Positions 1 to 64,000 of a stretch of DNA of 64,000 nt are shown piece after piece; the first letter of the stretch is position 1; every line of letters starts with the position of its first letter. The position numbers and the translations under genes are program-made. Origin of the DNA: an uncultured Alphaproteobacteria bacterium (GTDB lineage Bacteria > Pseudomonadota > Alphaproteobacteria > RF32 > CAG-239); assembly GCA_944392275.1 (NCBI GenBank), contig CALXWA010000001.1, positions 192,737 through 256,736 on the forward strand, in the 5' to 3' direction. Below the pieces are notes generated by a model, which was not told where the DNA came from, did no database searches, and worked only from the letters and a program-made list of their open reading frames with translations.

Positions 1-337
1 CGACAATTTCGTTCCAAGCAAACAAGTCAATAAACAAAAATAAAAAAGCATAATTGAGCAAAAGCAGGCTCAAATAGACAAAGGCGGCTTTAGCATATTC
101 TTTTGCCAAATTGCCTTTTCCTTCAAAGACTAAAGACCGCATGCTTAAAATAGAAAAATTAACGGAAAGCAGATAAGTGATAATCAAAACCACCTGATAG
201 TTCCATTGGAGCCAAGAAATTCCAATAGTAAAAATCAAAAAAGAAAAAACGGTATTTCCGCCACCGACAAGCAAAAAACGCAGTTTTTTGTTAAGCTTAA
301 ACCAATAAGCAAAGATTTTAGATAAAGAAAACATCAT
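1..337 (-). CDS. GtrA-like membrane protein, 3' part cut by window edge
   Basis: Reading the minus strand from an ATG at 337 gives an open frame that runs off the window. The product is very hydrophobic, with about three membrane segments. Near the N-terminus it carries a basic stretch followed by FLLVGGGNTVFSFLIF, which is the typical opening of the GtrA family (small four-helix proteins thought to flip polyprenyl-linked sugars or assist surface-glycan glycosylation). The start is chosen because its ATG overlaps the TGA of the upstream glycosyltransferase in an ATGA junction, so the two are translationally coupled. An in-frame ATG at 349 is also possible. A GtrB-like gene lies at 1326, which supports the family call. 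The C-terminus is not visible. Confidence 0.7.
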   Translation of the reverse strand, partial: MMFSLSKIFAYWFKLNKKLRFLLVGGGNTVFSFLIFTIGISWLQWNYQVVLIITYLLSVNFSILSMRSLVFEGKGNLAKEYAKAAFVYLSLLLLNYAFLFLFIDLFAWNEIV

Positions 338-1155
338 CGCAACAACCATTTTAAGCGTAATTTGTGCAAAATAACTTTCCAATACGGATAGCGTTTTGCG
401 TTGTTCAAGCCGAGATTTTGCCGAATAACCTCTTTAACTTTTTGGTCGGCAATTCGCATGGCATCTTTTCTTACTAAAGAAAAGTTATTTCCGTGCAAAT
501 TATAAAAAAACAAAACTTCTCGCAGATTGGCAAGTTTTAATCCGTGCAACAGAGCCTCGGTCCACAAGCCATAATCTTCTGCCGGAGAATAATCCGGATT
601 ATAGCGGAGGTGAAAACGTTCAAAATCAGCTTTCCGTATCATGGCCGAAGAATGCATGACCGGGCACCCGTGCCAAGCATCTTCCAAAGATGGAAAGTCG
701 GGATGCACCCAAACCCATCCCAAATTAATGAAAGCGTTTTTGAGTTTTTTCCAAAAGTTTTTCCCTTTGGTAGAACAAAAAAGCTCTGTAGCACACCCAA
801 CAACACTAACATCAGGATGCTCGTCCAAAAAATGCACCTGTTTTTCCAACCGAAGAGGATGAGAACGATCATCATGATCGGATATTGCCAAATATTCTCC
901 CTTTGCCAAGTCCATTAATTTGTTACGGGAGGCAGAGATGCCTAAATTTTTCTCATTTTTATAATAAGATATTCGCGGATCCTTAACTTGTAGGATTAGC
1001 TTTTCAGTGTCATCACAAGAGGCGTCATCCAGCAAAATCAGTTCAAAGTCTTGAAACGTTTGTTGCAAAAAACTGTTCAGAGTTTCCACAAGAAACGGAG
1101 CAGAATTATAGAGCGGAATCAAAACGGAAACTTTAGGGACTTTGTTCATAATCAA
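334..1155 (-). CDS. Family 2 glycosyltransferase (GT-A fold)
   Basis: A 273-aa cytoplasmic protein. The N-terminus KVSVLIPLYNSAPFLVETL is the nucleotide-sugar binding opening of GT2 enzymes, followed by LILLDDASCDDT (first acidic motif, about residue 42) and a DHDD metal-binding motif near residue 93. No membrane helix is evident. It likely transfers a sugar from a nucleotide donor to a lipid-linked or surface glycan; the substrate cannot be read from sequence. Its stop overlaps the start of the downstream GtrA-like gene on the same strand, so the two form an operon. The start at 1155 has an AAGGATTG ribosome-binding site on the minus strand. Confidence 0.85.
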   Translation of the reverse strand: MIMNKVPKVSVLIPLYNSAPFLVETLNSFLQQTFQDFELILLDDASCDDTEKLILQVKDPRISYYKNEKNLGISASRNKLMDLAKGEYLAISDHDDRSHPLRLEKQVHFLDEHPDVSVVGCATELFCSTKGKNFWKKLKNAFINLGWVWVHPDFPSLEDAWHGCPVMHSSAMIRKADFERFHLRYNPDYSPAEDYGLWTEALLHGLKLANLREVLFFYNLHGNNFSLVRKDAMRIADQKVKEVIRQNLGLNNAKRYPYWKVILHKLRLKWLLR

Positions 1156-1325
1156 TCCTTTCGCAACAAAAGCTAAAAAATATTTTAGACATATTTACAA
1201 ACATGTCTAGTGATTAACTTAAGATAATCATTTAAAAATTGTGTAGGAATTTTTTTGCCTCTATACAAGTTTTAGAAGAAAGTGATATATTAAAATCAAG
1301 TAGGTTTAATCACAGAGAGGTTGAT

Positions 1326-2300
1326 ATGGCTGAAAAATTACAAAAATTGTTAATCATCTTACCATGCTATAATGAGGAAGAAATTTTACCCTCCACAATA
1401 AAAACCATGAAAAAGCTTTTGACCTCGCTGGTTAAAGAAAAAAAAGTCAGTCCCGAAAGTAAAATCTGTTTGGTAAATGATGGCTCAAAGGACAAAACTT
1501 GGGAGATTATCTCGCAAACCTGTGCTCAAGATAAAATGTTTGCCGGAATAAAGCTTTCTCGCAATTTTGGACACCAAAGTACAATTATTGCCGGCATGTA
1601 TAGCGTTGATGCCGATTTGTATGTAACAATCGATGCCGATTTGCAGGATAACCCGGAATGCATTGCCGAAATGTTAAAATGTGTGGAAGAGGGAGCAGAG
1701 GTTGTCTATGGTATCCGCAAATCTCGCAAAACCGACAGTATTTTCAAACGAACCAGTGCACAATTATATTATCGTTTGTTAAATTTGTTTGGGGTTGATG
1801 TCTTGTACAACCATGCGGATTATCGCTTAATGAGTCGTCGTGCGGTCGAAACCTTAAAACAATTTCCCGAGCGGAATCTCTTTTTGCGAGCAACAGTTCC
1901 CTTACTTGGCTTTAAGACGGCACAAGTTTATTACGACAGAACAGCCCGTACGGCCGGAGAAACAAAGTATCCCTTGAACAAAATGTTAGCTTTGGCCTGG
2001 AACGGGGTATCCAGCTTTTCAATTGTTCCGTTGCGGATTGTAACTTTTTTGGGGTTGTTTATTTGCTTTTTAAGCGTTTTGTTTCTGATATACTTGTTTT
2101 ACCGGTATTCAGCCAAAGGGACGGTTGTCGGCTGGGCTTCTTTGGTTACGATAATCACGATTTTCAGCGGAGTTCAGCTCTTATCTCTGGGAATCATCGG
2201 AGAATATATTGCCAAAATATTCGTTGAGGCCAAAAAACGCCCGTTGTTTATCGTTGAAGAAACACTAAACTTGGACGATAAAGAAAAAATAAAAGATTAA
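1326..2300 (+). CDS. Polyprenyl-phosphate glycosyltransferase, GtrB/DPM1-like
   Basis: A 324-aa protein starting MAEKLQKLLIILPCYNEEE. It has the GT2 signature NDGSKDKTW, then DADLQDNPE, the DXD region typical of dolichol- and undecaprenyl-phosphate sugar transferases. The last quarter holds two membrane helices (PLRIVTFLGLFICFLSVLF and the TIITIFSGVQLLSLGIIGEY region), the usual GtrB/ArnC-like tail. It should load a sugar onto undecaprenyl phosphate at the inner membrane. The frame is open back to 1239, but ATG 1326 is preferred because AGAGAGG precedes it at the right spacing and family homology starts there. It converges with and overlaps by 4 bp the minus-strand membrane protein. GtrA-like and multi-spanning neighbours suggest a three-part glycan-modification set. 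Confidence 0.85.
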   Translation: MAEKLQKLLIILPCYNEEEILPSTIKTMKKLLTSLVKEKKVSPESKICLVNDGSKDKTWEIISQTCAQDKMFAGIKLSRNFGHQSTIIAGMYSVDADLYVTIDADLQDNPECIAEMLKCVEEGAEVVYGIRKSRKTDSIFKRTSAQLYYRLLNLFGVDVLYNHADYRLMSRRAVETLKQFPERNLFLRATVPLLGFKTAQVYYDRTARTAGETKYPLNKMLALAWNGVSSFSIVPLRIVTFLGLFICFLSVLFLIYLFYRYSAKGTVVGWASLVTIITIFSGVQLLSLGIIGEYIAKIFVEAKKRPLFIVEETLNLDDKEKIKD

Positions 2301-3967
2301 TCAAGGATTTTATAAATAAGAAAAACCTTGTTTTCATAAACTTTTACCTTTTGGCGGCGAGCAATGACGGCATAATCGTCAAACTCATAATAGTTCTTTT
2401 TATAAATGTAATAATCGCCTTTATCCGGTACCGGACGCGGAATAATCGGTTTGTAAATTTTCCGCATGGCATAATAATACATAGCACGATTATCCGGCAT
2501 GTTTGGTGTTTTGAAAACAACTAGCTTTTCCGGCCAATAGTAATGAAAAGCCGTGCTCCAAGAGTCAATCGTCCATTGATTATACTCAACAAAGCGGGAG
2601 AGATAAACGTGGATAGCTTGTTTATCGCTGGAATTAGAAGCCAAAAACTCGGCCGCTTCTCGATAATAAACACCTTGCTCGGTCTGAAAATTATGATAAT
2701 TAATACTGGCTGACCAAGACAAAAAAGCGACTAAGACACAAGCCGCCATTTTGGACGGCCGCATGTTCCATACCAAATAAAGTCCGCCAAAAAGGGTCGC
2801 AATTACCAGATAATAACTCTTAAAATAGACATGGGTAGAAATCGGGGCAAGCTTGATGTAAAAAATAATGGCATAAATAGAAATAAGGGCTCCCAAAAAC
2901 AACCCTTCATTAAACATGGGATTTCCGTTAAAGCGTTTTTGCCATATTTTCTTGACAAGAACAATAATGCCGATGACAGCAATAAAGAGCTCAACACGGT
3001 ATAAATAAAACAGGTTTATAAATTCTTCCCGCCCCATGGCGATATAAGAATTTTTGTCCGACTGAACCATAATTAACATATATAAGGTGGAATACAGCCA
3101 CATTGAGAAAAACATCATAAATTCCAAGGGCATGGACTTTATGGTGCGGAAGGGATGTATAAAACTCTTAAAATTAATGTTTTCAACATAAACGTGGTAT
3201 AAAATTGCAACAATCAAAATCCCTAAATACAAAAGGATAGCGTGTTCCTTGGTATAAAGAGCCAAGTTCATAAAAATGACAAAGGCAAAAAAATTGCGTT
3301 TTTTTGACCCTTCCAGACAGTACTTCTTTGCTTCAATCAAGCTAAGGAGAATAAAAAGAAGCATGTTTTGTTCAGGAAAAATGATGTTATTAATCCAAAA
3401 GATACCGGGTAACAACATCAACGCAGAAATTCCGAGTAAGCGTTGGACAACGGGAACAAAACTCAAAAAGCGATAAAACAAAAAGGCAATTAAAGCATTT
3501 TTAAGGAGAAGATAAAAGTCAATTAGGTAATAATTGTGGGTGAGGGCATAGACCAAATTAACATCAAAAAAGGCCGTTGGTGTAAAACGTTCCGTATCAA
3601 ATTGAGGCATTGCTCCACGGAGAAAAATCATGATGGTGTTTTGAGACATAAGATCATGATTATTAAAGAGAGAGTTCTCAAGCAACAGCATGGCAAGCAA
3701 ATACGCAGACAAAACAAGCAATAATAAATACAAGCTCAAGCGGTGCATCTTATTTTGGCGATCAAAAGAAAAATTTTCTTTTGGAAAAGTATTTTCATAA
3801 GCCGGAGCAGATTTACGAACCGTGAGCCATGTTGCAATCAGGACCAAAACCAACACAATGGCCGCAAAAAGAAACCACCCCTTAAAAAAGAAAAAATTCG
3901 TAAAATTCCGGCCGATTGTACTTAAAATATCGGGTTGAAACAAAGGTTCATAAAGCATAAGATCCAT
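2297..3967 (-). CDS. Multi-spanning membrane protein, putative Gtr-type glycosyltransferase
   Basis: A 556-aa protein with roughly ten to eleven hydrophobic segments, the first at about residues 30-50, and a hydrophilic C-terminal region of about 130 residues. I recognise no catalytic motif with certainty. Size, topology and position beside GtrA-like and GtrB-like genes match the type-specific glycosyltransferase (Gtr or GT-C-like) that moves a sugar from polyprenyl phosphate to a periplasmic acceptor. That function is inference from context. The C-terminal part is rich in Tyr and Lys (for example YYIYKKNYYEFDDY) and probably periplasmic. It ends inside the last codons of the GtrB-like gene on the opposite strand. 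Confidence 0.6.
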   Translation of the reverse strand: MDLMLYEPLFQPDILSTIGRNFTNFFFFKGWFLFAAIVLVLVLIATWLTVRKSAPAYENTFPKENFSFDRQNKMHRLSLYLLLLVLSAYLLAMLLLENSLFNNHDLMSQNTIMIFLRGAMPQFDTERFTPTAFFDVNLVYALTHNYYLIDFYLLLKNALIAFLFYRFLSFVPVVQRLLGISALMLLPGIFWINNIIFPEQNMLLFILLSLIEAKKYCLEGSKKRNFFAFVIFMNLALYTKEHAILLYLGILIVAILYHVYVENINFKSFIHPFRTIKSMPLEFMMFFSMWLYSTLYMLIMVQSDKNSYIAMGREEFINLFYLYRVELFIAVIGIIVLVKKIWQKRFNGNPMFNEGLFLGALISIYAIIFYIKLAPISTHVYFKSYYLVIATLFGGLYLVWNMRPSKMAACVLVAFLSWSASINYHNFQTEQGVYYREAAEFLASNSSDKQAIHVYLSRFVEYNQWTIDSWSTAFHYYWPEKLVVFKTPNMPDNRAMYYYAMRKIYKPIIPRPVPDKGDYYIYKKNYYEFDDYAVIARRQKVKVYENKVFLIYKILD

Positions 3968-4030
3968 CTCTCGTTAATTCAAATCACGTCCAGATAATAA
4001 GACAAATAAAGAAAAAATTCTCCATTTTTA

Positions 4031-4058
4031 TTGTTTTCTTAACAATTTATTGTATAAA
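4031..4058 (+). promoter_or_regulatory. Putative sigma-70 promoter for clpP-clpX
   Basis: TTGTTT at 4031-4036, a 16-nt spacer and TATAAA at 4053-4058 lie 44 nt upstream of the clpP ATG. The region is very AT-rich, so chance matches are possible. Confidence 0.4.
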
Positions 4059-4101
4059 TAATAATAAAATAAATAAGATTTATAATTAAAAGGAATAAAA
4101 A

Positions 4102-4722
4102 ATGACAAATCCATTTGCACCAAGCGATGCTCTTATCCCCATGGTTATAGAGCAAACCTCAAAAGGGGAACGTTCTTTTGATATTTATTCTCGTTTGCTT
4201 AAAGAAAGGATTATTTTTCTGACCGGAGAAGTCAATGATGAAATTTCTTCATTGGTTTGTGCTCAGCTTTTATTTTTGGAGTCAGAAGATCCGAAGAAAG
4301 ATATATTCTTTTATATCAATTCTCCCGGAGGTTCCGTTACGGCAGGAATGGCCATGTATGATACCATGAACTATATTAATTGCGACGTTAATACCATCTG
4401 CATCGGGCAGGCATGTTCAATGGGATCCTTGTTGCTAACGGCCGGAGCAAAGGGAAAACGCATTTCTTTGCCCAACTCCCAAATCATGATCCATCAGCCT
4501 TCCGGTGGTTTCCAAGGGCAAGCAACCGATATGGAAATTCGTACCCGTTTGATTTTGGATATGAAAAAAAGATTAAATAAAATTTATGCCGATCGGACCG
4601 GACAAAAGCTTTCGGTAATAGAAAAAGCAATGGAAAGAGATAATTTTATGACGCCGGAAGAGGCTAAGAAATTTGGTTTGATTGACCAGATTATTACATC
4701 TCGACAAGATATTTTAAAATAG
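4102..4722 (+). CDS. clpP: ATP-dependent Clp protease proteolytic subunit
   Basis: A 206-aa serine peptidase of the S14 family that forms the ClpP tetradecamer and degrades proteins unfolded by ClpX or ClpA. The catalytic triad is visible: Ser106 in QACSMGS, His131 in IMIHQPSGG and Asp180 in MERDNFM. The N-terminus [20 protein letters not shown] has the usual short propeptide followed by the family MVIEQT motif. The ATG follows AAAAGGAATAA, a good ribosome-binding site. It sits 9 bp upstream of clpX, the standard bacterial operon. Confidence 0.98.
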
Positions 4723-4731
4723 GATAAGAAA

Positions 4732-6003
4732 ATGACAGACAAAAAAGACGATAACAACGATGTATTGCATTGCTCGTTCTGCGGAAAGAGCCAGAATGAG
4801 GTAAAAAAGTTAATCGCCGGTCGCGGTGTTTATATTTGTGATGAATGTATAGATGTGTGCATCAACATCGTTTCAGATGAATTAAACGAAAGCAAAAATA
4901 ACCCGTTAGGAGGTTCTACTGCGGAAAGTCTTCCGTCTCCGTCCAAAATTAAAGAATTTTTGGATCAATATGTCATTGGTCAAGAACAAGCCAAAAAAGT
5001 TCTTTCCGTTGCGGTTTACAACCACTACAAACGCTTAAACTGCCAACAAAATAAAAATGATATTGAAATTGCCAAATCCAACGTGATTTTGATTGGTTCA
5101 ACCGGTAGCGGAAAAACGCTTTTGGCACAGACGTTGGCCAAAATATTGGATGTTCCGTTTGCAATCTCGGATGCCACAACATTAACCGAGGCCGGTTATG
5201 TTGGAGAAGATGTTGAAAACATTATCTTAAAATTGGTCCAAAACGCCAATTATGATATTGAAAAAGCTCAGCGTGGTATTGTCTATATTGATGAGATTGA
5301 TAAAATTACGCGTAAAACAGACGGACCTTCCATAACCCGAGATGTATCGGGAGAAGGAGTCCAACAGGCGTTGTTAAAAATTATTGAAGGGACGGTTGCC
5401 AATGTTCCGCCCCAAGGCGGAAGAAAGCACCCGCAACAAGAATTTTTGCATGTTGATACCAGCAATATTTTGTTTATCTGCGGCGGGGCTTTTGCCGGAT
5501 TGGAAAAAATTGTCAGCCGCCGTGGCAAAGAAAATTCCATTGGCTTTGGAGCCAGAGTAACCGGAAAAGACGAACGCAACATCGGAGAAATCATCAAAGA
5601 TGTCCAGCCGGAAGATTTACTGAAATACGGTTTGATTCCGGAGTTTATCGGCCGTCTACCGGTCATTGCAACATTAGATGACTTAAATGAAGAGGCTTTA
5701 ATCCGTGTTTTAACAGAACCCAAGAATGCTCTTTTAAAACAATATCAAACCATGTTTGAGATGGATAATGTCAAATTAACCATGACCGATGGAGCTCTCA
5801 AAGCAATTGCCAAAAAAGCAATTGAACGCAAAACCGGAGCACGCGGTTTGAGAGCAATCATGGAAGATACATTGCTGGAATTGATGTATGAAATTCCGGA
5901 TAAAAAAGATGTTGCAGAAATTGTGATTGATGAAAAAGTCATCAATAAAGAAAAGAAAGCGGAGTTTATTCTTCGTAAAAAAGAAAATAAAAAAGCATCT
6001 TAA
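4732..6003 (+). CDS. clpX: ATP-dependent Clp protease ATP-binding subunit ClpX
   Basis: A 423-aa AAA+ unfoldase partner of ClpP. The N-terminal zinc-binding domain has Cys14, Cys17, Cys36 and Cys39. The Walker A motif is GSTGSGKT (122-129) and Walker B is IVYIDEID (about 183-190). Further on are the QGGRKHP pore-2 loop and the sensor region GFGARVTG. Length matches the family. The gene is 9 bp from clpP and is closed by a strong terminator immediately after its stop codon. Confidence 0.98.
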
Positions 6004-6004
6004 A

Positions 6005-6037
6005 AAAATCCCCTCTAATAATGAGGGGATTTTTTTG
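6005..6037 (+). terminator. Rho-independent terminator after clpX
   Basis: ATCCCCTC and GAGGGGAT form an 8-bp stem around a 7-nt loop, followed by seven T residues. It lies directly after the clpX stop. Confidence 0.9.
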
Positions 6038-6151
6038 AAAAAAGATTATGCAAAAAACAAAAAAATTTTCAGACAGCCCTTGACAGAAAATTTAAGAGTT
6101 GTATTTGTATCTGCGGTAAAAAAAAGAATAAATCATATTAACTCAGAAAGA

Positions 6152-7888
6152 ATGAAAATGTCAGCCTTAATACAAAGAATTAGCTCGTTTTATATTGCAA
6201 ACTTTGTTCCAAAATTAATAGAAGTTTTGCATAAAAGAAAATACACTGTTGAACATTTTAAAAGAGACAGCATTGCGGGAATGACGGTAGCCGTTGTTTC
6301 GATTCCGTTGGCCATGGCTTTGGCGATTGCCTCCGGTGTGACTCCGGCTCAAGGGTTATATACAGCAATTGTTGCCGGATTTTTTATTGCACTTTTGGGC
6401 GGGTGTCGTTACCAAATCGGCGGCCCGACGGGAGCATTTGTTGTCATTATCTATAGTGTTATCAGCCAATATGGTTATGAAGGTTTAGCCATGACCATGG
6501 TTGTTGCAGGAATTGTCATGATATCAGCCGGGCTTCTCCGCTTGGGAACATACATCAAATATATTCCGTATCCGGTTGTGGTTGGTTTTACGGCCGGTAT
6601 CGGTTTGTTGTTAATTTCAACCCAAATAAAAGATTTAATCGGCTTGCAGGTAGATTCGGTTCCAGCAGATTTTCTTCCGAAATGGAAAGTATATTTGAGC
6701 AATTTAGATAAACTAAGCATGACATCGGTAATTGTCAGCATGTTTTCTTTTATGTGCATTTTTTATATTAAAATGCGTGCTCCAAAGCTTCCGGTTTATT
6801 TAATCAGCGTGGTTGCCTCAACATTATTGGTTGCCGTTTGCGGGTTAAATATTGATACCATCGGTAATAAATTTGGAGGTATTCCGCATTTTCTTCCGGC
6901 GCCTCATTTTCCGGAGTTTGATTTAGCTTTGGCTTTAAAGGTTTTGCCAAGCGGCTTAACCATTGCTTTTTTGGCAAGTATTGAATCTTTACTGAGTGCT
7001 ACGGTAGTCGACGGAATGAGCGGTGATAACCACAATTCGAATGCCGAGTTGATTGGGGAAGGTATTGCCAATTTGGCCTCCGTTGCTTTTATGGGTGTTC
7101 CGGCAACCGGAGCAATAGCCCGTACGGCAACCAATTATAAAGCAAATGCTTATTCTCCGTTAGCCGGAGTTATGCAATCGGTTTTCTTGCTGTTGTTTAT
7201 GCTTTTATTGTCACCGGCCGCAAAATACATTCCACTGGCTTGTTTGTCTACGGTATTGATCTTAATCGGCTGGAACATGCTCAATTTGGATAAAATGTAT
7301 AAATTAATCAAAGGCCCGAGAGGAGATCGTTATACATTACTGGTAACGCTTTTGTTAACAATTTTGGTTGACCTTAACACGGCAATTTCGGTTGGTTTTA
7401 TTCTGGCCAGTATTATCTTTATGCATCGCATGAGTAAAGAAATTGAAATTGAAACCGATGAAGAAACCATTCCTGAAGTCAGCGGCGGACGAGAAATGGC
7501 CGAAGTCCTTCACAACAAAGGGGTTATGTCCTTACGTTTTTCCGGTCCGTTATTTTTTGGCGGAGCCTCACAAATTTCAAGCTTTTTCAAAAAAATAAAG
7601 GATCATCCGAAGGTTTTGATTTTGCGTATGGGTTATGTTCCGGTTGTTGATGCAAGCGGTGCCAATATCATTGTTGAGTTTGTAAAAAAACTTCAAAAAT
7701 ACGATACCAAAATCATTTTCTCAAATGTTAAAAAGCAACCACGTCGTGTTTTGCATGATGCTTTTTTGAAAGAAGGGATAAATTATCACACGATTTCAAC
7801 GGCATCAACCTTTGAAAATGCCTTAAAGATGGCTCGCCGTTACCTTAAAGGAGGCAAAGAACAAAACACTCCGGAGACAAAAGAATAA
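6152..7888 (+). CDS. SulP family anion permease with STAS domain
   Basis: A 578-aa inner-membrane transporter. The N-terminal cytoplasmic segment leads into SIAGMTVAVVSIPLAMALAI, the conserved SulP helix-1 region, then ten or more hydrophobic segments including CRYQIGGPTGAFVVII. Residues after about 440 form a cytoplasmic STAS domain (VMSLRFSGPLFFGGASQ, then VPVVDASGANIIVEF, the loop carrying the usual Asp-Ala-Ser). Substrates in the family include sulfate, bicarbonate and dicarboxylates; this one cannot be assigned. The frame is open upstream to 5927, but that would overlap clpX and read through its terminator. ATG 6152 after CAGAAAG is the probable start, with ATG 6158 as an alternative. 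Confidence 0.88.
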   Translation: MKMSALIQRISSFYIANFVPKLIEVLHKRKYTVEHFKRDSIAGMTVAVVSIPLAMALAIASGVTPAQGLYTAIVAGFFIALLGGCRYQIGGPTGAFVVIIYSVISQYGYEGLAMTMVVAGIVMISAGLLRLGTYIKYIPYPVVVGFTAGIGLLLISTQIKDLIGLQVDSVPADFLPKWKVYLSNLDKLSMTSVIVSMFSFMCIFYIKMRAPKLPVYLISVVASTLLVAVCGLNIDTIGNKFGGIPHFLPAPHFPEFDLALALKVLPSGLTIAFLASIESLLSATVVDGMSGDNHNSNAELIGEGIANLASVAFMGVPATGAIARTATNYKANAYSPLAGVMQSVFLLLFMLLLSPAAKYIPLACLSTVLILIGWNMLNLDKMYKLIKGPRGDRYTLLVTLLLTILVDLNTAISVGFILASIIFMHRMSKEIEIETDEETIPEVSGGREMAEVLHNKGVMSLRFSGPLFFGGASQISSFFKKIKDHPKVLILRMGYVPVVDASGANIIVEFVKKLQKYDTKIIFSNVKKQPRRVLHDAFLKEGINYHTISTASTFENALKMARRYLKGGKEQNTPETKE

Positions 7889-7940
7889 CTTATATAAAGT
7901 TGTTGCTTTTTGCACGGTCTTGACATTTAATGGAAAACAA

Positions 7941-7972
7941 AGATACCGATGCACCATAGTGCGTCGGTATCT
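7941..7972. other. Near-perfect 14-bp hairpin upstream of the CxxC membrane protein
   Basis: A 32-bp imperfect palindrome with a 14-bp stem (one G-T pair) and a CATA loop lies between the SulP gene and the gene at 8001. It is not followed by a T run, so a simple intrinsic terminator is doubtful. A TATTAT that could be a -10 box follows at 7975-7980. It could be a protein-binding site or a leader hairpin. Confidence 0.5.
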
Positions 7973-8000
7973 GGTATTATAGCAAGCAAAGGAAAAAAAG

Positions 8001-8546
8001 ATGATATTATTGGTCGTAATGTTTTTGTTAGCCTTTACAACATCGGCTTGGGCTAATCCGGCATGTGCCGTTTGTACAATCGCCGTAGGTGCTTCTCTGG
8101 AAATTGCACGCAGCCTTGGGGTTGATGATAGCGTTGTCGGCGTATGGGCCGGAGGCTTTTTGGCTCTTCTCGGCTATTGGTTAATTTTGTGGTTTGAGAA
8201 AAAAGGCTGGCGTTTTTGGGGAAGAGATGTCCTTTCCATGGTCATTTCCGTTGGAGCCATTGGCTTTATGTATATCAGTGAAATGAAGTATTCCCCGATA
8301 GCAATCGGAATCTTTTATCTGGATCCGTTTTTGTTTAGCACCCTTTTAGGGGCTTTTATCCTTATTTATTCTTCAAAGTTTTATCAATGGATGAAAGCTC
8401 GCAATGGCGGACACGCTCATTTTCCGTTTGAAAAAGTTGTTGTTCCGGTTGTTGCATTGGCCGCGGCAAGTGCTTATTTTTATTTTTATCCGCTATGCCA
8501 GCCGGCCGTTGAGGCTGCCTCCGCCGCAGAATTATATTCGTTTTAG
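8001..8546 (+). CDS. Conserved membrane protein with N-terminal CxxC, function unknown
   Basis: A 181-aa protein with an N-terminal signal or membrane segment (residues 1-18), then NPACAVCTIAVGAS, in which Cys22 and Cys25 form a CxxC at the start of the exported part. Four more hydrophobic segments follow, with another Cys near the C-terminus (FYPLCQP). I do not recognise a named family. From memory, similar proteins occur in Patescibacteria and other anaerobic lineages, which I cannot verify here. A redox or metal role for the cysteines is only a guess. It is 9 bp upstream of the next gene, so the two are probably cotranscribed. Confidence 0.75.
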   Translation: MILLVVMFLLAFTTSAWANPACAVCTIAVGASLEIARSLGVDDSVVGVWAGGFLALLGYWLILWFEKKGWRFWGRDVLSMVISVGAIGFMYISEMKYSPIAIGIFYLDPFLFSTLLGAFILIYSSKFYQWMKARNGGHAHFPFEKVVVPVVALAAASAYFYFYPLCQPAVEAASAAELYSF

Positions 8547-8555
8547 GAGCACAAA

Positions 8556-9140
8556 ATGAGAAAAGCAAAAGATGTTAAAGAATTTGTCGAAAGAATAGAT
8601 TCAGCCAAAAAAGTTAATCCCAAAGATTTATCTTCGGATCAGGATTTGACGATTGCAATTATGAACTTAATTTCAATTGAGGAACATCTGGTCTTTAGCG
8701 GAGCTAAAACAGGCAAAAATTCTTTTTACGATTTGGTTGAAGATGTTCGCGAATTACGCAAAACATTAATGCAAAAAGTTATCCCGGCCTATGAAGGGGA
8801 GGTATGGTGCATTTCCAAACACTTGTTAGCCTCCAGCATGCGGTTAATGGAAGTTGGAACAAAACAACAATCCTTGGGGAACAAAGAGGAAGCCTACAAG
8901 CTCTTCAATCAAGCCTATGAGCTTTATTGTATGTTCTGGGGTTTGAATATGAACATGCTTAATGTTGATGATGTTAAGTGGATTGAAGATAAGGGCGATG
9001 ATATTAAACGTCTTTCCGCAAAAGTAGAAGAAGCCACCAAGTCATCTCCCAAACAAGAAAATGAGGCCCCAAAACCTCAGGGTAAATTGGCAAAAATGAA
9101 AGCTTTTGTCCGTAAGGCCGTCGATTGTTGTATTGAGTAA
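8556..9140 (+). CDS. Conserved soluble protein of unknown function, paired with the CxxC membrane protein
   Basis: A 194-aa cytoplasmic protein, mostly helical by composition, with no signal peptide or membrane helix. Conserved-looking stretches are VNPKDLSSDQDLTIAIMNLI, SIEEHLVFSGAKTGK and YEGEVWCISKHLLASSMRLM. The last 40 residues are Lys-rich and low-complexity until a final KAVDCCIE. I cannot name a family; my recollection is of uncharacterised homologues in Patescibacteria. The start follows AGGAGCACAAA and lies 9 bp after the membrane-protein gene. A strong terminator follows. Confidence 0.75.
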   Translation: MRKAKDVKEFVERIDSAKKVNPKDLSSDQDLTIAIMNLISIEEHLVFSGAKTGKNSFYDLVEDVRELRKTLMQKVIPAYEGEVWCISKHLLASSMRLMEVGTKQQSLGNKEEAYKLFNQAYELYCMFWGLNMNMLNVDDVKWIEDKGDDIKRLSAKVEEATKSSPKQENEAPKPQGKLAKMKAFVRKAVDCCIE

Positions 9141-9152
9141 AAAGCCGTCTTA

Positions 9153-9192
9153 AAAAAACATCTCCGTTAAGTGTTACGGAGATGTTTTTTTA
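9153..9192 (+). terminator. Rho-independent terminator
   Basis: CATCTCCGT and ACGGAGATG form a 9-bp stem, extended by A/T pairs and followed by a run of T. It closes the unit ending at 9140. Confidence 0.9.
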
Positions 9193-9285
9193 TATACCCG
9201 TACAGGATCCCAATTTGGCCCAAAACTTACGATAAGGAAAGGTTTCATAGGCTTTCAAATTAGTTCTTATGATTTGACACAGAAT

Positions 9286-9318
9286 AAAAAAAAGCACCTT
9301 TAAAAAGGTGCTTTTTTT
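9286..9318 (-). terminator. Terminator of ppiD, usable in both directions
   Basis: The AAAGCACCTT/AAGGTGCTTT stem has an A run on one side and a T run on the other. It lies just past the ppiD stop. The 95 bp between this and the previous terminator hold nothing I can identify. Confidence 0.85.
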
Positions 9319-9320
9319 AA

Positions 9321-11207
9321 TTATTGTTGATCCGTAAGTCCCAAATATTTGTACTTAACACGAATATCATAATTGCTGCCATAGGCATTAATTAAAGTAT
9401 CCGCACAATTTTGGCTCATATCGGCTTTAATTTTTGAACGTAAAACATCCATTTCTTCCTTGCCGACATTTTCATTGGCCTTAATCAATTGCGACGGAAC
9501 AATAATTAATTGAACGTCATCGCGGCGGATAACTTTTGGCGTTCCGATATCTTCTTGGAAAATTTCTTCCATTTGTAAAGAGGTCAATCCGGCAAAACTT
9601 TCAGAATGTTTTACAGGTTTGGAAGTCTTGAACGGAATACCAAAACGAGAAGCAACATCTTGAACGCTGTCCCCATTTTCCAAATCATGAGAAATATCAT
9701 TAATTAATTCTTGAGCGATAGCCGCTTTTTCATTATCTTCCCACATTTTGATGATTTCAGGTTTTACTTCATCCAAAGTTTTGGCATGAGCATCATTAAT
9801 CGCATCAACACGAGCAATCACAAAATCATTTTCCCCTTCAATAACTTGGCTGATTTCACCACTGTTATAAGAAAAAGCAGTCTCAATAAAATCAGAATCT
9901 TCTAACAAGCCACGAGCAGAAGCGGGAACGGTCTTAGCTTTTCCATCATCGGTCAAAGCCTTGATTTGAGAGATTTTAACATTGTATTTGTTTGCAATAT
10001 CCTCCAAAGTAGCCCCGGCTCCAATACTATCTTCAATTTCGGCAACGGCTTTATAAGCTTCGTCATAAGCTTTTTCTTTGCGGATTGCCGAAATAATTTG
10101 CTCTTTAACCGTAGCAATTTTGGTTTCTTTCATCGGCGTAATATCGGCAACTTTCATAATATGCCATCCCATATCGGTTTGAATAGGGCCGGCAACTTCA
10201 CCGATTTTGAGGCTAAAAACAGCATCTCCGATTTCTTCAATCAAAGTATCTTTTGTTACTCCGGTCAACTCCGTGTCGTTATGATTTTGGTTTGCCAAAT
10301 CTTTGGCAACGGCATAAAAATCTTTTCCGTCATTGAGTTCAGCCATAGCATTGACCGCATCATTCTCATTATCAAAAACCATCTGCAAGAGATCTCTCTT
10401 TTCAGGGATGACATATTGGTCAATGTTTTGTTGATAATATTCATCAATCTCTTCATCCGAAGGAGTAAAGTCGGCTACCAATTTTTCCAACGGAAGAGAG
10501 ATAAAGGAAACATCACGACTTTCCGGATGAACAAAAGAGGTTGAAAAATCTTGATAATATTGTTCTAATTCTTCTTGAGAAATAGAACGGTCAACTTTAA
10601 GCTTGCTTGGATCAATTTCAGCATACTTAAAGACTTTTTTCTGATTTTCCAGTTGAATAATATAAGGATTCATAAAGAGAGGAACATTAATATTGCTGAC
10701 CGGATTTTGGACAAGATGTTGTTTTGTAATATCTTGACGCAAAGTTTCAATATAACGTTGTTCCGTCCAACCGGAAGCCGATAACAAACGACGAAGTTTT
10801 TCAAGGCTGAAATTTCCGTTTTCATCTAAAAATTCATTTTGTGAATAAATAATTTTTTTCACCAACTCATCACTAATATGTACACCGAGGTCATCGGCTG
10901 TTTTATTAATAATGGCATTTACCAAATTTTTTTGGACAATTCCTTGCAGAAGGGAAACTTTCATTGCATCGTTGATTTCCAAACTGCCGCCAAAGAGGTT
11001 TTTAGCCATTTGTACTTCATGATTATATTGGTTATTGATGTCATCTTGATAGATAACAACATCATCGACTTTGATAATTGCTTGATTTTTACCGGCACTA
11101 CCAAGATAACCGGAAACCCCGAACAAAGACATAAAGCTCAAAGCCGTCAAAACTAAAATTCCTTTAATAAACCAAGAATTTTGAATATTTCGTAATTTTG
11201 TTATCAT
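9321..11207 (-). CDS. ppiD: Periplasmic peptidyl-prolyl isomerase, PpiD/SurA-like
   Basis: A 628-aa protein anchored by one N-terminal helix (about residues 15-35) in the inner membrane, with the rest periplasmic. A SurA-type N-terminal chaperone region (KVDDVVIYQDDINNQYNHEV onward) is followed by a PpiC rotamase domain around residues 265-355, ending in GPIQTDMGWHIMKVADI. A long C-terminal region completes the PpiD layout. It helps fold exported outer-membrane proteins. It is divergent from tpiA, as is common in Alphaproteobacteria. Length matches PpiD (about 620 aa). Confidence 0.9.
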   Translation of the reverse strand: MITKLRNIQNSWFIKGILVLTALSFMSLFGVSGYLGSAGKNQAIIKVDDVVIYQDDINNQYNHEVQMAKNLFGGSLEINDAMKVSLLQGIVQKNLVNAIINKTADDLGVHISDELVKKIIYSQNEFLDENGNFSLEKLRRLLSASGWTEQRYIETLRQDITKQHLVQNPVSNINVPLFMNPYIIQLENQKKVFKYAEIDPSKLKVDRSISQEELEQYYQDFSTSFVHPESRDVSFISLPLEKLVADFTPSDEEIDEYYQQNIDQYVIPEKRDLLQMVFDNENDAVNAMAELNDGKDFYAVAKDLANQNHNDTELTGVTKDTLIEEIGDAVFSLKIGEVAGPIQTDMGWHIMKVADITPMKETKIATVKEQIISAIRKEKAYDEAYKAVAEIEDSIGAGATLEDIANKYNVKISQIKALTDDGKAKTVPASARGLLEDSDFIETAFSYNSGEISQVIEGENDFVIARVDAINDAHAKTLDEVKPEIIKMWEDNEKAAIAQELINDISHDLENGDSVQDVASRFGIPFKTSKPVKHSESFAGLTSLQMEEIFQEDIGTPKVIRRDDVQLIIVPSQLIKANENVGKEEMDVLRSKIKADMSQNCADTLINAYGSNYDIRVKYKYLGLTDQQ

Positions 11208-11353
11208 TTTTATTTATTCCTACTTTTAAAAACCACATCTGAGAAAGGATTATAAGCAAGATTAATAATTTATACAACTTATAAATATTGGTGTTGAAAA
11301 GTTTTTTAGAATGTGGTAGAAGAAAACAAATTTATTAATAAAGGATTAAAAAA

Positions 11354-12115
11354 ATGGCTCGAAAAACATTAATTGCAGGGAACTGGAAAATGAATGGCCG
11401 CCTGGCAGACGGCGTTGATTTGGCAAAAGGCATAGCCGCAGAAGTCAAAAAGCTGGGAAAACCATCATGCGAATTTTTAGTATGCCCGCCGTTTACGATT
11501 TTAAGTTCAGTAAAAAAAGCCTTACGTGGTGCAAAGGTTGCCTTAGGGGCTCAGGACTGTCATTTTGCAGAAAAAGGGGCACATACCGGAGACATCAGTC
11601 CGTTAATGCTGACGGATTTAGGGTGTAGCTATGTTATTTTAGGGCACTCGGAAAGAAGAGCCGATCATTTCGAGTCGAATGAGTTGGTCAATAAAAAAGC
11701 CGTCGCCGCACACCAAGCCGGCTTAAAAACAGTTATTTGTATCGGAGAAACATTAGAGCAAAGAGATGCCGGCAAAACCATAGCCGTTTGTTCTGACCAG
11801 ATTTTAGGCTCGGTTCCAGACGATTCGACAGCAGCAGACACCGTGATTGCGTATGAACCGGTTTGGGCAATCGGTACCGGCAAAACACCGACCGCATCGG
11901 ATGTTGAAGAAGTCCATGCGGCTGTACGTAAAGTTTTAGCCAAAAAATTAGGCAAAGGGAATGCCAACAAAATGCGAATTTTATACGGTGGATCGGTAAA
12001 ACCATCAAACGCAAAAGAATTTTTATCTCTGCCGGATGTGGACGGAGCGTTAATCGGCGGTGCCAGCCTTAAAGTTGAAGATTTTATGGCCATTGCCAAA
12101 AATTCAGGATGTTAA
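11354..12115 (+). CDS. tpiA: Triose-phosphate isomerase
   Basis: A 253-aa glycolytic TIM barrel interconverting dihydroxyacetone phosphate and glyceraldehyde 3-phosphate. Active-site residues are visible: Asn10 and Lys12 in GNWKMNG, His98 in ILGHSERR and Glu168 in AYEPVWAIGTG. The phosphate loop YGGSVKPSN and GALIGGASL are present. It begins the tpiA-secG-pyrG run, which is conserved in Alphaproteobacteria. Confidence 0.98.
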   Translation: MARKTLIAGNWKMNGRLADGVDLAKGIAAEVKKLGKPSCEFLVCPPFTILSSVKKALRGAKVALGAQDCHFAEKGAHTGDISPLMLTDLGCSYVILGHSERRADHFESNELVNKKAVAAHQAGLKTVICIGETLEQRDAGKTIAVCSDQILGSVPDDSTAADTVIAYEPVWAIGTGKTPTASDVEEVHAAVRKVLAKKLGKGNANKMRILYGGSVKPSNAKEFLSLPDVDGALIGGASLKVEDFMAIAKNSGC

Positions 12116-12135
12116 TTTAGCAAAAGGAAACGGAT

Positions 12136-12465
12136 ATGGGAACAGTTTTATTAGTCATTCACTTATTGGTTGCCATCTTTTTGGTTGGAGTTATTTTGCT
12201 TCAACGTTCTGAAGGCGGTGCATTGGATGGTCTCGGCGGTGGAAGCGGAGCTTCAAATATTTTAAGTTCTCGCGGTACGGGCAATCTTTTGACACGGACA
12301 ACGGCAATCTTGGCAACAATTTTTATCATTACCAGCATTTCATTGTCCATTTATTACAAAGGAACGGATCGCAAAGTAAAATCTTTGTTGGATGAGGCTC
12401 CTGCACAATCGCAAGAGCTTCCGGAAGTTCCGACAGCTCCACAAGCACCGGTAGCTGGAAAATAA
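12136..12465 (+). CDS. secG: Preprotein translocase subunit SecG
   Basis: A 109-aa inner-membrane protein with two helices (residues about 3-20 and 54-72) separated by the SecG loop LLQRSEGGALDGLGGGSG, which contains a Gly/Ser-rich stretch. The C-terminal tail is rich in Pro and Ala, as in other alphaproteobacterial SecG. It is part of the SecYEG protein channel and lies 20 bp after tpiA. Confidence 0.95.
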   Translation: MGTVLLVIHLLVAIFLVGVILLQRSEGGALDGLGGGSGASNILSSRGTGNLLTRTTAILATIFIITSISLSIYYKGTDRKVKSLLDEAPAQSQELPEVPTAPQAPVAGK

Positions 12466-12488
12466 AGGATGGTAAAGATCTTGAACAT

Positions 12489-12515
12489 AAAGGCACCTTT
12501 CAGGAAGGTGCCTTT
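12489..12515 (+). terminator. Hairpin terminator between secG and pyrG
   Basis: AAAGGCACCTT and AAGGTGCCTTT form an 11-bp stem with a 5-nt loop. The T run is weak, so termination may be partial. Confidence 0.6.
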
Positions 12516-12572
12516 ATCACTTTAAAATAACACAACATAATTATAGTTAATAATTTGAAAAAAGGTAGAAAT

Positions 12573-14210
12573 ATGTCTGATAAAACAAAATTTATATTTA
12601 TAACGGGAGGTGTTGTTTCATCTTTAGGCAAGGGAATGGCTTCCGCTTCTTTGGGGTCAATTTTGCAAGCCAGAGGGTTTAAGGTTCGGATGCGAAAGCT
12701 TGATCCATATCTTAATGTAGATCCGGGAACAATGAGTCCATACCAGCACGGAGAAGTTTTTGTGACCGATGACGGAGCCGAAACAGACCTTGATTTAGGG
12801 CATTATGAGCGTTTTTCGGGAGTCAATTGCCATAAAACAGACAGTGTTTCTGCCGGAAAGATTTATCAAAGAGTTTTAGATAAAGAGCGTCATGGTGATT
12901 ATCTTGGGGCAACGATTCAAGTTATTCCGCATGTGACCAATGAGATTAAAGACTTTATCTTATCCGACATCACGGATGAAGATTTTGTGTTGTGTGAAAT
13001 CGGGGGAACCGTTGGTGATATTGAAGGACAGCCGTTTTTAGAGGCCATACGTCAAGTCGCTTACGATTTAGGGAGAGATCGTTCCATGTTTATTCATGTC
13101 ACACTTTTACCCTATATTCCGACAGCCGGTGAGCTAAAAACCAAACCGACACAACACTCCGTCAAAAAACTTCAAGAATACGGAATTCAGCCGGATATGC
13201 TTTTGTGCCGCTCACAAATAGAGATTCCGCAAAACGAAAAACGTAAGATTGCACAGTTTTGCAACATCCGAGAAGAAAATGTTATTGCAGCTCTTGATGT
13301 CAAAAGCATTTATCAAGTTCCATTGGCCTATTCTCATGAAGGGATGGACAGACAAGTTTGCAAATATTTTGGGATTGATTGTAAGGAAGAACCCGATTTA
13401 AGCAAATGGGAACACATTTTTGACATGATAACACATCCGGAAGGAGAGGTAAGAATAGCCGTTGTCGGTAAATATACACAATTATTGGAAGCTTATAAAT
13501 CGTTAAATGAAGCTCTGACACATGGCGGAATAGCCAATAAATATAAAGTAAAAGTCAAATGGATAGATTCAGAGCTTTTAGAAAAAGAGTCTCCGCAAGT
13601 CTATTTAGGGGATGTTAGCGGCATTTTGGTTCCGGGAGGCTTTGGCCAAAGAGGAACAGAAGGAAAAATTGTTGCCGTAAGATATGCCCGAGAATACAAA
13701 ATTCCGTTTTTAGGAATATGTTACGGAATGCAAATGGCAGTTATTGAAACGATGAGAGACGTTGTCGGGATCAAAAATGCTTATACGACAGAACTTCGTC
13801 CCGATTGTGAACCGGTTGTCGGTTTAATGACCGAATGGGAAAAATCCGGCTCTAAAGAAAAACGCTCTCAAGACGGTGACTTAGGCGGAACAATGCGTTT
13901 GGGCGCTTATCCTTGCGTTTTAGCTCCTAATTCTTTAGCCGCCAAGGTTTATGGAACAGATAAAATTTCGGAAAGACATCGTCATCGCTATGAAGTAAAT
14001 ATGAAATATGAAGACATGCTAAAAAAAGCGGGAATGATTATCTCCGGAAAATCGCCGGACGGAACCTTGCCTGAGATTGTAGAAATTCCGGAACATCCGT
14101 GGTTTATTGGCGTTCAGTTCCATCCGGAATTAAAATCAAGACCATTTGCTCCGCATCCGTTGTTTGTGGCTTTTGTTGAGGCTGCCATAAAACAAAGCCG
14201 TCTTCTTTAA
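12573..14210 (+). CDS. pyrG: CTP synthase
   Basis: A 545-aa enzyme making CTP from UTP, ATP and glutamine. The N-terminal synthetase domain has [20 protein letters not shown] (P-loop-like), [15 protein letters not shown] and [20 protein letters not shown]. The C-terminal class I glutaminase has the nucleophile in [11 protein letters not shown] and the His/Glu pair in [12 protein letters not shown]. The frame is open from a TTG at 12555, but ATG 12573 after AAAAAAGGTAGAA gives the standard length and N-terminus. It follows secG as usual; kdsA, normally next, is displaced by about 4.9 kb. Confidence 0.97.
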
Positions 14211-14230
14211 TTCTTAAAATAATCAATATA

Positions 14231-14259
14231 CAGCCCCTCGGAATGAGGGGCTGTTTTTT
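14231..14259 (+). terminator. Terminator 1 after pyrG
   Basis: CAGCCCCTC and GAGGGGCTG form a 9-bp stem followed by six T residues. It is the first of two tandem terminators. Confidence 0.9.
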
Positions 14260-14289
14260 ACGCCTCTTTTTAATAAGAGGCGTTTTTTG
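14260..14289 (+). terminator. Terminator 2 after pyrG (tandem)
   Basis: CGCCTCTT and AAGAGGCG form an 8-bp stem with a 6-nt loop and a T run, directly after the first terminator. Two in series insulate pyrG from the accessory gene downstream. Confidence 0.85.
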
Positions 14290-14362
14290 TTTCAAGCAGG
14301 AAACAGGCTGTAATGAAGAAAAGAGGTTTCAAGAAATTTTGTCCTTATTTTGTTTTAGTTCA

Positions 14363-14391
14363 TTGACACAAAAGAAAAATAAAAGTAAACT
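14363..14391 (+). promoter_or_regulatory. Sigma-70 promoter for the cysteine-rich protein gene
   Basis: TTGACA at 14363-14368, a 17-nt spacer and TAAACT at 14386-14391. It would give a leader of about 120 nt before the ATG at 14516. The second cysteine-rich locus has the same arrangement at 27940. Confidence 0.65.
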
Positions 14392-14515
14392 AGAAATGTA
14401 ATGTGCGGAAAGATAAAAGCTTTTCATATATCACACACATACACAACTATACAGCTTTTATGAATAATGTTGCTTTCCTCCATTACACCGGTTAAGGATT
14501 GTGGAGGGCGTTGGG

Positions 14516-16981
14516 ATGCAGAAGCGGATAATAGGGATAATTTTATTAGGGATATTTTTTCTCATAGGGATAGCCAACGCCGGGATAATTTCTTTACCGC
14601 GATATAATCCGGATATGAATCAACGTTCCAGTAGTGGAGGTATAACAAGGACCTGTGCACGATTAGGGATGGTAGATAAGCCGACGGATCCGTGTCAGAT
14701 ATGCCAAGGAGCTGTAGGAGATTGTTGTACCTCGATTTCATGTAGTACATCTTCAGAGTGTTATCAATATAGTGCCGCGGATGCCAGTAAGTACATCTGT
14801 AGTGGAATGTGTACGGATGGTAATGGAACACATTATAAAACTTGTAAATATCGCTTAACTTGTTCAGATGTCAATGGATTAACATCAATAGAGGCAAATC
14901 CGTATATATCGGCAGGATTTTCATGTTCACAAACGAGGACGACATGTACGGTTTTGGGTACCGTTTTAGGTCCATGTACACATTATTCAGTAGTTAATGG
15001 AGGTTCTTCTTCAGGCGGTCTAGTTTCTGGAGGATCTTTAGGTGGATCATTAGGAGGAATAGGATCCAGTGATAGACAGAGTATTACCTGTTATACCTGT
15101 TTATGCCCGGCAGGAACGACTTCAGAGCCGGAAGAAGGAAAAGAATGTACGGTTAGCCACCAAGTAGGAAATAGCAAATGTTATACCTGTGAGGAAAATA
15201 TATGTCCATTAGGGACTTATGGAGAAGATTGTACGCCATGTCCGGTAGGAAGTTATAGTGATACGGTTGGAGCTTCAAGTTGTAAAGATTGTCCGGCTGG
15301 CTATAAATCAAAATCAGGCGTTACGGGGGCAACCAGTATGGAGGCAGCTTGTGAACCATGTCCGGAAGGAACGTATAAGACCACCGTTGGCTCAGGAAGC
15401 TGTACGCCTTGCCCGACAGGATATGTCGCAATCTCGGGAGTAACAGGAGCAACGAGTATGGCTCAAGCATGTACAAAAGCTTGTATCAAGTGCAGTACGG
15501 CAATGTATCCATTATTAACGTGTCCGTCTCATGCGGTATGTGAAGAATGTACGCCGAAAAACTGTGAAGACAATACAACTCGTTATAAAATTAGTTATTG
15601 TGAGGATGGATACAAACAATCCGGTACGTCGTGTGTAGCTAAGACGTGTGAAGAATTAGGATATTTATCATCAATTCCTTCAGGACAGAATTGTACTCCA
15701 ATTACAACTACGGCAGGTAGATGTTATACAAACTGTAGTAACCAATATAGTACATGTCAGGAGTGGTTAAATGCGACAGGGCATAATGCCATTGTTGTGA
15801 CAGGAAGTTTTAATGCAATAGTAAAACAAGGAAAGTATGATGAAATTTTATATTCATCCGATAAAGAAATTAGCTCTACATATATTGGACCATCTCAGCA
15901 ATATAATGTTACAATTGCTCCAGCCAGTATTTACGAGCAAGAGAGTGGAGGGCTTTGTAAATCAGCAGTGAAATCATTATATTTAGAAGATTTCAGTGCA
16001 TATAATTCAACTGTTAAAATAATGGATACCAAACTTCGTATAGACAATCTTACATCGGAAGGTGGAGTCTTTAACCTTGTGATGTCAGATGACAGTTCTT
16101 TGGAAGTTGGTGAAAATATATCAGCAAGTGTTGGAAGTATAGAAATTACAGGAGGAAGCATAGTTAACGATATTGGGGATATATATATTCAAAATAGTAA
16201 TTACGTTAATATTAGACCGGATACTTCAAACAACTTCTTCCAAGGAATTAGCATTGTTGGCGAGGATTCATCTCTGAGTGCAAAAATCGTGAATGTTGAT
16301 GATATTAGCCTTTCTCAAGGAGCATCATTAAATCTGACACAGGCACGCTCTATCTATGATATTTATATTAGCACTATTTTGAACTATTGTTCTTCGTGCG
16401 GTATATCAATAGGAACCCCTGGTGAAGATGTTGTCATTGAAAATGGAATTCGAATGGAGGCTCCTGGAGACTATCGTCTTACAATTTATGGCAATGTAAG
16501 TATGGGGGGAAATTTAGATGTTGTTAAAAGTGGTATCTACGCTCCAGAGTATCCAACAATGATTAATATTAATGGAACCCTAGATATGAATAATAATGAC
16601 GTTTTGCTTAATGGAGGATTGCAATTGTCTGTTTCTGGACATGGAAAATTATTGAATCCGTCATCCATTGTCATAAATTTACCTCCCGACAGTACTTACG
16701 GAGCCTATGATTATGCCGTCGAACTTAATGAAATATATATTACCGTTAGGAATGGAGGTGCAATTAAAATGGGAGGTGTCTGCAGAATGTTAGGTAGTGA
16801 TATGTTTACCAGAAGTTACCGTAATAAATGTTCATGTACTTCAGTTGTCCCATCTTGCTACTGTCCGGGAAACATGACCGTAACATCTTTATCTCAGATG
16901 TATAATTATGCAAGTGATAGCAATGGATATCCGATAAAGGGAACACCTCTATCTTCAATGGGATCATCCTGCTCGTATTAA
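14516..16981 (+). CDS. Large secreted cysteine-rich protein with ephrin-receptor-like repeats and a beta-helix-like C-terminal half
   Basis: An 821-aa protein. ATG 14516 follows GGAGGG, and the signal peptide MQKRIIGIILLGIFFLIGIANA is clear; a GTG at 14501 would lie in the ribosome-binding site. About residues 45-145 form a Cys-rich module. A Gly/Ser linker follows, then two repeats of the ephrin-receptor/GCC2-GCC3 type (CPxGxYxxTVGxxSCxxCPxGY, each ending SGVTGATSM). After about residue 430 the Cys content falls and the sequence becomes Asn/Ser/Gly-rich with short hydrophobic repeats (for example NGTLDMNNNDVLLNGGLQL), suggesting a beta-helix adhesin-like stalk. The last 60 residues are again Cys-rich. 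I see no anchor or autotransporter barrel. It lies between pyrG and kdsA, which are normally adjacent. The function is unknown; a surface or secreted adhesin-like role is inference. Confidence 0.85.
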   Translation: MQKRIIGIILLGIFFLIGIANAGIISLPRYNPDMNQRSSSGGITRTCARLGMVDKPTDPCQICQGAVGDCCTSISCSTSSECYQYSAADASKYICSGMCTDGNGTHYKTCKYRLTCSDVNGLTSIEANPYISAGFSCSQTRTTCTVLGTVLGPCTHYSVVNGGSSSGGLVSGGSLGGSLGGIGSSDRQSITCYTCLCPAGTTSEPEEGKECTVSHQVGNSKCYTCEENICPLGTYGEDCTPCPVGSYSDTVGASSCKDCPAGYKSKSGVTGATSMEAACEPCPEGTYKTTVGSGSCTPCPTGYVAISGVTGATSMAQACTKACIKCSTAMYPLLTCPSHAVCEECTPKNCEDNTTRYKISYCEDGYKQSGTSCVAKTCEELGYLSSIPSGQNCTPITTTAGRCYTNCSNQYSTCQEWLNATGHNAIVVTGSFNAIVKQGKYDEILYSSDKEISSTYIGPSQQYNVTIAPASIYEQESGGLCKSAVKSLYLEDFSAYNSTVKIMDTKLRIDNLTSEGGVFNLVMSDDSSLEVGENISASVGSIEITGGSIVNDIGDIYIQNSNYVNIRPDTSNNFFQGISIVGEDSSLSAKIVNVDDISLSQGASLNLTQARSIYDIYISTILNYCSSCGISIGTPGEDVVIENGIRMEAPGDYRLTIYGNVSMGGNLDVVKSGIYAPEYPTMININGTLDMNNNDVLLNGGLQLSVSGHGKLLNPSSIVINLPPDSTYGAYDYAVELNEIYITVRNGGAIKMGGVCRMLGSDMFTRSYRNKCSCTSVVPSCYCPGNMTVTSLSQMYNYASDSNGYPIKGTPLSSMGSSCSY
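14665..15525 (+). repeat. 861-bp block duplicated at 28202-29062 (copy 1)
   Basis: Aligned by eye, this block matches 28202-29062 with a constant offset of 13537 and no difference noticed. The encoded peptides from GMVDKPTDPC to MYPLLTCP are identical. The genes differ abruptly on both sides. Confidence 0.93.
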
Positions 16982-16999
16982 AAAAATGTCATTAAACAA

Positions 17000-17033
17000 A
17001 AATCCCACAAACAATTGGTTTGTGGGATTTTTT
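17000..17033 (+). terminator. Terminator of the cysteine-rich gene
   Basis: AATCCCACAAAC and GTTTGTGGGATT form a 12-bp stem with a 5-nt loop and a T run. Confidence 0.92.
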
Positions 17034-17182
17034 ATATAATTATATTAAAAGTCTCCAAATAAAGATGAAAAGTAAATAAAGGGCATAAATGCAAAATCAA
17101 TTATTAGTATTATAAACAAAATTATTGCCAATTAAGATGAACGGTTTTATAAATAATCCGTTTAATAGGATTGGAAAAATAA

Positions 17183-17734
17183 ATGAAAAAATATTTTTTA
17201 CTAATAATACTCATAAGCTTCTTTGCTGTTTCATCTCCGGCACAAGCCGATTTTAATACGTATCTGGATACGTTGCAAGAAAATGTAAAAAATACATGGA
17301 ACTCAGATCATTATGATGTGTATCTCCCATTTTATGCCTGGCATAATCGCCTAACCTATGACCAACACCATATTGACAAATATAATGAAGAGGCATGGGG
17401 TTTTGGTATTGGAAAATCCTATTATGATTATAAAGGCAATTGGCATGGATTATATGCCATGGGTTTTAAGGATTCTAATTTTTATCTGGAAACAATTTAT
17501 GGTTATGCTTTTCTTAAAAATTGGTATGTCAATTGCAATCGTGATTTTTCCGTTGGGGTAGGGTATACCCTTAGTTTGACACAAAGACATGAATATAGTT
17601 ACATCCCTGTTCCGCTTCCGTTACCAATTGCCGGAATTAGCTATAAAAATTTGGCTCTACAAGCGGCCTATGTTCCCGGAATTAAAAATGACGGCAACGT
17701 TTTGTTTGTTTGGTTAAAAGTTGCCATAAATTAA
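17183..17734 (+). CDS. pagP: PagP-like lipid A palmitoyltransferase
   Basis: A 183-aa protein with signal peptide MKKYFLLIILISFFAVSSPAQA and an eight-strand outer-membrane barrel. Sequence follows enterobacterial PagP throughout: NTWNSDHYDVYLPFYAWHNRL, DKYNEEAWGFGIGKS, GNWHGLYAMGFKDSN, YIPVPLPLPIAGISY and YVPGIKNDGNVLFVW. The catalytic residues correspond to His54 (AWHNR), Asp97 and Ser98 (FKDS). PagP moves palmitate from phospholipid to lipid A and increases resistance to cationic peptides. Homologues are mainly known from Gammaproteobacteria and some Bordetella and Legionella, so this may be an acquired gene. It sits in the accessory insert before kdsA. Confidence 0.88.
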   Translation: MKKYFLLIILISFFAVSSPAQADFNTYLDTLQENVKNTWNSDHYDVYLPFYAWHNRLTYDQHHIDKYNEEAWGFGIGKSYYDYKGNWHGLYAMGFKDSNFYLETIYGYAFLKNWYVNCNRDFSVGVGYTLSLTQRHEYSYIPVPLPLPIAGISYKNLALQAAYVPGIKNDGNVLFVWLKVAIN

Positions 17735-17804
17735 TTCTTGCCAAAATAGAAAAAATATACTAAAAATATCTCTAATAAAATATTAATTAAAAATTATTAG
17801 GGAT

Positions 17805-18971
17805 ATGGATGAAAAAATTTCATTAAAAAGAAAGAAAAAAAATGATTTCTTCTCTCTAATTGAAGAAATCAATTCTTTGTTGCCGCAAGCAGATACTTGC
17901 TATGGTTTAGAAGGTTTAAAGGATAATGATTTTACCTTTCTTTACGGAAATGATCACAAGTCGTTAGAGGTTTGTAATTGTCTTGAAATCGGCTCTTGTA
18001 CCAAAGTTAAACTGGAGTTGCCGACAGATGACAGTATAACAAAGCAACAACAGCAAGAACTTGAGGATTTAATTGAGCTTATGGAAAGTGCCAATGCTCA
18101 CAAGGGTAAAAAAATTGTCGTTTGTGTGGCAAAAGGTCTTTATACTAAATTGCAAAAAAAATTTGCCGAAAATGAGAATATTTATTTTCTGTTGCAAGAT
18201 TGTGATTTTGGAAAGATTCAGCCCTTACTCGCCAATGGAACCCGTTCCGTACCAGAAAAGAAAAATCAATGTTCTTATTCTTTACTAGATTGCCAGCACA
18301 TCTATGTTGATGGTACATATTGGCCGTCAGCCGTTTATGCCGTTTATGCTTATTTTGAAATATATAAAAGATATGGGCATTATCCGGATATTTGGTTAGA
18401 TTCTCCTGGCAGAAAAGAAAATGTCAACTTTATTTCGATGGCTGTAACGCTTGGCGTACAAACAACCGCGATTAAAGAGGCCAAGACTGGTTATAAAGAT
18501 TTTTACTCCAGTAAAAATCTTGGAAATAGGACTTTGGTTTTGCTCCCGTTACACTATTCAATAGTTTTGAAAAAAAAGCTGTTGCGTGTAAATTGGTCCT
18601 TATTTGGGACAACGGTTTTTCTTTACATGGATGATCAGGTTGATGAGCTTATCCGTAATGAGGCTTTTCCGCTTTATCAAACTCTATGCCAAATGTCAGA
18701 AAATGCGGAGACGATTTTTTCTCTCATTAATAGTTCAAAAATCATGAACTTATTAAAAGATAGAGGGGCAATCTGTACAAAAGCAGATTACTCAAATCGG
18801 TATTATGGACCGATAGAGGAAATAGAGCCAAAACTCAAAGAACTCAATAAAAAAATTTTGATTTTAGTTCAAAACTTTTCAGCCTCCGAGCTAAATGAAG
18901 AAAAGCAACAAAAACTCTACGAGCAAGTTATTTGTAAGCACAAAGAGATTCTTTATCAAGAATTTAAGTAA
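17805..18971 (+). CDS. Protein of unknown function, 388 aa
   Basis: A soluble protein without signal peptide or membrane helix and with a Lys-rich N-terminus. Nothing in it matches a family I can name. Alternating hydrophobic strands and loops (KGKKIVVCVAKGLYTKL, RTLVLLPLHYSIVLKKKLL, TTVFLYMDDQVDEL) suggest an alpha/beta fold of the Rossmann or glycosyltransferase-like type, and a central YVDGTYWPSAVYAVYAYFEI stands out. Its neighbours are a surface protein, pagP and kdsA, so envelope biology is possible but unproven. The ATG follows TTAGGGAT. A terminator closes the gene. Confidence 0.7.
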   Translation: MDEKISLKRKKKNDFFSLIEEINSLLPQADTCYGLEGLKDNDFTFLYGNDHKSLEVCNCLEIGSCTKVKLELPTDDSITKQQQQELEDLIELMESANAHKGKKIVVCVAKGLYTKLQKKFAENENIYFLLQDCDFGKIQPLLANGTRSVPEKKNQCSYSLLDCQHIYVDGTYWPSAVYAVYAYFEIYKRYGHYPDIWLDSPGRKENVNFISMAVTLGVQTTAIKEAKTGYKDFYSSKNLGNRTLVLLPLHYSIVLKKKLLRVNWSLFGTTVFLYMDDQVDELIRNEAFPLYQTLCQMSENAETIFSLINSSKIMNLLKDRGAICTKADYSNRYYGPIEEIEPKLKELNKKILILVQNFSASELNEEKQQKLYEQVICKHKEILYQEFK

Positions 18972-18972
18972 A

Positions 18973-19012
18973 AAAATCCCTAACAGTATAAAACTGTTAG
19001 GGATTTTTTTTA
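18973..19012 (+). terminator. Terminator of the 388-aa gene
   Basis: AATCCCTAACAGT and ACTGTTAGGGATT form a 13-bp stem with a short loop and eight T residues. Confidence 0.93.
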
Positions 19013-19017
19013 TTTGA

Positions 19018-19046
19018 TTGCGAATTAAAAGTAAATTTGTTATACC
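19018..19046 (+). promoter_or_regulatory. Putative sigma-70 promoter for kdsA
   Basis: TTGCGA at 19018-19023, a 17-nt spacer and TATACC at 19041-19046, about 30 nt before the ATG at 19076. It gives kdsA its own promoter in place of read-through from pyrG. Confidence 0.5.
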
Positions 19047-19075
19047 TTTAACATTAAAATAAGAAAGGGAAAAAG

Positions 19076-19924
19076 ATGAAACCACAAAGAACCGTAAAAA
19101 TCGGCAAGTTTGAATTAGGAAACAAGTTGCCTCTTACAATTATTGCCGGACCTTGCCAGATTGAAAGCCATGATCACGCCATGATGATTGCGGATGAAAT
19201 GGTCAAAATCACGCAAGAATTAGGAATTAATTATATTTTTAAGGCCTCTTTTGATAAAGCGAACCGTACCTCAATCAACGGAGCCAGAGGAGTAGGGCTT
19301 GAAGAAGGAATAAGAACATTTCAAGACATCAAAAAAGCTCATCCCGATCTGCCGATAGTCACAGATGTTCATGAAAGAGAACAATGTGCTAAAATAGCTC
19401 CTTATGTTGATATGTTGCAAATCCCGGCATTTTTGTGCCGCCAAACGGATTTAGTGGTTGCGGCCGCCAAGACCGGAAAGGTTATTAACATTAAAAAAGG
19501 GCAATTTTTAGCTCCATGGGATGTTCAAAACATCGTCAAAAAAGCAGAGGACAGCGGTAACCCGAATGTTTGTTTGACAGAAAGAGGAACGTCTTTTGGA
19601 TATAACACACTAGTTGTCGATATGCGGGGTTTTCCGGAAATGGCCAAAGATACCGGGTGTCCGGTAATTTTTGATGCAACACATTCGGTTCAACAGCCCG
19701 GAGGCAATGGAAGCAGTACCGGAGGTAAAAGAGAGTTTGCTCCGATTTTGGCTCGTGCTGCGGTTGCTGTCGGAGTATCAGCCGTTTTTATGGAAACGCA
19801 TGAAAATCCGGATAAAGCATTAAGCGACGGACCAAATACAATCCCGTTGGCAGACATGAAACGAGTTATAAGCGAACTTATGGCATACGACAAAATCACA
19901 AAATCAATGATTCATGACTATTAA
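19076..19924 (+). CDS. kdsA: 3-deoxy-8-phosphooctulonate synthase
   Basis: A 282-aa aldolase that condenses phosphoenolpyruvate and arabinose 5-phosphate into Kdo 8-phosphate, the first committed step to the lipopolysaccharide inner core. Family motifs are present: IAGPCQIES, FKASFDKANRTS, QIPAFLCRQTDL, NIKKGQFLAPWD and FDATHSVQQPGG. The second shows Asn in KANRTS, the residue typical of metal-independent Kdo8P synthases. It shows that the organism makes Kdo, so it has an LPS-type outer membrane, consistent with pagP next door. A terminator follows. Confidence 0.97.
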   Translation: MKPQRTVKIGKFELGNKLPLTIIAGPCQIESHDHAMMIADEMVKITQELGINYIFKASFDKANRTSINGARGVGLEEGIRTFQDIKKAHPDLPIVTDVHEREQCAKIAPYVDMLQIPAFLCRQTDLVVAAAKTGKVINIKKGQFLAPWDVQNIVKKAEDSGNPNVCLTERGTSFGYNTLVVDMRGFPEMAKDTGCPVIFDATHSVQQPGGNGSSTGGKREFAPILARAAVAVGVSAVFMETHENPDKALSDGPNTIPLADMKRVISELMAYDKITKSMIHDY

Positions 19925-19952
19925 AAAAAGGAGCCGAAAAGGCTCCTTTTTT
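19923..19952. terminator. Bidirectional terminator between kdsA and the lysR gene
   Basis: AAAGGAGCC and GGCTCCTTT form a 9-bp stem around GAAAA-type loop bases, with A and T runs on the two sides. It serves both converging genes. Confidence 0.88.
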
Positions 19953-20829
19953 AAAGGCGTGTTAAAACTTGTTCAATATGCGAGACAAGAGCTTGAATTT
20001 TTTCTGTTCCTTTAGTTGCATGATGATAGACCAAATAACAAGGATGGTCTAATTCAAATCCGACATTAATCGGAACAAGATCAGTCTCTCCCTTAGCATA
20101 ATTAATTGGGTGTAATGCAATACCCAAACCTTGTTTGGTGGCTTGTACCAAGAGATTAGTAGAGTTGGTATAAGAGACAATATGGGCTGCTTTTGTCATT
20201 AAATTACGCCATTCGTTCCAGGTATTGGAATATTCATAGCGATCACAGATATAATGATGACGAAGCATATCGTCAAAATTTTTCGGATATCCATGGGCCG
20301 AGATATAGGATGCCGAGGCAAATAGCCCAAAACGCAACATAAATTTTTCTATAATAACCGGTTCACACACCTTTGGCTCAGCATAAAGAATGGCAACATC
20401 AGCTTCTCTTGTCGTAAAGTTAGGAATATCGTTGGAACAGATTGTATTAATTCTGACATCGGGATATTTTTTACTAAAATCGACCAAACTCGGCATCAAA
20501 CAAATTCCAATCCCATCAGTTGTCCAAAGCTTAATATCTCCGGAAATTCCGTGCGTACTTTTAGAAAAATTTTCAATATCATAAAGCAAGCCGTCAATCA
20601 TTTTAGATTTTTCGTTAATTTCCAGTCCTTCATGGGTTGGAACAACGCCTCTAGAGGTAGAAGAAAAACACTTAACCCCGATGCGTTCCTCAAAATCGTG
20701 AATTTCTCTTGAAAGATTAGCTTGCTTTTTGCCAAGTTTTTCAGCCGCCTTAGAAAGGCTTCCGTAGTTAATGGCATTTGTAATAAAATGGATAGTCCGA
20801 ATAAGTGATGTCTTTTTAATCAGATCCAT
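19951..20829 (-). CDS. LysR family transcriptional regulator
   Basis: A 292-aa DNA-binding regulator. The N-terminal winged helix-turn-helix is clear: FITNAINYGSLSKAAEKLGKKQANLSREIHDFEERIG (about residues 15-51, split here only by description). The rest is a LysR substrate-binding domain (DIKLWTTDGIGICLMPSLV onward). The ligand is unknown. It is divergent from the acetyltransferase gene at 20969, 139 bp away, which is the usual place for a LysR target; that regulation is inference. Confidence 0.88.
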   Translation of the reverse strand: MDLIKKTSLIRTIHFITNAINYGSLSKAAEKLGKKQANLSREIHDFEERIGVKCFSSTSRGVVPTHEGLEINEKSKMIDGLLYDIENFSKSTHGISGDIKLWTTDGIGICLMPSLVDFSKKYPDVRINTICSNDIPNFTTREADVAILYAEPKVCEPVIIEKFMLRFGLFASASYISAHGYPKNFDDMLRHHYICDRYEYSNTWNEWRNLMTKAAHIVSYTNSTNLLVQATKQGLGIALHPINYAKGETDLVPINVGFELDHPCYLVYHHATKGTEKIQALVSHIEQVLTRL

Positions 20830-20968
20830 GAGTATATAACAGCTATATAAAATTAGCCCCTTCTAATTTAATGAACAAAAATTTAAAGTATCAACCAATG
20901 AAACTTTAACCGAAATTATAACAACCATATGATTTAAAAATTGTTAATCAATCGGTTATGGAGGGTAA

Positions 20969-21535
20969 ATGAAAGTAATCGTAGCCCAAACTCTGGATGA
21001 TTTAATGAAAGTGATGGTTATTCGGGGGATTGTCTTTATGGGCGAACAAAAACATCCGTATAATACAGAATTTGATGCAAATGAACTGGTAAACCGTACA
21101 CATTTACTGGCTCTTCAAGACAAAGAACCCGTCGGAACCATGCGGATTATGAAGGATGGTAAAGAGGCAAAGTTTGAGCGTCTGGCGGTTTTGCCGGATT
21201 ATAGAGGCAAAGGGACGGCAGAGGATATCATACAAGCCGCATTGGATTATTGCCAAGAAGAAAAGGTGGAGCGGGTTTTTCTGTTTTGCAAGCCAGAGCT
21301 TGTTAAATATTGGAAGGATAGGGGCTTTACCAAAGTTGGCGGGGATAAAATTCTCAAATACGGAAAGATGTTGTTGGTTCCAGTTATGAAACAAATTCAA
21401 GAAAAAACATCAGAGACATATGATTATCAACAAATTCCAGAGATATTAAAACATCATCCCGGAGAATGGATAAATTCATCCCAAGATAACATGGCCCTAA
21501 TTATGCGAGAAAAATTGCGGCAAAGAAATCTCTGA
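20969..21535 (+). CDS. GNAT family N-acetyltransferase
   Basis: A 188-aa protein. The GNAT core lies in residues 1-130: motif A is RLAVLPDYRGKGTAEDIIQAAL, where RGKGTA binds the acetyl-CoA pyrophosphate, and the strand before it is PVGTMRIMKDGKEAKFE. The C-terminal 60 residues are extra helical sequence. The acceptor substrate cannot be deduced. The ATG follows TGGAGGGTAA. It may be regulated by the divergent LysR gene. The next small gene starts 19 bp downstream. Confidence 0.82.
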   Translation: MKVIVAQTLDDLMKVMVIRGIVFMGEQKHPYNTEFDANELVNRTHLLALQDKEPVGTMRIMKDGKEAKFERLAVLPDYRGKGTAEDIIQAALDYCQEEKVERVFLFCKPELVKYWKDRGFTKVGGDKILKYGKMLLVPVMKQIQEKTSETYDYQQIPEILKHHPGEWINSSQDNMALIMREKLRQRNL

Positions 21536-21554
21536 GATAAAAGAGAGGAAATTC

Positions 21555-21737
21555 ATGAAAAAAGAAAGCGGTACGAATAGTCAAAGATATCTAAACGATG
21601 TAAAAGAAATGAACGAAACCTATGAATACCTGCTAAAACAAATGAAAGAACATGGATTTGACGATACTTATTTTCTCTTAAGATTAGCACATTTATCCTT
21701 TACACAAGACATCTTAAACGAAATTCAAAAAAAGTAA
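21555..21737 (+). CDS. Small hypothetical protein, 60 aa
   Basis: A charged, mostly helical 60-aa protein starting MKKESGTNSQRYLNDVKEMN and ending in NEIQKK. It has a good ribosome-binding site (GAGAGGAAATTC) and lies 19 bp after the acetyltransferase gene, so it may be cotranscribed. I recognise no family. Real coding is likely but not certain. Confidence 0.55.
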   Translation: MKKESGTNSQRYLNDVKEMNETYEYLLKQMKEHGFDDTYFLLRLAHLSFTQDILNEIQKK

Positions 21738-21808
21738 CAACCTTTTTTCTCAATCTTGATTTTCACGGCCAAAGAGCATAAAATCCTAGCACGATTAAAG
21801 AGGATTAA

Positions 21809-22519
21809 ATGCGTTTTTCAGATGTCGGATATATTATCAAAATGAAAAAGCACGGGGAGAATTCGCTAATTCTAACCGTTTTAAGCCGTGATCACGGAAA
21901 AGTAACGGGATATGTCAAAAACGCTCTTTCTAAGAAAAAAAATGCGATTTTTCAACTTGGTAATAAGGTCCAGATTGATGCATATGCAAGAGTAGAAGAA
22001 AATATGTTGAGTTTTAAGGTCGAACTTGACACGCCATATGCAGTTAATTTTATTACTGATAACAATCGACTAATTGTTCTATCTTCATTTTGTACATTAA
22101 GTGATGAATGCCTTCCCGAAATGGATAATTTAGAAAAATTATATAAAAGAGTTGAAAATTTTTTTAATTTTATAGATGAAGATAATTGGATAACGCATTA
22201 TTCTTACTTTGAATTTTATCTTTTAGAATATCTTGGCATTGGCCTTGATTTAAGTGAATGTTCCGCAACGGGAACAACACATGATTTGGCATACGTATCT
22301 CCCAAATCAGGAAAAGCCGTATGTGCCAAGGCGGGAGAACCTTACAAAGATCGCTTATTCAAATACCCGCACTATATTTTGCAAGAAAGTTACAATCCCC
22401 CGCTGGAAGATGTCCGAGACGTATTAAAAATGACGGCATTTTTCCTCAATAAAAATTTTTTTGCAACGCATAGCTTGAAATTTCCCGTTTGCCGTGCTAA
22501 CTTGGCTCAAATTATATAA
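21809..22519 (+). CDS. recO: DNA repair protein RecO
   Basis: A 236-aa recombination mediator that helps RecR load RecA on SSB-coated single strands. The N-terminal OB fold starts DVGYIIKMKKHGENSLILTVLSRDHGKVTGYVK (quoted for position 5 onward), the typical RecO opening. The helical C-terminal region includes FEFYLLEYLGIGLDLSECSA. The later zinc-binding cysteines of some RecO proteins are only partly present (ECSATG, AVCAKAG). It is 28 bp upstream of parC. Confidence 0.9.
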   Translation: MRFSDVGYIIKMKKHGENSLILTVLSRDHGKVTGYVKNALSKKKNAIFQLGNKVQIDAYARVEENMLSFKVELDTPYAVNFITDNNRLIVLSSFCTLSDECLPEMDNLEKLYKRVENFFNFIDEDNWITHYSYFEFYLLEYLGIGLDLSECSATGTTHDLAYVSPKSGKAVCAKAGEPYKDRLFKYPHYILQESYNPPLEDVRDVLKMTAFFLNKNFFATHSLKFPVCRANLAQII

Positions 22520-22547
22520 TTATCAAGCTGGTCTAGGATTTTAGTAA

Positions 22548-24770
22548 ATGGCTGAAACAGAAGAAAAAATAAAAAATGTTGGGCTCGCGGAAGAATTAAG
22601 CTCCCGCTATTTGTCGTATGCAATGTCAACCATTGTCTCTCGTTCGCTTCCGGATGTTCGAGACGGCTTAAAGCCGGTACATCGCCGCTTAATGTATGCC
22701 ATGCGTCAATTGCATCTGGACCCCAAATCCGGATTTAAGAAATGTGCTCGTGTTGTCGGTGATGTTATTGGTAAATATCACCCGCATGGTGACAGTGCCG
22801 TCTATCAGGCAATGGCACGTTTGGCGCAAGATTTTTCAGTCCGCTATCCGTTGGTTGATGGTCAAGGCAACTTCGGCAATATTGATGGGGATGGTCCGGC
22901 CGCTATGCGATACACGGAAGCTCGCTTAACCGAATATGCCATGGCTTTGATGGAAGGGCTAAACGATGATGCCGTCGATTTTCGAGATACCTACGACGGA
23001 GAGGAAGCCGAACCGGTTGTTATGCCAAGTGCTGTTCCCAATCTTTTGTGTAACGGGGCGTCGGGGATTGCTGTTGGTATGGCCACCAATATTCCGCCGC
23101 ATAATTTAGCCGAAGTTTGCGATGCTTTGCAGTTATTGATTGAAAATCCGGAAGTTGGAATGGAACCTTTGGTTCGTAAGCTCCGTGGCCCAGATTTTCC
23201 GACCGGTGGTGTCATTATTGATAAATTCAGCTCTATTTTAGAGACCTATACACAAGGCAAAGGTGTTTTTCGTATTCGTGCCAAATGGGAAAAAGAAGAT
23301 TTAGGTCTGGGGCAATATCAAATCGTGATTACCGAAATCCCATACCAAGTCATAAAATCAAAATTGATTGAACGAATTGCCGTTTTGTTGCAAGAAAAGA
23401 AGATCCCGCTGTTAAATGATATTCGAGATGAATCTTCGCATGATGTCCGTATTGTCTTAGAACCTAAGAACCGTAATGTTGATGCGGCAATGCTGATGGA
23501 GATGCTTTTCAAACAAACCGAATTAGAATCTCGTTTTAATATGAACATGAATGTCTTAGATTCGGATGGTGTTCCTCGCGTATTAAGCATTAAGGAAGTT
23601 TTGGCGGAATATTTGCGTCATCGTCAAAATGTTTTATTAAGAAAATCCAAATATCGTCTGGAAAAAATCAATGCTCGTTTGGAAATCTTGTCCGGATATT
23701 TGATTGCTTACCTGAATTTAGATGAGATTATTCGTATAATCCGCGAAGAAGATGATGCCAAATCCGTCATGATGAAAGAATTTTCATTAAGTGAAAATCA
23801 GGCGGAAGCAATTTTAAATATGAAATTAAGAAGCCTCCGTAAGCTTGAAGAAAAAGAAATCAAAAAAGAATTTGATGACCTAAATGAAGAAAAAGGTTCT
23901 TTGGAAGCATTATTAGCCGATGAACAAATTCAGTGGCACAAAATTTCGGAAGAGATTGCGGCCATCAAAGAAAAGTTTGGTAAAAAGACGGCTTTGGGTA
24001 AACGCCGTACCGAATTTTCCGAAGTAACGGAAGAAATTGAAATTTCAATGGAAGCTTTGGTTGAAAAAGAGCCGATAACGGTTATTTTATCTCAAAAAGG
24101 GTGGATCCGCTGTATGAAAGGTCACGTCTCTTTAACGGATGAATTTAAGTTTAAAGATGATGACAGTCTTTTGACGGCAATTCATGCCCAAACGACCGAT
24201 AAAATTATTTTGTTTGACAATTCGGGTAAATTTTTCACCATCCCGGCCAATGAAATTCCAAGCGGAAGAGGGTTTGGACAGCCTTTGCGTTTGATGATTG
24301 ATCTGGGAAATACGGACAACATATGTGAAATGTTTGTTTTTGAGCCTAAAGCAAATTACATCATTGCCTCCAACACCGGACATGGTTTTGTGGTTGATGA
24401 AAATCACTTAATCGCCCAAACGCGGAATGGTCGTAAAATTATGAACTTGGCCGATAATGAAAAAGCCGTTTTGTGCCGTAAAATTACCGGAGATATGGTT
24501 GCTATTATCGGAGACAATCGAAAATTGTTGATTTTCAAAATAGAAGAAATTCCAACCATGGCCAGAGGAAGAGGGGTTGCTTTGCAAAAATACAAAGACG
24601 GTGGAATGTCTGATTTGCAAATATTTAAAGAAGAAGAGGGCTTTACCTATACGCGAGCCGGCGGCACCAAAACCGAAACCGATTTGATTACTTGGCTGGG
24701 GCACCGAGCTCAGGTCGGAAAATTGGCTCCGTTCGGATTCCCCAAAAATAATAAATTTTTGAAGGATTAA
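22548..24770 (+). CDS. parC: DNA topoisomerase IV subunit A
   Basis: A 740-aa type IIA topoisomerase subunit that decatenates daughter chromosomes with ParE. The catalytic tyrosine is Tyr122 in [10 protein letters not shown]. The quinolone-determining region reads [13 protein letters not shown], so Ser83 matches the usual sensitive Ser, and Gln87 sits where E. coli ParC has Glu84. Other conserved blocks are [20 protein letters not shown] and [20 protein letters not shown]. The C-terminal third is a beta-pinwheel-like DNA-wrapping region. Length and the short C-terminal domain favour ParC over GyrA. A DUF6898 gene abuts its stop codon. Confidence 0.95.
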
Positions 24771-24953
24771 ATGGCAGAAGTTTTGTTTGAATATGTCCGA
24801 AACGGCAATTTTATAAAAGTTACCGCACTTGAAACAGAAACCAAGGTGGAAGCAAGCGTTATCGTTCCTCTTGGAATGTCCGAAGAACAAATGCAAATTC
24901 AAGCTTTGAACAAACTTCGCTATGTCTTAAGAAAGATGGAAGAAGAACAATAG
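24771..24953 (+). CDS. DUF6898-like small protein
   Basis: A 60-aa protein whose ATG immediately follows the parC stop. The sequence (VLFEYVRNGNFIKVTALETE, ending ALNKLRYVLRKMEEEQ) matches the small alphaproteobacterial DUF6898 type as I remember it: a beta hairpin then a helix with RYVLRK. Function is unknown. Tight coupling to parC suggests cotranslation. Confidence 0.7.
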   Translation: MAEVLFEYVRNGNFIKVTALETETKVEASVIVPLGMSEEQMQIQALNKLRYVLRKMEEEQ

Positions 24954-24997
24954 GCTGCCGCTTTGTACAACAAAACCCGTAAATGAAATGAAACATC

Positions 24998-25825
24998 ATG
25001 CGTTATAACCACCCAATTGATATCAATAACCTCAATGACAGTTCTTCGGTCTTATACAGCTTTGTTAAAGAAGGGAGTTCTGTCCTAGACGTTGGGTGTG
25101 CTTGCGGAACTTTGGCACAAATTTTATACAAAAAGAAACAGTGCCATGTTTCCGGTATTGAATATAATACGGAAAATTTTGCCATTTGCCGGAAGTTACA
25201 TATATTTGAAAATCTTTGGCAAATTGATTTAAATCAACTGAAAAAAGAACAATTAAACAATTTTAATCAATATTTTGATGCTATTATTTTAGGCGATGTT
25301 TTAGAGCATCTTATCAATCCGGAACAGGTTTTGTCTCTTCTAAAAGATTTAGTAAAAGAAAATGGACGGGTTTTAATTTCATTGCCCAATATTGGGCATG
25401 CCAGCATCAAAAGCAATCTTTTACTGGGGCGGTTTGATTACACAGAGCAAGGAATCTTAGATAAAACACATCTGCGATTTTTTACCGCTCACAGTATAAT
25501 TGCCTTTTTAACAAAACAAAATCTACGGATTAATCACTTAAAAAGAATAACCATGCCCTTAGATGGTTATCAGTATTATAAATTTTCCAAACTGCCAAAA
25601 AATATCCAAGACTTTATCAAAAAAGATAAAGAATCTTATGTTTCTCAATATGTTATGGATTGTTCCGTGCAACAAAAATCATTAGGGCTACTCCGGCATA
25701 ATCGCAAAATTTTTAAGGAAACGGCTTCAAACATAAAATTAGTTTCAAGTTGGCAACATCCGATTAAAAGGAAAATAATGTTGCATTTTCCAAAACTCGT
25801 AAATTTTCTGGAAAAATTTCGTTAG
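24998..25825 (+). CDS. Class I SAM-dependent methyltransferase
   Basis: A 275-aa protein. The SAM-binding motif is VLDVGCACGTLAQIL (residues about 28-42), followed by the acidic GIEYN strand end and FDAIILGDVLEHLINPEQVL, the motif common to small-molecule and glycan methyltransferases. The C-terminal 100 residues are basic and may bind a membrane or substrate. The substrate is unknown; genes of this type often sit in surface-polysaccharide loci. The ATG at 24998 has a weak ribosome-binding site. Confidence 0.8.
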   Translation: MRYNHPIDINNLNDSSSVLYSFVKEGSSVLDVGCACGTLAQILYKKKQCHVSGIEYNTENFAICRKLHIFENLWQIDLNQLKKEQLNNFNQYFDAIILGDVLEHLINPEQVLSLLKDLVKENGRVLISLPNIGHASIKSNLLLGRFDYTEQGILDKTHLRFFTAHSIIAFLTKQNLRINHLKRITMPLDGYQYYKFSKLPKNIQDFIKKDKESYVSQYVMDCSVQQKSLGLLRHNRKIFKETASNIKLVSSWQHPIKRKIMLHFPKLVNFLEKFR

Positions 25826-25830
25826 AGAGC

Positions 25831-26172
25831 TTATTTTTGCATCATTTTCATAAATTCGTTTAATTTTCCGGTTGCAAAATTCATAAAATCTTCGTACTCA
25901 GCTTTGGAAATATATCCGTTATTATCTTGATCAAGATTTTTAAAGGCGGCCTCATATTTTTTTAAGGTATCTTGCATGACATAATTCAAATACTCTTGTT
26001 TAGATATTTTTCCGTCTTTGTCTTTGTCCATATTTTTAAACTCATTATCCGTAACGCGTACGGCCGCTTGCCGAATTTTTTCAGGATCAAGCTTTTGAGC
26101 ATTAATTTGAGCAAAAACAGGAGCAGAAAAAAACAAAGACAAGCTCATAACCAAAAAAGTAATATTTTTCAC
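25831..26172 (-). CDS. Secreted EF-hand protein
   Basis: A 113-aa protein from a GTG at 26172, chosen because AAGGAAAAATAAC precedes it and a signal peptide follows directly (KNITFLVMSLSLFFSAPVFAQ). The frame is open 15 codons further upstream, but that gives an implausible N-terminus. Two EF-hand calcium loops are intact: DKDKDGKISKQE and DQDNNGYISKAE. It is probably a periplasmic calcium-binding protein; its partner is unknown. Confidence 0.82.
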   Translation of the reverse strand: MKNITFLVMSLSLFFSAPVFAQINAQKLDPEKIRQAAVRVTDNEFKNMDKDKDGKISKQEYLNYVMQDTLKKYEAAFKNLDQDNNGYISKAEYEDFMNFATGKLNEFMKMMQK

Positions 26173-26231
26173 GTTATTTTTCCTTATGTAAAAAAACTTA
26201 ACAACAAAATAACCCAAAAATCTTAATTAAA

Positions 26232-26262
26232 AATAAAGGCATCATAAAAATGATGCCTTTAT
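26232..26262 (-). terminator. Terminator of proS
   Basis: AAAGGCATCAT and ATGATGCCTTT form an 11-bp stem, followed on the minus strand by a T-rich tract. It separates proS from the EF-hand gene. Confidence 0.85.
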
Positions 26263-26282
26263 AAGATTAGAAAGTCGGATAA

Positions 26283-27800
26283 TTAATAAGAGCGAGCATA
26301 AATAACATCCATGGTCGCCGGTTTTCCGGTCAAGAGACAAACCCCTTGCGTATTAGTTTGGTCAAAAGGAATGCAACGGATTGTTATTTTCATTTCTTTT
26401 AAAAGGCTTTCGGTTGCATCATCGCCACACCATTTTCCGCGAACAAAAGCAACTTTACCTTGCTTTCCGTCTTCAATCCAAACATTAGATTCCGCAAAGT
26501 AGCGACGAAAATCTTCCGGCGTCTTTATATCCGTCCGAATGTTGGCCTCTAAGCGGGCTTTGGCTTTATTGAACATTTGTTTTTGCAAGCCTTCCAGACG
26601 AGAAGAGATGTTTTGGCAAAATTCATTGACATCAACAATTTGCTTTCCTTCATCTGTTCCCAATTTAATTCTTTCTTTAACCATAATTTTTTGGCCCTCA
26701 ACATCACGCATACCCACTTCACAAATAATCGGAGCGCCTTTTTTGGTCCATTCCCAAAATTTGTCAGCCGGTTTACGATCCCGAGCATCAACCTTAATAC
26801 GAATTTTTTCACCGAAAGGAAATTGCTTTTTCAACTCTTGCTGAATTTGGCTGACATAGGCCAAAATTTTATCTTTATCTTCCGGATTTTTGATTAAAGG
26901 CAACAAAATAATTTGATAAGGAGCAATCCTTGGCGGAACAACCATTCCCTCATCATCGGCATGAGTCATAATCACTCCTCCGATAAGACGCGTTGAAACA
27001 CCCCAAGAAGTTGTATACGCAAATTCAGGTTGATTTTGCTTGTTTACAAAAGAAATATTAGCCGATTTTGCAAAATTTTGCCCCAAAAAGTGGGAAGTCC
27101 CGGCTTGTAGAGCTTTGCCGTCTTGCATCATGGCCTCAATACAATAAGTATCAACGGCACCGGGGAATTTTTCATGTTCCGGTTTGCGTCCGGGAATAAC
27201 CGGCATAGCTAAAGCATTTTCTGAGACATCTTTATATACTTCAAGCATTTGCTTGGTTTCAGCTTCGGCTTCCTCAGCACTGGCATGGGCTGTATGGCCT
27301 TCTTGCCACAAGAATTCACGCGTTCTTAAAAACAAACGAGGACGCATTTCCCAACGAACGACATTGGCCCATTGGTTAATTAACACCGGCAAATCACGGT
27401 AAGATTTTACCCATTTTGAAAAAGAGTCAGCAATAATAGCCTCACTGGTCGGCCGAACAATCAAAGGTTCATCCAAAGGAGAAGAGGGAACAAGCTTCCC
27501 ATCAACCGAGGTTAATCTGGAGTGAGTAACAACGGCCATTTCTTTGGCAAAGCCCTCAACATGTTCCGCTTCTTTTTGGAAGAACGAAAGAGGAATGAAC
27601 ATTGGAAAATAGCAGTTTTCATGATTTGTTTCTCTAAATTTATCATCAAACACGTTGCGGATACATTCCCAGATTCCATATCCCCAAGGTTTAATAACCA
27701 TACATCCCGGGCTGGCAGAATTTTCAGCCATATCAGCTTCAGCCACAACATTTTGATACCATTCGGGATAATTATCCTTTCTTAAATTTTTCATACTCAT
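26283..27800 (-). CDS. proS: Prolyl-tRNA synthetase, archaeal/eukaryotic type
   Basis: A 505-aa class II aminoacyl-tRNA synthetase charging tRNA-Pro. Class II motif regions are visible: VIKPWGYGIWECIRNVFDD, RPTSEAIIADSFSKWVKSYR and LRTREFLWQEGHTAHAS. The editing insertion of the usual bacterial enzyme is absent. It also has the C-terminal extension ending VIYARSY, with a terminal Tyr, which is characteristic of the archaeal/eukaryotic (type 3) form. Most Alphaproteobacteria are known for a shorter bacterial-type ProRS of about 440 aa, so this version was probably acquired or retained unusually. The ATG at 27800 follows AAAAAAAGGAATGAACA on the minus strand. Confidence 0.93.
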   Translation of the reverse strand: MSMKNLRKDNYPEWYQNVVAEADMAENSASPGCMVIKPWGYGIWECIRNVFDDKFRETNHENCYFPMFIPLSFFQKEAEHVEGFAKEMAVVTHSRLTSVDGKLVPSSPLDEPLIVRPTSEAIIADSFSKWVKSYRDLPVLINQWANVVRWEMRPRLFLRTREFLWQEGHTAHASAEEAEAETKQMLEVYKDVSENALAMPVIPGRKPEHEKFPGAVDTYCIEAMMQDGKALQAGTSHFLGQNFAKSANISFVNKQNQPEFAYTTSWGVSTRLIGGVIMTHADDEGMVVPPRIAPYQIILLPLIKNPEDKDKILAYVSQIQQELKKQFPFGEKIRIKVDARDRKPADKFWEWTKKGAPIICEVGMRDVEGQKIMVKERIKLGTDEGKQIVDVNEFCQNISSRLEGLQKQMFNKAKARLEANIRTDIKTPEDFRRYFAESNVWIEDGKQGKVAFVRGKWCGDDATESLLKEMKITIRCIPFDQTNTQGVCLLTGKPATMDVIYARSY

Positions 27801-27939
27801 TGTTCATTCCTTTTTTTTAATATCGCAATTAAAAATCCACAGCCCCATTGCCGCAGATACAGCAAAAAGCAATAACAGAAAATATTTATTTTGTGAAGAT
27901 ACAATTTTAATATAACATTAGTAAAAAATTAACGTTAGA

Positions 27940-27968
27940 TTGACAATATATTAAATATTTGGTAAAAT
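27940..27968 (+). promoter_or_regulatory. Sigma-70 promoter for the second cysteine-rich locus
   Basis: TTGACA at 27940-27945, a 17-nt spacer and TAAAAT at 27963-27968. It leaves a leader of about 55 nt before the ATG at 28032. Confidence 0.7.
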
Positions 27969-28031
27969 ATAACCTATATATAACGATTAAAAGTTATATT
28001 TCTTATTTACGGATTTGTAAGGAGAGCCGTC

Positions 28032-29297
28032 ATGCAGAAGCATTATGTACGTTTTTCATGGATGTGTGCGTTATGTATAACACTATTAAGTGCTTATTCC
28101 GCCAATGCCGCATTGCACTATCTTCCAAGGTATCAAGCTAATTTAAGTGGTCGCGAAAACACCGGAGGAAGAGATAAAACGAATCTAAGTTGTTCACAAA
28201 AAGGGATGGTAGATAAGCCGACGGATCCGTGTCAGATATGCCAAGGAGCTGTAGGAGATTGTTGTACCTCGATTTCATGTAGTACATCTTCAGAGTGTTA
28301 TCAATATAGTGCCGCGGATGCCAGTAAGTACATCTGTAGTGGAATGTGTACGGATGGTAATGGAACACATTATAAAACTTGTAAATATCGCTTAACTTGT
28401 TCAGATGTCAATGGATTAACATCAATAGAGGCAAATCCGTATATATCGGCAGGATTTTCATGTTCACAAACGAGGACGACATGTACGGTTTTGGGTACCG
28501 TTTTAGGTCCATGTACACATTATTCAGTAGTTAATGGAGGTTCTTCTTCAGGCGGTCTAGTTTCTGGAGGATCTTTAGGTGGATCATTAGGAGGAATAGG
28601 ATCCAGTGATAGACAGAGTATTACCTGTTATACCTGTTTATGCCCGGCAGGAACGACTTCAGAGCCGGAAGAAGGAAAAGAATGTACGGTTAGCCACCAA
28701 GTAGGAAATAGCAAATGTTATACCTGTGAGGAAAATATATGTCCATTAGGGACTTATGGAGAAGATTGTACGCCATGTCCGGTAGGAAGTTATAGTGATA
28801 CGGTTGGAGCTTCAAGTTGTAAAGATTGTCCGGCTGGCTATAAATCAAAATCAGGCGTTACGGGGGCAACCAGTATGGAGGCAGCTTGTGAACCATGTCC
28901 GGAAGGAACGTATAAGACCACCGTTGGCTCAGGAAGCTGTACGCCTTGCCCGACAGGATATGTCGCAATCTCGGGAGTAACAGGAGCAACGAGTATGGCT
29001 CAAGCATGTACAAAAGCTTGTATCAAGTGCAGTACGGCAATGTATCCATTATTAACGTGTCCTTTATACGGTATATGCTCATCCTGCACCCCTGAAAACT
29101 GTAGTGATAATACAACAAAATATAAATTTTCAGAATGTCAAGAAGGTTATGTTGGATATGGTATTGGCGGTTGTCCAACTCCGGTTACGACAGACTGTCA
29201 AGTACTCGGCTATACCAAACAGAGTTGTCCTACGGGATATACAGCGATAAAATGCCCATTTGGCTCAAGAGTTTATTGCTTCAAAAATACAAAATAA
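28032..29297 (+). CDS. Secreted cysteine-rich protein with ephrin-receptor-like repeats (paralogue of 14516-16981)
   Basis: A 421-aa protein. The ATG follows GGAGAGCCGTC and the signal peptide is about MQKHYVRFSWMCALCITLLSAYSANA, split near residue 26. The mature start LHYLPRYQANLSGRENTGG is related to, but differs from, the IISLPRYNPDMNQRSSSGG of the first paralogue. From GMVDKPTDPC to MYPLLTCP the protein is identical to the first copy, including the two ephrin-receptor-like repeats. It then diverges and ends with a CQVLGYTKQSCPTGYTAIKC module in place of the beta-helix. The downstream gene begins with the same kind of module. Function unknown; secreted or surface location is likely. Confidence 0.85.
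   Translation: MQKHYVRFSWMCALCITLLSAYSANAALHYLPRYQANLSGRENTGGRDKTNLSCSQKGMVDKPTDPCQICQGAVGDCCTSISCSTSSECYQYSAADASKYICSGMCTDGNGTHYKTCKYRLTCSDVNGLTSIEANPYISAGFSCSQTRTTCTVLGTVLGPCTHYSVVNGGSSSGGLVSGGSLGGSLGGIGSSDRQSITCYTCLCPAGTTSEPEEGKECTVSHQVGNSKCYTCEENICPLGTYGEDCTPCPVGSYSDTVGASSCKDCPAGYKSKSGVTGATSMEAACEPCPEGTYKTTVGSGSCTPCPTGYVAISGVTGATSMAQACTKACIKCSTAMYPLLTCPLYGICSSCTPENCSDNTTKYKFSECQEGYVGYGIGGCPTPVTTDCQVLGYTKQSCPTGYTAIKCPFGSRVYCFKNTK
28202..29062 (+). repeat. 861-bp block duplicated from 14665-15525 (copy 2)
   Basis: The match to 14665-15525 starts and ends within the two reading frames, keeps the frame and shows no difference that I could find by eye. Sequence identity stops sharply at both ends. 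Confidence 0.93.
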
Positions 29298-29321
29298 TGC
29301 TTAGGATTAAGGAGAAAAAAG

Positions 29322-30020
29322 ATGAAGAAATTCACAAGTATAATGATAACAGGATGCTTAGGAGGAGCTCTATCTGTAATGCTAAGCAGTTTTGCATTAG
29401 CAGGAGGATGTATAAGTTCCGATTGTGCAGCCATGGGATATACTAAAACAGTCAGTCAATGTTCTGGATATGAGATGATTAGATGTCCCTTTAATACAAA
29501 CAAAGTTTTTTGTCAGGAGCCAGAAGTTTGTCCGGGATACAGTAAAGGAGGAAATTGCCCTGATGGACAAACAAAAGAAGCTTGTGCTGATGATTCTAAT
29601 TATTACAAGTGTGTTGGTGTTGCATGTGAAGAGGGATATTCAACAGCTCTAAAAGAACCTGCTTTCACATCTAATTTATGTAAAGTGACCCAATCAAGCA
29701 ATACGCAATGTACAAAACTCATTGACGCAGGGACATGTGGAACAACCGATAAAACATTATCACAATGTCCTAATGGAACAAAGGTATGTACGAATGCTTG
29801 TGGAAAAAGACATACAAGATGTTGTACCAAAGGTGAAACAGGTTGTTTAACACTAGTTACACCATCCCCAGAACCAGCTCCGGACTGGTTATGCAAACAA
29901 TGCGGAAGAAAAGGTGTTAAAAGAGTCGGAAATACTTGGCAATGTTGTAATGGATCAGAAGTATGTATAACATGTGCGATATATGATGATATGAGACCCG
30001 ATGATTCTCTTTACCAATAA
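29322..30020 (+). CDS. Secreted cysteine-rich protein, 232 aa
   Basis: Signal peptide of about 27 residues (TGCLGGALSVMLSSFALA) followed by many cysteines. Residues about 30-65 (SSDCAAMGYTKTVSQCSGYE, then MIRCPFNTNKVFCQE) repeat the C-terminal module of the preceding gene. The pattern then continues CPxGQTKEACxDDSNYYKC. The last third has a Pro-rich spacer (TPSPEPAPDW) and a four-cysteine motif CKQCGRKG...CC. It lies 24 bp after the larger gene, so the two probably form an operon, and it is closed by a terminator. I recognise no named family. Confidence 0.78.
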   Translation: MKKFTSIMITGCLGGALSVMLSSFALAGGCISSDCAAMGYTKTVSQCSGYEMIRCPFNTNKVFCQEPEVCPGYSKGGNCPDGQTKEACADDSNYYKCVGVACEEGYSTALKEPAFTSNLCKVTQSSNTQCTKLIDAGTCGTTDKTLSQCPNGTKVCTNACGKRHTRCCTKGETGCLTLVTPSPEPAPDWLCKQCGRKGVKRVGNTWQCCNGSEVCITCAIYDDMRPDDSLYQ

Positions 30021-30023
30021 AGA

Positions 30024-30056
30024 AAAACTCCCCGATATTTTCGGGGAGTTTTTTTT
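30024..30056. terminator. Bidirectional terminator between convergent genes
   Basis: AAAACTCCCCGA and TCGGGGAGTTTT form a 12-bp stem, with A residues on one side and a T run on the other. It serves the genes ending at 30020 and 30055. Confidence 0.92.
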
Positions 30057-30564
30057 AATCAAGTTTATCAATTTTTTTTAGCAGTTTTTTATTTTCTTTG
30101 TTTGCATAGATATTGGCATCATTTCTTTGTTTCTGTTGTAATATGTGCAAGTCATTCCAGTCTTGTTGTTGCTTAAGAGCTAAAGATTTATTTTCATTAG
30201 CTTGTTGGATTAAAAGTTTTTTTTGTTCTTCGTTCAAATTAGAGTTATTTATTTTTTCAACAGCTTCATTGTATTCTTCTTCAATATCTTTTATTTTTTC
30301 ATGATGTTTTTTGTTTTTTTTGTGTTTTAAATGTTTTGTAGAGCTTTTATCACACATACAATTTTGTGCACAGGAATTTGTTTTTAAACATTCTTTGCAG
30401 TTGCAATCATATTTTACCATAGGGGAAGTATCTTGTTCCGTAGTAACAATTTGTTGACTAACAACCGGTTTGACGTCATGAGAGGTTGTATTTTTTCGTT
30501 GAGCAAGAGCATTGGCAGAACAAATCATGGTAGCCAGAAGAGCAAAATAAAAGATTTTTTTCAT
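30055..30564 (-). CDS. Small exported protein with Cys cluster and coiled coil
   Basis: A 169-aa protein with signal peptide MKKIFYFALLATMICSANALA. Residues about 52-72 hold a cysteine cluster (YDCNCKECLKTNSCAQNCMC). A Lys/His-rich basic stretch (KHLKHKKNKKHHEKIK) follows, then a charged Gln/Asn/Lys-rich helix likely to form a coiled coil. The cysteines could bind metal or form disulfides; there is no basis to choose. The start follows AAAGGAAAAAAT on the minus strand. It converges on the cysteine-rich locus. Confidence 0.72.
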   Translation of the reverse strand: MKKIFYFALLATMICSANALAQRKNTTSHDVKPVVSQQIVTTEQDTSPMVKYDCNCKECLKTNSCAQNCMCDKSSTKHLKHKKNKKHHEKIKDIEEEYNEAVEKINNSNLNEEQKKLLIQQANENKSLALKQQQDWNDLHILQQKQRNDANIYANKENKKLLKKIDKLD

Positions 30565-30653
30565 ATTTTTTCCTTTCTATGAGAATAAATTGTATGAAAA
30601 AAATAATCTTTATTATAGCAATTACAAGTTTTGACTGAAGAAATAAAATTTGC

Positions 30654-30681
30654 TTGCAAACTAAAAAAGATGTTCTAAACT
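30654..30681 (+). promoter_or_regulatory. Putative promoter of the cold-shock gene with long leader
   Basis: TTGCAA at 30654-30659, a 16-nt spacer and TAAACT at 30676-30681. This gives a 5' untranslated region of about 135 nt, a length typical of cspA-type genes, where it acts as a thermosensor. A TCTAAACTACT motif occurs twice (30674 and 30722 region). Confidence 0.5.
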
Positions 30682-30822
30682 ACTATTCATAACAAAGCTG
30701 TGGTTTGAGAAAGCAGATTCCTCTAAACTACTTGTTGATACCAAAATATTTGGCGTTAAGGTAATCCACAAAGCTTGTTATAAAAACAATTGGTTCAACC
30801 TGTTTTTTAAGGAATATGTGTT

Positions 30823-31026
30823 ATGGCAACAGGAACTGTTAAATGGTTTAATAAGAAAAAAGGTTATGGCTTTATTACTCCGGATGAAGGCGGAAATGAT
30901 GTGTTTGTTCATATTTCAGCTGTTCAAAAAGCCGGGCTTCGTTCTTTAGAAGAGGGAGCAAAAATTAGTTATGAGCTCATGACAGAAAGAGAAAAGACCG
31001 TTGCCGGTGATTTGAAATTGCTGTAA
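30823..31026 (+). CDS. Cold-shock protein, CspA family
   Basis: A 67-aa single-stranded nucleic acid binding OB-fold protein. RNP1 is KGYGFITPD and RNP2 is DVFVHIS, in the standard order, after GTVKWFNKK. It probably melts RNA structure during cold shock or acts as a constitutive RNA chaperone. The long leader upstream suggests post-transcriptional control. A terminator follows. Confidence 0.95.
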   Translation: MATGTVKWFNKKKGYGFITPDEGGNDVFVHISAVQKAGLRSLEEGAKISYELMTEREKTVAGDLKLL

Positions 31027-31043
31027 TGATAGAAAATCACAAC

Positions 31044-31074
31044 AAAAAGCCCCTTAGTTAAGGGGCTTTTTTTT
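31044..31074 (+). terminator. Terminator of the cold-shock gene
   Basis: AAAAAGCCCCTTA and TAAGGGGCTTTTT form a 13-bp stem with a 2-nt apex and a T run. Confidence 0.92.
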
Positions 31075-31228
31075 ACGATTAAAAGAGCCAAAGAAAATAC
31101 AAATTAGCAAGTTACTAAGAAGAGGTTGATAAACATTACTGTTTTTGAAATAAATTAAAGAAGAATCTTGCGAAAATAGAGCAAATGGTGTATAAATAAT
31201 TAGAAAGAAAATTAAAAAATAAATTATT

Positions 31229-31576
31229 ATGATGGATAAAATTAAAGAAGCTCTCGGAAATATGATGATTTTTTTCGTTTTAATCATCATGGCGTGTGGA
31301 GTAATTAAATTCCAAAATCATTTTTTGACCAAGGAATTAGATGAAAAGTATCAAAAAGTAAAACCGGTTCAAGTTTTACAGGTAGATACTCTAAAAATGG
31401 CAAATTCGGTAGATTTGTGTATCTATAAGCTTTCGGATAAAAGCAACCGATATTTGTCAATGCAAAAATACGACTTCAAAGAAAAGATTGTTCCCGGAGA
31501 TGTTATTTTATATCTAACGGACGGGAGTGATGAAATTACCGATTATCGGATTGTTAAAAAAGGACCTGAAAAATAA
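31229..31576 (+). CDS. Small membrane-anchored hypothetical protein
   Basis: A 115-aa protein with one N-terminal membrane helix (about residues 12-26, MMIFFVLIIMACGVI) and an extracytoplasmic domain of about 85 residues. No known family recognised. ATG 31229 and ATG 31232 are adjacent alternatives; no strong ribosome-binding site is seen. Its last codons form the left arm of the terminator. Confidence 0.6.
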   Translation: MMDKIKEALGNMMIFFVLIIMACGVIKFQNHFLTKELDEKYQKVKPVQVLQVDTLKMANSVDLCIYKLSDKSNRYLSMQKYDFKEKIVPGDVILYLTDGSDEITDYRIVKKGPEK

Positions 31577-31599
31577 AATTTCGGGTCCTTATTATTTTT
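31559..31599 (+). terminator. Terminator overlapping the end of the 115-aa gene
   Basis: AAGGACCTGAAA and TTTCGGGTCCTT pair over 12 bp with one G-T pair, followed by ATTATTTTTT. The stop codon lies in the loop. Confidence 0.8.
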
Positions 31600-31601
31600 T
31601 A

Positions 31602-31630
31602 TTGGCTTATTATAAAGACTAAGATATACT
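31602..31630 (+). promoter_or_regulatory. Sigma-70 promoter for fhs
   Basis: TTGGCT at 31602-31607, a 17-nt spacer and TATACT at 31625-31630, about 35 nt before the ATG. Confidence 0.65.
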
Positions 31631-31665
31631 CAAAAAAAATTTTTTAAGAAAAGAAGGAGAGATAA

Positions 31666-33339
31666 ATGCGGACGGATATTGAAATTTCACAGCAAAACCA
31701 ACCGCTTCCGATTGAAAAAATCGGCGAAGAACTAGGCTTGAAAGTACAAGATTTAGAGCGTTACGGGGCGTATAAAGCTAAAATCAGTTTCAAAGCTTTG
31801 CAAGAAATTCAACAATTACCGTCACCTTCAGGTAAGTTAATTTTAGTTACAGCCATAACACCGACACCAGCCGGAGAAGGAAAATCTACCGTCTCAATCG
31901 GGCTGGGTGATGCTCTCCATCAAATGGGCAAAAAAACCGTTATCGCCTTAAGAGAACCCTCTCTAGGGCCTTGTTTTGGTGTAAAAGGAGGGGCAACCGG
32001 TGGAGGATATTCTCAAATAGTCCCGATGGAAGAGATTAACCTGCATTTTACCGGAGATATACATGCCATCACCGCCGCTAACAATCTTTTGGCGGCAATG
32101 ATTGATAACCACCTTCAACAAGGAAATTCCTTAGGGATAGATCCAAGACGTATTAGCTGGAAAAGATGCCTTGATTTGAATGACCGAGCCTTGCGTAACG
32201 TGGTTGTTGGCCTAGGAGGGCCTCTAAACGGAGTCTCAAGAGAAGAGGGATTTAATATCAGCGTTGCCAGTGAAATTATGGCGATTCTATGTCTGTCTGC
32301 GAATATTAAAGAGTTAAAAGAACGTTTGGGAAATATCGTCATTGGTCAAACATATGATAAACAAAATGTCTTGGCAAAAGACTTAAAAGCACAAGGGGCA
32401 ATGGCTGCCTTGCTGCGTGATGCCATAAAGCCGAATTTGGTCCAAACACTGGAAAAAACACCCGTTTTGGTACATGGCGGACCCTTTGCCAATATCGCCC
32501 ATGGTTGCAACAGCATCATCGCAACCAAAATCGCCCTCAAATTAGGAGATTATGTTGTAACGGAAGCCGGATTTGGGGCAGATTTAGGGGCCGAAAAATT
32601 TTTAGATATAAAATGCCGTATCGGAAATCTGGAACCTTCGGCCATTGTGATTGTTGCAACATCACGAGCCTTAAAAATGCATGGCGGAGTACCTAAAACG
32701 GAATTAAATTTGCAAAATCCTAAAGCTCTGGAAAAAGGTTTTGCCAATTTACAGGTACATGTTGAAAATATGCAAAAATATGGTATTCCGGTTGTGGTTG
32801 CCATAAATAAGTTTAGCACCGATACACAAGAAGAACTTGAACAAATTAGAGCAATGACAGAAAAACTTGGCGTAAAAGCTGTTGTTTCAGAAGGTTGGGC
32901 CAAAGGAGGAAAGGGCGTCTTAGATTTGGCAAAAGAGGTTGTGCAAATTTGTTCTCAACCGCATCAATTTAATAAACTTTATGAAGATACTCTGTCGTTA
33001 GAAGACAAAATTAAAAAAATTGCTTGTCAAATTTACCGAGCAGAGGATGTAGAGTTTTATCCGCAAGCCATAAATAAGCTTAAAGAATATTCGCAACAAG
33101 GATATTCCAAGTTTCCGGTATGTATTGCCAAAACCCAAAATTCCATATCTCATGATAAAAGACTTTTAGGTGCTCCCAAAGGATATAAATTACCGATAAG
33201 AGATGTTTCTCTTTCTGCCGGAGCGGGGTTTGTGGTTGCTTATGCCGGAGATATTATGACGATGCCAGGTTTACCTAAATTTCCGGCAGCCGAAAAAATA
33301 GACGTTGATGAAAATGGTGTAATTTCCGGATTATTTTAA
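31666..33339 (+). CDS. fhs: Formate--tetrahydrofolate ligase
   Basis: A 557-aa enzyme making 10-formyl-tetrahydrofolate from formate, ATP and tetrahydrofolate. The P-loop is TPTPAGEGKSTVSIGL (about residues 65-80). Other conserved blocks are REPSLGPCFGVKGGATGGGY, HFTGDIHAITAANNLLAAM and EAGFGADLGAEKF. Length fits the family. It supplies one-carbon units from formate, which fits a fermentative or host-associated life. The ATG follows AGAAGGAGAGA. It stands alone with its own promoter. Confidence 0.97.
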   Translation: MRTDIEISQQNQPLPIEKIGEELGLKVQDLERYGAYKAKISFKALQEIQQLPSPSGKLILVTAITPTPAGEGKSTVSIGLGDALHQMGKKTVIALREPSLGPCFGVKGGATGGGYSQIVPMEEINLHFTGDIHAITAANNLLAAMIDNHLQQGNSLGIDPRRISWKRCLDLNDRALRNVVVGLGGPLNGVSREEGFNISVASEIMAILCLSANIKELKERLGNIVIGQTYDKQNVLAKDLKAQGAMAALLRDAIKPNLVQTLEKTPVLVHGGPFANIAHGCNSIIATKIALKLGDYVVTEAGFGADLGAEKFLDIKCRIGNLEPSAIVIVATSRALKMHGGVPKTELNLQNPKALEKGFANLQVHVENMQKYGIPVVVAINKFSTDTQEELEQIRAMTEKLGVKAVVSEGWAKGGKGVLDLAKEVVQICSQPHQFNKLYEDTLSLEDKIKKIACQIYRAEDVEFYPQAINKLKEYSQQGYSKFPVCIAKTQNSISHDKRLLGAPKGYKLPIRDVSLSAGAGFVVAYAGDIMTMPGLPKFPAAEKIDVDENGVISGLF

Positions 33340-33471
33340 GCTTTTTCATATATTGTGGATAAGTGTCAAATCCGTCATTAATAGTTTCCCATTTCAAAAA
33401 AAATACATTAATATAAGGCCTAAATTTTGATAAAAATTTTGGGGAATTAAATTTATTGGGGAATAAATTAG

Positions 33472-36400
33472 ATGTCTAACCAAGTATCTGATAGTAAATC
33501 TGTATCTAAAAAGAACACCTTACCGCAATTTATTCAAAATCCGGAACAATTTCAGGCCTCCTATCCGGATCCGGAGGAGGGCAAAAATTCGTGGTTAGCC
33601 AATAATTTGCAGCGGTTGATGATTGGTGTCAGTGCTATATGGTTTGCAATTGTTTTGATTTATATTACCCAATTTTTTGGTTGGTCCAATTTATTTTTAA
33701 TGATGCCGGATGAATTTGGTGGTTTTCTAGCCGGGGTAACGCTTCCGTTAGCCATTATCTGGGTTGTAATGGCATATATTGATCGCGGAACATCTTTCAA
33801 GCAGGAAGCAAAGCTTTTGCGTGCCTACATGAACCAAATTGTTTATCCGGAAGATGGGGCATCGCAGACCGTCAAAGCCATGGCCGATGCCATCCGTTCA
33901 CAAGTTGTGGAATTGCAAGAAATTACCAAATTAGCCACCGCCCAAACCGATAAAATTAAAAACGAAATCGGAACAAATATTGCCGAATTTTCTAAAGTTG
34001 TTTCGATTTTGGATAATTATTCCTCCAAAACAATCGTTGATTTGAGTGATGGTGTTAAATTTTTGGTAAACAATATCGAAAACATATCAGCCAAATCGGA
34101 AAATTCTGCCCGCCAAATCAATGAATATAATCGAGCCTTTATGAACGATAGCGGACAACTTGAAAGCAATCTTAATCATTTGTTTGCTATATTGGATGTA
34201 AAAGTAAAAGAATTACAACAGGTAAGCCAGACCATAGGACTTAGCTCGGATGTAATTGGTGATAATATCTTGAAAGCAAATGAAAAGTTAGCTCAATTTA
34301 ACGCTGAAAGTGCCGAAAATCTAAATCTTGTTTTGGAAAATATCAATACCCAAATTTCTAATTTAGGTAAAGTTTCATCTTCGGCTCTTGAAAGTTGCGG
34401 TCATATTCAAAAGCAAATTGGAGACGAGGTAAAAAATCTAGAAAGTCGTCTTAATCGGAGTATCAGTGGGGTTCAAGGAGTTATTGCTCAGTCTGTTTCT
34501 AATCTGGATAGTTGTATTGAACAAAATATTGATAGTATTAATGAAAGCATTAAAGACAATAGCACCGGCTTGATTAAAATATTTGATGCTGCCGCACAAA
34601 AGACGTTATCCGGATTTAATTCTTTAACCGAGAATATGCGAAAAGAGATAGAACACTTTGATGAAAGTGTTGTTTTGAACATCAACAAGGTTTCAGAGGC
34701 ATCAAATCAGCATCAGCACCAATTTTTAACCTTTACCCAAGATATGGAAGAGCGGTCTTCTGCTATTATTGATAAGTTTACCGAGCATAGCAATACCTTG
34801 GCTCAAGAATTAGATAAAATTATGGTTCGTAGCCAAAATCTGGAAGACAGTATCCATATTCAAGTAGGTAATTTATCGGATGTTTCAGACAACATTGCTG
34901 CCTCTATGGGGAGAATTGAAAATAGTCTAAGAAATAATATAGATCAAATTACGGAGCAAAGTGCTTCCGCAAATGATGGTATTTCCTCTTATATCGAAAC
35001 GGTTGAAGCACAGACCCAAAAATTAGCGGAATTGTCCTCATCGGTAATTGACCGGGCTCAAGAAGTAGCCGAAATCTTAGAAGAAAGACAGCATCATTTG
35101 AGCAATACCTGCTCCGATATTACCTCTAAAATGGAACAAGTTAATACCTCAATTAATGATAGCATTGATAATTTGAGACAGAATTCGTCTTCAGCAATTG
35201 ATGATATTAACAATGTTGCCGATGTTATGAATAAATATGCCGGCAGTATGACCGAAGCATCATCCGTCGTAACGGCCCAAAGCCAAATAAGTGAAGCCGC
35301 ATTGGCCCAACAGCAAAAGAATATCACCAGTTCGGCTAATCGGGTTGAAGAAATTAAATCAGAACTAAAACGCCAAATCGAAGAATTATCACAAATCTCG
35401 TCTGTTTTACAAAATGATGCATCTGAAACGGTTGCTAATTTGAAAAAACAAACTGATGAAATTTTACAAGTCTATAAAGAAATTATTGATAAAAATAAAG
35501 ATTTTAATACCAATTTGGAAGAACAAAGCGAAAAATTTGATACCTCGGCCAATAAGACTTTGGCAAAAGTTACCAATTTTGAGAATGTGTTGGTTCAACG
35601 TTCGCAAAATATGGAAAGTTTATCCAAGCTTATTTCTGACCGTGCCAATAAAGTGGACGAGGCTTTAGAGAGACAAATCAAAGCCGTTGATGCCGCCACC
35701 GAAAACTCAAATTCCGTTCACCAAAAATTGGCAACATCGTTTGAACAGCAAAATACGGTTTTAAATAGTGTTGCCGAAAATACAACCGGTTATGTTGCCG
35801 ACATCGTTCAATCTCTTGAAGATAAAGCCGGTGCCTTGAGTATTATTTTCAAACAACAACAAACAGAATTTGAAGAAATCGGCGGAAAGGTCAGTGAAGC
35901 CGTAACAACAATGCATAATGCTTTAACCAAACAAATGAGTGAGGTTGAGGAAAGTGCTGAAAAAATCTTTCAACGTATGACATCTTTGGAGGAAGAAAAC
36001 CGCCAACGTTCTCAAACAATGCTAAAAAACAGCAATACTTCAATTGATAAATTATCAGAGATTGAAAATATTTTAGGGGAAAAGGGCGCCTCAATAGCCG
36101 AATTAGTTAATAATGTAAAAGATGGTTTGGAAAGTATATCCGCTCAAGTTGAAAATAAGATGAATTTGTTTGATACCACCATTAAAAACGTCAAAGAAGA
36201 AACCTCTCTTTCGGTAAAACAGATTCTCGGCAATTGCGGTAAATTACAAAATGTAAATACCAGCTTGATTAATGATACCAAAAATATCTCCAAAACAATG
36301 GAAGAGCATGTTAAAAATCTAGATGCGGTTTTGGTCAAGTCAAAATTGCAAAGCGAAGACATTAACAATGTGTTTGAACAGCAAAAGAATGCGTTGTGTG

Positions 36401-37734
36401 ATACAATAAATTCTTTGTCGACACAAGCTCGCCTTGGGGAAGCGGCAATTGCACAGCAATATAAATATTTATCAGATGCTGCCACCGATATTGCGCAAAA
36501 AGTAAAAGAAGTTAATGATAATTTCAAAAACAATACAGACGCCGCCTCCGGTATAGCAACAAAATTGGCCTATGATTTTGATGTGTTAAGCGATCGTCTG
36601 ATAAAATCGGGAGAAGCAATACAAAAGACATCGAAAAACTCCCTCAAGAGTATTGAAGAAGTAAACTTAAGCTTAGGTCAGTGCAGTGAGGATTTAGATG
36701 CCGCAATCCATCATTCGGTACAAAACATCGGCGGTGTGTTTAAGGATTACGAAAAATATTTAGCCGCATTTAATACCGTAACGGCAGAAACAAGCACCGG
36801 AGTAATAGAGATAAACAATCTCATTAGCGAACAAAGCAATAAAATGGTTCAGATTTCTGATGATACTAAAAAATTGGTAGAATGCTTTAACACGGTTTTA
36901 AATGATACCTCAATGGTTTTATCAAACCGAGCCAATGATGCCTATGACAAGGTTAAAAGTTTGGGCGAAAATCTGAAGAATTTGAGTATTCAAATTGAAG
37001 AGACAACAAATTTGAGTGCGGCCCATATGAACAATTCCGGAGACAAGCTGCGAGCTTCTATCGGAGAAATTGCTGCCAATGCCGAAAGAATATCAAATGA
37101 AATTCGCAGTTCGGGAGAAGTCTTTGCCAAACAGTCTGCCGTTTTGGTCTCAGCTACGGAAGATACGGTTTCCAAGGTTCAACAAGCAATGAAAGAGTTG
37201 ATTAGCACCGGAAAAGAATTTAATGAAAAAGGTGAAATTATCGTTAAACAAAGTATCCACTTTAACGATTTAATAGCCGATCAAACCAAACAGCTGAGTG
37301 AACAAACCAAGAGTGCCAAAGAAACACTCATAAAACTCTCGGGAGAACACAGTGGTGCCAAAATTGACAATTTCTTAAAAGATGCATCGGTCATTATTGA
37401 AAAACTTGAAAGTATCTCCATTGATATTAATCGTATTTTCAACCCGAAGGATGAAGAAGATCTGTGGAAGAGATTTTACGGAGGAGATACATCTGTTTTT
37501 GTTCGTTACCTTTCTCGCAATATGAGCAAACAGCAAGTTGCTTCCATTCGTAAGCTTTTTGAACAAAACAGTGATTTTAGAAATATTGTTAACAGTTATT
37601 TGTCCGAGTTTGAGATTTTAATAACCAAGGCCCAAAATAATGAACATTCCGGTTTGTTGCTGTCGGTTGTTTCGGGAGCAGATATCGGGAAATTATACTA
37701 TATTTTGGCGAAATCCCTTGATAAAATTTCTTAA
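33472..37734 (+). CDS. Giant membrane-anchored coiled-coil protein, 1420 aa
   Basis: Two N-terminal membrane helices (about residues 48-68 and 83-103) are followed by roughly 1150 residues of Ser/Asn/Glu/Gln-rich heptad-like sequence resembling the signalling region of chemoreceptors or apolipoproteins, without a receptor hairpin tip that I can recognise. The last 110 residues form a distinct globular domain (DLWKRFYGGDTSVFVRYLSR, then SIRKLFEQNSDFRNIVNSYL and GADIGKLYYILAKSL). The layout resembles alphaproteobacterial polarity factors such as TipN or the Agrobacterium growth-pole ring protein. That is a comparison of architecture only. Repeated LxxxAxxQxxxI units show internal duplication (for example SEAALAQQQKN and LGEAAIAQQYK). 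A small gene lies 12 bp downstream. Confidence 0.85.
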   Translation: MSNQVSDSKSVSKKNTLPQFIQNPEQFQASYPDPEEGKNSWLANNLQRLMIGVSAIWFAIVLIYITQFFGWSNLFLMMPDEFGGFLAGVTLPLAIIWVVMAYIDRGTSFKQEAKLLRAYMNQIVYPEDGASQTVKAMADAIRSQVVELQEITKLATAQTDKIKNEIGTNIAEFSKVVSILDNYSSKTIVDLSDGVKFLVNNIENISAKSENSARQINEYNRAFMNDSGQLESNLNHLFAILDVKVKELQQVSQTIGLSSDVIGDNILKANEKLAQFNAESAENLNLVLENINTQISNLGKVSSSALESCGHIQKQIGDEVKNLESRLNRSISGVQGVIAQSVSNLDSCIEQNIDSINESIKDNSTGLIKIFDAAAQKTLSGFNSLTENMRKEIEHFDESVVLNINKVSEASNQHQHQFLTFTQDMEERSSAIIDKFTEHSNTLAQELDKIMVRSQNLEDSIHIQVGNLSDVSDNIAASMGRIENSLRNNIDQITEQSASANDGISSYIETVEAQTQKLAELSSSVIDRAQEVAEILEERQHHLSNTCSDITSKMEQVNTSINDSIDNLRQNSSSAIDDINNVADVMNKYAGSMTEASSVVTAQSQISEAALAQQQKNITSSANRVEEIKSELKRQIEELSQISSVLQNDASETVANLKKQTDEILQVYKEIIDKNKDFNTNLEEQSEKFDTSANKTLAKVTNFENVLVQRSQNMESLSKLISDRANKVDEALERQIKAVDAATENSNSVHQKLATSFEQQNTVLNSVAENTTGYVADIVQSLEDKAGALSIIFKQQQTEFEEIGGKVSEAVTTMHNALTKQMSEVEESAEKIFQRMTSLEEENRQRSQTMLKNSNTSIDKLSEIENILGEKGASIAELVNNVKDGLESISAQVENKMNLFDTTIKNVKEETSLSVKQILGNCGKLQNVNTSLINDTKNISKTMEEHVKNLDAVLVKSKLQSEDINNVFEQQKNALCDTINSLSTQARLGEAAIAQQYKYLSDAATDIAQKVKEVNDNFKNNTDAASGIATKLAYDFDVLSDRLIKSGEAIQKTSKNSLKSIEEVNLSLGQCSEDLDAAIHHSVQNIGGVFKDYEKYLAAFNTVTAETSTGVIEINNLISEQSNKMVQISDDTKKLVECFNTVLNDTSMVLSNRANDAYDKVKSLGENLKNLSIQIEETTNLSAAHMNNSGDKLRASIGEIAANAERISNEIRSSGEVFAKQSAVLVSATEDTVSKVQQAMKELISTGKEFNEKGEIIVKQSIHFNDLIADQTKQLSEQTKSAKETLIKLSGEHSGAKIDNFLKDASVIIEKLESISIDINRIFNPKDEEDLWKRFYGGDTSVFVRYLSRNMSKQQVASIRKLFEQNSDFRNIVNSYLSEFEILITKAQNNEHSGLLLSVVSGADIGKLYYILAKSLDKIS

Positions 37735-37746
37735 GATGAGCCGTAA

Positions 37747-38085
37747 ATGAATCAGGTAAGAATAAATAATTATATTGAAAACCTGCACCGCCAAATTGAC
37801 GGATCGGTTGCAAATATCCGCCAAAAAAAGTCAGGAAGCCAGAATCAAGACAATTCCTATGTCTTTTTCCGGCTACCGGAGGAACAAGTCAGTTCTTCTC
37901 CCTACAAATTATTAGACACGCAGGTTTCGTATAGCTTGTCAGATTATTTTTCACAAAATCCGATTCAAGAAACAGAGAGCTATGCGGCATCCACTTACCA
38001 AAACGCAGCCGATGTTATGAAAAAGCCAACGGTCTTAATTGACTTTATGTTTGAATATAACCGAGAGTTTAATTTTAAGGTATAA
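37747..38085 (+). CDS. Hypothetical protein between the giant coiled-coil gene and dusB
   Basis: A 112-aa soluble protein starting MNQVRINNYIENLHRQIDGS, with no membrane segment. I recognise no family. It begins 12 bp after the 1420-aa gene and its stop codon touches the dusB start (38085/38086), so it is translationally linked to both. Ser/Gln-rich middle and a C-terminal VLIDFMFEYNREFNFKV. Confidence 0.65.
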   Translation: MNQVRINNYIENLHRQIDGSVANIRQKKSGSQNQDNSYVFFRLPEEQVSSSPYKLLDTQVSYSLSDYFSQNPIQETESYAASTYQNAADVMKKPTVLIDFMFEYNREFNFKV

Positions 38086-39048
38086 ATGCAGATATTAGAT
38101 TTTAACAGTAAAGTTTTTTTAGCACCGATGGCCGGCATAACGGATAAACCGATGCGGCAGATTGTTTCTTCTTTAGGTCCGGGGATTATGGTATCGGAAA
38201 TGGTCGCCATTAATGCGTTGTCACGTAAAAATGCAAAAACCTATAAAATAGCCGATGTCCGGGATGAAGCTTATCCCGTTGTGGTGCAGCTTGTCGGGGG
38301 CGATGCCGAATTGTTTGCCGATTCTGCCATATTTGCGGAGGAATTAGGTGCTCATTCAATTGATATCAATATGGGCTGTCCGGTTAAAAAAATAGTCGGT
38401 AACCATTCCGGCTCATATTTAATGAAAGATATGTCTTTAGCCTCGGCTATCATTCGCCAAGTGGTAAAAGCCACCACGTTGAAAGTAAGCGTAAAATTTC
38501 GTAAAGGATGGGACCATAATTCGGTCAATGCGGTAGAGTTTGCCAAAATGTGTGAAGACTGCGGAGCCTCTTATATAACAATACATGGTCGTACCAGGTC
38601 GGATTTTTATTCTGGAAAAGCGGATTGGGATATTATTGCCGAGGTAAAAAACGCCGTAAAAATACCGGTTATCGGCAACGGCGATGTGACCGATGTTCTC
38701 AAAGCCAAAGAAATGTTAGATTATACAAAAGCCGACGGCGTTATGGTTGCCAGAGCCGCATTGGGAAACCCGTGGATAATCTCAGACATTCATCACTATC
38801 TGGAAGAGGGAGTTATTCCGCAACAAAAGTCTTTGCTTGAGGTAAAAGAGATTATGCAAAAGCATATTATCTCTTTGGTCGAATATTATGGTGAAAAAAC
38901 AGCTCTGGGGTTATCAAGAAAATACGTTTGTTGGTATTGCAAAAACTTACGAGATGCACGAAAATTCAGAGAAAATTATATGAAAATTAATAATTGGAAT
39001 GATGCAATGGCGGAAATTGAGCATTATTTTACAAGTCTGGAGGCATAA
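38086..39048 (+). CDS. dusB: tRNA-dihydrouridine synthase B
   Basis: A 320-aa FMN-dependent TIM barrel reducing uridine to dihydrouridine in the tRNA D-loop. Conserved pieces are FLAPMAGITDKPMRQI, IDINMGCPVKKIV (with the catalytic Cys), KVSVKFRKGWD, ITIHGRTRSDFYSGKADW and GNGDVTD. In Alphaproteobacteria dusB (nifR3) usually heads the ntrBC-ntrYX-trkA-hfq-hflX cluster. Here trkA follows with no gap, so the four ntr genes are absent. Confidence 0.96.
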   Translation: MQILDFNSKVFLAPMAGITDKPMRQIVSSLGPGIMVSEMVAINALSRKNAKTYKIADVRDEAYPVVVQLVGGDAELFADSAIFAEELGAHSIDINMGCPVKKIVGNHSGSYLMKDMSLASAIIRQVVKATTLKVSVKFRKGWDHNSVNAVEFAKMCEDCGASYITIHGRTRSDFYSGKADWDIIAEVKNAVKIPVIGNGDVTDVLKAKEMLDYTKADGVMVARAALGNPWIISDIHHYLEEGVIPQQKSLLEVKEIMQKHIISLVEYYGEKTALGLSRKYVCWYCKNLRDARKFRENYMKINNWNDAMAEIEHYFTSLEA

Positions 39049-40407
39049 ATGAAAATTATTGTTTGTGGCGGAGGAAGTGTCGGAAAAAGTATTGTCAGCT
39101 ACCTGGTCAAGGGAAACAATGACATTACGGTAATTGACAACAATCAAAGAAATCTGGACGATATTTCTCAAGAATACGATGTTTTGCCGATATTGGGAGA
39201 GGCATCGCATCCTGATATTTTGGAAAAAGCCGATGCCGAACATACCGACCTCATTTTAGCCGTTACGGATTGCGATGAGGTAAATATGGTTATCTGCCAA
39301 ATAGCCCAATCGATATATGAAATTCCGCACAAAATAGCTCGTATCGACAGTGAAGAATTTTTAGATCCTTTATGGGGATTTTTATACAATGAAAAACATA
39401 TTCCGATAGATTTGATCATCTCTCCCAATATAGAAATTGCCAACGCTGTAATATCAATACTAAAATATCCGGGGTGTAGCGGAGCTCTTCCGGTTTTTAA
39501 TGGAAAATCTTGTATTTTAAGCTTAAAATTGCATGAAAATTGTCCGCTTTTAAATATTCCTCTTATGCAACTCGCACGCATAGACAATGACTTAGACATA
39601 AGCTTTGTAAATGTGAGCCGGGGAACGGAATGTTTCATTCCCGAAGTGTATGATACCTTAGAAAAAGGGGATGAAATCAACATTTTGGTAAAAAAAGAAG
39701 ATATCGAAAATGTAATTCGTTCCTTCAAGTTAGAAAAACCGGCCAATGAAAGAGTCGTAATTTTTGGCGGAAATCATATCTCTTTGTTCTTGGGCCAAAA
39801 ATTTGAAAATGACGATAGCATTGTGAGTTGCAAAATTGTGGAAGAAAATATTGACGCAGCCCGTAAACTGGCCCTAGAACTGCACCATGCCGTTGTTATC
39901 CAAGGGCCAATGATGAGCGACATCATCTTAAAAGAGGCCGGAATAAGTCATACAGATGCCAGCATTGCCGTTACATCTAATGATAAAGATAATCTGTTAG
40001 CCTCTATGTTGGCATCACAAAGCGGGGTTAGTTCAACCGTTGCGGTGGTAAATACGCCATCATACAATAACTTAATTGCCAATATTGGGGATAACATATT
40101 AATTGATCGAAGCTCGGTTATTATCTCCAAAATCTTAAAAGAAATTCGCAAAACCAAAATTCATAAGGCCTATTCGCTCAATCGCGGGCAGGGAGAGATG
40201 TGGGAGATTGTTCTGGATGAAGAAAATCCGGCCGTCGGTAAAAAAATCGGAGAACTCGGTTTGCCAAAATTAAGTCGGGTCTTTGCCATAGAAAGACAGG
40301 AAAAAATAATTTATCCGGATCCGACAACCACCTTAGAAAACGGAGATCGGCTGTTGTTATATATGGATTCCGGTGTTATTAAACAAGTAGAAAAAATTAT
40401 TAAATAA
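39049..40407 (+). CDS. trkA: Trk system potassium transporter regulatory subunit TrkA
   Basis: A 452-aa peripheral membrane protein with two RCK units. The first Rossmann motif is [15 protein letters not shown] at the N-terminus, and the second is [16 protein letters not shown] near residue 232. Each is followed by a TrkA-C-like domain. It binds NAD(H) or nucleotides and controls the TrkH/TrkG potassium channel, which is not in this window. The ATG directly follows the dusB stop codon. Confidence 0.94.
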
Positions 40408-40474
40408 ATCTTCACTAATATGTTTTAATCTACAAAATTATAAAAAGAACTGTCACAAAAAAAGGAATAAAAAA

Positions 40475-40696
40475 ATGACTCAAAATGTACAGGAAGATTT
40501 TTTAGGACGCATTCGAGACAATAAAATATCCGTAACCGTATTTTTGGTAAACGGAGTAAAGTTACAAGGCCTGATTACATGGTTTGATGATTTTTCATTG
40601 TTGTTGCGTCGTGACGGCCATACACAATTAATCTATAAACATGCCGTATCAACAATAATGCCGAGTGAAGCGGTTGATGTTGAGATAAAAGAGTAG
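40475..40696 (+). CDS. hfq: RNA chaperone Hfq
   Basis: A 73-aa Sm-like protein that pairs small RNAs with mRNAs. The family signatures are present: [22 protein letters not shown] (Sm1, split at the middle), [19 protein letters not shown] and [11 protein letters not shown] (Sm2). The C-terminal tail is short, as in other Alphaproteobacteria. It lies between trkA and hflX in the usual order. Confidence 0.97.
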
Positions 40697-40700
40697 GAAA

Positions 40701-41999
40701 TTGCCTTTTATTGAATTTAATCAAAACCAAAGAACAAAAGCCGGAGTAATATTTCCCGATGTTGCCTCTCATCCGTTGCGGGTTTCACCGCAGTCTCGCT
40801 TAGAAGAGGCAATCGGCTTGGCTTTGGCCATCAATCTAGATGTTGTCTATTCAGAAATTTTAAAAATCCGAGAGATAAAGCCGGCGGCTTTTATAGGTCA
40901 AGGTGTCATTGAGCGGATCAAAGAGGTCTGTGATAGGCAACAAATAGAGCTTTTGATTGTTGATGCAAGCTTATCACCAATACAGCAAAGGACCCTAGAA
41001 CAAAAATTAAAAATCAAAGTAATTGACCGAACCGCTTTGATTTTAGAAATCTTTGGTGAAAGGGCTCAAACAAAAGAAGGAAAATTGCAGGTAGAGCTGG
41101 CTCATTTAACCTATCAACGGAGCCGTTTGGTCCGGAGCTGGACCCATCTTGAAAGACAAAGAGGCGGTGCCGGTTTTTTGGGAGGCCCCGGAGAAACACA
41201 AATTGAACTGGATCGCCGAATTATTGATGATAAAATTTTACGAATAAAAAAAGAACTGGAAAAGGTAAAGCAAACACGCCACATTCAGCGTTCGGCTCGC
41301 AAAAGAGTCCCTTATCCGGTGGTGGCATTGGTCGGCTATACCAATGCCGGAAAATCCTCTTTGTTTAATCGTTTATCTTCTGCAGATGTTTTGGCCAAAG
41401 ATCTATTGTTTGCCACGCTAGATCCGGCAATGAAAAAAATAAAACTGCCCTCAGGACGAGAAGTAATATTATCCGATACGGTTGGTTTTATCTCGGATTT
41501 GCCACATGAGTTAATCATGGCCTTTCGAGCAACATTGGAAGAAGTTGTGTCGGCAGAGGTTGTGGTCCATGTGCGGGATATCTCTAATCCGGAAAGTAAA
41601 GAGCAAAAACAAGATGTTCTGAAAGTTCTAGAAAGTCTTGGCCTTCAAGATATTGAAAATCAGTCCCATTATATAGAACTGTTTAACAAAATTGATTTAC
41701 TAAGCCCTCAGGATAAAGAAAACGCACAAAAACAAGCCTCTAAAGGTAGAAACAGAGTCCTGGTTTCAGCCTTGACCGGAGAAGGTTGTAATAAATTTTT
41801 GCATGTTTTAGATGATATCTTAGCTCAAGAAGAACAGATTTTAAAAGTCCGCATCCCGGTAGAAGACGGAAAAATGATTGCATGGTTACACAAAAATTCC
41901 GAAATTTTATCATCCAATCAAGAAGAAAAATATATAGATTATCAAATACGTATGGATGCAAAATCGGCTGGCATGCTACAAAAAATGCTAAATAATTAA
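40701..41999 (+). CDS. hflX: GTPase HflX
   Basis: A 432-aa ribosome-associated GTPase that splits stalled ribosomes. The N-terminal domain contains SPQSRLEEAIGLALAI and GGAGFLGGPGETQIELDRR. G1 is GYTNAGKSSLFN, G3 is DTVGFISDLP and G4 is FNKIDLL. The start is a TTG only 4 bp after the hfq stop. There is no nearby in-frame ATG and homology reaches the N-terminus, so TTG is likely. The AGGA is unusually close to it. Confidence 0.94.
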   Translation: MPFIEFNQNQRTKAGVIFPDVASHPLRVSPQSRLEEAIGLALAINLDVVYSEILKIREIKPAAFIGQGVIERIKEVCDRQQIELLIVDASLSPIQQRTLEQKLKIKVIDRTALILEIFGERAQTKEGKLQVELAHLTYQRSRLVRSWTHLERQRGGAGFLGGPGETQIELDRRIIDDKILRIKKELEKVKQTRHIQRSARKRVPYPVVALVGYTNAGKSSLFNRLSSADVLAKDLLFATLDPAMKKIKLPSGREVILSDTVGFISDLPHELIMAFRATLEEVVSAEVVVHVRDISNPESKEQKQDVLKVLESLGLQDIENQSHYIELFNKIDLLSPQDKENAQKQASKGRNRVLVSALTGEGCNKFLHVLDDILAQEEQILKVRIPVEDGKMIAWLHKNSEILSSNQEEKYIDYQIRMDAKSAGMLQKMLNN

Positions 42000-42066
42000 T
42001 ATCTTACCTTGGATTATTAAAAACTCGGTCTATATCTTCCTTAAAAAAAAGGAGAAAAGGCAAGAG

Positions 42067-42447
42067 ATGAAAAATTTTGGGGTGGTAATAATCTTGTTTA
42101 TGCTAAGCGGTTGTTTTTCAAAAACCGGAAACTATGCCTCAAGCCTACAAAATTGGGTCGGTCAGCCCGAATATGTGTTATATCAAAGCTGGGGACAACC
42201 CGAAAATACATTCTATTTTTCAGCGGATGCAAAAGAAGTTACCTATATTAATTCTTCGTCAAAGGCCATTGATGGCGATAAAGAACCATATTCCGGATAC
42301 GAGGTTTATTATCCGGCAATTTCCACTCCGGATTTTGGCTTTCCGGATACAACAGAGAATTATTACTACTGCAAAACATCGTTTACAATCCAAAACGAAA
42401 TAATAACGGATTATAGTTTTAATGGGGATGACTGCGTATCTCCGTAA
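42067..42447 (+). CDS. Small lipoprotein
   Basis: A 126-aa protein with signal peptide and lipobox MLSGC (Cys at about residue 16), so it is lipid-anchored. The mature part has WVGQPEYVLYQSWGQPENTF, a repeated GQPE motif that resembles small SmpA/OmlA-like lipoprotein domains, and a C-terminal YYYCKTSFTIQNEIITDY with a second Cys. No family can be assigned firmly. A good ribosome-binding site (AAAAGGCAAGAG) precedes the ATG. Confidence 0.72.
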   Translation: MKNFGVVIILFMLSGCFSKTGNYASSLQNWVGQPEYVLYQSWGQPENTFYFSADAKEVTYINSSSKAIDGDKEPYSGYEVYYPAISTPDFGFPDTTENYYYCKTSFTIQNEIITDYSFNGDDCVSP

Positions 42448-42465
42448 TCAGAAGGGGATAGAGCC

Positions 42466-42585
42466 ATGGGTTTCATCAAAGTCTTAATATTTATAATTGT
42501 CGGCACTTATTTGTTTGAAAAAAGCCGAAAATTTCTGCATAAAATATGGAAAAACCTAAAAACGCAAAACATTGACAAGGTATAA
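42466..42585 (+). CDS. Small membrane protein, 39 aa
   Basis: An ATG at 42466 preceded by AGAAGGGGATAG opens a 39-codon frame: one membrane helix (FIKVLIFIIVGTYLF) followed by a basic tail (EKSRKFLHKIWKNLKTQ). Position, ribosome-binding site and composition make it credible. It starts 18 bp after the lipoprotein gene and may be cotranscribed. Confidence 0.5.
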   Translation: MGFIKVLIFIIVGTYLFEKSRKFLHKIWKNLKTQNIDKV

Positions 42586-42633
42586 AAAACATGTTAAGAA
42601 GCCGCAGTTACAATCCAAAAGAGGTTTCTCAAC

Positions 42634-42696
42634 ATGTCTGAATTGTTTTGCGGAATAGATTTCGGGACTTCTAATTCATCCATCGCGGTAAGCTAA
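42634..42696 (+). pseudogene. N-terminal remnant of an Hsp70-family gene
   Basis: A 20-codon frame, MSELFCGIDFGTSNSSIAVS, ends in TAA. GIDFGTSNSS is the phosphate-1 ATP-binding motif that opens Hsp70/actin-fold proteins such as YegD. It has a start codon and a ribosome-binding site (AAAGAGG), but nothing of the remaining 400 or more residues is found in the AT-rich 100 bp downstream in any frame. It is probably a deletion remnant. Confidence 0.6.
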
Positions 42697-42794
42697 AAAA
42701 ATTAAATACAATATATCAATATATTAAAAATATATGTTAGAGTAAAAAATTAAGAAATAAAATTAAGTTTTTATGATACCTTACGGAGGTTTGC

Positions 42795-43397
42795 GTGAGA
42801 GAATTTGATAAAAAATTAAGCTCAGACACATACTTAAAAGATATTTTTAGTCTATGCCGTGAAGATTTATTGGGAGCATACTTGTGTTCAAATATTGGGG
42901 GCAAATTTACGGCAGGCATGATTACAGAAGTTGAAGCCTATGTGGGAAGTTGTGATAAAGCCTGCCATGCCTATTTGAACAAATTAACCAAAAGAACGGC
43001 GACCATGTTTCGCTGCGGCGGATGTGCCTATGTTTATTTTGTGTACGGAATGTATAATCAGTTCAATGTGGTGCAAGGACCGGAAGGGACGGCAAATGCC
43101 GTTTTAGTAAGAAGTTTGCAACCATTGGAAGGGCTAGAGGTTATGCAACAGCGTCGCCAAACCGATAAAATTAATAATTTAACCACCGGTCCCGGTAAAT
43201 TGTGTCAGGCGTTAGGAATAACCGCCAAAGAGCATAACGGTATAAATTTAGACGGAAATACATTATGGATTTCACCTAAAACGGATAATTTTTCGATTAT
43301 TGAAAAGACAAGGATCGGAATAGATTATGCGGAAGAATATAGGGATAAACTCTGGCGTTTTTACATAAAAGGAAATTCTTTTGTCAGCAAATATTAA
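42795..43397 (+). CDS. 3-methyladenine DNA glycosylase (AAG/MPG family)
   Basis: A 200-aa base-excision repair enzyme that removes alkylated purines. Motifs of the AAG family are in order: LLGAYLCSNIGG, ITEVEAYVG with the catalytic Glu, DKACHAYLNKLTKRTATMF, YVYFVYGMYNQFNVVQG, AVLVRSLQP and TTGPGKLCQALGI. The start is a GTG at 42795 behind a good GGAGGT. It lies before the CoaD fusion gene. Confidence 0.93.
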   Translation: MREFDKKLSSDTYLKDIFSLCREDLLGAYLCSNIGGKFTAGMITEVEAYVGSCDKACHAYLNKLTKRTATMFRCGGCAYVYFVYGMYNQFNVVQGPEGTANAVLVRSLQPLEGLEVMQQRRQTDKINNLTTGPGKLCQALGITAKEHNGINLDGNTLWISPKTDNFSIIEKTRIGIDYAEEYRDKLWRFYIKGNSFVSKY

Positions 43398-43474
43398 AAA
43401 ATATTGACAAAAAAAGAGAAGGATTTAGTATAAAGGAGAAAAATATATTATTAATTTTATTTTATCTATTAATT

Positions 43475-44533
43475 ATGAAAAGAGTTTTATATCCGGGATC
43501 TTTTGATCCAATCCACCGCGGTCATATTGATATTGCCGCCAGAGTCGCTGAAAATTTTGGAACTTGCGTAATTGCCGTTGGTCAAAATGCTGACAAAAAA
43601 ACGTTATTCAGCCAAGAAAAAAGAGTAGAAATGGCCCAACAAGCCGTAAGCTACTACCAAAAACATCTTGCAAAAGACGGAGCTCCAAATATAGAAGTTG
43701 TCGGCTATGACGGCTTAACCATTGATGCCGCTGTTGCAAACGGTTGTAGTGCTATTATCCGAGGAGCCAGAAGCCTTTGGGATGTTAATGAAGAAAAACG
43801 CTTAAAGTGGATAAATAAAAAATTATTAGCAATCCGCTTTAATACTGAGATGGAGCAGATTATCTTCAAAGCATCGCCGGATTATGATTATTTATCTTCA
43901 ACCGATGTAAAAAAGTTGTGCGAAGCCGGGGAGTATATTTTGGCAATGAGCTACGTACTTCCTCCGACACATAATGAGCTGATGAAAATCTTTTTGGAAA
44001 AAGATTATCATCAAGCTTTGGGTGGTTTTTGGTGGCAGGCTTTTATCAAGCCGTTTGAGGGCAGAAGTTATCATAACCTTAGTCACATTGCCTATATGAT
44101 AAATCGTTTGGCAATCTACAAAAGACAAGGCGGAAAAATCGAAAATGAGCAAAATTTGCAACAAGCAATATTTTATCATGATTATTCCGAAAATGAAGAA
44201 GAATCTGCTTCCGCCATTCCCTATACCAATAAGGAATTGCGTAGCTTAGTTAGGGCAACCAAGCATTTGGACGGTCAAGAGAAAACACTGAGCGGAGATG
44301 AACAAATCATTCACGATTTAGACTTGTCAATCTTGTTTGATAAGGATAACTATTCGGACTATGCCAATTGTGTGAAAGACGAGTACGCCGACACTTGTTC
44401 GGAGGAAGAATATCGTCAAAAACGCCGGGAGGTCTTGGATATCTTATCTCAAACCGTGGATTACAAAATTTTTCCACCCGTTGTAAAAGAGTGGGCTATC
44501 CGCAATATGGGGAGGGAAAAAGAAAACTTATAA
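43475..44533 (+). CDS. CoaD-type nucleotidylyltransferase fused to an HD-superfamily phosphohydrolase
   Basis: A 352-aa protein. Residues 1-165 are a pantetheine-phosphate adenylyltransferase-like domain: YPGSFDPIHRGHIDIA with the HxGH-type motif (His14, His17), IIRGARS (95-100) and YLSSTDVKKL (139-148). The second half of this domain (RSLWDVNEEKRLKWINKKLL) departs from canonical CoaD. Residues about 180-345 match the small predicted metal-dependent HD phosphohydrolases (COG4339 type): YHNLSHIAYMINRL, AIFYHDYSENEEESA, ATKHLDG and IIHDLDLSIL carry candidate metal ligands His200, His204, His235, Asp236, His264 and Asp281. CoaD is normally a stand-alone enzyme of about 160 aa making dephospho-CoA. 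No stand-alone coaD is in this window. Frame and sequence are continuous, so the fusion looks real. Confidence 0.85.
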   Translation: MKRVLYPGSFDPIHRGHIDIAARVAENFGTCVIAVGQNADKKTLFSQEKRVEMAQQAVSYYQKHLAKDGAPNIEVVGYDGLTIDAAVANGCSAIIRGARSLWDVNEEKRLKWINKKLLAIRFNTEMEQIIFKASPDYDYLSSTDVKKLCEAGEYILAMSYVLPPTHNELMKIFLEKDYHQALGGFWWQAFIKPFEGRSYHNLSHIAYMINRLAIYKRQGGKIENEQNLQQAIFYHDYSENEEESASAIPYTNKELRSLVRATKHLDGQEKTLSGDEQIIHDLDLSILFDKDNYSDYANCVKDEYADTCSEEEYRQKRREVLDILSQTVDYKIFPPVVKEWAIRNMGREKENL

Positions 44534-44563
44534 AAAAAAGGCTGTGAAAACAGCCTTTTTTTT
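44534..44563 (+). terminator. Terminator of the CoaD-HD gene
   Basis: AAAAGGCTGT and ACAGCCTTTT form a 10-bp stem around GAAA, with a T run. Confidence 0.92.
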
Positions 44564-44581
44564 ATAAGTAAGGAATAGTAT

Positions 44582-44614
44582 AAAAAAATAACCCGTTTAT
44601 AAAAACGAGTTATT
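44582..44614 (-). terminator. Displaced tRNA-Ser terminator at the far end of the mobile element
   Basis: On the minus strand AATAACTCGTT and AACGGGTTATT form an imperfect stem followed by seven T residues. It lies just outside the left repeat of the element, where the terminator of the tRNA would have been before insertion. A similar hairpin is found at 50924-50955 beside the intact tRNA. Confidence 0.7.
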
Positions 44615-44618
44615 AACA

Positions 44619-44639
44619 AATTGGCGGAGAGGCAGAGAT
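44619..44639. repeat. Left attachment-site repeat (partial tRNA-Ser 3' end)
   Basis: These 21 bp are identical to 50960-50980. They contain the last 18 nt of the tRNA-Ser gene including CCA, read on the minus strand. The rest of the tRNA is absent here. Confidence 0.92.
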
Positions 44640-44880
44640 AATTTGCCAACGCCATTATAACACATTGTAAAACCCAAATATTTTTATTTTTCATTTTTTT
44701 AAATATGCTATTTTGTAGCACGATTCTGTAATACCCTAGAGTCTAAAAAAATTCAATATAAAATTTCCTAATTACAAAATTTAATGAAAAACAAATAAAT
44801 AAAATTAGATGAATTTTATTTTTGCGTTGGTCTCAACGTATATGATATTATTCAAATACATACCAATTACAAAAGTTATA

Positions 44881-45180
44881 TTTTGTATCACGAAAACGGG
44901 GAAACAGGCCTTTTGACAGGCACCCTCACGCAGGGAACAAACTGAAAACCTATGACGACTAATCCATTGGTATTAGCACCGCAAAATAACCCCTCCGAAG
45001 GCGGCTGGCGGAATATAAATAGGGCACGGCTGATGATGTCAGTTAGAAGTCGGGGCAATATCTGTGCTCATTGATAACCCCAGCATTTAAAATTTGGTTC
45101 TTGTTCGGATTTTAAATGTGCCAACCGGAAAAGCAGGTGGAAGGTTCGCATTGGCGGTGTGCGGATTTTAAGGAAACATA
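44881..45180. other. GC-rich patch of unknown type, candidate structured RNA or short conserved ORF
   Basis: In an 870-bp stretch without an assigned gene, 44941-45180 has about 108 G or C in 240 bp by hand count (45%), against very AT-rich flanks. Several small inverted repeats are seen: CATTTAAAAT/ATTTTAAATG (45084-45093 and 45109-45118) and CCCT/AGGG near 44923-44935. It also holds a 40-codon frame from ATG 44952 to TGA 45074 (MTTNPLVLAPQNNPS at its start). No known RNA class (RNase P, tmRNA, group I or II core) could be recognised. Either an RNA gene or a phage-like short coding region would explain the composition. Confidence 0.45.
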
Positions 45181-45211
45181 CTTAATATAACCAAAACAAG
45201 AAAGCAAACTC

Positions 45212-45281
45212 AACGGATATGCTATACTCTTTTTTACCCTCTGTTTATGGGTAAAAAGAGCAAATCTAACGGATATACTAT
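45212..45281. other. Hairpin flanked by a direct repeat
   Basis: AACGGATATGCTAT (45212-45225) and AACGGATATACTAT (45268-45281) flank a hairpin with arms CTCTTTTTTACCC (45227-45239) and GGGTAAAAAGAG (45249-45260). This arrangement could be a protein-binding site, replication or transfer origin, or regulatory element of the mobile element. Its function cannot be told from sequence. More small hairpins follow at 45332-45380. Confidence 0.5.
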
Positions 45282-45407
45282 GAAAAATAAATTATCAAAA
45301 AAATAAATTAAGAAAAAAAATTAAATGAGCAATCAAAGATTGCGAAATTTTGCCTGAACGAGCAAAGCGAGTTTAGGCATTAAAATAATTATAAAAAAGG
45401 AGAATAA

Positions 45408-45878
45408 ATGAATTTAGAGAAAACCGCCATAAATGACCGCATAGAAGCCATAATGAAGGATAATGAGTCAATCAACAGCAAATTAAAATACACCTCACCA
45501 GCGAACGAAAAAAAAGCATTACAAGATAAAAAAGCCAAAAACAATAACGAATTAAGAAAAGAAAGAACAAAACGCTATAATTTAGAACAAGAAGATGCCG
45601 AATTTATTAGAGAATGCTGTCAATATCTTCAAAAATTAGGGATAGTAAAAAGCCAAAGGCAATTCAGCCAGCAATTTTTAAATAAAAGCCAAGATTATTT
45701 GGGTATGTTGATTTGTGAAAGAAGACAACCACCAATTAACATATTACACCGACTTATTCAAAATCTTATTCAAATTCAGCCGTTATATGAAGAAAAATAT
45801 ACCATCAGCAATTATTTAGATGTGTTAATTAACCGAGGTAATCAGCTAATCACAAAAAAATTGCTTAAATATCTATAA
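45408..45878 (+). CDS. Element-encoded protein with DUF6626-like C-terminal part
   Basis: A 156-aa protein. The first 65 residues are a charged coiled-coil-like helix (KALQDKKAKNNNELRKERTK). The second half, LGIVKSQRQFSQQFLNKSQD followed by YLGMLICERRQPP, resembles the small helix-turn-helix-like DUF6626 proteins found in Alphaproteobacteria and their mobile elements; that match is from memory. It could be a DNA-binding regulator of the element. The ATG follows AAAAAAGGAGAATAA. Confidence 0.6.
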   Translation: MNLEKTAINDRIEAIMKDNESINSKLKYTSPANEKKALQDKKAKNNNELRKERTKRYNLEQEDAEFIRECCQYLQKLGIVKSQRQFSQQFLNKSQDYLGMLICERRQPPINILHRLIQNLIQIQPLYEEKYTISNYLDVLINRGNQLITKKLLKYL

Positions 45879-45949
45879 ATTAACCCTACTTTCAATTTTC
45901 GTTAATTGATGAATTTTGATTTTTACAAAAGAAAATTAAGGATAAAAAA

Positions 45950-46135
45950 ATGGAAATAATCAGAGCATATCAACAGTTGATGACCTACAATAAAAAATAT
46001 TCATACCTACAAAGCGATGGTAAAATAGTGTTTAATCAAAATTGGGCTTGGATTGTCGTATTCCAAGCCCTAAATAAAAGAAATTTTGCTATTGTAAAAT
46101 ATGATAACGGAAAATATACCGTAATTGAAATTTAA
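45950..46135 (+). CDS. Small hypothetical protein of the mobile element, 61 aa
   Basis: A 61-aa protein starting MEIIRAYQQLMTYNKKYSYL, with aromatic-rich sequence and no membrane helix. The ATG is preceded by AAGGATAAAAAA. No family recognised. A hairpin follows its stop codon. Confidence 0.5.
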   Translation: MEIIRAYQQLMTYNKKYSYLQSDGKIVFNQNWAWIVVFQALNKRNFAIVKYDNGKYTVIEI

Positions 46136-46141
46136 AAAGAA

Positions 46142-46167
46142 AAGACCGTATAAAAATATACGGTCTT
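46142..46167. terminator. Hairpin between the 61-aa gene and the beta-barrel gene
   Basis: AAGACCGTAT and ATACGGTCTT form a perfect 10-bp stem with an AAAAAT loop. A T run is weak on the plus strand; on the minus strand it is followed by a T-rich tract, so it may terminate the beta-barrel gene at 46203. Confidence 0.65.
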
Positions 46168-46202
46168 GTCCTATGAAAAAAACTATTACTTACCTGACAA
46201 GG

Positions 46203-46820
46203 TTAGAAAGCATATCTTGCACCAAGCAGGAACTCATGAGAAGTAGAGTCAAATTTTACCTTACCCCAATCTTCTTTAATAGTAACATCGCCGGAGTCCA
46301 TATATCTATAACCGGCATCCAAAGAAAGGTTGTCAGTCATAGCATAAGAAACGCCAGCACCGACCTGCCAAGCAAAATTTGTTTTGCTTTTGCTGATGCT
46401 TTCGTCTGTCTCTGCAACTTTACCTTTTAGGCGAGCCATACCGATACCAGCACCGACATAAGGAGTAAATTTAGTTCCTGTGTCAATATCATAGTAAGCA
46501 TTCAACATAATGGAGTTATTTTCCAAAGAGTTCTTCCAGGATCCGCCGTCTTCGGTGTATTTCTTTTCAGCATCTTCGTGAATATTTAATTCAAGTTCGG
46601 TTCTTACCGCACCTGCTTTAATACCGTAAGCGAAACTGCCGCCCAATACATTGTCATCGGCTTTTTCTTTTTCCCCACCATCTTCTTCCGTATATTTAAC
46701 GTCATTAGACATATCGGAATAGGTCAATTTACCAGATACATATTGTTTCAGTTCAACAGCGTTTGCATTTGCAGCAAACAAGCAAGCAGCAACTCCTGCC
46801 AATAATAAAGTTTTATTCAT
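46203..46820 (-). CDS. Outer-membrane beta-barrel protein carried by the element
   Basis: A 205-aa protein with signal peptide MNKTLLLAGVAACLFAANANA. Alternating strands follow the small opacity/OmpA-like barrel pattern: KFTPYVGAGIGMARLKGKV, TNFAWQVGAGVSYAMTDNLS and LDAGYRYMDSGD, ending in a C-terminal aromatic GARYAF, the outer-membrane insertion signal. Similar proteins belong to the surface antigen (Msp/P44-like) group of Alphaproteobacteria. The N-terminal half has acidic, variable-looking loops (EEDGGEKEKADDN). It is the clearest cargo gene of the element. Confidence 0.85.
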   Translation of the reverse strand: MNKTLLLAGVAACLFAANANAVELKQYVSGKLTYSDMSNDVKYTEEDGGEKEKADDNVLGGSFAYGIKAGAVRTELELNIHEDAEKKYTEDGGSWKNSLENNSIMLNAYYDIDTGTKFTPYVGAGIGMARLKGKVAETDESISKSKTNFAWQVGAGVSYAMTDNLSLDAGYRYMDSGDVTIKEDWGKVKFDSTSHEFLLGARYAF

Positions 46821-46859
46821 TATATTTTTTCCTTTTATAAAAGTTTTTTACATAACAAA

Positions 46860-46897
46860 CTGTTCAATCAGCTAAAATATTGCTAAAAACTGAACAG
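46860..46897. repeat. Inverted repeat upstream of the beta-barrel gene
   Basis: CTGTTCA (46860-46866) and TGAACAG (46891-46897) flank 24 bp containing GCTAAAA twice. It is 40 bp upstream of the beta-barrel start and could be an operator. The remaining 210 bp up to the recombinase gene at 47106 is AT-rich with no clear signal. Confidence 0.4.
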
Positions 46898-47105
46898 ATT
46901 TATCCCAAAAAATATATAAGAAACAAAAACAAACAATAGAATCCAAGAAAAAACAAGAAAATCAAAGAGACAGGGATAAAAAAATAAATTTATTTGACTT
47001 TTAAAAAGATAGATATAGTATGGAAAAGAATTGTTCCTTTATTTTCAATCACATACAAGTATTTAAAACTTAATCTTTTTAATAAATAAATTAAAAGGAT
47101 TAGTT

Positions 47106-47702
47106 ATGATTTACGCATATATTAGAATATCAACTGACTTACAACATCAGGAAAACCAAAAATTTGAAATAGAAAATTTTGCTAAAACAAATAATATCAA
47201 TATAGATAAATGGATTATGGAGACAATATCATCAAAAAAGCCATTAGAAGAAAGAAAATTAGGAAAAATATTAAAAAAATTAAAACAAGATGATATTTTA
47301 ATAACTTCCGAAATTTCAAGATTAGGTAGAAATTTATTACAAATTATGTATATACTTCATCACTGTATGAATGTTGGTTGTCAGATATGGACGATTAAAG
47401 ATAATTATAGATTGGGAACAGATATACAGTCGAAGGTATTGGCTTTTGCTTTTGGATTAAGTGCAGAAATAGAAAGAGATTTAATATCACAAAGAACTAA
47501 ACAATGTTTAGCACGATTAAAAGCTGATGGAAAACATATTGGAAGACCAATAGGAAGAAAAAATAAAATAACTAAATTATCTGGAAAAGAAGATTTAATT
47601 GATAAATTATTATCACAAAACATCAAGAAAACTAAAATCGCCAAAATGCTAAATGTAGATTATTCAACATTTTATAAATTCTTAAAACAAAAGGCGGTAT
47701 AA
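47106..47702 (+). CDS. Serine recombinase (invertase/resolvase family), Mpi-like
   Basis: A 198-aa site-specific recombinase. The catalytic serine is Ser9 in YIRISTD. Also present are TSEISRLGRNLLQIM and AFGLSAEIERDLISQRTKQCL, the dimer-interface and E-helix region. The C-terminal helix-turn-helix contains KKTKIAKMLNVDYSTFYKFL. It resembles Bacteroides Mpi-type DNA invertases. It converges with a second, different serine recombinase 8 bp away. The target site is unknown. Confidence 0.92.
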   Translation: MIYAYIRISTDLQHQENQKFEIENFAKTNNINIDKWIMETISSKKPLEERKLGKILKKLKQDDILITSEISRLGRNLLQIMYILHHCMNVGCQIWTIKDNYRLGTDIQSKVLAFAFGLSAEIERDLISQRTKQCLARLKADGKHIGRPIGRKNKITKLSGKEDLIDKLLSQNIKKTKIAKMLNVDYSTFYKFLKQKAV

Positions 47703-47709
47703 ATCCGCC

Positions 47710-48258
47710 TTATTTTTCTATATAGCTATATACAGTTGGTCTAGTAATTTCAAATTTTCTCGCAATTTCAGCAACGGCAACACCATTTTTATATAAATTA
47801 TTTAATTCTTTTACTTGTTCATCAGATAATTTATTTTTACCACCTTTATATTTTCCTTTCGCTTTTGCCAAAGCGACACCTTCTCTAACTCTATCGTTAA
47901 TCAATGAACGCTCTAAAGAACTAACAGCTGCCAGCATTGTCATCATCATTTCTTGATAAGGGTCTTTTTTATCAGGAGAGAATATTAAATTTTCTTTATG
48001 AAATTTAATTGTTGCACCTGCGTTGTTTATTTCTTCAACTATATTTAATAAATCTCTGGTATTTCTTGCAAGTCTGTCCATTGAATGAACATTTACAATA
48101 TCTCCGGCACGCAAATTTGATAATAAAGCTTCCAACTGTGGACGTTCTCTATTCTTTCCTGATAATTTATCTTCATATTCCCTATCACAATGAACATCAA
48201 TTAACTGTCTTTCGGTAGATTGGATTAAAGTTGAAACTCTTTTATAATTAAAAATCAT
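47710..48258 (-). CDS. Serine recombinase (resolvase family)
   Basis: A 182-aa resolvase/invertase. The catalytic serine is Ser9 in NYKRVST. VHSMDRLARNTRDLLNIVEE carries the catalytic Arg residues of the SxxxRxxR type, and the long E-helix is MLAAVSSLERSLINDRVREG. The C-terminal domain has EQVKELNNLYKNGVAVAEIA and FEITRPTVYSYIE, a Hin-like helix-turn-helix. Its promoter region carries four copies of a TGTAAAATC-type motif, which may be its binding or recombination site. Confidence 0.92.
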   Translation of the reverse strand: MIFNYKRVSTLIQSTERQLIDVHCDREYEDKLSGKNRERPQLEALLSNLRAGDIVNVHSMDRLARNTRDLLNIVEEINNAGATIKFHKENLIFSPDKKDPYQEMMMTMLAAVSSLERSLINDRVREGVALAKAKGKYKGGKNKLSDEQVKELNNLYKNGVAVAEIARKFEITRPTVYSYIEK

Positions 48259-48275
48259 TTTTAAAATTCCTCAAA

Positions 48276-48394
48276 TGTAAAATCAATATCTATAATATGA
48301 CTTTACAATATATAAAAAGTGTAAAATAGTCAAGCGTTTTATGTTAGATTTTACACTTTTTTATAATTAAATTTGATTATAGTTTGATTTTACA
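48276..48394. promoter_or_regulatory. Repeat-rich site upstream of the serine recombinase, res-like
   Basis: TGTAAAATC or its complement appears at 48276-48284, 48320-48328 (last base A), 48347-48355 and 48386-48394, two in each orientation. The middle pair forms a perfect 14-bp inverted repeat (48314-48327 and 48348-48361) around a 20-nt spacer. This is how a resolvase res site or operator often looks. The rest of the 304-bp gap to 48562 is AT-rich with no other signal seen. Confidence 0.6.
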
Positions 48395-48562
48395 AGTATT
48401 TGAGCCACTTCCAAACAATCAGACATAACAAAAAAATATAATAAAACTATATTATAACTATTATTTAATAATCTTTGTGTATAAGAGAAATACAATAATT
48501 GACATTAGAAATATAATATTTCCATAATTTAACATCATTAACATATATACGGAGAATAAAAA

Positions 48563-49015
48563 ATGGCTGAAAATTCTAACTCAAACAATAAAAAAACAAC
48601 ATTAAACTTTACTGGTCTTGATATGAATGTAGAAAAAGCAAATGTATTTAACGCAAAAGTTAATTCAATCAAGGCAAAAATCGCAGATAGCATTCAAAAA
48701 AATCTCAATTACGAAAACAGTATCGAAAACAAATCAGCTCCTGCATCTCAATTATCGCCATCTATGCGTATTTTGAAGGATAGCGGAGATTACACTGTAA
48801 TTACCTTACGTTGTGGTGCTTATCCAATTTTTAAGAACACAACTAAAAAAAGCGAATACACACACACTAAAATTTTATCTTCATTAAAATCAATGCTTGA
48901 TGAAGGACAATTTGATGAAGAAATAAAGGCATACGCCAAGAAAAAACGCACCAGAAAATCAAACGAAGATGAAACAGAAGAAAATTCATCTAAAAACAAA
49001 ACAAAGAAAAAATAA
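48563..49015 (+). CDS. Hypothetical protein of the mobile element, 150 aa
   Basis: A 150-aa soluble protein with an Asn/Ser/Lys-rich N-terminus, a more structured middle (LSPSMRILKDSGDYTVITLR, CGAYPIFKNTTKKSEYTHTK) and a low-complexity Lys/Glu/Asn tail. No family recognised. The ATG follows GGAGAATAAAAA. It converges with the integrase gene. Confidence 0.6.
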   Translation: MAENSNSNNKKTTLNFTGLDMNVEKANVFNAKVNSIKAKIADSIQKNLNYENSIENKSAPASQLSPSMRILKDSGDYTVITLRCGAYPIFKNTTKKSEYTHTKILSSLKSMLDEGQFDEEIKAYAKKKRTRKSNEDETEENSSKNKTKKK

Positions 49016-49027
49016 TCTATAATAATG

Positions 49028-49053
49028 GGAGAGTTAATTAACTCTCCTTTTTC
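49028..49053. terminator. Palindromic terminator between converging genes
   Basis: A perfect 20-bp palindrome (GGAGAGTTAA with its complement) is followed by TTTTTC. The integrase stop codon lies in its right arm. Confidence 0.7.
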
Positions 49054-50876
49054 TTTGTCTTCTTTTTTGATAATTCATAATCACCAGTTGAAAAATCTTT
49101 TTGAGATGGGTCATATGCAAGTTTGTGTAATATTTGTTTTAAACATGGATAATCTATTTTCTTTAACTCGCGATTAAGCAATGAAATATTGATGTTTTTA
49201 CCATAAATTGATTGCCCTATACCTTTATTAGCCCATCCACCAAGAGCATTTTGGACTTCTGTTGATATTTTTTTTGCAATAGCATGTTCTTCAAAACAAT
49301 ATCTAAAACTATGAAATACAATTTTATTTGCTGTTATACCGAGTTTATCAAGATAACGAGCAAACCAATGACCGACAGCACCTGAAAATTGATTTTTTTT
49401 GGTATATTCAATAGTGTAAAAAATCCACTCTTTTTTATTTGTTTTTAATTTTTTTACAAAATCAATGAAACCTAAAAATATAAGAGCCGGGTGTATAGGC
49501 ACAATTCTTTTAGAATGCTTGTTTTTTAATGATTGTTTGGGATGTGTGTCACAAATATTAAAACACCATATGCCTTTTACTTTGATAATATCTTCCACTC
49601 GTAATTGGCAAATCTCGTTAATCCGAGCACCTGAAAATAAGGCAATTAAAGGAACCCAGAACTTTACAAATTCATAACGGCTATATCTATTGGGATAGGT
49701 TTCTGGATTGAATATCTTTTTTAAATCTTTATCAGAAAATCCAATGCGTGCAGGATCTTTATTTAATAATGGCGTTGTAATATTTTTCTTAAAATCATTC
49801 GGTATAATGCCTTCATCAACTGCAAATTTTAATAATTCTTGAAAAGATATTAAATGAGCTTTGATTGTTTTTAGAGAGATACATTTTTCATTATCAATCG
49901 GAAGTAAAATACTATTCAATCTCTTGTTCGGATATAAAAATTGCCATCTTTTGGGCACTCTATGAATATCAATAGAAATTCTTTTGCAATCTTCTGCCGT
50001 TATATCGTCAATACAATCTTTTTCAAGAAGGGCGAAAATAGTTTTTAAATGTGTTCTTTTAGAATCTACAGAACTTTGTTTTATTTTTTTACGTAAATTA
50101 TGAACCGTTATCATTCGGTCAAATAAAGTAGTCCAAAGAGTTTTTATTTTTCGTTGTTTTTCTATTCTCTTATTAGCTATGTCTTGGCAAGTGGTTGTTA
50201 ATTTTCTGATTAGCGGATTTATATTAGCATACTTAACCGCAGTATCATCAGTATTATGAATATCATTTATCAATTTTTCATTATAACTCTCTACCTGCTG
50301 AAACTTATTTACATATGATTTAAACCAATCAGCGGTTTCCAAATTACGATATGTAGATGGAGATGTTGGGATATTGGTTAATCCACGCATAATTTTTTCT
50401 AAAACATTTTTTAATGTAATATGCGTGTCAGGTTGTTGATAGAGCCATAATAGATAAGAGTTGAGGTATTTTCCTGCACAAAATGTTATATCACCACTAG
50501 TAAAAACAGAAACCTCTCTAAAATCTGCTTTACCTTTTTCAATATTATTAAAATTATCTTCACAAAACTTTTGCACTTCTTCCAATCTATGAATTAAAAG
50601 AGCGTCAATATCAGCATCATCCATCGTAATGCCGAAAGGGTGTGTTCTCTTGCTAATTTTCAATGCAACAACCTTTAAAAAATCAATAAATTTATCCATT
50701 GCGAGGGATTCTTTGGGATATTGTTTTATCGCCGTATAATAATCCCTTGTGCCAAGAGAATAAATCAACTCTTTGCGAAGTGCAAGAGGTTGCAAAATTC
50801 TGGGGATAGCAACCCTAATATAGAATACATGAAGCCGACGAGTTAGACGGGGATATCTTGACCGATTCTGTAACAC
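49038..50876 (-). CDS. Tyrosine recombinase (phage-type integrase)
   Basis: A 612-aa site-specific recombinase that probably inserted the element into tRNA-Ser. The catalytic C-terminal domain shows GARINEICQLR with the first Arg, HSFRY with His522 and Arg525, GGW with Trp548 in place of the second His, and the nucleophile Tyr558 in SIYGKN. The N-terminal part MLQNRSRYPRLTRRLHVFYI is typical of DUF6538-type integrases. The start is a GTG at 50876; no ATG is available upstream before a stop. It is transcribed away from the tRNA and lies 84 bp from the att repeat. Confidence 0.93.
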   Translation of the reverse strand: MLQNRSRYPRLTRRLHVFYIRVAIPRILQPLALRKELIYSLGTRDYYTAIKQYPKESLAMDKFIDFLKVVALKISKRTHPFGITMDDADIDALLIHRLEEVQKFCEDNFNNIEKGKADFREVSVFTSGDITFCAGKYLNSYLLWLYQQPDTHITLKNVLEKIMRGLTNIPTSPSTYRNLETADWFKSYVNKFQQVESYNEKLINDIHNTDDTAVKYANINPLIRKLTTTCQDIANKRIEKQRKIKTLWTTLFDRMITVHNLRKKIKQSSVDSKRTHLKTIFALLEKDCIDDITAEDCKRISIDIHRVPKRWQFLYPNKRLNSILLPIDNEKCISLKTIKAHLISFQELLKFAVDEGIIPNDFKKNITTPLLNKDPARIGFSDKDLKKIFNPETYPNRYSRYEFVKFWVPLIALFSGARINEICQLRVEDIIKVKGIWCFNICDTHPKQSLKNKHSKRIVPIHPALIFLGFIDFVKKLKTNKKEWIFYTIEYTKKNQFSGAVGHWFARYLDKLGITANKIVFHSFRYCFEEHAIAKKISTEVQNALGGWANKGIGQSIYGKNINISLLNRELKKIDYPCLKQILHKLAYDPSQKDFSTGDYELSKKKTKKKES

Positions 50877-50923
50877 TTTGCTGTAACACCTCTGATTTTG
50901 GGTGTTTTAAATGTGTTTTACTT

Positions 50924-50955
50924 AAAAAAATAACCCGTTATTTCAACGGGTTATC
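50924..50955 (-). terminator. Terminator of tRNA-Ser supplied by the element
   Basis: On the minus strand ATAACCCGTT and AACGGGTTAT form a 10-bp stem with a 5-nt loop, then seven T residues. It matches the similar hairpin at the other end of the element (44582), so the insertion kept a terminator behind the tRNA. Confidence 0.8.
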
Positions 50956-50959
50956 AATG

Positions 50960-50980
50960 AATTGGCGGAGAGGCAGAGAT
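50960..50980. repeat. Right attachment-site repeat within tRNA-Ser
   Basis: Identical to 44619-44639. It covers the T-arm/acceptor 3' strand of the tRNA gene and 3 bp beyond CCA. Confidence 0.92.
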
Positions 50981-51052
50981 TCGAACTCTGGGAGGGGTCG
51001 CCCCCTCGACGGTTTTCAAGACCGCTGCATTAAACCACTCTGCCACCTCTCC
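50963..51052 (-). tRNA. tRNA-Ser (anticodon UGA)
   Basis: A 90-nt class II tRNA read on the minus strand. The acceptor stem is GGAGAGG with CCTCTCC, discriminator G, CCA encoded. The anticodon loop CTTGAAA gives anticodon TGA, decoding UCA. The long variable arm (GAGGGGGCGACCCCTC region) and the T-loop TTCGAAT are present. Its 3' end is the integration site of the element. Confidence 0.96.
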
Positions 51053-51078
51053 ATGGTTTATAAGCAAATTACGAAAAA

Positions 51079-51107
51079 CTTTTACATAAATATTTATCAA
51101 ACGTCAA
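51079..51107 (-). promoter_or_regulatory. Putative promoter of tRNA-Ser
   Basis: On the minus strand TTGACG (51102-51107), a 17-nt spacer and TAAAAG (51079-51084), about 27 bp before the tRNA 5' end. Confidence 0.55.
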
Positions 51108-51210
51108 GCATTATTTTTTATCTGTATAATTTTTTTTATGCTTTTACAAGAAAAGAAAAAGACGTAAAGTTAAGGTAAAAATAATATTCACAATTTCAAG
51201 AGGGTAGAGA

Positions 51211-52224
51211 ATGGAAAATAAAGCAAAATCTTCTTTATTGATATCATTAATAACGATTTTAAGCTTTTTTTGCATCGGTTTGGGGATTGTTTCTCTGATT
51301 GCGGCAAACTGGCAACAAATACCCGCGTGGCTCAAAATAACAACAGATATGGTTTTGATGCTTTTATTGGTGTGGCAAATTATTCGCACCTATCCGCAGA
51401 CAAACCATTGGACAGAGGCATGCCTGATTTTATACGGCATATTAATTATGGCAACCATTGGATTGATTGCTCAGATTTTTCAGCTTAGTTCAGAAAGTTT
51501 TTCGGCTGTTTTAATGCTTTGGAGTCTGTTAAGTGCCCCAATAGTATTGGTTGTAAAAACTATGGCTTTTCCATTCTTTTGGATTCCTTTGTTTTTGGGA
51601 TCTTTTTATGATTTGTTTCTCTTTGATAGCAACAATTCAGATATGACGATCTGGATGGGATATTTGTTTGTTTTAAGCTTTTTATATCAGGTAATGCAAA
51701 GATATTCGGTATTGCCGCAAAAGTTTATAAAAGCCTTTGCTCTTTGGCTAATAATCGGGATCACAATGTCATTTTTCTTATTAAATGTTATGGGAAGTTT
51801 TGCTTTTACCAAGGATATTAATATTTATATTGTCATGATCGTTGTTCTCATGTGGGGTGGCGTTTTTTATATCAACAAAAAAGAAAAACAAACTTTCCTT
51901 CTGCCGGCAATTTTGGGAATATTGGGGATTTATTTTATCTGGTCGGCTTTTGGCGGAGCAAACGGAACCTTGTTGCGATTTCTGATAACGGTTATTGCGT
52001 TGTCTGTTGTCGGGGCTTATGCTTATCGAACCAACAAAAGAAAACTTTTGATTTTATCCGCCATTTTAATTGCCGGAAGAATATTTTTTCTGTTTATTGA
52101 ATTGTTCGGAACATTAATGAATACCGGGATAATTCTGATTTTTAGCGGAATATTTTTAATCTTAAGCCTTAAAATTATAGCCAAAATAACATCCCCCTCA
52201 ATGAAAGGAGAACGCAATGAGTAA
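51211..52224 (+). CDS. DUF2157 membrane protein
   Basis: A 337-aa inner-membrane protein with about ten helices. The opening (SFFCIGLGIVSLIAANWQQI, PAWLKITTDMVLML) is the DUF2157 signature with the conserved AANW. Function unknown. The 3' end overlaps the next gene by 8 bp. In many bacteria DUF2157 is paired or fused with a GDYXXLXY protein, and that pairing is seen here. Confidence 0.88.
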   Translation: MENKAKSSLLISLITILSFFCIGLGIVSLIAANWQQIPAWLKITTDMVLMLLLVWQIIRTYPQTNHWTEACLILYGILIMATIGLIAQIFQLSSESFSAVLMLWSLLSAPIVLVVKTMAFPFFWIPLFLGSFYDLFLFDSNNSDMTIWMGYLFVLSFLYQVMQRYSVLPQKFIKAFALWLIIGITMSFFLLNVMGSFAFTKDINIYIVMIVVLMWGGVFYINKKEKQTFLLPAILGILGIYFIWSAFGGANGTLLRFLITVIALSVVGAYAYRTNKRKLLILSAILIAGRIFFLFIELFGTLMNTGIILIFSGIFLILSLKIIAKITSPSMKGERNE

Positions 52225-52618
52225 AAAAAGAATTTTAATATTACTTTTGCTACCGATTGTTTACTTTATCGGGTGGATAAGCTATTTGGTTGTTGCAGAA
52301 ATCGGCGTGCCGCAAGTCAAAATTTATGCCGAAGGTTATGATCCACGAGACTTACTTTCCGGGCACTATCTGCAGCTTAAGCTTAATTGGCAAAAAACAG
52401 ATTGCCTCCAGTTTGAAGACCGTAAGTGCCCCAAAGACCGCTTTGCTCCCGTTTATCGATTTTACATTCCGGAGCAAGAGGCACAAAATTTAGAAAAACT
52501 TATCCGTAATCCGGATACAAAAACAGAATTAATTTTTACGTATCCGGAAAAAAGAGAACCTAAAATCAAAGAATTGTGGATAAACGGGAGCAAATGGTCA
52601 CAGGCCTTAAAAGAATAA
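52217..52618 (+). CDS. GDYXXLXY-type membrane-anchored protein
   Basis: A 133-aa protein with one N-terminal helix (LLLLPIVYFIGWISYLVV). YDPRDLLSGHYLQLKLNW corresponds to the GDYxxLxY motif region of the family, with GHYLQLKL. The rest is a small extracytoplasmic beta domain. It overlaps the DUF2157 gene by 8 bp and has AAAGGAGAACGCA as ribosome-binding site. Function unknown. Confidence 0.85.
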   Translation: MSKKRILILLLLPIVYFIGWISYLVVAEIGVPQVKIYAEGYDPRDLLSGHYLQLKLNWQKTDCLQFEDRKCPKDRFAPVYRFYIPEQEAQNLEKLIRNPDTKTELIFTYPEKREPKIKELWINGSKWSQALKE

Positions 52619-52697
52619 AAATAAAGTTTTAGTTTAAGCTTTCTTTACCAATTTGTCTTACAACTAAAAAAGATAATATGTATACAGATTCTGAAAG

Positions 52698-53975
52698 ATG
52701 TTGATGAGACCTTCCGTAATTACATTTCTCTGTGCGTTGAGTTTGAGTGCCTCGGCTTGTGCCAGTGTTGCTCCGATCGATGTTGATAATGATTTCCAAG
52801 TTTGGGTAAGTAATTTGAAAATAGAGATGCACAAAAAAGGCATTTCGCAAGAAACTTTGGATAAAGTCTATGCTAAAATGGATTATCAACCCAATTCCAA
52901 AGTCATTAAACAAGATCGCAAACAATTAGAATTTGTCTTAACCTCAACCGAATATATAAATCGATTAGTGGTAAAATCTCGAGTAGAAAAGGGACAACAA
53001 TATTATCAAGAATTAAAACCACTTTTCCAACCAATAGAGGATAAATATGGCGTCCCGTCCAATTACCTGATTGCCTTTTGGGGGATGGAAACAAATTTTG
53101 GCGGCAATTTCGGCGGCTATAATGTTATAGAGGCTCTGACAACACTAAGCTATGACAAACGTCGTCCTCAGTTTTTCAAATCCGAATTATATCAAGCCTT
53201 AAAAATTATAGATACATGGGAGATTGATTATACCCAAATGCAGGGTTCTTGGGCCGGAGCTATGGGGCATTTTCAGTTTATGCCCTCAACATTTAATCGT
53301 TATGCCGTTGATGCCAATCAAGACGGAAAGATAGATATATGGCATTCGTTTGAAGATGCGGCGGCATCAGCGGCCAATTATTTATCTTCCATCGGCTGGA
53401 AAAAAGACGAACCTTGGGGCACAAGAGTTAGTTTGCCATGGAATTTTGATTTTTCGCAAGCCGGTCGAGGGAAAAAGAAAAGCATCAAAGAATGGAAAAA
53501 AATCGGTCTGCGGACGGTTGATAATAAAGAACTAAAATTGCAAGATACGTTAATGGGTTCAGTCTTAGTTCCGGAAGGGCAAAAAGGGCAGGCGTATCTT
53601 GTGTTTGATAATTTTCAAAAGATTATGATGTGGAATCGATCGGAAAATTATGCACTGTCTGTCGGAATTTTAGCCGATTATATTAAAAGTCAAGAAAAAT
53701 GGCATCCGCTCAAAGAGAGTACGGCCCTGCGTCTTAAAACGGACGATGTCCTGAAAATACAGTCTTTTGTTAATAAACTGGGCTGGTTTAAGTTGAAAGA
53801 GGACGGAGATTTTGGATCCAAAACCAGAGAAGCCGTTAAAAAAATCCAAAAAGAGGCACACATGCCCCAAGATGGCTATCCGGACTATCGCTTATTACAG
53901 AAAATCAATCATTATGATAAAGAAATCGGCTTTGCCGTTCCGGTTCCGGAAAGAAAATTACACAAGAAAAATTAA
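52698..53975 (+). CDS. Lytic murein transglycosylase, MltB-like with peptidoglycan-binding domain
   Basis: A 425-aa exported enzyme that cleaves the glycan strand of peptidoglycan with formation of 1,6-anhydromuramic ends. A signal peptide covers residues 1 to about 22. The SLT_2 catalytic domain contains the Glu131 region FWGMETNFGGNFG, then MQGSWAGAMGHFQFMPSTF and DIWHSFEDAAASAANYL. A PG_binding_1 domain closes the protein (LRLKTDDVLKIQSFVNKLGW). ATG 52704 is better spaced from GAAAG than ATG 52698. The neighbour rlpA is another peptidoglycan enzyme. Confidence 0.92.
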   Translation: MLMRPSVITFLCALSLSASACASVAPIDVDNDFQVWVSNLKIEMHKKGISQETLDKVYAKMDYQPNSKVIKQDRKQLEFVLTSTEYINRLVVKSRVEKGQQYYQELKPLFQPIEDKYGVPSNYLIAFWGMETNFGGNFGGYNVIEALTTLSYDKRRPQFFKSELYQALKIIDTWEIDYTQMQGSWAGAMGHFQFMPSTFNRYAVDANQDGKIDIWHSFEDAAASAANYLSSIGWKKDEPWGTRVSLPWNFDFSQAGRGKKKSIKEWKKIGLRTVDNKELKLQDTLMGSVLVPEGQKGQAYLVFDNFQKIMMWNRSENYALSVGILADYIKSQEKWHPLKESTALRLKTDDVLKIQSFVNKLGWFKLKEDGDFGSKTREAVKKIQKEAHMPQDGYPDYRLLQKINHYDKEIGFAVPVPERKLHKKN

Positions 53976-54039
53976 GCTCTTTACGTTGCGTTAAAAACAA
54001 GTTAGATTAGTCAAAAATGTAATAAATTTAGGAACTTTA

Positions 54040-54909
54040 ATGATAAGACAACACCAAAATTATATGCCTTTGGCACTGTTATCGGTGCTTTTGATGCTGA
54101 ATGCTTGTACCTATGGCCGAATAGATGTTGGGAGCGACAAATATTCCCAAGCTTCGGCAATTAAAAGTCAAGGTGGCACTTATAAGGTCGGTACGCCTTA
54201 CAAAGTCTTGGGAAATTGGTATTACCCCAAAGAAGACTATGATTATTCGGAAGTCGGAATCGCTTCTTGGTACGGAGAAGATTTTCATGCTCTAAAAACG
54301 GCCAACGGCGAAAATTATGATATGAACACGCTAACGGCGGCTCACCGTACGTTACCGTTGCCTTCCATTGTAAAGGTCACCAATCTTGAAAACGGACGTT
54401 CTTTAGTCTTAAGAATTAATGACCGCGGCCCATATGCCAAGAACAGAATCATCGATGTTTCAAAAAGAGCGGCCCAGTTATTAGGTTTCCAAGCAAAAGG
54501 AACGGCAAAGGTTCGTGTCGAAATCATGGAAAAAGAAAGTAAAGAATTAAAAGCGGCTTTGTTGGGAGAGGAATTTAACAGCGATTATACGCCTATCCCA
54601 AAGACCGCTTATAATTCCGAAGCATCCCGGGATCCGATGCAGTTGGTTGGTTCGGAAGGGAGTATAAAAAGTTACCCCAAAGGGAGTTGGTTTGTCCAAG
54701 CGGGAGCCTATTCCCGTCAATCCTCGGCTCAAAATGTCAGTAAAAAGCTGGAGAGCATAGGAGACACCAATATTTATTATGTTGATGTAAACGGTCAGAA
54801 ATACTACCGTGTTCGCATTGGGCCTTTTGCAAAACAAGCCGATGCGGCAGCATCTTTAGAACGAGTCAAAAATTTTGGCATATATGACGCAAAAATCGTA
54901 CAAGATTAA
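54040..54909 (+). CDS. rlpA: Septal ring lytic transglycosylase RlpA-like lipoprotein
   Basis: A 289-aa lipoprotein with lipobox LMLNAC (Cys at about residue 23). The double-psi beta-barrel domain (about residues 75-165) has GIASWYGEDFHALKTANGE, LTAAHRTLPLPSIVKVTNL and LRINDRGPYAKNRIIDVS. A C-terminal SPOR domain (about 210-289, GSWFVQAGAYSRQSSAQNVS) binds denuded septal glycan. It heads the rlpA-dacC-tmk-holB series common in Alphaproteobacteria. Confidence 0.93.
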   Translation: MIRQHQNYMPLALLSVLLMLNACTYGRIDVGSDKYSQASAIKSQGGTYKVGTPYKVLGNWYYPKEDYDYSEVGIASWYGEDFHALKTANGENYDMNTLTAAHRTLPLPSIVKVTNLENGRSLVLRINDRGPYAKNRIIDVSKRAAQLLGFQAKGTAKVRVEIMEKESKELKAALLGEEFNSDYTPIPKTAYNSEASRDPMQLVGSEGSIKSYPKGSWFVQAGAYSRQSSAQNVSKKLESIGDTNIYYVDVNGQKYYRVRIGPFAKQADAAASLERVKNFGIYDAKIVQD

Positions 54910-54920
54910 AGAGGAAGACA

Positions 54921-56075
54921 ATGTTTGGTAACGTAAAATTCAGTAAATTAGCTTTATTGACGGGTAGCTTTATGCTTTGTGCACAAGTTGCCAATGCTTT
55001 GGAAACAACGGCAAAAAATGTCATCTTGGTTGATTATGATACCGGTGAGTATTTATATGCCAAAGATGCAAACAAAAGAATTCCTCCCGCATCAATGAGC
55101 AAACTGATGACGGTTTATATGATTTTTGAAAAACTCAAAGACGGAAGTCTATCTTTAGATGATACGTTTACGGTTAGTGAAAATGCTTGGCGAAAAGGCG
55201 GTGCGGCCAGCGGCGGTTCCACAATGTTTTTGCCGATTGGTGCAAAAGTTCGGGTAGAAGATTTGCTAAAAGGCATTATCATTCAATCCGGTAATGATGC
55301 TTGTATTGTTGCCGCAGAAAATCTTGCAGGCAGTGAGGAAAATTTTGCCAAAGAAATGACCGAAAAAGCTCATCAACTGGGGATGAATGATTCGACTTTT
55401 GCCAATGCGACTGGTCTTCCGCATCCGGATCATCGCATGAGTGTTGAAGATTTAAGCAAGTTGGCTCGCCATATCATCGCCGATTTTCCGCAATTTTATC
55501 ATCTGTTTTCAGAAAAAGAGTTTGTTTATAACAATATTCGGCAAGGCAACCGCAACCCCTTGCTCTATAGCATGCCCTATGCCGATGGCCTTAAAACCGG
55601 ACACACCGAAGAAGCAGGTTTTTGCCTGACCGCTTCGGCTAAAAAAGGAGATCGTCGTCTTATCAGTGTTATGACGGGCTTAAGTTCAAACAAAGAACGT
55701 TCGGAAGAAGCGGAAAAGGTTATGAATTGGGGTTTCCGTGAGTTTGATAATTATAAATTACTCAGCAAAGGAACAGAAATTACGGAAATTCCTGTAATTT
55801 ACGGACAACAAGACAGTGTACGCTTAATTGTTGATCAAGATGTTTTAAAAACGATTCCTAAAAACAGAGTAAACGGCGTAAAAATTACGGCTGTTTATGA
55901 TAAACCGGTGAAAGCTCCGGTGACCATGGGACAAGAACTTGGTACCGTAAGAATCGAAATTCCCGAAAGTGAAGCGGTTGAAATTCCTTTGGTCGCCGCT
56001 TATTCGGTAGGAAAGGTCGGCTTATGGGGAAGAATTACATCAAACTTAAAATATTTGATTTCCGGAGTTGAATAA
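54921..56075 (+). CDS. D-alanyl-D-alanine carboxypeptidase (PBP5/6 type)
   Basis: A 384-aa periplasmic enzyme trimming the pentapeptide stem of peptidoglycan. A signal peptide is followed by the penicillin-binding motifs: SxxK at Ser58-Lys61 (PASMSKLM), SGN at 123-125 and KTG at 225-227. A C-terminal beta domain and amphipathic tail (GLWGRITSNLKYLISGVE) anchor it to the membrane. It overlaps tmk by one base (TAATG). Confidence 0.95.
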   Translation: MFGNVKFSKLALLTGSFMLCAQVANALETTAKNVILVDYDTGEYLYAKDANKRIPPASMSKLMTVYMIFEKLKDGSLSLDDTFTVSENAWRKGGAASGGSTMFLPIGAKVRVEDLLKGIIIQSGNDACIVAAENLAGSEENFAKEMTEKAHQLGMNDSTFANATGLPHPDHRMSVEDLSKLARHIIADFPQFYHLFSEKEFVYNNIRQGNRNPLLYSMPYADGLKTGHTEEAGFCLTASAKKGDRRLISVMTGLSSNKERSEEAEKVMNWGFREFDNYKLLSKGTEITEIPVIYGQQDSVRLIVDQDVLKTIPKNRVNGVKITAVYDKPVKAPVTMGQELGTVRIEIPESEAVEIPLVAAYSVGKVGLWGRITSNLKYLISGVE

Positions 56076-56722
56076 TGCAAGGACGTTTTATCACCTTTGA
56101 AGGTGGGGAAGGGACCGGAAAATCAACACAAATAAAGCTTTTGTCCGATTATTTAACAGCCAAAGGGATAAAAAATATTCAATCCAAAGATCCCGGAGGC
56201 ACGGAGATCGGACAAGAGCTTCGCAAAATCTTGGTAACGGGAGATAAAGACAAAATAGACGCCGCAACAGAAGCTCTTTTGTATTATGCCGACCGCCGCA
56301 TCAACTTGGTGGATAAAGTTTGGCCGGCAATGGAAAAAGGGCTGTGGGTTCTAAATGATCGTTTTGCCGACTCAACAGTAGCTTATCAATACTATGGTTA
56401 TAATAAAAAGCTGTCTTTGCCGACCTTAAAAAGTTTGTATGCGATAGCCGTTGGGGATTTTAAGCCGGATTTAACGATAATTCTGGATATTGACCCGCAA
56501 ATTGGTTTGGCTCGTTCTATGGCAAAGGCCTCGCACATGGCGGTAAAAGAAACCAGACACGAAAGCCGCGGCTTAGAATTTCATCAAAACTTGCGGCAAG
56601 GATTTTTGCAAATTGCAGCAGAGGAACCGGAACGTTGTGTTGTTTTAAATGCTGATAAAAGCATAGAGGAGTTGCATCAAGATATTATCGCTGTTGTCAA
56701 TGAAAGGTTTGGGATAATTTAA
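56075..56722 (+). CDS. tmk: Thymidylate kinase
   Basis: A 215-aa kinase phosphorylating dTMP to dTDP. P-loop FEGGEGTGKSTQIK at the N-terminus, DPGGTEIGQELR (substrate loop), DRFADSTVAYQ and a lid region with an Arg-rich HESRGLEFH. Its start overlaps the dacC-type gene and holB starts immediately after its stop, so the genes are translationally coupled. Confidence 0.97.
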   Translation: MQGRFITFEGGEGTGKSTQIKLLSDYLTAKGIKNIQSKDPGGTEIGQELRKILVTGDKDKIDAATEALLYYADRRINLVDKVWPAMEKGLWVLNDRFADSTVAYQYYGYNKKLSLPTLKSLYAIAVGDFKPDLTIILDIDPQIGLARSMAKASHMAVKETRHESRGLEFHQNLRQGFLQIAAEEPERCVVLNADKSIEELHQDIIAVVNERFGII

Positions 56723-57784
56723 ATGCCAGAAGAGACATCCCCCTCGCACATAGACCCCAAAAATAATACTTTTCTGATTGGCCATGAAGAAGCAGAAAAA
56801 ATGTTTTTACATGCCTGGCAAAACAATTCCTTGCATAACTCGTGGTTAATCAGCGGAATAGAAGGGATAGGCAAAGCAACTTTGGCCTATAAGTTTGCCC
56901 GTTTTTTGTTAAATGCGGATAATCAACACAAAGAAAACTATTCCACCTTAGATATATCTCCGCAATCTCAAGTATTTAAATTGGTTGAGAATAATGCACA
57001 TCCGGATTTAAAAATCATTGAACGAGACTATACCGATACCGACCGCCGTAAGTTGATAAAAGCCATCAACGAAGGGGAACCCATGGATGAGCAAGAGTTG
57101 AAAGGCTTAAAAAAGTCAGCCTTTATTCGTGTTGATGATGTTCGTACCATCAATGAATTTTTTTCCAAAAGGTCCGGAAATGACGGATGGAGGATTGTTA
57201 TAATCGATAGTATTGACGATATGAACCCCGCATCGGCCAATGCGGTTTTAAAAATTCTGGAAGAACCGCCGCATAAAACCCTAATGCTATTAATCAGCCA
57301 CAATCCGGATCGTTTGTTGCCAACCATCAAATCCAGGTGTGCTAAATTACCATTAAAACCTCTGTCGGACACACAAGTTGCCAGCCTGTTACGTCGCTAT
57401 CGTCCCGATCTTTCGGAAAATGATGTAAAAAAAGTCAGTTCAATTGCCTCCGGCAGTATTGGAAAGGCATTAAATTATGTTGATAATGATGCTCTAAATT
57501 GCTATGATAATTTGTGCAAACTATTTCTTTCCGGAAAAGCTTTCAAAATATCGGATATGATGGATTTTGCTGGCGAATCATCCGCAAATGAAGATAATTA
57601 TTATTTAACCCAAGAACTGATATTAAAATTTTTGAGCGAAAATATTAAAGATTCCGGGCGTATCCCCGAATTTTATGAAGCCTGGGAAAACACCATTCGT
57701 ACTTTTTCTGAGGTTGAACGTCTGAATTTAGATAAAAAACAAGCTTTAATCAATATAATCGCTTCAATTTGTAAAATAATGTAA
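56723..57784 (+). CDS. holB: DNA polymerase III delta' subunit
   Basis: A 353-aa clamp-loader subunit. The AAA+ core has GHEEAEKMFLHAWQNNSLHN, SGIEGIGKATLAYKFARFLL (Walker A-like), IDSIDDMNPASANAVLKILE and SRCAKLPLKPL. It starts one base after the tmk stop, the usual tmk-holB pairing. metG, which often follows in Alphaproteobacteria, is missing; tatD comes 12 bp later. Confidence 0.93.
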   Translation: MPEETSPSHIDPKNNTFLIGHEEAEKMFLHAWQNNSLHNSWLISGIEGIGKATLAYKFARFLLNADNQHKENYSTLDISPQSQVFKLVENNAHPDLKIIERDYTDTDRRKLIKAINEGEPMDEQELKGLKKSAFIRVDDVRTINEFFSKRSGNDGWRIVIIDSIDDMNPASANAVLKILEEPPHKTLMLLISHNPDRLLPTIKSRCAKLPLKPLSDTQVASLLRRYRPDLSENDVKKVSSIASGSIGKALNYVDNDALNCYDNLCKLFLSGKAFKISDMMDFAGESSANEDNYYLTQELILKFLSENIKDSGRIPEFYEAWENTIRTFSEVERLNLDKKQALINIIASICKIM

Positions 57785-57796
57785 TAAGGATAGTAA

Positions 57797-58600
57797 ATGT
57801 TAGTCGACAGTCATTGCCATTTAGCTTTTAATGATTTTGAGGAAGATATTGAGGAGATTATTCAACGAGCCAAAGAAAACGGCGTAAATATGATTTTAAA
57901 TGCCGGCAACAATATTGATGAACTGGATAAACAGCTTGAGCTGTCCGAAAAATATCCTTTTATCTACGCGGCCGTCGGAGTCCATCCGCATAATGCACAA
58001 GAATATCCTAACCTAACAGCCGCAGACTTGATTAGCAAAACCTCCCACAAAAAAGTTATAGGTATCGGCGAAACCGGGTTGGATTATTATTACGACTATG
58101 CTCCGCGGGAAATGCAAATTAAACTTTTAAATGAGCATATTATTGCCGCACAAGAAACAGGCTTACCTTTAATTATTCATAATCGTGAATCAGATGAAGA
58201 TATGATTGCGGAATTAGGCCGAGCTTACAAAAAAAAGCCATTCAGCGGAGTTATTCATTGTTTTAGCTCTGGGCAAAAGTTAGCCGATTTTGCTTTAGAA
58301 ATTGGGTTTTATCTTTCGGCATCGGGAATGATAACTTTTAATAAATGTGGTGAGCTAAGAGAGATATTTGCCAAATTGCCGATAGACCGATTGTTGGTGG
58401 AAACGGATTCTCCGTTTTTGGCTCCCATCCCCAAAAGAGGACGACGCAACGAGCCGAGTTTTGTAAAATATACGGCAGAAAAATTGGCGCAAATCCGTAA
58501 CATGGATTTTGACAAACTGGCACAAATAACTTCCGATAATTTCTGTAATTTATTTAGAAAAGCCAGTGATAAGGGAAGACGGGAGTATTATCATGACTAG
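57797..58600 (+). CDS. TatD family metal-dependent hydrolase
   Basis: A 267-aa TIM-barrel DNase-like enzyme. The metal ligands lie in DSHCHLAFNDFEED, GIGETGLDYYYD, PLIIHNRESDED, GVIHCFSSG and LVETDSPFLAPIP. It overlaps the MBL-fold gene downstream (ATG inside its last codons). TatD proteins act in DNA repair or RNA quality control. Confidence 0.95.
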   Translation: MLVDSHCHLAFNDFEEDIEEIIQRAKENGVNMILNAGNNIDELDKQLELSEKYPFIYAAVGVHPHNAQEYPNLTAADLISKTSHKKVIGIGETGLDYYYDYAPREMQIKLLNEHIIAAQETGLPLIIHNRESDEDMIAELGRAYKKKPFSGVIHCFSSGQKLADFALEIGFYLSASGMITFNKCGELREIFAKLPIDRLLVETDSPFLAPIPKRGRRNEPSFVKYTAEKLAQIRNMDFDKLAQITSDNFCNLFRKASDKGRREYYHD

Positions 58601-59378
58601 AGTGATTATTCTCGGTTCCGGAGCGGCTCCGGGGGTTCCGTCTCTTTGTTGTGGCTGGGGAGCCTGCAATCCGAGCAATCCGAAAAATTTTCGGAGTCGG
58701 ACGGCGGTTTATATAGAATATCCGCAAGCAAAAATTTTGATCGATACATCTCCGGATTTACGTCTGCAGTTAATTGAAAATGAAATCAAACACTTAGATG
58801 GCGTATTATATACCCATGCTCATGCCGATCATCTCCATGGGATAGATGAGCTAAGAGAGATAAATCGCATCAGCCGAGACAATCTGGATATCTATGCCAG
58901 TCCGGAAACGCTAAATTATATCAAAGAACGTTTTAGCTATCTTTTGGCAACGCCGGGTGTCGTAAATGATTGTATTACCAAGGCAAGCCTTATTCCCAAT
59001 AGTGTTGAACACAATACTCCTTTTTATATCAAAGACGTAAAAATAACGCCCATTCGCTTGTTAGGACACAATCTGCCGACAACGGGTTATGTTTTTAATG
59101 ATGGAGAAATTGTTCATATTGCCGATTTTAGAGCAATAGAAGAATTAGGATATGAACAAATCAAAAAAAGACCCAAATTGGTTATAATGCCTTTAACCAC
59201 ACCCATAGGTCAACGCTTTCACGCTGGCCTGGATGATGTCTTAAAATACATCAAACGCCTAAATCCTAAAAAGGCTGTCTTAAATCACATGGCCAGCGAA
59301 TGCGATTATGACCAAATCAATCAACAAACGCCGGAAAACATTGTTCCGGCATACGATAATATGACAATAGAATTATAA
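58593..59378 (+). CDS. MBL-fold metallo-hydrolase (PhnP-like)
   Basis: A 261-aa beta-lactamase-fold phosphoesterase. The metal motif is YTHAHADHLHGIDELREI. Other pieces are GSGAAPGVPSLCCGWGACNP, with a cysteine-rich zinc loop, and RLLGHNLPTTGYVF. ATG 58593 is chosen over the longer frame from 58566 because GGGAG precedes it and the strand MTRVIILGSG then opens the fold. It overlaps tatD by 8 bp. The tatD-MBL pair is typical of Alphaproteobacteria. Confidence 0.9.
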   Translation: MTRVIILGSGAAPGVPSLCCGWGACNPSNPKNFRSRTAVYIEYPQAKILIDTSPDLRLQLIENEIKHLDGVLYTHAHADHLHGIDELREINRISRDNLDIYASPETLNYIKERFSYLLATPGVVNDCITKASLIPNSVEHNTPFYIKDVKITPIRLLGHNLPTTGYVFNDGEIVHIADFRAIEELGYEQIKKRPKLVIMPLTTPIGQRFHAGLDDVLKYIKRLNPKKAVLNHMASECDYDQINQQTPENIVPAYDNMTIEL

Positions 59379-59396
59379 AAGGACGAGGATAAAAAA

Positions 59397-60251
59397 ATGT
59401 TGTGCGTTTACCATATTGCCGATCATGACGGAAAAGGCTCCGCCGCCATTGTACGCAGTGTTTACCCTGAAATCGAATTTTTAGGATTAAACCATGATAT
59501 GGACATTCCGTATGAAGAAATTCGTAAGCACGACAAAATTATCGTTTGTGATATTGCATTGCCCCTAGATTTTATGTTTGAACTAAGCAAAACAAAAGAT
59601 TTTACATGGATTGATCATCACGCTTCGGTTATTAATGAATATAATGAAGCGGAAAGCAAACCGGGATTCACTCCGATAAAGGGCTTGCGTCGGGTAGGGA
59701 CGGCGGCGATGTGCCTGACTTGGGAATATTTTTACCCGCAAACTCCGCTCCCGGAAGGAATACGTCTGTTAGGCTTAAATGATATTTTTGATTTAAGAGA
59801 TGATCGTGTCCGTCCGTTTGAATACGCCGTTCAATCTCTAGGGGTTAATCGCCCCTTTGACCCGATTTGGGAAGATATTATTCAAGAACGTTTAAATATT
59901 GCCGATATGGTAGAAAAGGGACGAGCCATTTTATCTTGGATTAAAGTGCGTAACATCAGGCTCTCCAAAAGCATGGCTTTTGAAAGTTCTTATATGGGGT
60001 ATCGTTGCATTTGTGCCAACATGCCGCAAGGATATTCAGAATTCTTTGATTCCATTCCCGATATTGAAGAATATGACTTCATGTGTAATTTCTTTATGAA
60101 TAAGAAAAACACATGGAATTTGTCTTTTTACACCAGAAAAGAAGGGGTTGATGTTTCTAAAATTGCGGCAAGTTTTGGCGGCGGAGGCCATGTTCGAGCC
60201 GCCGGAGCTTCAAAATTAAAAACATTGCCGGAGTTTTTACAAAAAAAATAG
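59397..60251 (+). CDS. DHH superfamily phosphoesterase
   Basis: A 284-aa protein. YHIADHDGKGSAAIVRSVY is the first DHH motif, CDIALPLDFM the second and WIDHHASVINEY the DHH motif proper. A C-terminal DHHA1-like end has SFGGGGHVRAAGASK. It resembles NrnB-type oligoribonuclease/nanoRNase or aryl phosphoesterase proteins. The exact substrate is not readable. The ATG follows AAGGACGAGGATAAA. Confidence 0.87.
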   Translation: MLCVYHIADHDGKGSAAIVRSVYPEIEFLGLNHDMDIPYEEIRKHDKIIVCDIALPLDFMFELSKTKDFTWIDHHASVINEYNEAESKPGFTPIKGLRRVGTAAMCLTWEYFYPQTPLPEGIRLLGLNDIFDLRDDRVRPFEYAVQSLGVNRPFDPIWEDIIQERLNIADMVEKGRAILSWIKVRNIRLSKSMAFESSYMGYRCICANMPQGYSEFFDSIPDIEEYDFMCNFFMNKKNTWNLSFYTRKEGVDVSKIAASFGGGGHVRAAGASKLKTLPEFLQKK

Positions 60252-60255
60252 CCCC

Positions 60256-60284
60256 TTGACGTCAGAGGGTCCGATTCCTATATA
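60256..60284 (+). promoter_or_regulatory. Sigma-70 promoter for the iron alcohol dehydrogenase gene
   Basis: TTGACG at 60256-60261, a 17-nt spacer and TATATA at 60279-60284, about 40 bp before the ATG. Confidence 0.65.
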
Positions 60285-60323
60285 CACAAAGAGTTCAATT
60301 GTAAAATCCAAGGGAGAAAAAAC

Positions 60324-61484
60324 ATGCGTTTTGATTTTTATATTCCGACCAAAATACTTTTTGGTTGTGGCCGTTTGCAAGAATTAAGCAAAATTGCCTT
60401 ACCGGGTAAAAAGGCTTTAATTGTCATCACCAACGGGAAATCGATGAAAAATTTGGGCTACTTGGCTCGAGTAGAGGAATACTTAAAACAAAACGGAGCA
60501 CAAAGTGTCTTGTTTGATAAAATTCTGCCCAACCCCATTCAAGAACATGTTATGGAAGCCGCAGAGCTGGCTCGTAATGAAAATTGCGATTTTATTATCG
60601 GATTGGGCGGAGGCTCAGCAATAGACAGCGCAAAATCCATAGCCCTAATGGTCCGCAATCCGGGGACTTATTGGGATTATGTTAAATCCGGAAAAGCAAT
60701 TAAAGAAACCGTATTGCCGGTCATAGCCATTCCGACCACAGCCGGAACGGGAACGGAATCGGATCCCTGGACGGTGATTACCAATCCGCAAACCAATGAA
60801 AAAATCGGTTTTGGTATTGCAGAACTTTTCCCAAAAATTGCTATTGTCGATCCGGAGCTTATGACATCTGTTCCGTCACATTTAACAGCATACCAAGGGA
60901 TGGATGCCTTTTTCCATAGTGCAGAAGGTTATTTGGCTAAAGTGGCTCAACCCATAAGCGATGTTATGGCTCTGGATTCAATCCGTCGCATTAAAAACTT
61001 TTTACCATCAGCCGTCAAAGATGGAAAAAATATCCACGCCAGAGAAGAACTGGCTTGGGCGAGCACGCAAGCCGGAATGGTTGAAAGTACATCTTGCTGC
61101 ATTTCCGAACATTCCATGGAACATGCTTTGTCCGCCTTTTATCCGGAATTGCCGCATGGGGCAGGGCTGGTTGCTCTTTCGGTTCCGTATTTTTCATATT
61201 TGTTGCAAAAAGACCGCCAATCGGTAGAAAACCGCTATAAAGAGATGGCTAAAGCCATGGGTAAAAAAGGTGAAAAAGCCGAAGAATTTGTAACGGCTTT
61301 GCAAGAATTAATTGCCGCAATCGGTTTGAGCGAGCTCAAACTCTCAGACTGGGGAATTAAAAAAGAAGAGGCCGAAAAACTTGCCGCCAATTCTTTTGAA
61401 GCAATGGGAAGCCTTTATGATCTTGATCCAACCGGCTTAAGCTTAAATGATGCAACATGCATTATAAGAGAGGCCATTCGCTAA
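60324..61484 (+). CDS. Iron-containing alcohol dehydrogenase
   Basis: A 386-aa NAD(P)-dependent oxidoreductase of the group III alcohol dehydrogenases. The dinucleotide-binding region has GLGGGSAIDSAKSIAL and IPTTAGTGTESDPWTVI. Metal ligands lie in YQGMDAFFHSAEGYL and ISEHSMEHALSAFYPELPHG. It could be a butanol, 1,3-propanediol or other short-chain alcohol dehydrogenase; fermentation is a plausible role. The gene is alone, with its own promoter and terminator. Confidence 0.92.
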   Translation: MRFDFYIPTKILFGCGRLQELSKIALPGKKALIVITNGKSMKNLGYLARVEEYLKQNGAQSVLFDKILPNPIQEHVMEAAELARNENCDFIIGLGGGSAIDSAKSIALMVRNPGTYWDYVKSGKAIKETVLPVIAIPTTAGTGTESDPWTVITNPQTNEKIGFGIAELFPKIAIVDPELMTSVPSHLTAYQGMDAFFHSAEGYLAKVAQPISDVMALDSIRRIKNFLPSAVKDGKNIHAREELAWASTQAGMVESTSCCISEHSMEHALSAFYPELPHGAGLVALSVPYFSYLLQKDRQSVENRYKEMAKAMGKKGEKAEEFVTALQELIAAIGLSELKLSDWGIKKEEAEKLAANSFEAMGSLYDLDPTGLSLNDATCIIREAIR

Positions 61485-61523
61485 ACCACTCAATAACAAA
61501 TTTCGGGGCTTAGATTAGATGAT

Positions 61524-61552
61524 AAAAAAAAGCCCTTTTTAGGGCTTTTTTT
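61524..61552. terminator. Bidirectional terminator between converging genes
   Basis: AAAAAAAGCCCT and AGGGCTTTTTTT form a stem around TTTT, with a T run in both directions. It serves the genes ending at 61484 and 61561. Confidence 0.9.
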
Positions 61553-61560
61553 ATTAGGAA

Positions 61561-62679
61561 TTATTCTTCATCCATATCTTCTTCGGCAAAACCGTCTTCC
61601 TCAATTTCTTCGATAATAATATCATCTTCTTGATTTTGAGGCGTATTGCCAGTAATCAGATTATTCGGAGCCTTGTTTTCCTCAGAAGGTTGGGATAAAG
61701 CTTTCAGAGCATCTAAGCGTTGTTGCCGTCTCAAAGCTTCTTCATCGGCCGCTTTTTCTCGCAATTCTTTTTGCTTTTCTTCAAACAATTTATCATCTTC
61801 TGTTTTAACAATGGCCACACTTGAAAGAACATCTTGAGGTACGGGCTTAGGGGCAACTTCAGCTTCTTGTGGCTCCTCGGGAGCAACGTCACTTACGGTT
61901 TTCTCCACATTTTTAACCATATTCTCAAGACTTTGCGGAAGATTAATCAAGTTTTTAGGTGCCTGAGATTCTTCATTATCAACCGCGACGGAAGGTTCTT
62001 CTGCAGAAGATTCAGCCTCTGATTCTAAAGGCTTGTTTTCACCTTCATCTAAGCCTTTCATTTCAACCGATTTTATCTCTACATTTTCTAAGGGTTCAAT
62101 TTTAGCCTTATCCTCATCAACAAGCACTTGATCATCAGATGATGCTTTTTCATCTTCAGGATGATCAACTTTTTCTGTTGATGCTTTTAGTTCGGCAACT
62201 TTTTCATCAACTTTAGTATTAGAAACTTCAACCCCCTTAGCAATTTCTTCACGTTCCCGAAGCTCTTCTTGCGTCAACAAATGCTTTCCTTTTAAGTCGC
62301 CATTATAACAATAGAGCAACCAAACATCATAAATAGGGTGCTCAACCGCATTAAGAGCCGGAGACGAAGAAATCATCCACCCACGAAAAATATTGACCTT
62401 TGTATTAATATTATAATCATCAATAATATCAACAAAAGCAAAGTTTTCAGGTGTTTCCTCGGGAGGGCGTGTTGCACACTCTCTGACCGTAATTGAAAAG
62501 CTTCCGAAACGAGTCTCACCATTAACGGGAACATCAATCTCACTGACTTTTCCGGTAATCTTATCCATAGCTTGCATCCGAGCCATGTTGGTATAAATTT
62601 CTTTGGCGTTAACCGAAGGAATAACCCAAGCCGAACACAATAAAGTTGTTGCCAAAAGTTTATTGATTTTCTGAACCAT
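61561..62679 (-). CDS. DUF2155 domain protein with long acidic tail
   Basis: A 372-aa exported protein with a signal peptide of about 25 residues. The DUF2155 domain spans about residues 30-130: KITGKVSEIDVPVNGETRFG, ITVRECATRPPEETPEN and FRGWMISSSPALNAVEHPIYDVWLLYCYNG (the last split at WMIS). The remaining 240 residues are low-complexity, rich in Glu, Asp, Lys and Pro, and end EEDMDEE. The tail is far longer than usual. It overlaps the upstream mlaD gene by 20 bp, the arrangement typical of Alphaproteobacteria, where it links to lipid transport at the outer membrane. Confidence 0.88.
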   Translation of the reverse strand: MVQKINKLLATTLLCSAWVIPSVNAKEIYTNMARMQAMDKITGKVSEIDVPVNGETRFGSFSITVRECATRPPEETPENFAFVDIIDDYNINTKVNIFRGWMISSSPALNAVEHPIYDVWLLYCYNGDLKGKHLLTQEELREREEIAKGVEVSNTKVDEKVAELKASTEKVDHPEDEKASSDDQVLVDEDKAKIEPLENVEIKSVEMKGLDEGENKPLESEAESSAEEPSVAVDNEESQAPKNLINLPQSLENMVKNVEKTVSDVAPEEPQEAEVAPKPVPQDVLSSVAIVKTEDDKLFEEKQKELREKAADEEALRRQQRLDALKALSQPSEENKAPNNLITGNTPQNQEDDIIIEEIEEDGFAEEDMDEE

Positions 62680-63121
62680 TATCCGTTACCATAAAAATGA
62701 TTTCACCAACCATATCTTCCAAGGTCTTAAAATCTTTTGTATTTTGAATTGTGTCGCCGTTTTTCAACATTGTTTTGGCATGACCGGGCTCCAATTTTAT
62801 AAACTTATCCCCCATCAAACCGTCTCCGACAATAGAAGCAACACTATCCACCGGCAATTGAATATCCGGAGCAATACTCATCTTAATTTCGGCGGTATAA
62901 TCTTCATTATCTAAGTTTTGAGCAATTACCGTACCCACCTTAATTCCGTTGATACGGACATCAGAACCTACCGTAAGTCCGCCGACTTTCAAAAATTTTG
63001 CTGTTACATCATACCCTTTAACGACTTGTAAATCAGAAACATTATAAGCAAAATAAGCAAAGAAAGCCGCCACGGCAAGAACAAGTATCCCCATAATGGT
63101 TTCGACTGGCTTTTTATTCAT
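62660..63121 (-). CDS. mlaD: MCE/MlaD-family lipid transport protein (second copy)
   Basis: A 153-aa protein anchored by one N-terminal helix, with a single MCE domain (about residues 35-115): VTAKFLKVGGLTVGSDVRIN, GIKVGTVIAQNLD and SIVGDGLMGDKFIKLEPG. MlaD forms a hexameric ring that binds phospholipid in the periplasm. It overlaps the DUF2155 gene and lies 20 bp after another MCE gene. Confidence 0.92.
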   Translation of the reverse strand: MNKKPVETIMGILVLAVAAFFAYFAYNVSDLQVVKGYDVTAKFLKVGGLTVGSDVRINGIKVGTVIAQNLDNEDYTAEIKMSIAPDIQLPVDSVASIVGDGLMGDKFIKLEPGHAKTMLKNGDTIQNTKDFKTLEDMVGEIIFMVTDNGSENQ

Positions 63122-63141
63122 TTTAAGATTCTCCTCAATTT

Positions 63142-63666
63142 TTATTCTTGATTGTTTTGAGCATTAGTTTGATTTTTATCAGATTTTGCGGAACGGTTAG
63201 CTTTTCCGATACCGACAATCCGATCTAACAATTCTTCTAAGACCATGGCGTCTTGAGTATAAGCAAACTCGCCGCCGGCAGGAATCATATCTTCCGATCC
63301 ACCGGGTTCGATTTCAATATATTTAGCTCCCATCAGTCCGGAACTGACAATAGAAGCACTACTGTCATCGGGTAATTGCACATCTTCTCGGATTTCTAAG
63401 GTCAAAATAGCCTTAAAATTTTCATCCAACCGAGCCGAGACAACTTTACCGATATTCATCCCCGCCAAACGGACCAAATCGCCGACCAATAAACCATCCG
63501 TACGATTAAAACGGGCATTAACGGAATAATAATTTCCGCCTTCGGCATGAGAAATTTGCTTGCGGGCTCCGATAGTCGTCCCTACAATCAAGATAATGCA
63601 CAAAGCTACCCACAAACCGACTTTAAGGATTTTTTCTTCTTCTTTTGTATAACAGTCTTGTGTCAT
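63142..63666 (-). CDS. MCE/MlaD-family lipid transport protein (first copy)
   Basis: A 174-aa protein with an N-terminal helix (LKVGLWVALCIILIVGTTIG) and one MCE domain: YYSVNARFNRTDGLLVGDLV, RLAGMNIGKVVSARL and SIVSSGLMGAKYIEIEPGG. It is a paralogue of the following gene. Two tandem single-domain MCE genes are unusual beside one DUF2155 gene; the two may form a mixed hexamer or one may be a diverged duplicate. Transcription runs leftwards from a promoter region near 63700. Confidence 0.9.
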   Translation of the reverse strand: MTQDCYTKEEEKILKVGLWVALCIILIVGTTIGARKQISHAEGGNYYSVNARFNRTDGLLVGDLVRLAGMNIGKVVSARLDENFKAILTLEIREDVQLPDDSSASIVSSGLMGAKYIEIEPGGSEDMIPAGGEFAYTQDAMVLEELLDRIVGIGKANRSAKSDKNQTNAQNNQE

Positions 63667-63801
63667 GACAACTCCAAAAACAAAATTCTTTTTCTATATA
63701 AATAAAGCAAAATAAAAATTTTGTCATCAATGTTTTTGAAAAAACAAAATAATTGTTAAAATTTAAAATAAATTTGTTAAAATAAGGTTGTCATAAATGC
63801 A

Positions 63802-64000
63802 ATGGATAACAAAAAAACAATGTTAACAGTCGAAAATCTAAATAAAAGCTTTGCTCAAAAAAAAGTAATAAACAACCTCAATCTCTCCCTCCAAGAAGGA
63901 GAAATTGTTGCCCTCTTGGGGCCAAACGGTGCCGGGAAAACCACCTTAATGCGACTATTAACTTCTTTTTATACCCCCGATTCCGGAACAATAAAAATTG
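63802..64000 (+). CDS. ABC transporter ATP-binding protein, 5' part cut by window edge
   Basis: From ATG 63802 the frame is open to the window end. It shows the ABC start [20 protein letters not shown] and the Walker A motif [17 protein letters not shown], then [10 protein letters not shown]. The family type cannot be decided without the rest: the gene may be an ABC-2 exporter, LptB or a lipid-transport ATPase. It is divergent from the mlaD genes. A second ATG at 63820 is a possible start. Confidence 0.8.

Follow-up and report, generated by a model that had tools for sequence, protein, structure and literature searches.

The window, a stretch of 64,000 nucleotides from an uncultured Alphaproteobacteria bacterium, carries on its forward strand one intact open reading frame (43475-44533) that runs from an ATG at 43475 to the stop at 44533 and encodes 352 amino acids without internal stops. 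Residues 1-156 (43475-43942, + strand) form a domain recognized by the TIGR01510 model of CoaD, the phosphopantetheine adenylyltransferase (PPAT), and residues 160-352 (43952-44530, + strand) form an HD hydrolase domain, recognized through a profile over 47 relatives and a helical model. AlphaFold folds the full-length protein as two domains with high confidence (pLDDT 94.5, pTM 0.92). The upstream neighbor, a DNA-3-methyladenine glycosylase gene (42795-43397, + strand; TIGR00567), lies outside the system. Further upstream, the order dusB-trkA-hfq-hflX is found at 38086-41999; it precedes the fusion in three genomes of the same genus, and dusB, trkA and hflX occupy the same place in G125 and G043. 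In another group of relatives, ribonucleotide-reductase-like genes lie upstream of the fusion, and no further CoA gene was found in its gene context within the host family. A near-palindromic, terminator-like 20-pair stem with a T-run (44526-44569, listed on the - strand) sits at the stop codon of the fusion gene and is a possible bidirectional terminator. Downstream, 47106-48258 contains two resolvase-like frames of opposite orientation and 49038-50876 a large integrase-like frame; the region 47106-50876 is possibly a mobile element.

The same architecture recurs as single frames of 349-436 amino acids in 56 of the 153 genomes of the order, distributed over 12 genera. Between close pairs, dN/dS (omega) is mostly 0.03-0.3 in both halves, which are thus under purifying selection. 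The earlier note had considered that a frameshift or an assembly error might have joined two genes. This artefact is ruled out, with practically no probability left to it, by the 56 genomes with the same single frame, the confident two-domain model and the purifying selection on both halves. Elsewhere in the class, the matches listed cover the CoaD part alone, the HD domain being encoded separately. One genome of 59% completeness (G015) has a CoaD of this type that stands alone, with no adjoining HD gene; this CoaD falls inside the fused clade in the tree, a placement that fits loss of the HD part.

The CoaD half

Residues 4-155 score 105.8 bits against the NCBIfam coaD model TIGR01510 (cut-off 103.3), a margin that makes the label "divergent" in the earlier note a fair one, and Pfam CTP_transf_like scores 67.6 bits on the same half. 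The top phmmer and Foldseek matches are E. coli and other CoaD structures (6b7a, E 1.8e-20), with a TM-score of 0.92 when normalized by target length. NadD models reach at most 29 bits on the N-terminal half, far under their cut-offs. The fusion shares with TIGR01510 CoaD proteins both the fold and the active-site residues, including the HRGH, RGAR and SST motifs by which the domain had first been recognized: PGSFDPIHRGH (H17), K41, RGAR (R96, R99), E107 and SS (141/142) are all retained and are almost invariant across 41 fusions. From these residues and the family assignment, we infer that the CoaD half is probably active as a PPAT. It differs from TIGR01510 CoaD by the added C-terminal HD hydrolase domain and, in many fused relatives, by an insertion of tens of residues that precedes the TVD segment.

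The HD half

Residues ~160-352 match no Pfam or NCBIfam model over cut-off. The histidine and aspartate ligands of an HD domain are present (YHNLSH at 199-204 with H200 and H204, H235-D236, D281/D283). The join proposed in the earlier note, in frame and to a domain with its ligands, was borne out. In an alignment of 47 diverse HD proteins, comprising stand-alone relatives from many phyla and the window protein itself, the invariant residues are R197, Y199, H200, H204, H235, D236, E241, T262, D281, D283, E303, R317 and N344, and every one of them is kept in the fused domain. The domain aligns with a large family of proteins of ~200 aa, predicted HD phosphohydrolases that are usually stand-alone and for which no function or curated family model was found. 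The label COG4339-like for this family is provisional and follows the earlier note.

Modeled alone, the HD domain is all-helical (pLDDT 92). Along its full length it superposes on class I cyclic-nucleotide phosphodiesterases with a Z of 13.8, a middling value that helical folds easily reach and that is not rare among them (189 residues aligned, 3.6 A, 12-14% identity). The YHNxxH motif resembles that of class I phosphodiesterases; Pfam PDEase_I matched none of the 47 members, yet the fold is still phosphodiesterase-like in structural alignment. With the HD model as query, Foldseek gave no match below E 0.001 (E-values >0.01); small alarmone hydrolases are on its list, and YqeK is absent among the structural matches listed, an absence that carries no weight. 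By sequence profile, the sole PDB match to the domain is the HD protein 3dto, a weak one (E 0.026). YqeK models did not match the fusion at E-values up to 1, nor did any YqeK model match the other fused and stand-alone HD members. By its predicted fold, the C-terminal half is taken as a member of the HD superfamily, and the resemblance to phosphodiesterases is not taken as an assignment of function.

Pairing of CoaD and HD genes outside the host family

A first contig scan with the whole fusion as query gave no match. A scan of 84,980 genomes was then made with four aligned stand-alone HD proteins as the query, and the best 80 of 350 loci were analyzed. Because the query held no CoaD sequence, adjacency between HD genes and coaD was not built into the search; of the proteins in the query, the one from G251 is encoded next to a coaD. 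Among these best 80 of 350 loci, 16 have a co-oriented coaD immediately upstream of the HD gene or fused to it, and chance adjacency, given genomes of thousands of genes, is roughly estimated at well below one case per 80. The domain pair first noted in the window is found in the order and, adjacent or fused, in several distant bacterial groups and in archaea. The 16 comprise eight loci in Verrucomicrobia, one each in Riflebacteria, Jorgensenbacteria and one further bacterium, three fusions and two archaea. The fusions belong to three further lineages, Harrisonbacteria (376 aa), Taylorbacteria (383 aa) and Phycisphaerales of the Planctomycetota (441 aa) (loci L181, L207 and L211). In the archaeal records, from Nanoarchaeota and Pacearchaeota, a bacterial-type CoaD is fused to CoaE (TIGR01510 and TIGR00152), and the HD gene comes next, overlapping or abutting the CoaD-CoaE gene (L158, 180-1319, + strand; L193, 3834-4952, + strand). 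In G251, a genome of the window's class that is 10% contaminated, the HD gene overlaps the coaD start in the reverse gene order (L111).

The remaining 64 of the best 80 loci have no coaD within the flanks examined; therefore, the association of the HD family with CoaD is not universal. This majority, the alarmone hydrolases in the Foldseek list and the cleavage of Ap4A by YqeK itself (PMC9426524) would agree with an HD domain that is regulatory or structural, or that has an unrelated nucleotide substrate, for example Ap4A or (p)ppGpp, the fusion merely ensuring co-expression. Against this, it is CoaD specifically, including CoaD-CoaE, that is repeatedly paired or fused with the HD domain, and such a role is considered improbable. 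Because the pairing is recurrent and fusion is repeated in distant lineages, including beside the archaeal CoaD-CoaE, the HD family can be linked to CoA synthesis, and the gene pairing suggests that the CoaD and HD halves are functionally coupled.

Two kinds of CoaD are found. A canonical coaD and an HD-linked coaD occur together in seven Verrucomicrobia, in Riflebacteria and in G251 (the Verrucomicrobia and Riflebacteria genomes with two are G390, G391, G393-G397 and G399), and the HD-linked coaD is the only copy over cut-off in CPR genomes, archaea, Phycisphaerales and one Verrucomicrobia. In the tree, the HD-linked CoaDs cluster together, separate from the canonical ones (support 91). The host-family fusions are another fast-evolving CoaD group that may join either the HD-linked group, at a support of 74, or the CoaDs of their own class, a placement with an AU p of 0.399. 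In the HD tree, the fused HDs of the host family form one clade (support 98) and the coaD-linked members are scattered over several places. Such scatter means that the pairing or fusion of CoaD and HD has more than one origin or has been lost repeatedly.

Late CoA synthesis in the host family

The window's genome (1.56 Mb, 100% complete) contains no second coaD, the stand-alone copy that the earlier note had thought worth looking for. The CoA pathway was surveyed by profile search in 52 near-complete relatives, of which roughly one half carry the fusion. CoaE is present in 50 of the 52, CoaBC in none (14/14 control genomes) and PanK-III in none (7/14 controls); no PanK-I was found above cut-off in the 52, with one weak match. 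Because CoaBC and PanK are absent while CoaE is kept, the host family probably makes CoA from a late precursor that it imports. The route from pantothenate to CoA appears to be lost in the family, with only the last steps retained. Patterns of PPAT plus DPCK only, and of DPCK only, have been reported in mycoplasmas too (PMC8721197). For the CoaD half, the earlier suggestion of action on a different metabolite is less likely: the active site is kept, and the genome, which has coaE, contains no other coaD.

Wherever the fusion is present, it is presumed to be the PPAT, converting 4'-phosphopantetheine to dephospho-CoA. Where it is missing and CoaE alone remains, dephospho-CoA must be taken up or made by another enzyme. 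The absence of the fusion from many relatives that keep CoaE indicates that it is dispensable in some settings. No CoaD was detected in many near-complete relatives (e.g. G034, G059, G090, G102), in which CoaE is nearly always kept; G034 and G032 have neither. Weaker cytidylyltransferase matches were considered as a replacement PPAT in the coaD-less relatives and rejected, as the four examined resemble, by eye, short proteins of the glycerol-3-phosphate-cytidylyltransferase type rather than CoaD.

With PanK and CoaBC missing from the host family, 4'-phosphopantetheine must be salvaged. The HD half could then be a phosphodiesterase that frees it from holo-carrier protein, like AcpH/PptH, or from imported CoA or dephospho-CoA, the fusion being a salvage module; an HD domain sharing the activity of AcpH/PptH would supply the substrate of CoaD. 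Phosphopantetheinyl hydrolases do exist (PMC8557913). The nearness of the HD model to class I phosphodiesterases also speaks for release of 4'-phosphopantetheine, although the Z is of little rarity for helical folds, and an HD-linked coaD beside a canonical copy fits a recycling module. However, the pair also occurs in Verrucomicrobia with large genomes (5-8 Mb). No sequence relation of the HD domain to AcpH was seen with hhalign (probability 0.3%), though the HD control YfbR failed as well, so that the comparison carries no information. Although the missing PanK and CoaBC make it attractive, such a salvage enzyme is rather unlikely.

Monophosphatases occur among HD enzymes, which would also suit a damage-control phosphatase acting on oxidized or surplus 4'-phosphopantetheine, comparable to DUF89 in PANK4. 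Huang et al. 2016, as cited in PMC9426524, describe DUF89 as a family of damage-control phosphatases, and fusion of a hydrolase to a CoA enzyme has a precedent in the HAD-DPCK protein of mycoplasmas (PMC8721197). Nevertheless, without a detectable PanK in the genome to restore the phosphate, its removal from 4'-phosphopantetheine would be a waste, and this role is quite doubtful.

A candidate editing enzyme for CoA

That the fusion works in the CoA pathway is very probable. In the proposed sequence of reactions, the CoaD domain would transfer AMP from ATP to 4'-phosphopantetheine. The penultimate intermediate of the pathway, dephospho-CoA, would result, and CoaE, whose gene lies at another place in the genome, would phosphorylate it to CoA. 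The HD domain would be a metal-dependent phosphohydrolase on substrates or products of the CoaD step; in its most likely role, similar to that of YqeK, it would split dephospho-CoA analogs that are damaged or carry a wrong base into 4'-phosphopantetheine and nucleotide. A bifunctional enzyme of late CoA synthesis, with the HD half as an editing or recycling diphosphatase on the same step, is plausible and is proposed tentatively; for the HD half taken by itself, editing or recycling specifically is an assignment by analogy, held with somewhat more reserve. The purifying selection on both halves, the grouping of HD-linked CoaDs, often beside a canonical copy, and the joint change of both active sites in L027-L029 speak for this proposal. 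Against it stand the 64 HD loci of the best 80 that show no coaD, the lack of any YqeK match, the loss of an HD ligand in L003 and L052 with CoaD residues kept, and the many relatives that have CoaE but not the gene. Recurrent pairing and fusion place the pair in CoA metabolism; the earlier idea of one protein that both makes and hydrolyzes CoA or a related product is one of several readings.

Editing or recycling is favored because the genomic signature equals that of NadD-YqeK, although both the adenylyltransferase and the HD family are different. In mycoplasmas YqeK is fused to NadD, and in other genomes it is clustered with nadD; it hydrolyzes wrong-base NaAD analogs as well as Ap4A, and the proofreading activity of this pair was found via fusion and clustering with an HD hydrolase (PMC9426524). 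NadD-YqeK likewise joins an adenylyltransferase of the nucleotidylyltransferase superfamily to an HD hydrolase, but it differs from the present fusion in its pathway (NAD), in its adenylyltransferase (NadD) and in its HD domain, which is of COG1713 and not COG4339-like. Late CoA enzymes are also fused to each other in PPAT-DPCK (CoA synthase) or to a hydrolase in HAD-DPCK, neither of which couples CoaD to an HD domain. While the combination of an adenylyltransferase with an HD hydrolase is known from NadD-YqeK, the family pair and the pathway are new here; no description of a CoaD plus HD hydrolase pair was found in the literature searched, which was mostly open access. More broadly, it is possible, albeit rather uncertain, that the large HD family is a CoA editing or salvage enzyme, paired in bacteria and archaea with a distinct second CoaD lineage and fused several times independently, as the CoA counterpart of NadD-YqeK. 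This widespread HD family, lacking a curated model or a clear solved sequence relative, now has a pathway hypothesis. Editing of metabolites is known from NAD synthesis and may extend to CoA, and some bacteria and archaea may keep a dedicated CoaD for editing.

Changes at the active sites of single fusions

Several fusions have lost residues of one half. In L003 (D236N) and L052 (D236H) an HD ligand is lost and the CoaD residues are intact; in L010 and L043 CoaD residues are lost and the HD domain is intact. In L027, L028 and L029 (genomes G130, G043 and G134), both HD ligands and the CoaD residue K41 are changed, and these substitutions indicate that the CoaD and HD active sites decayed within one clade. 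The decayed fused protein of L027-L029 is retained as a full-length open reading frame.
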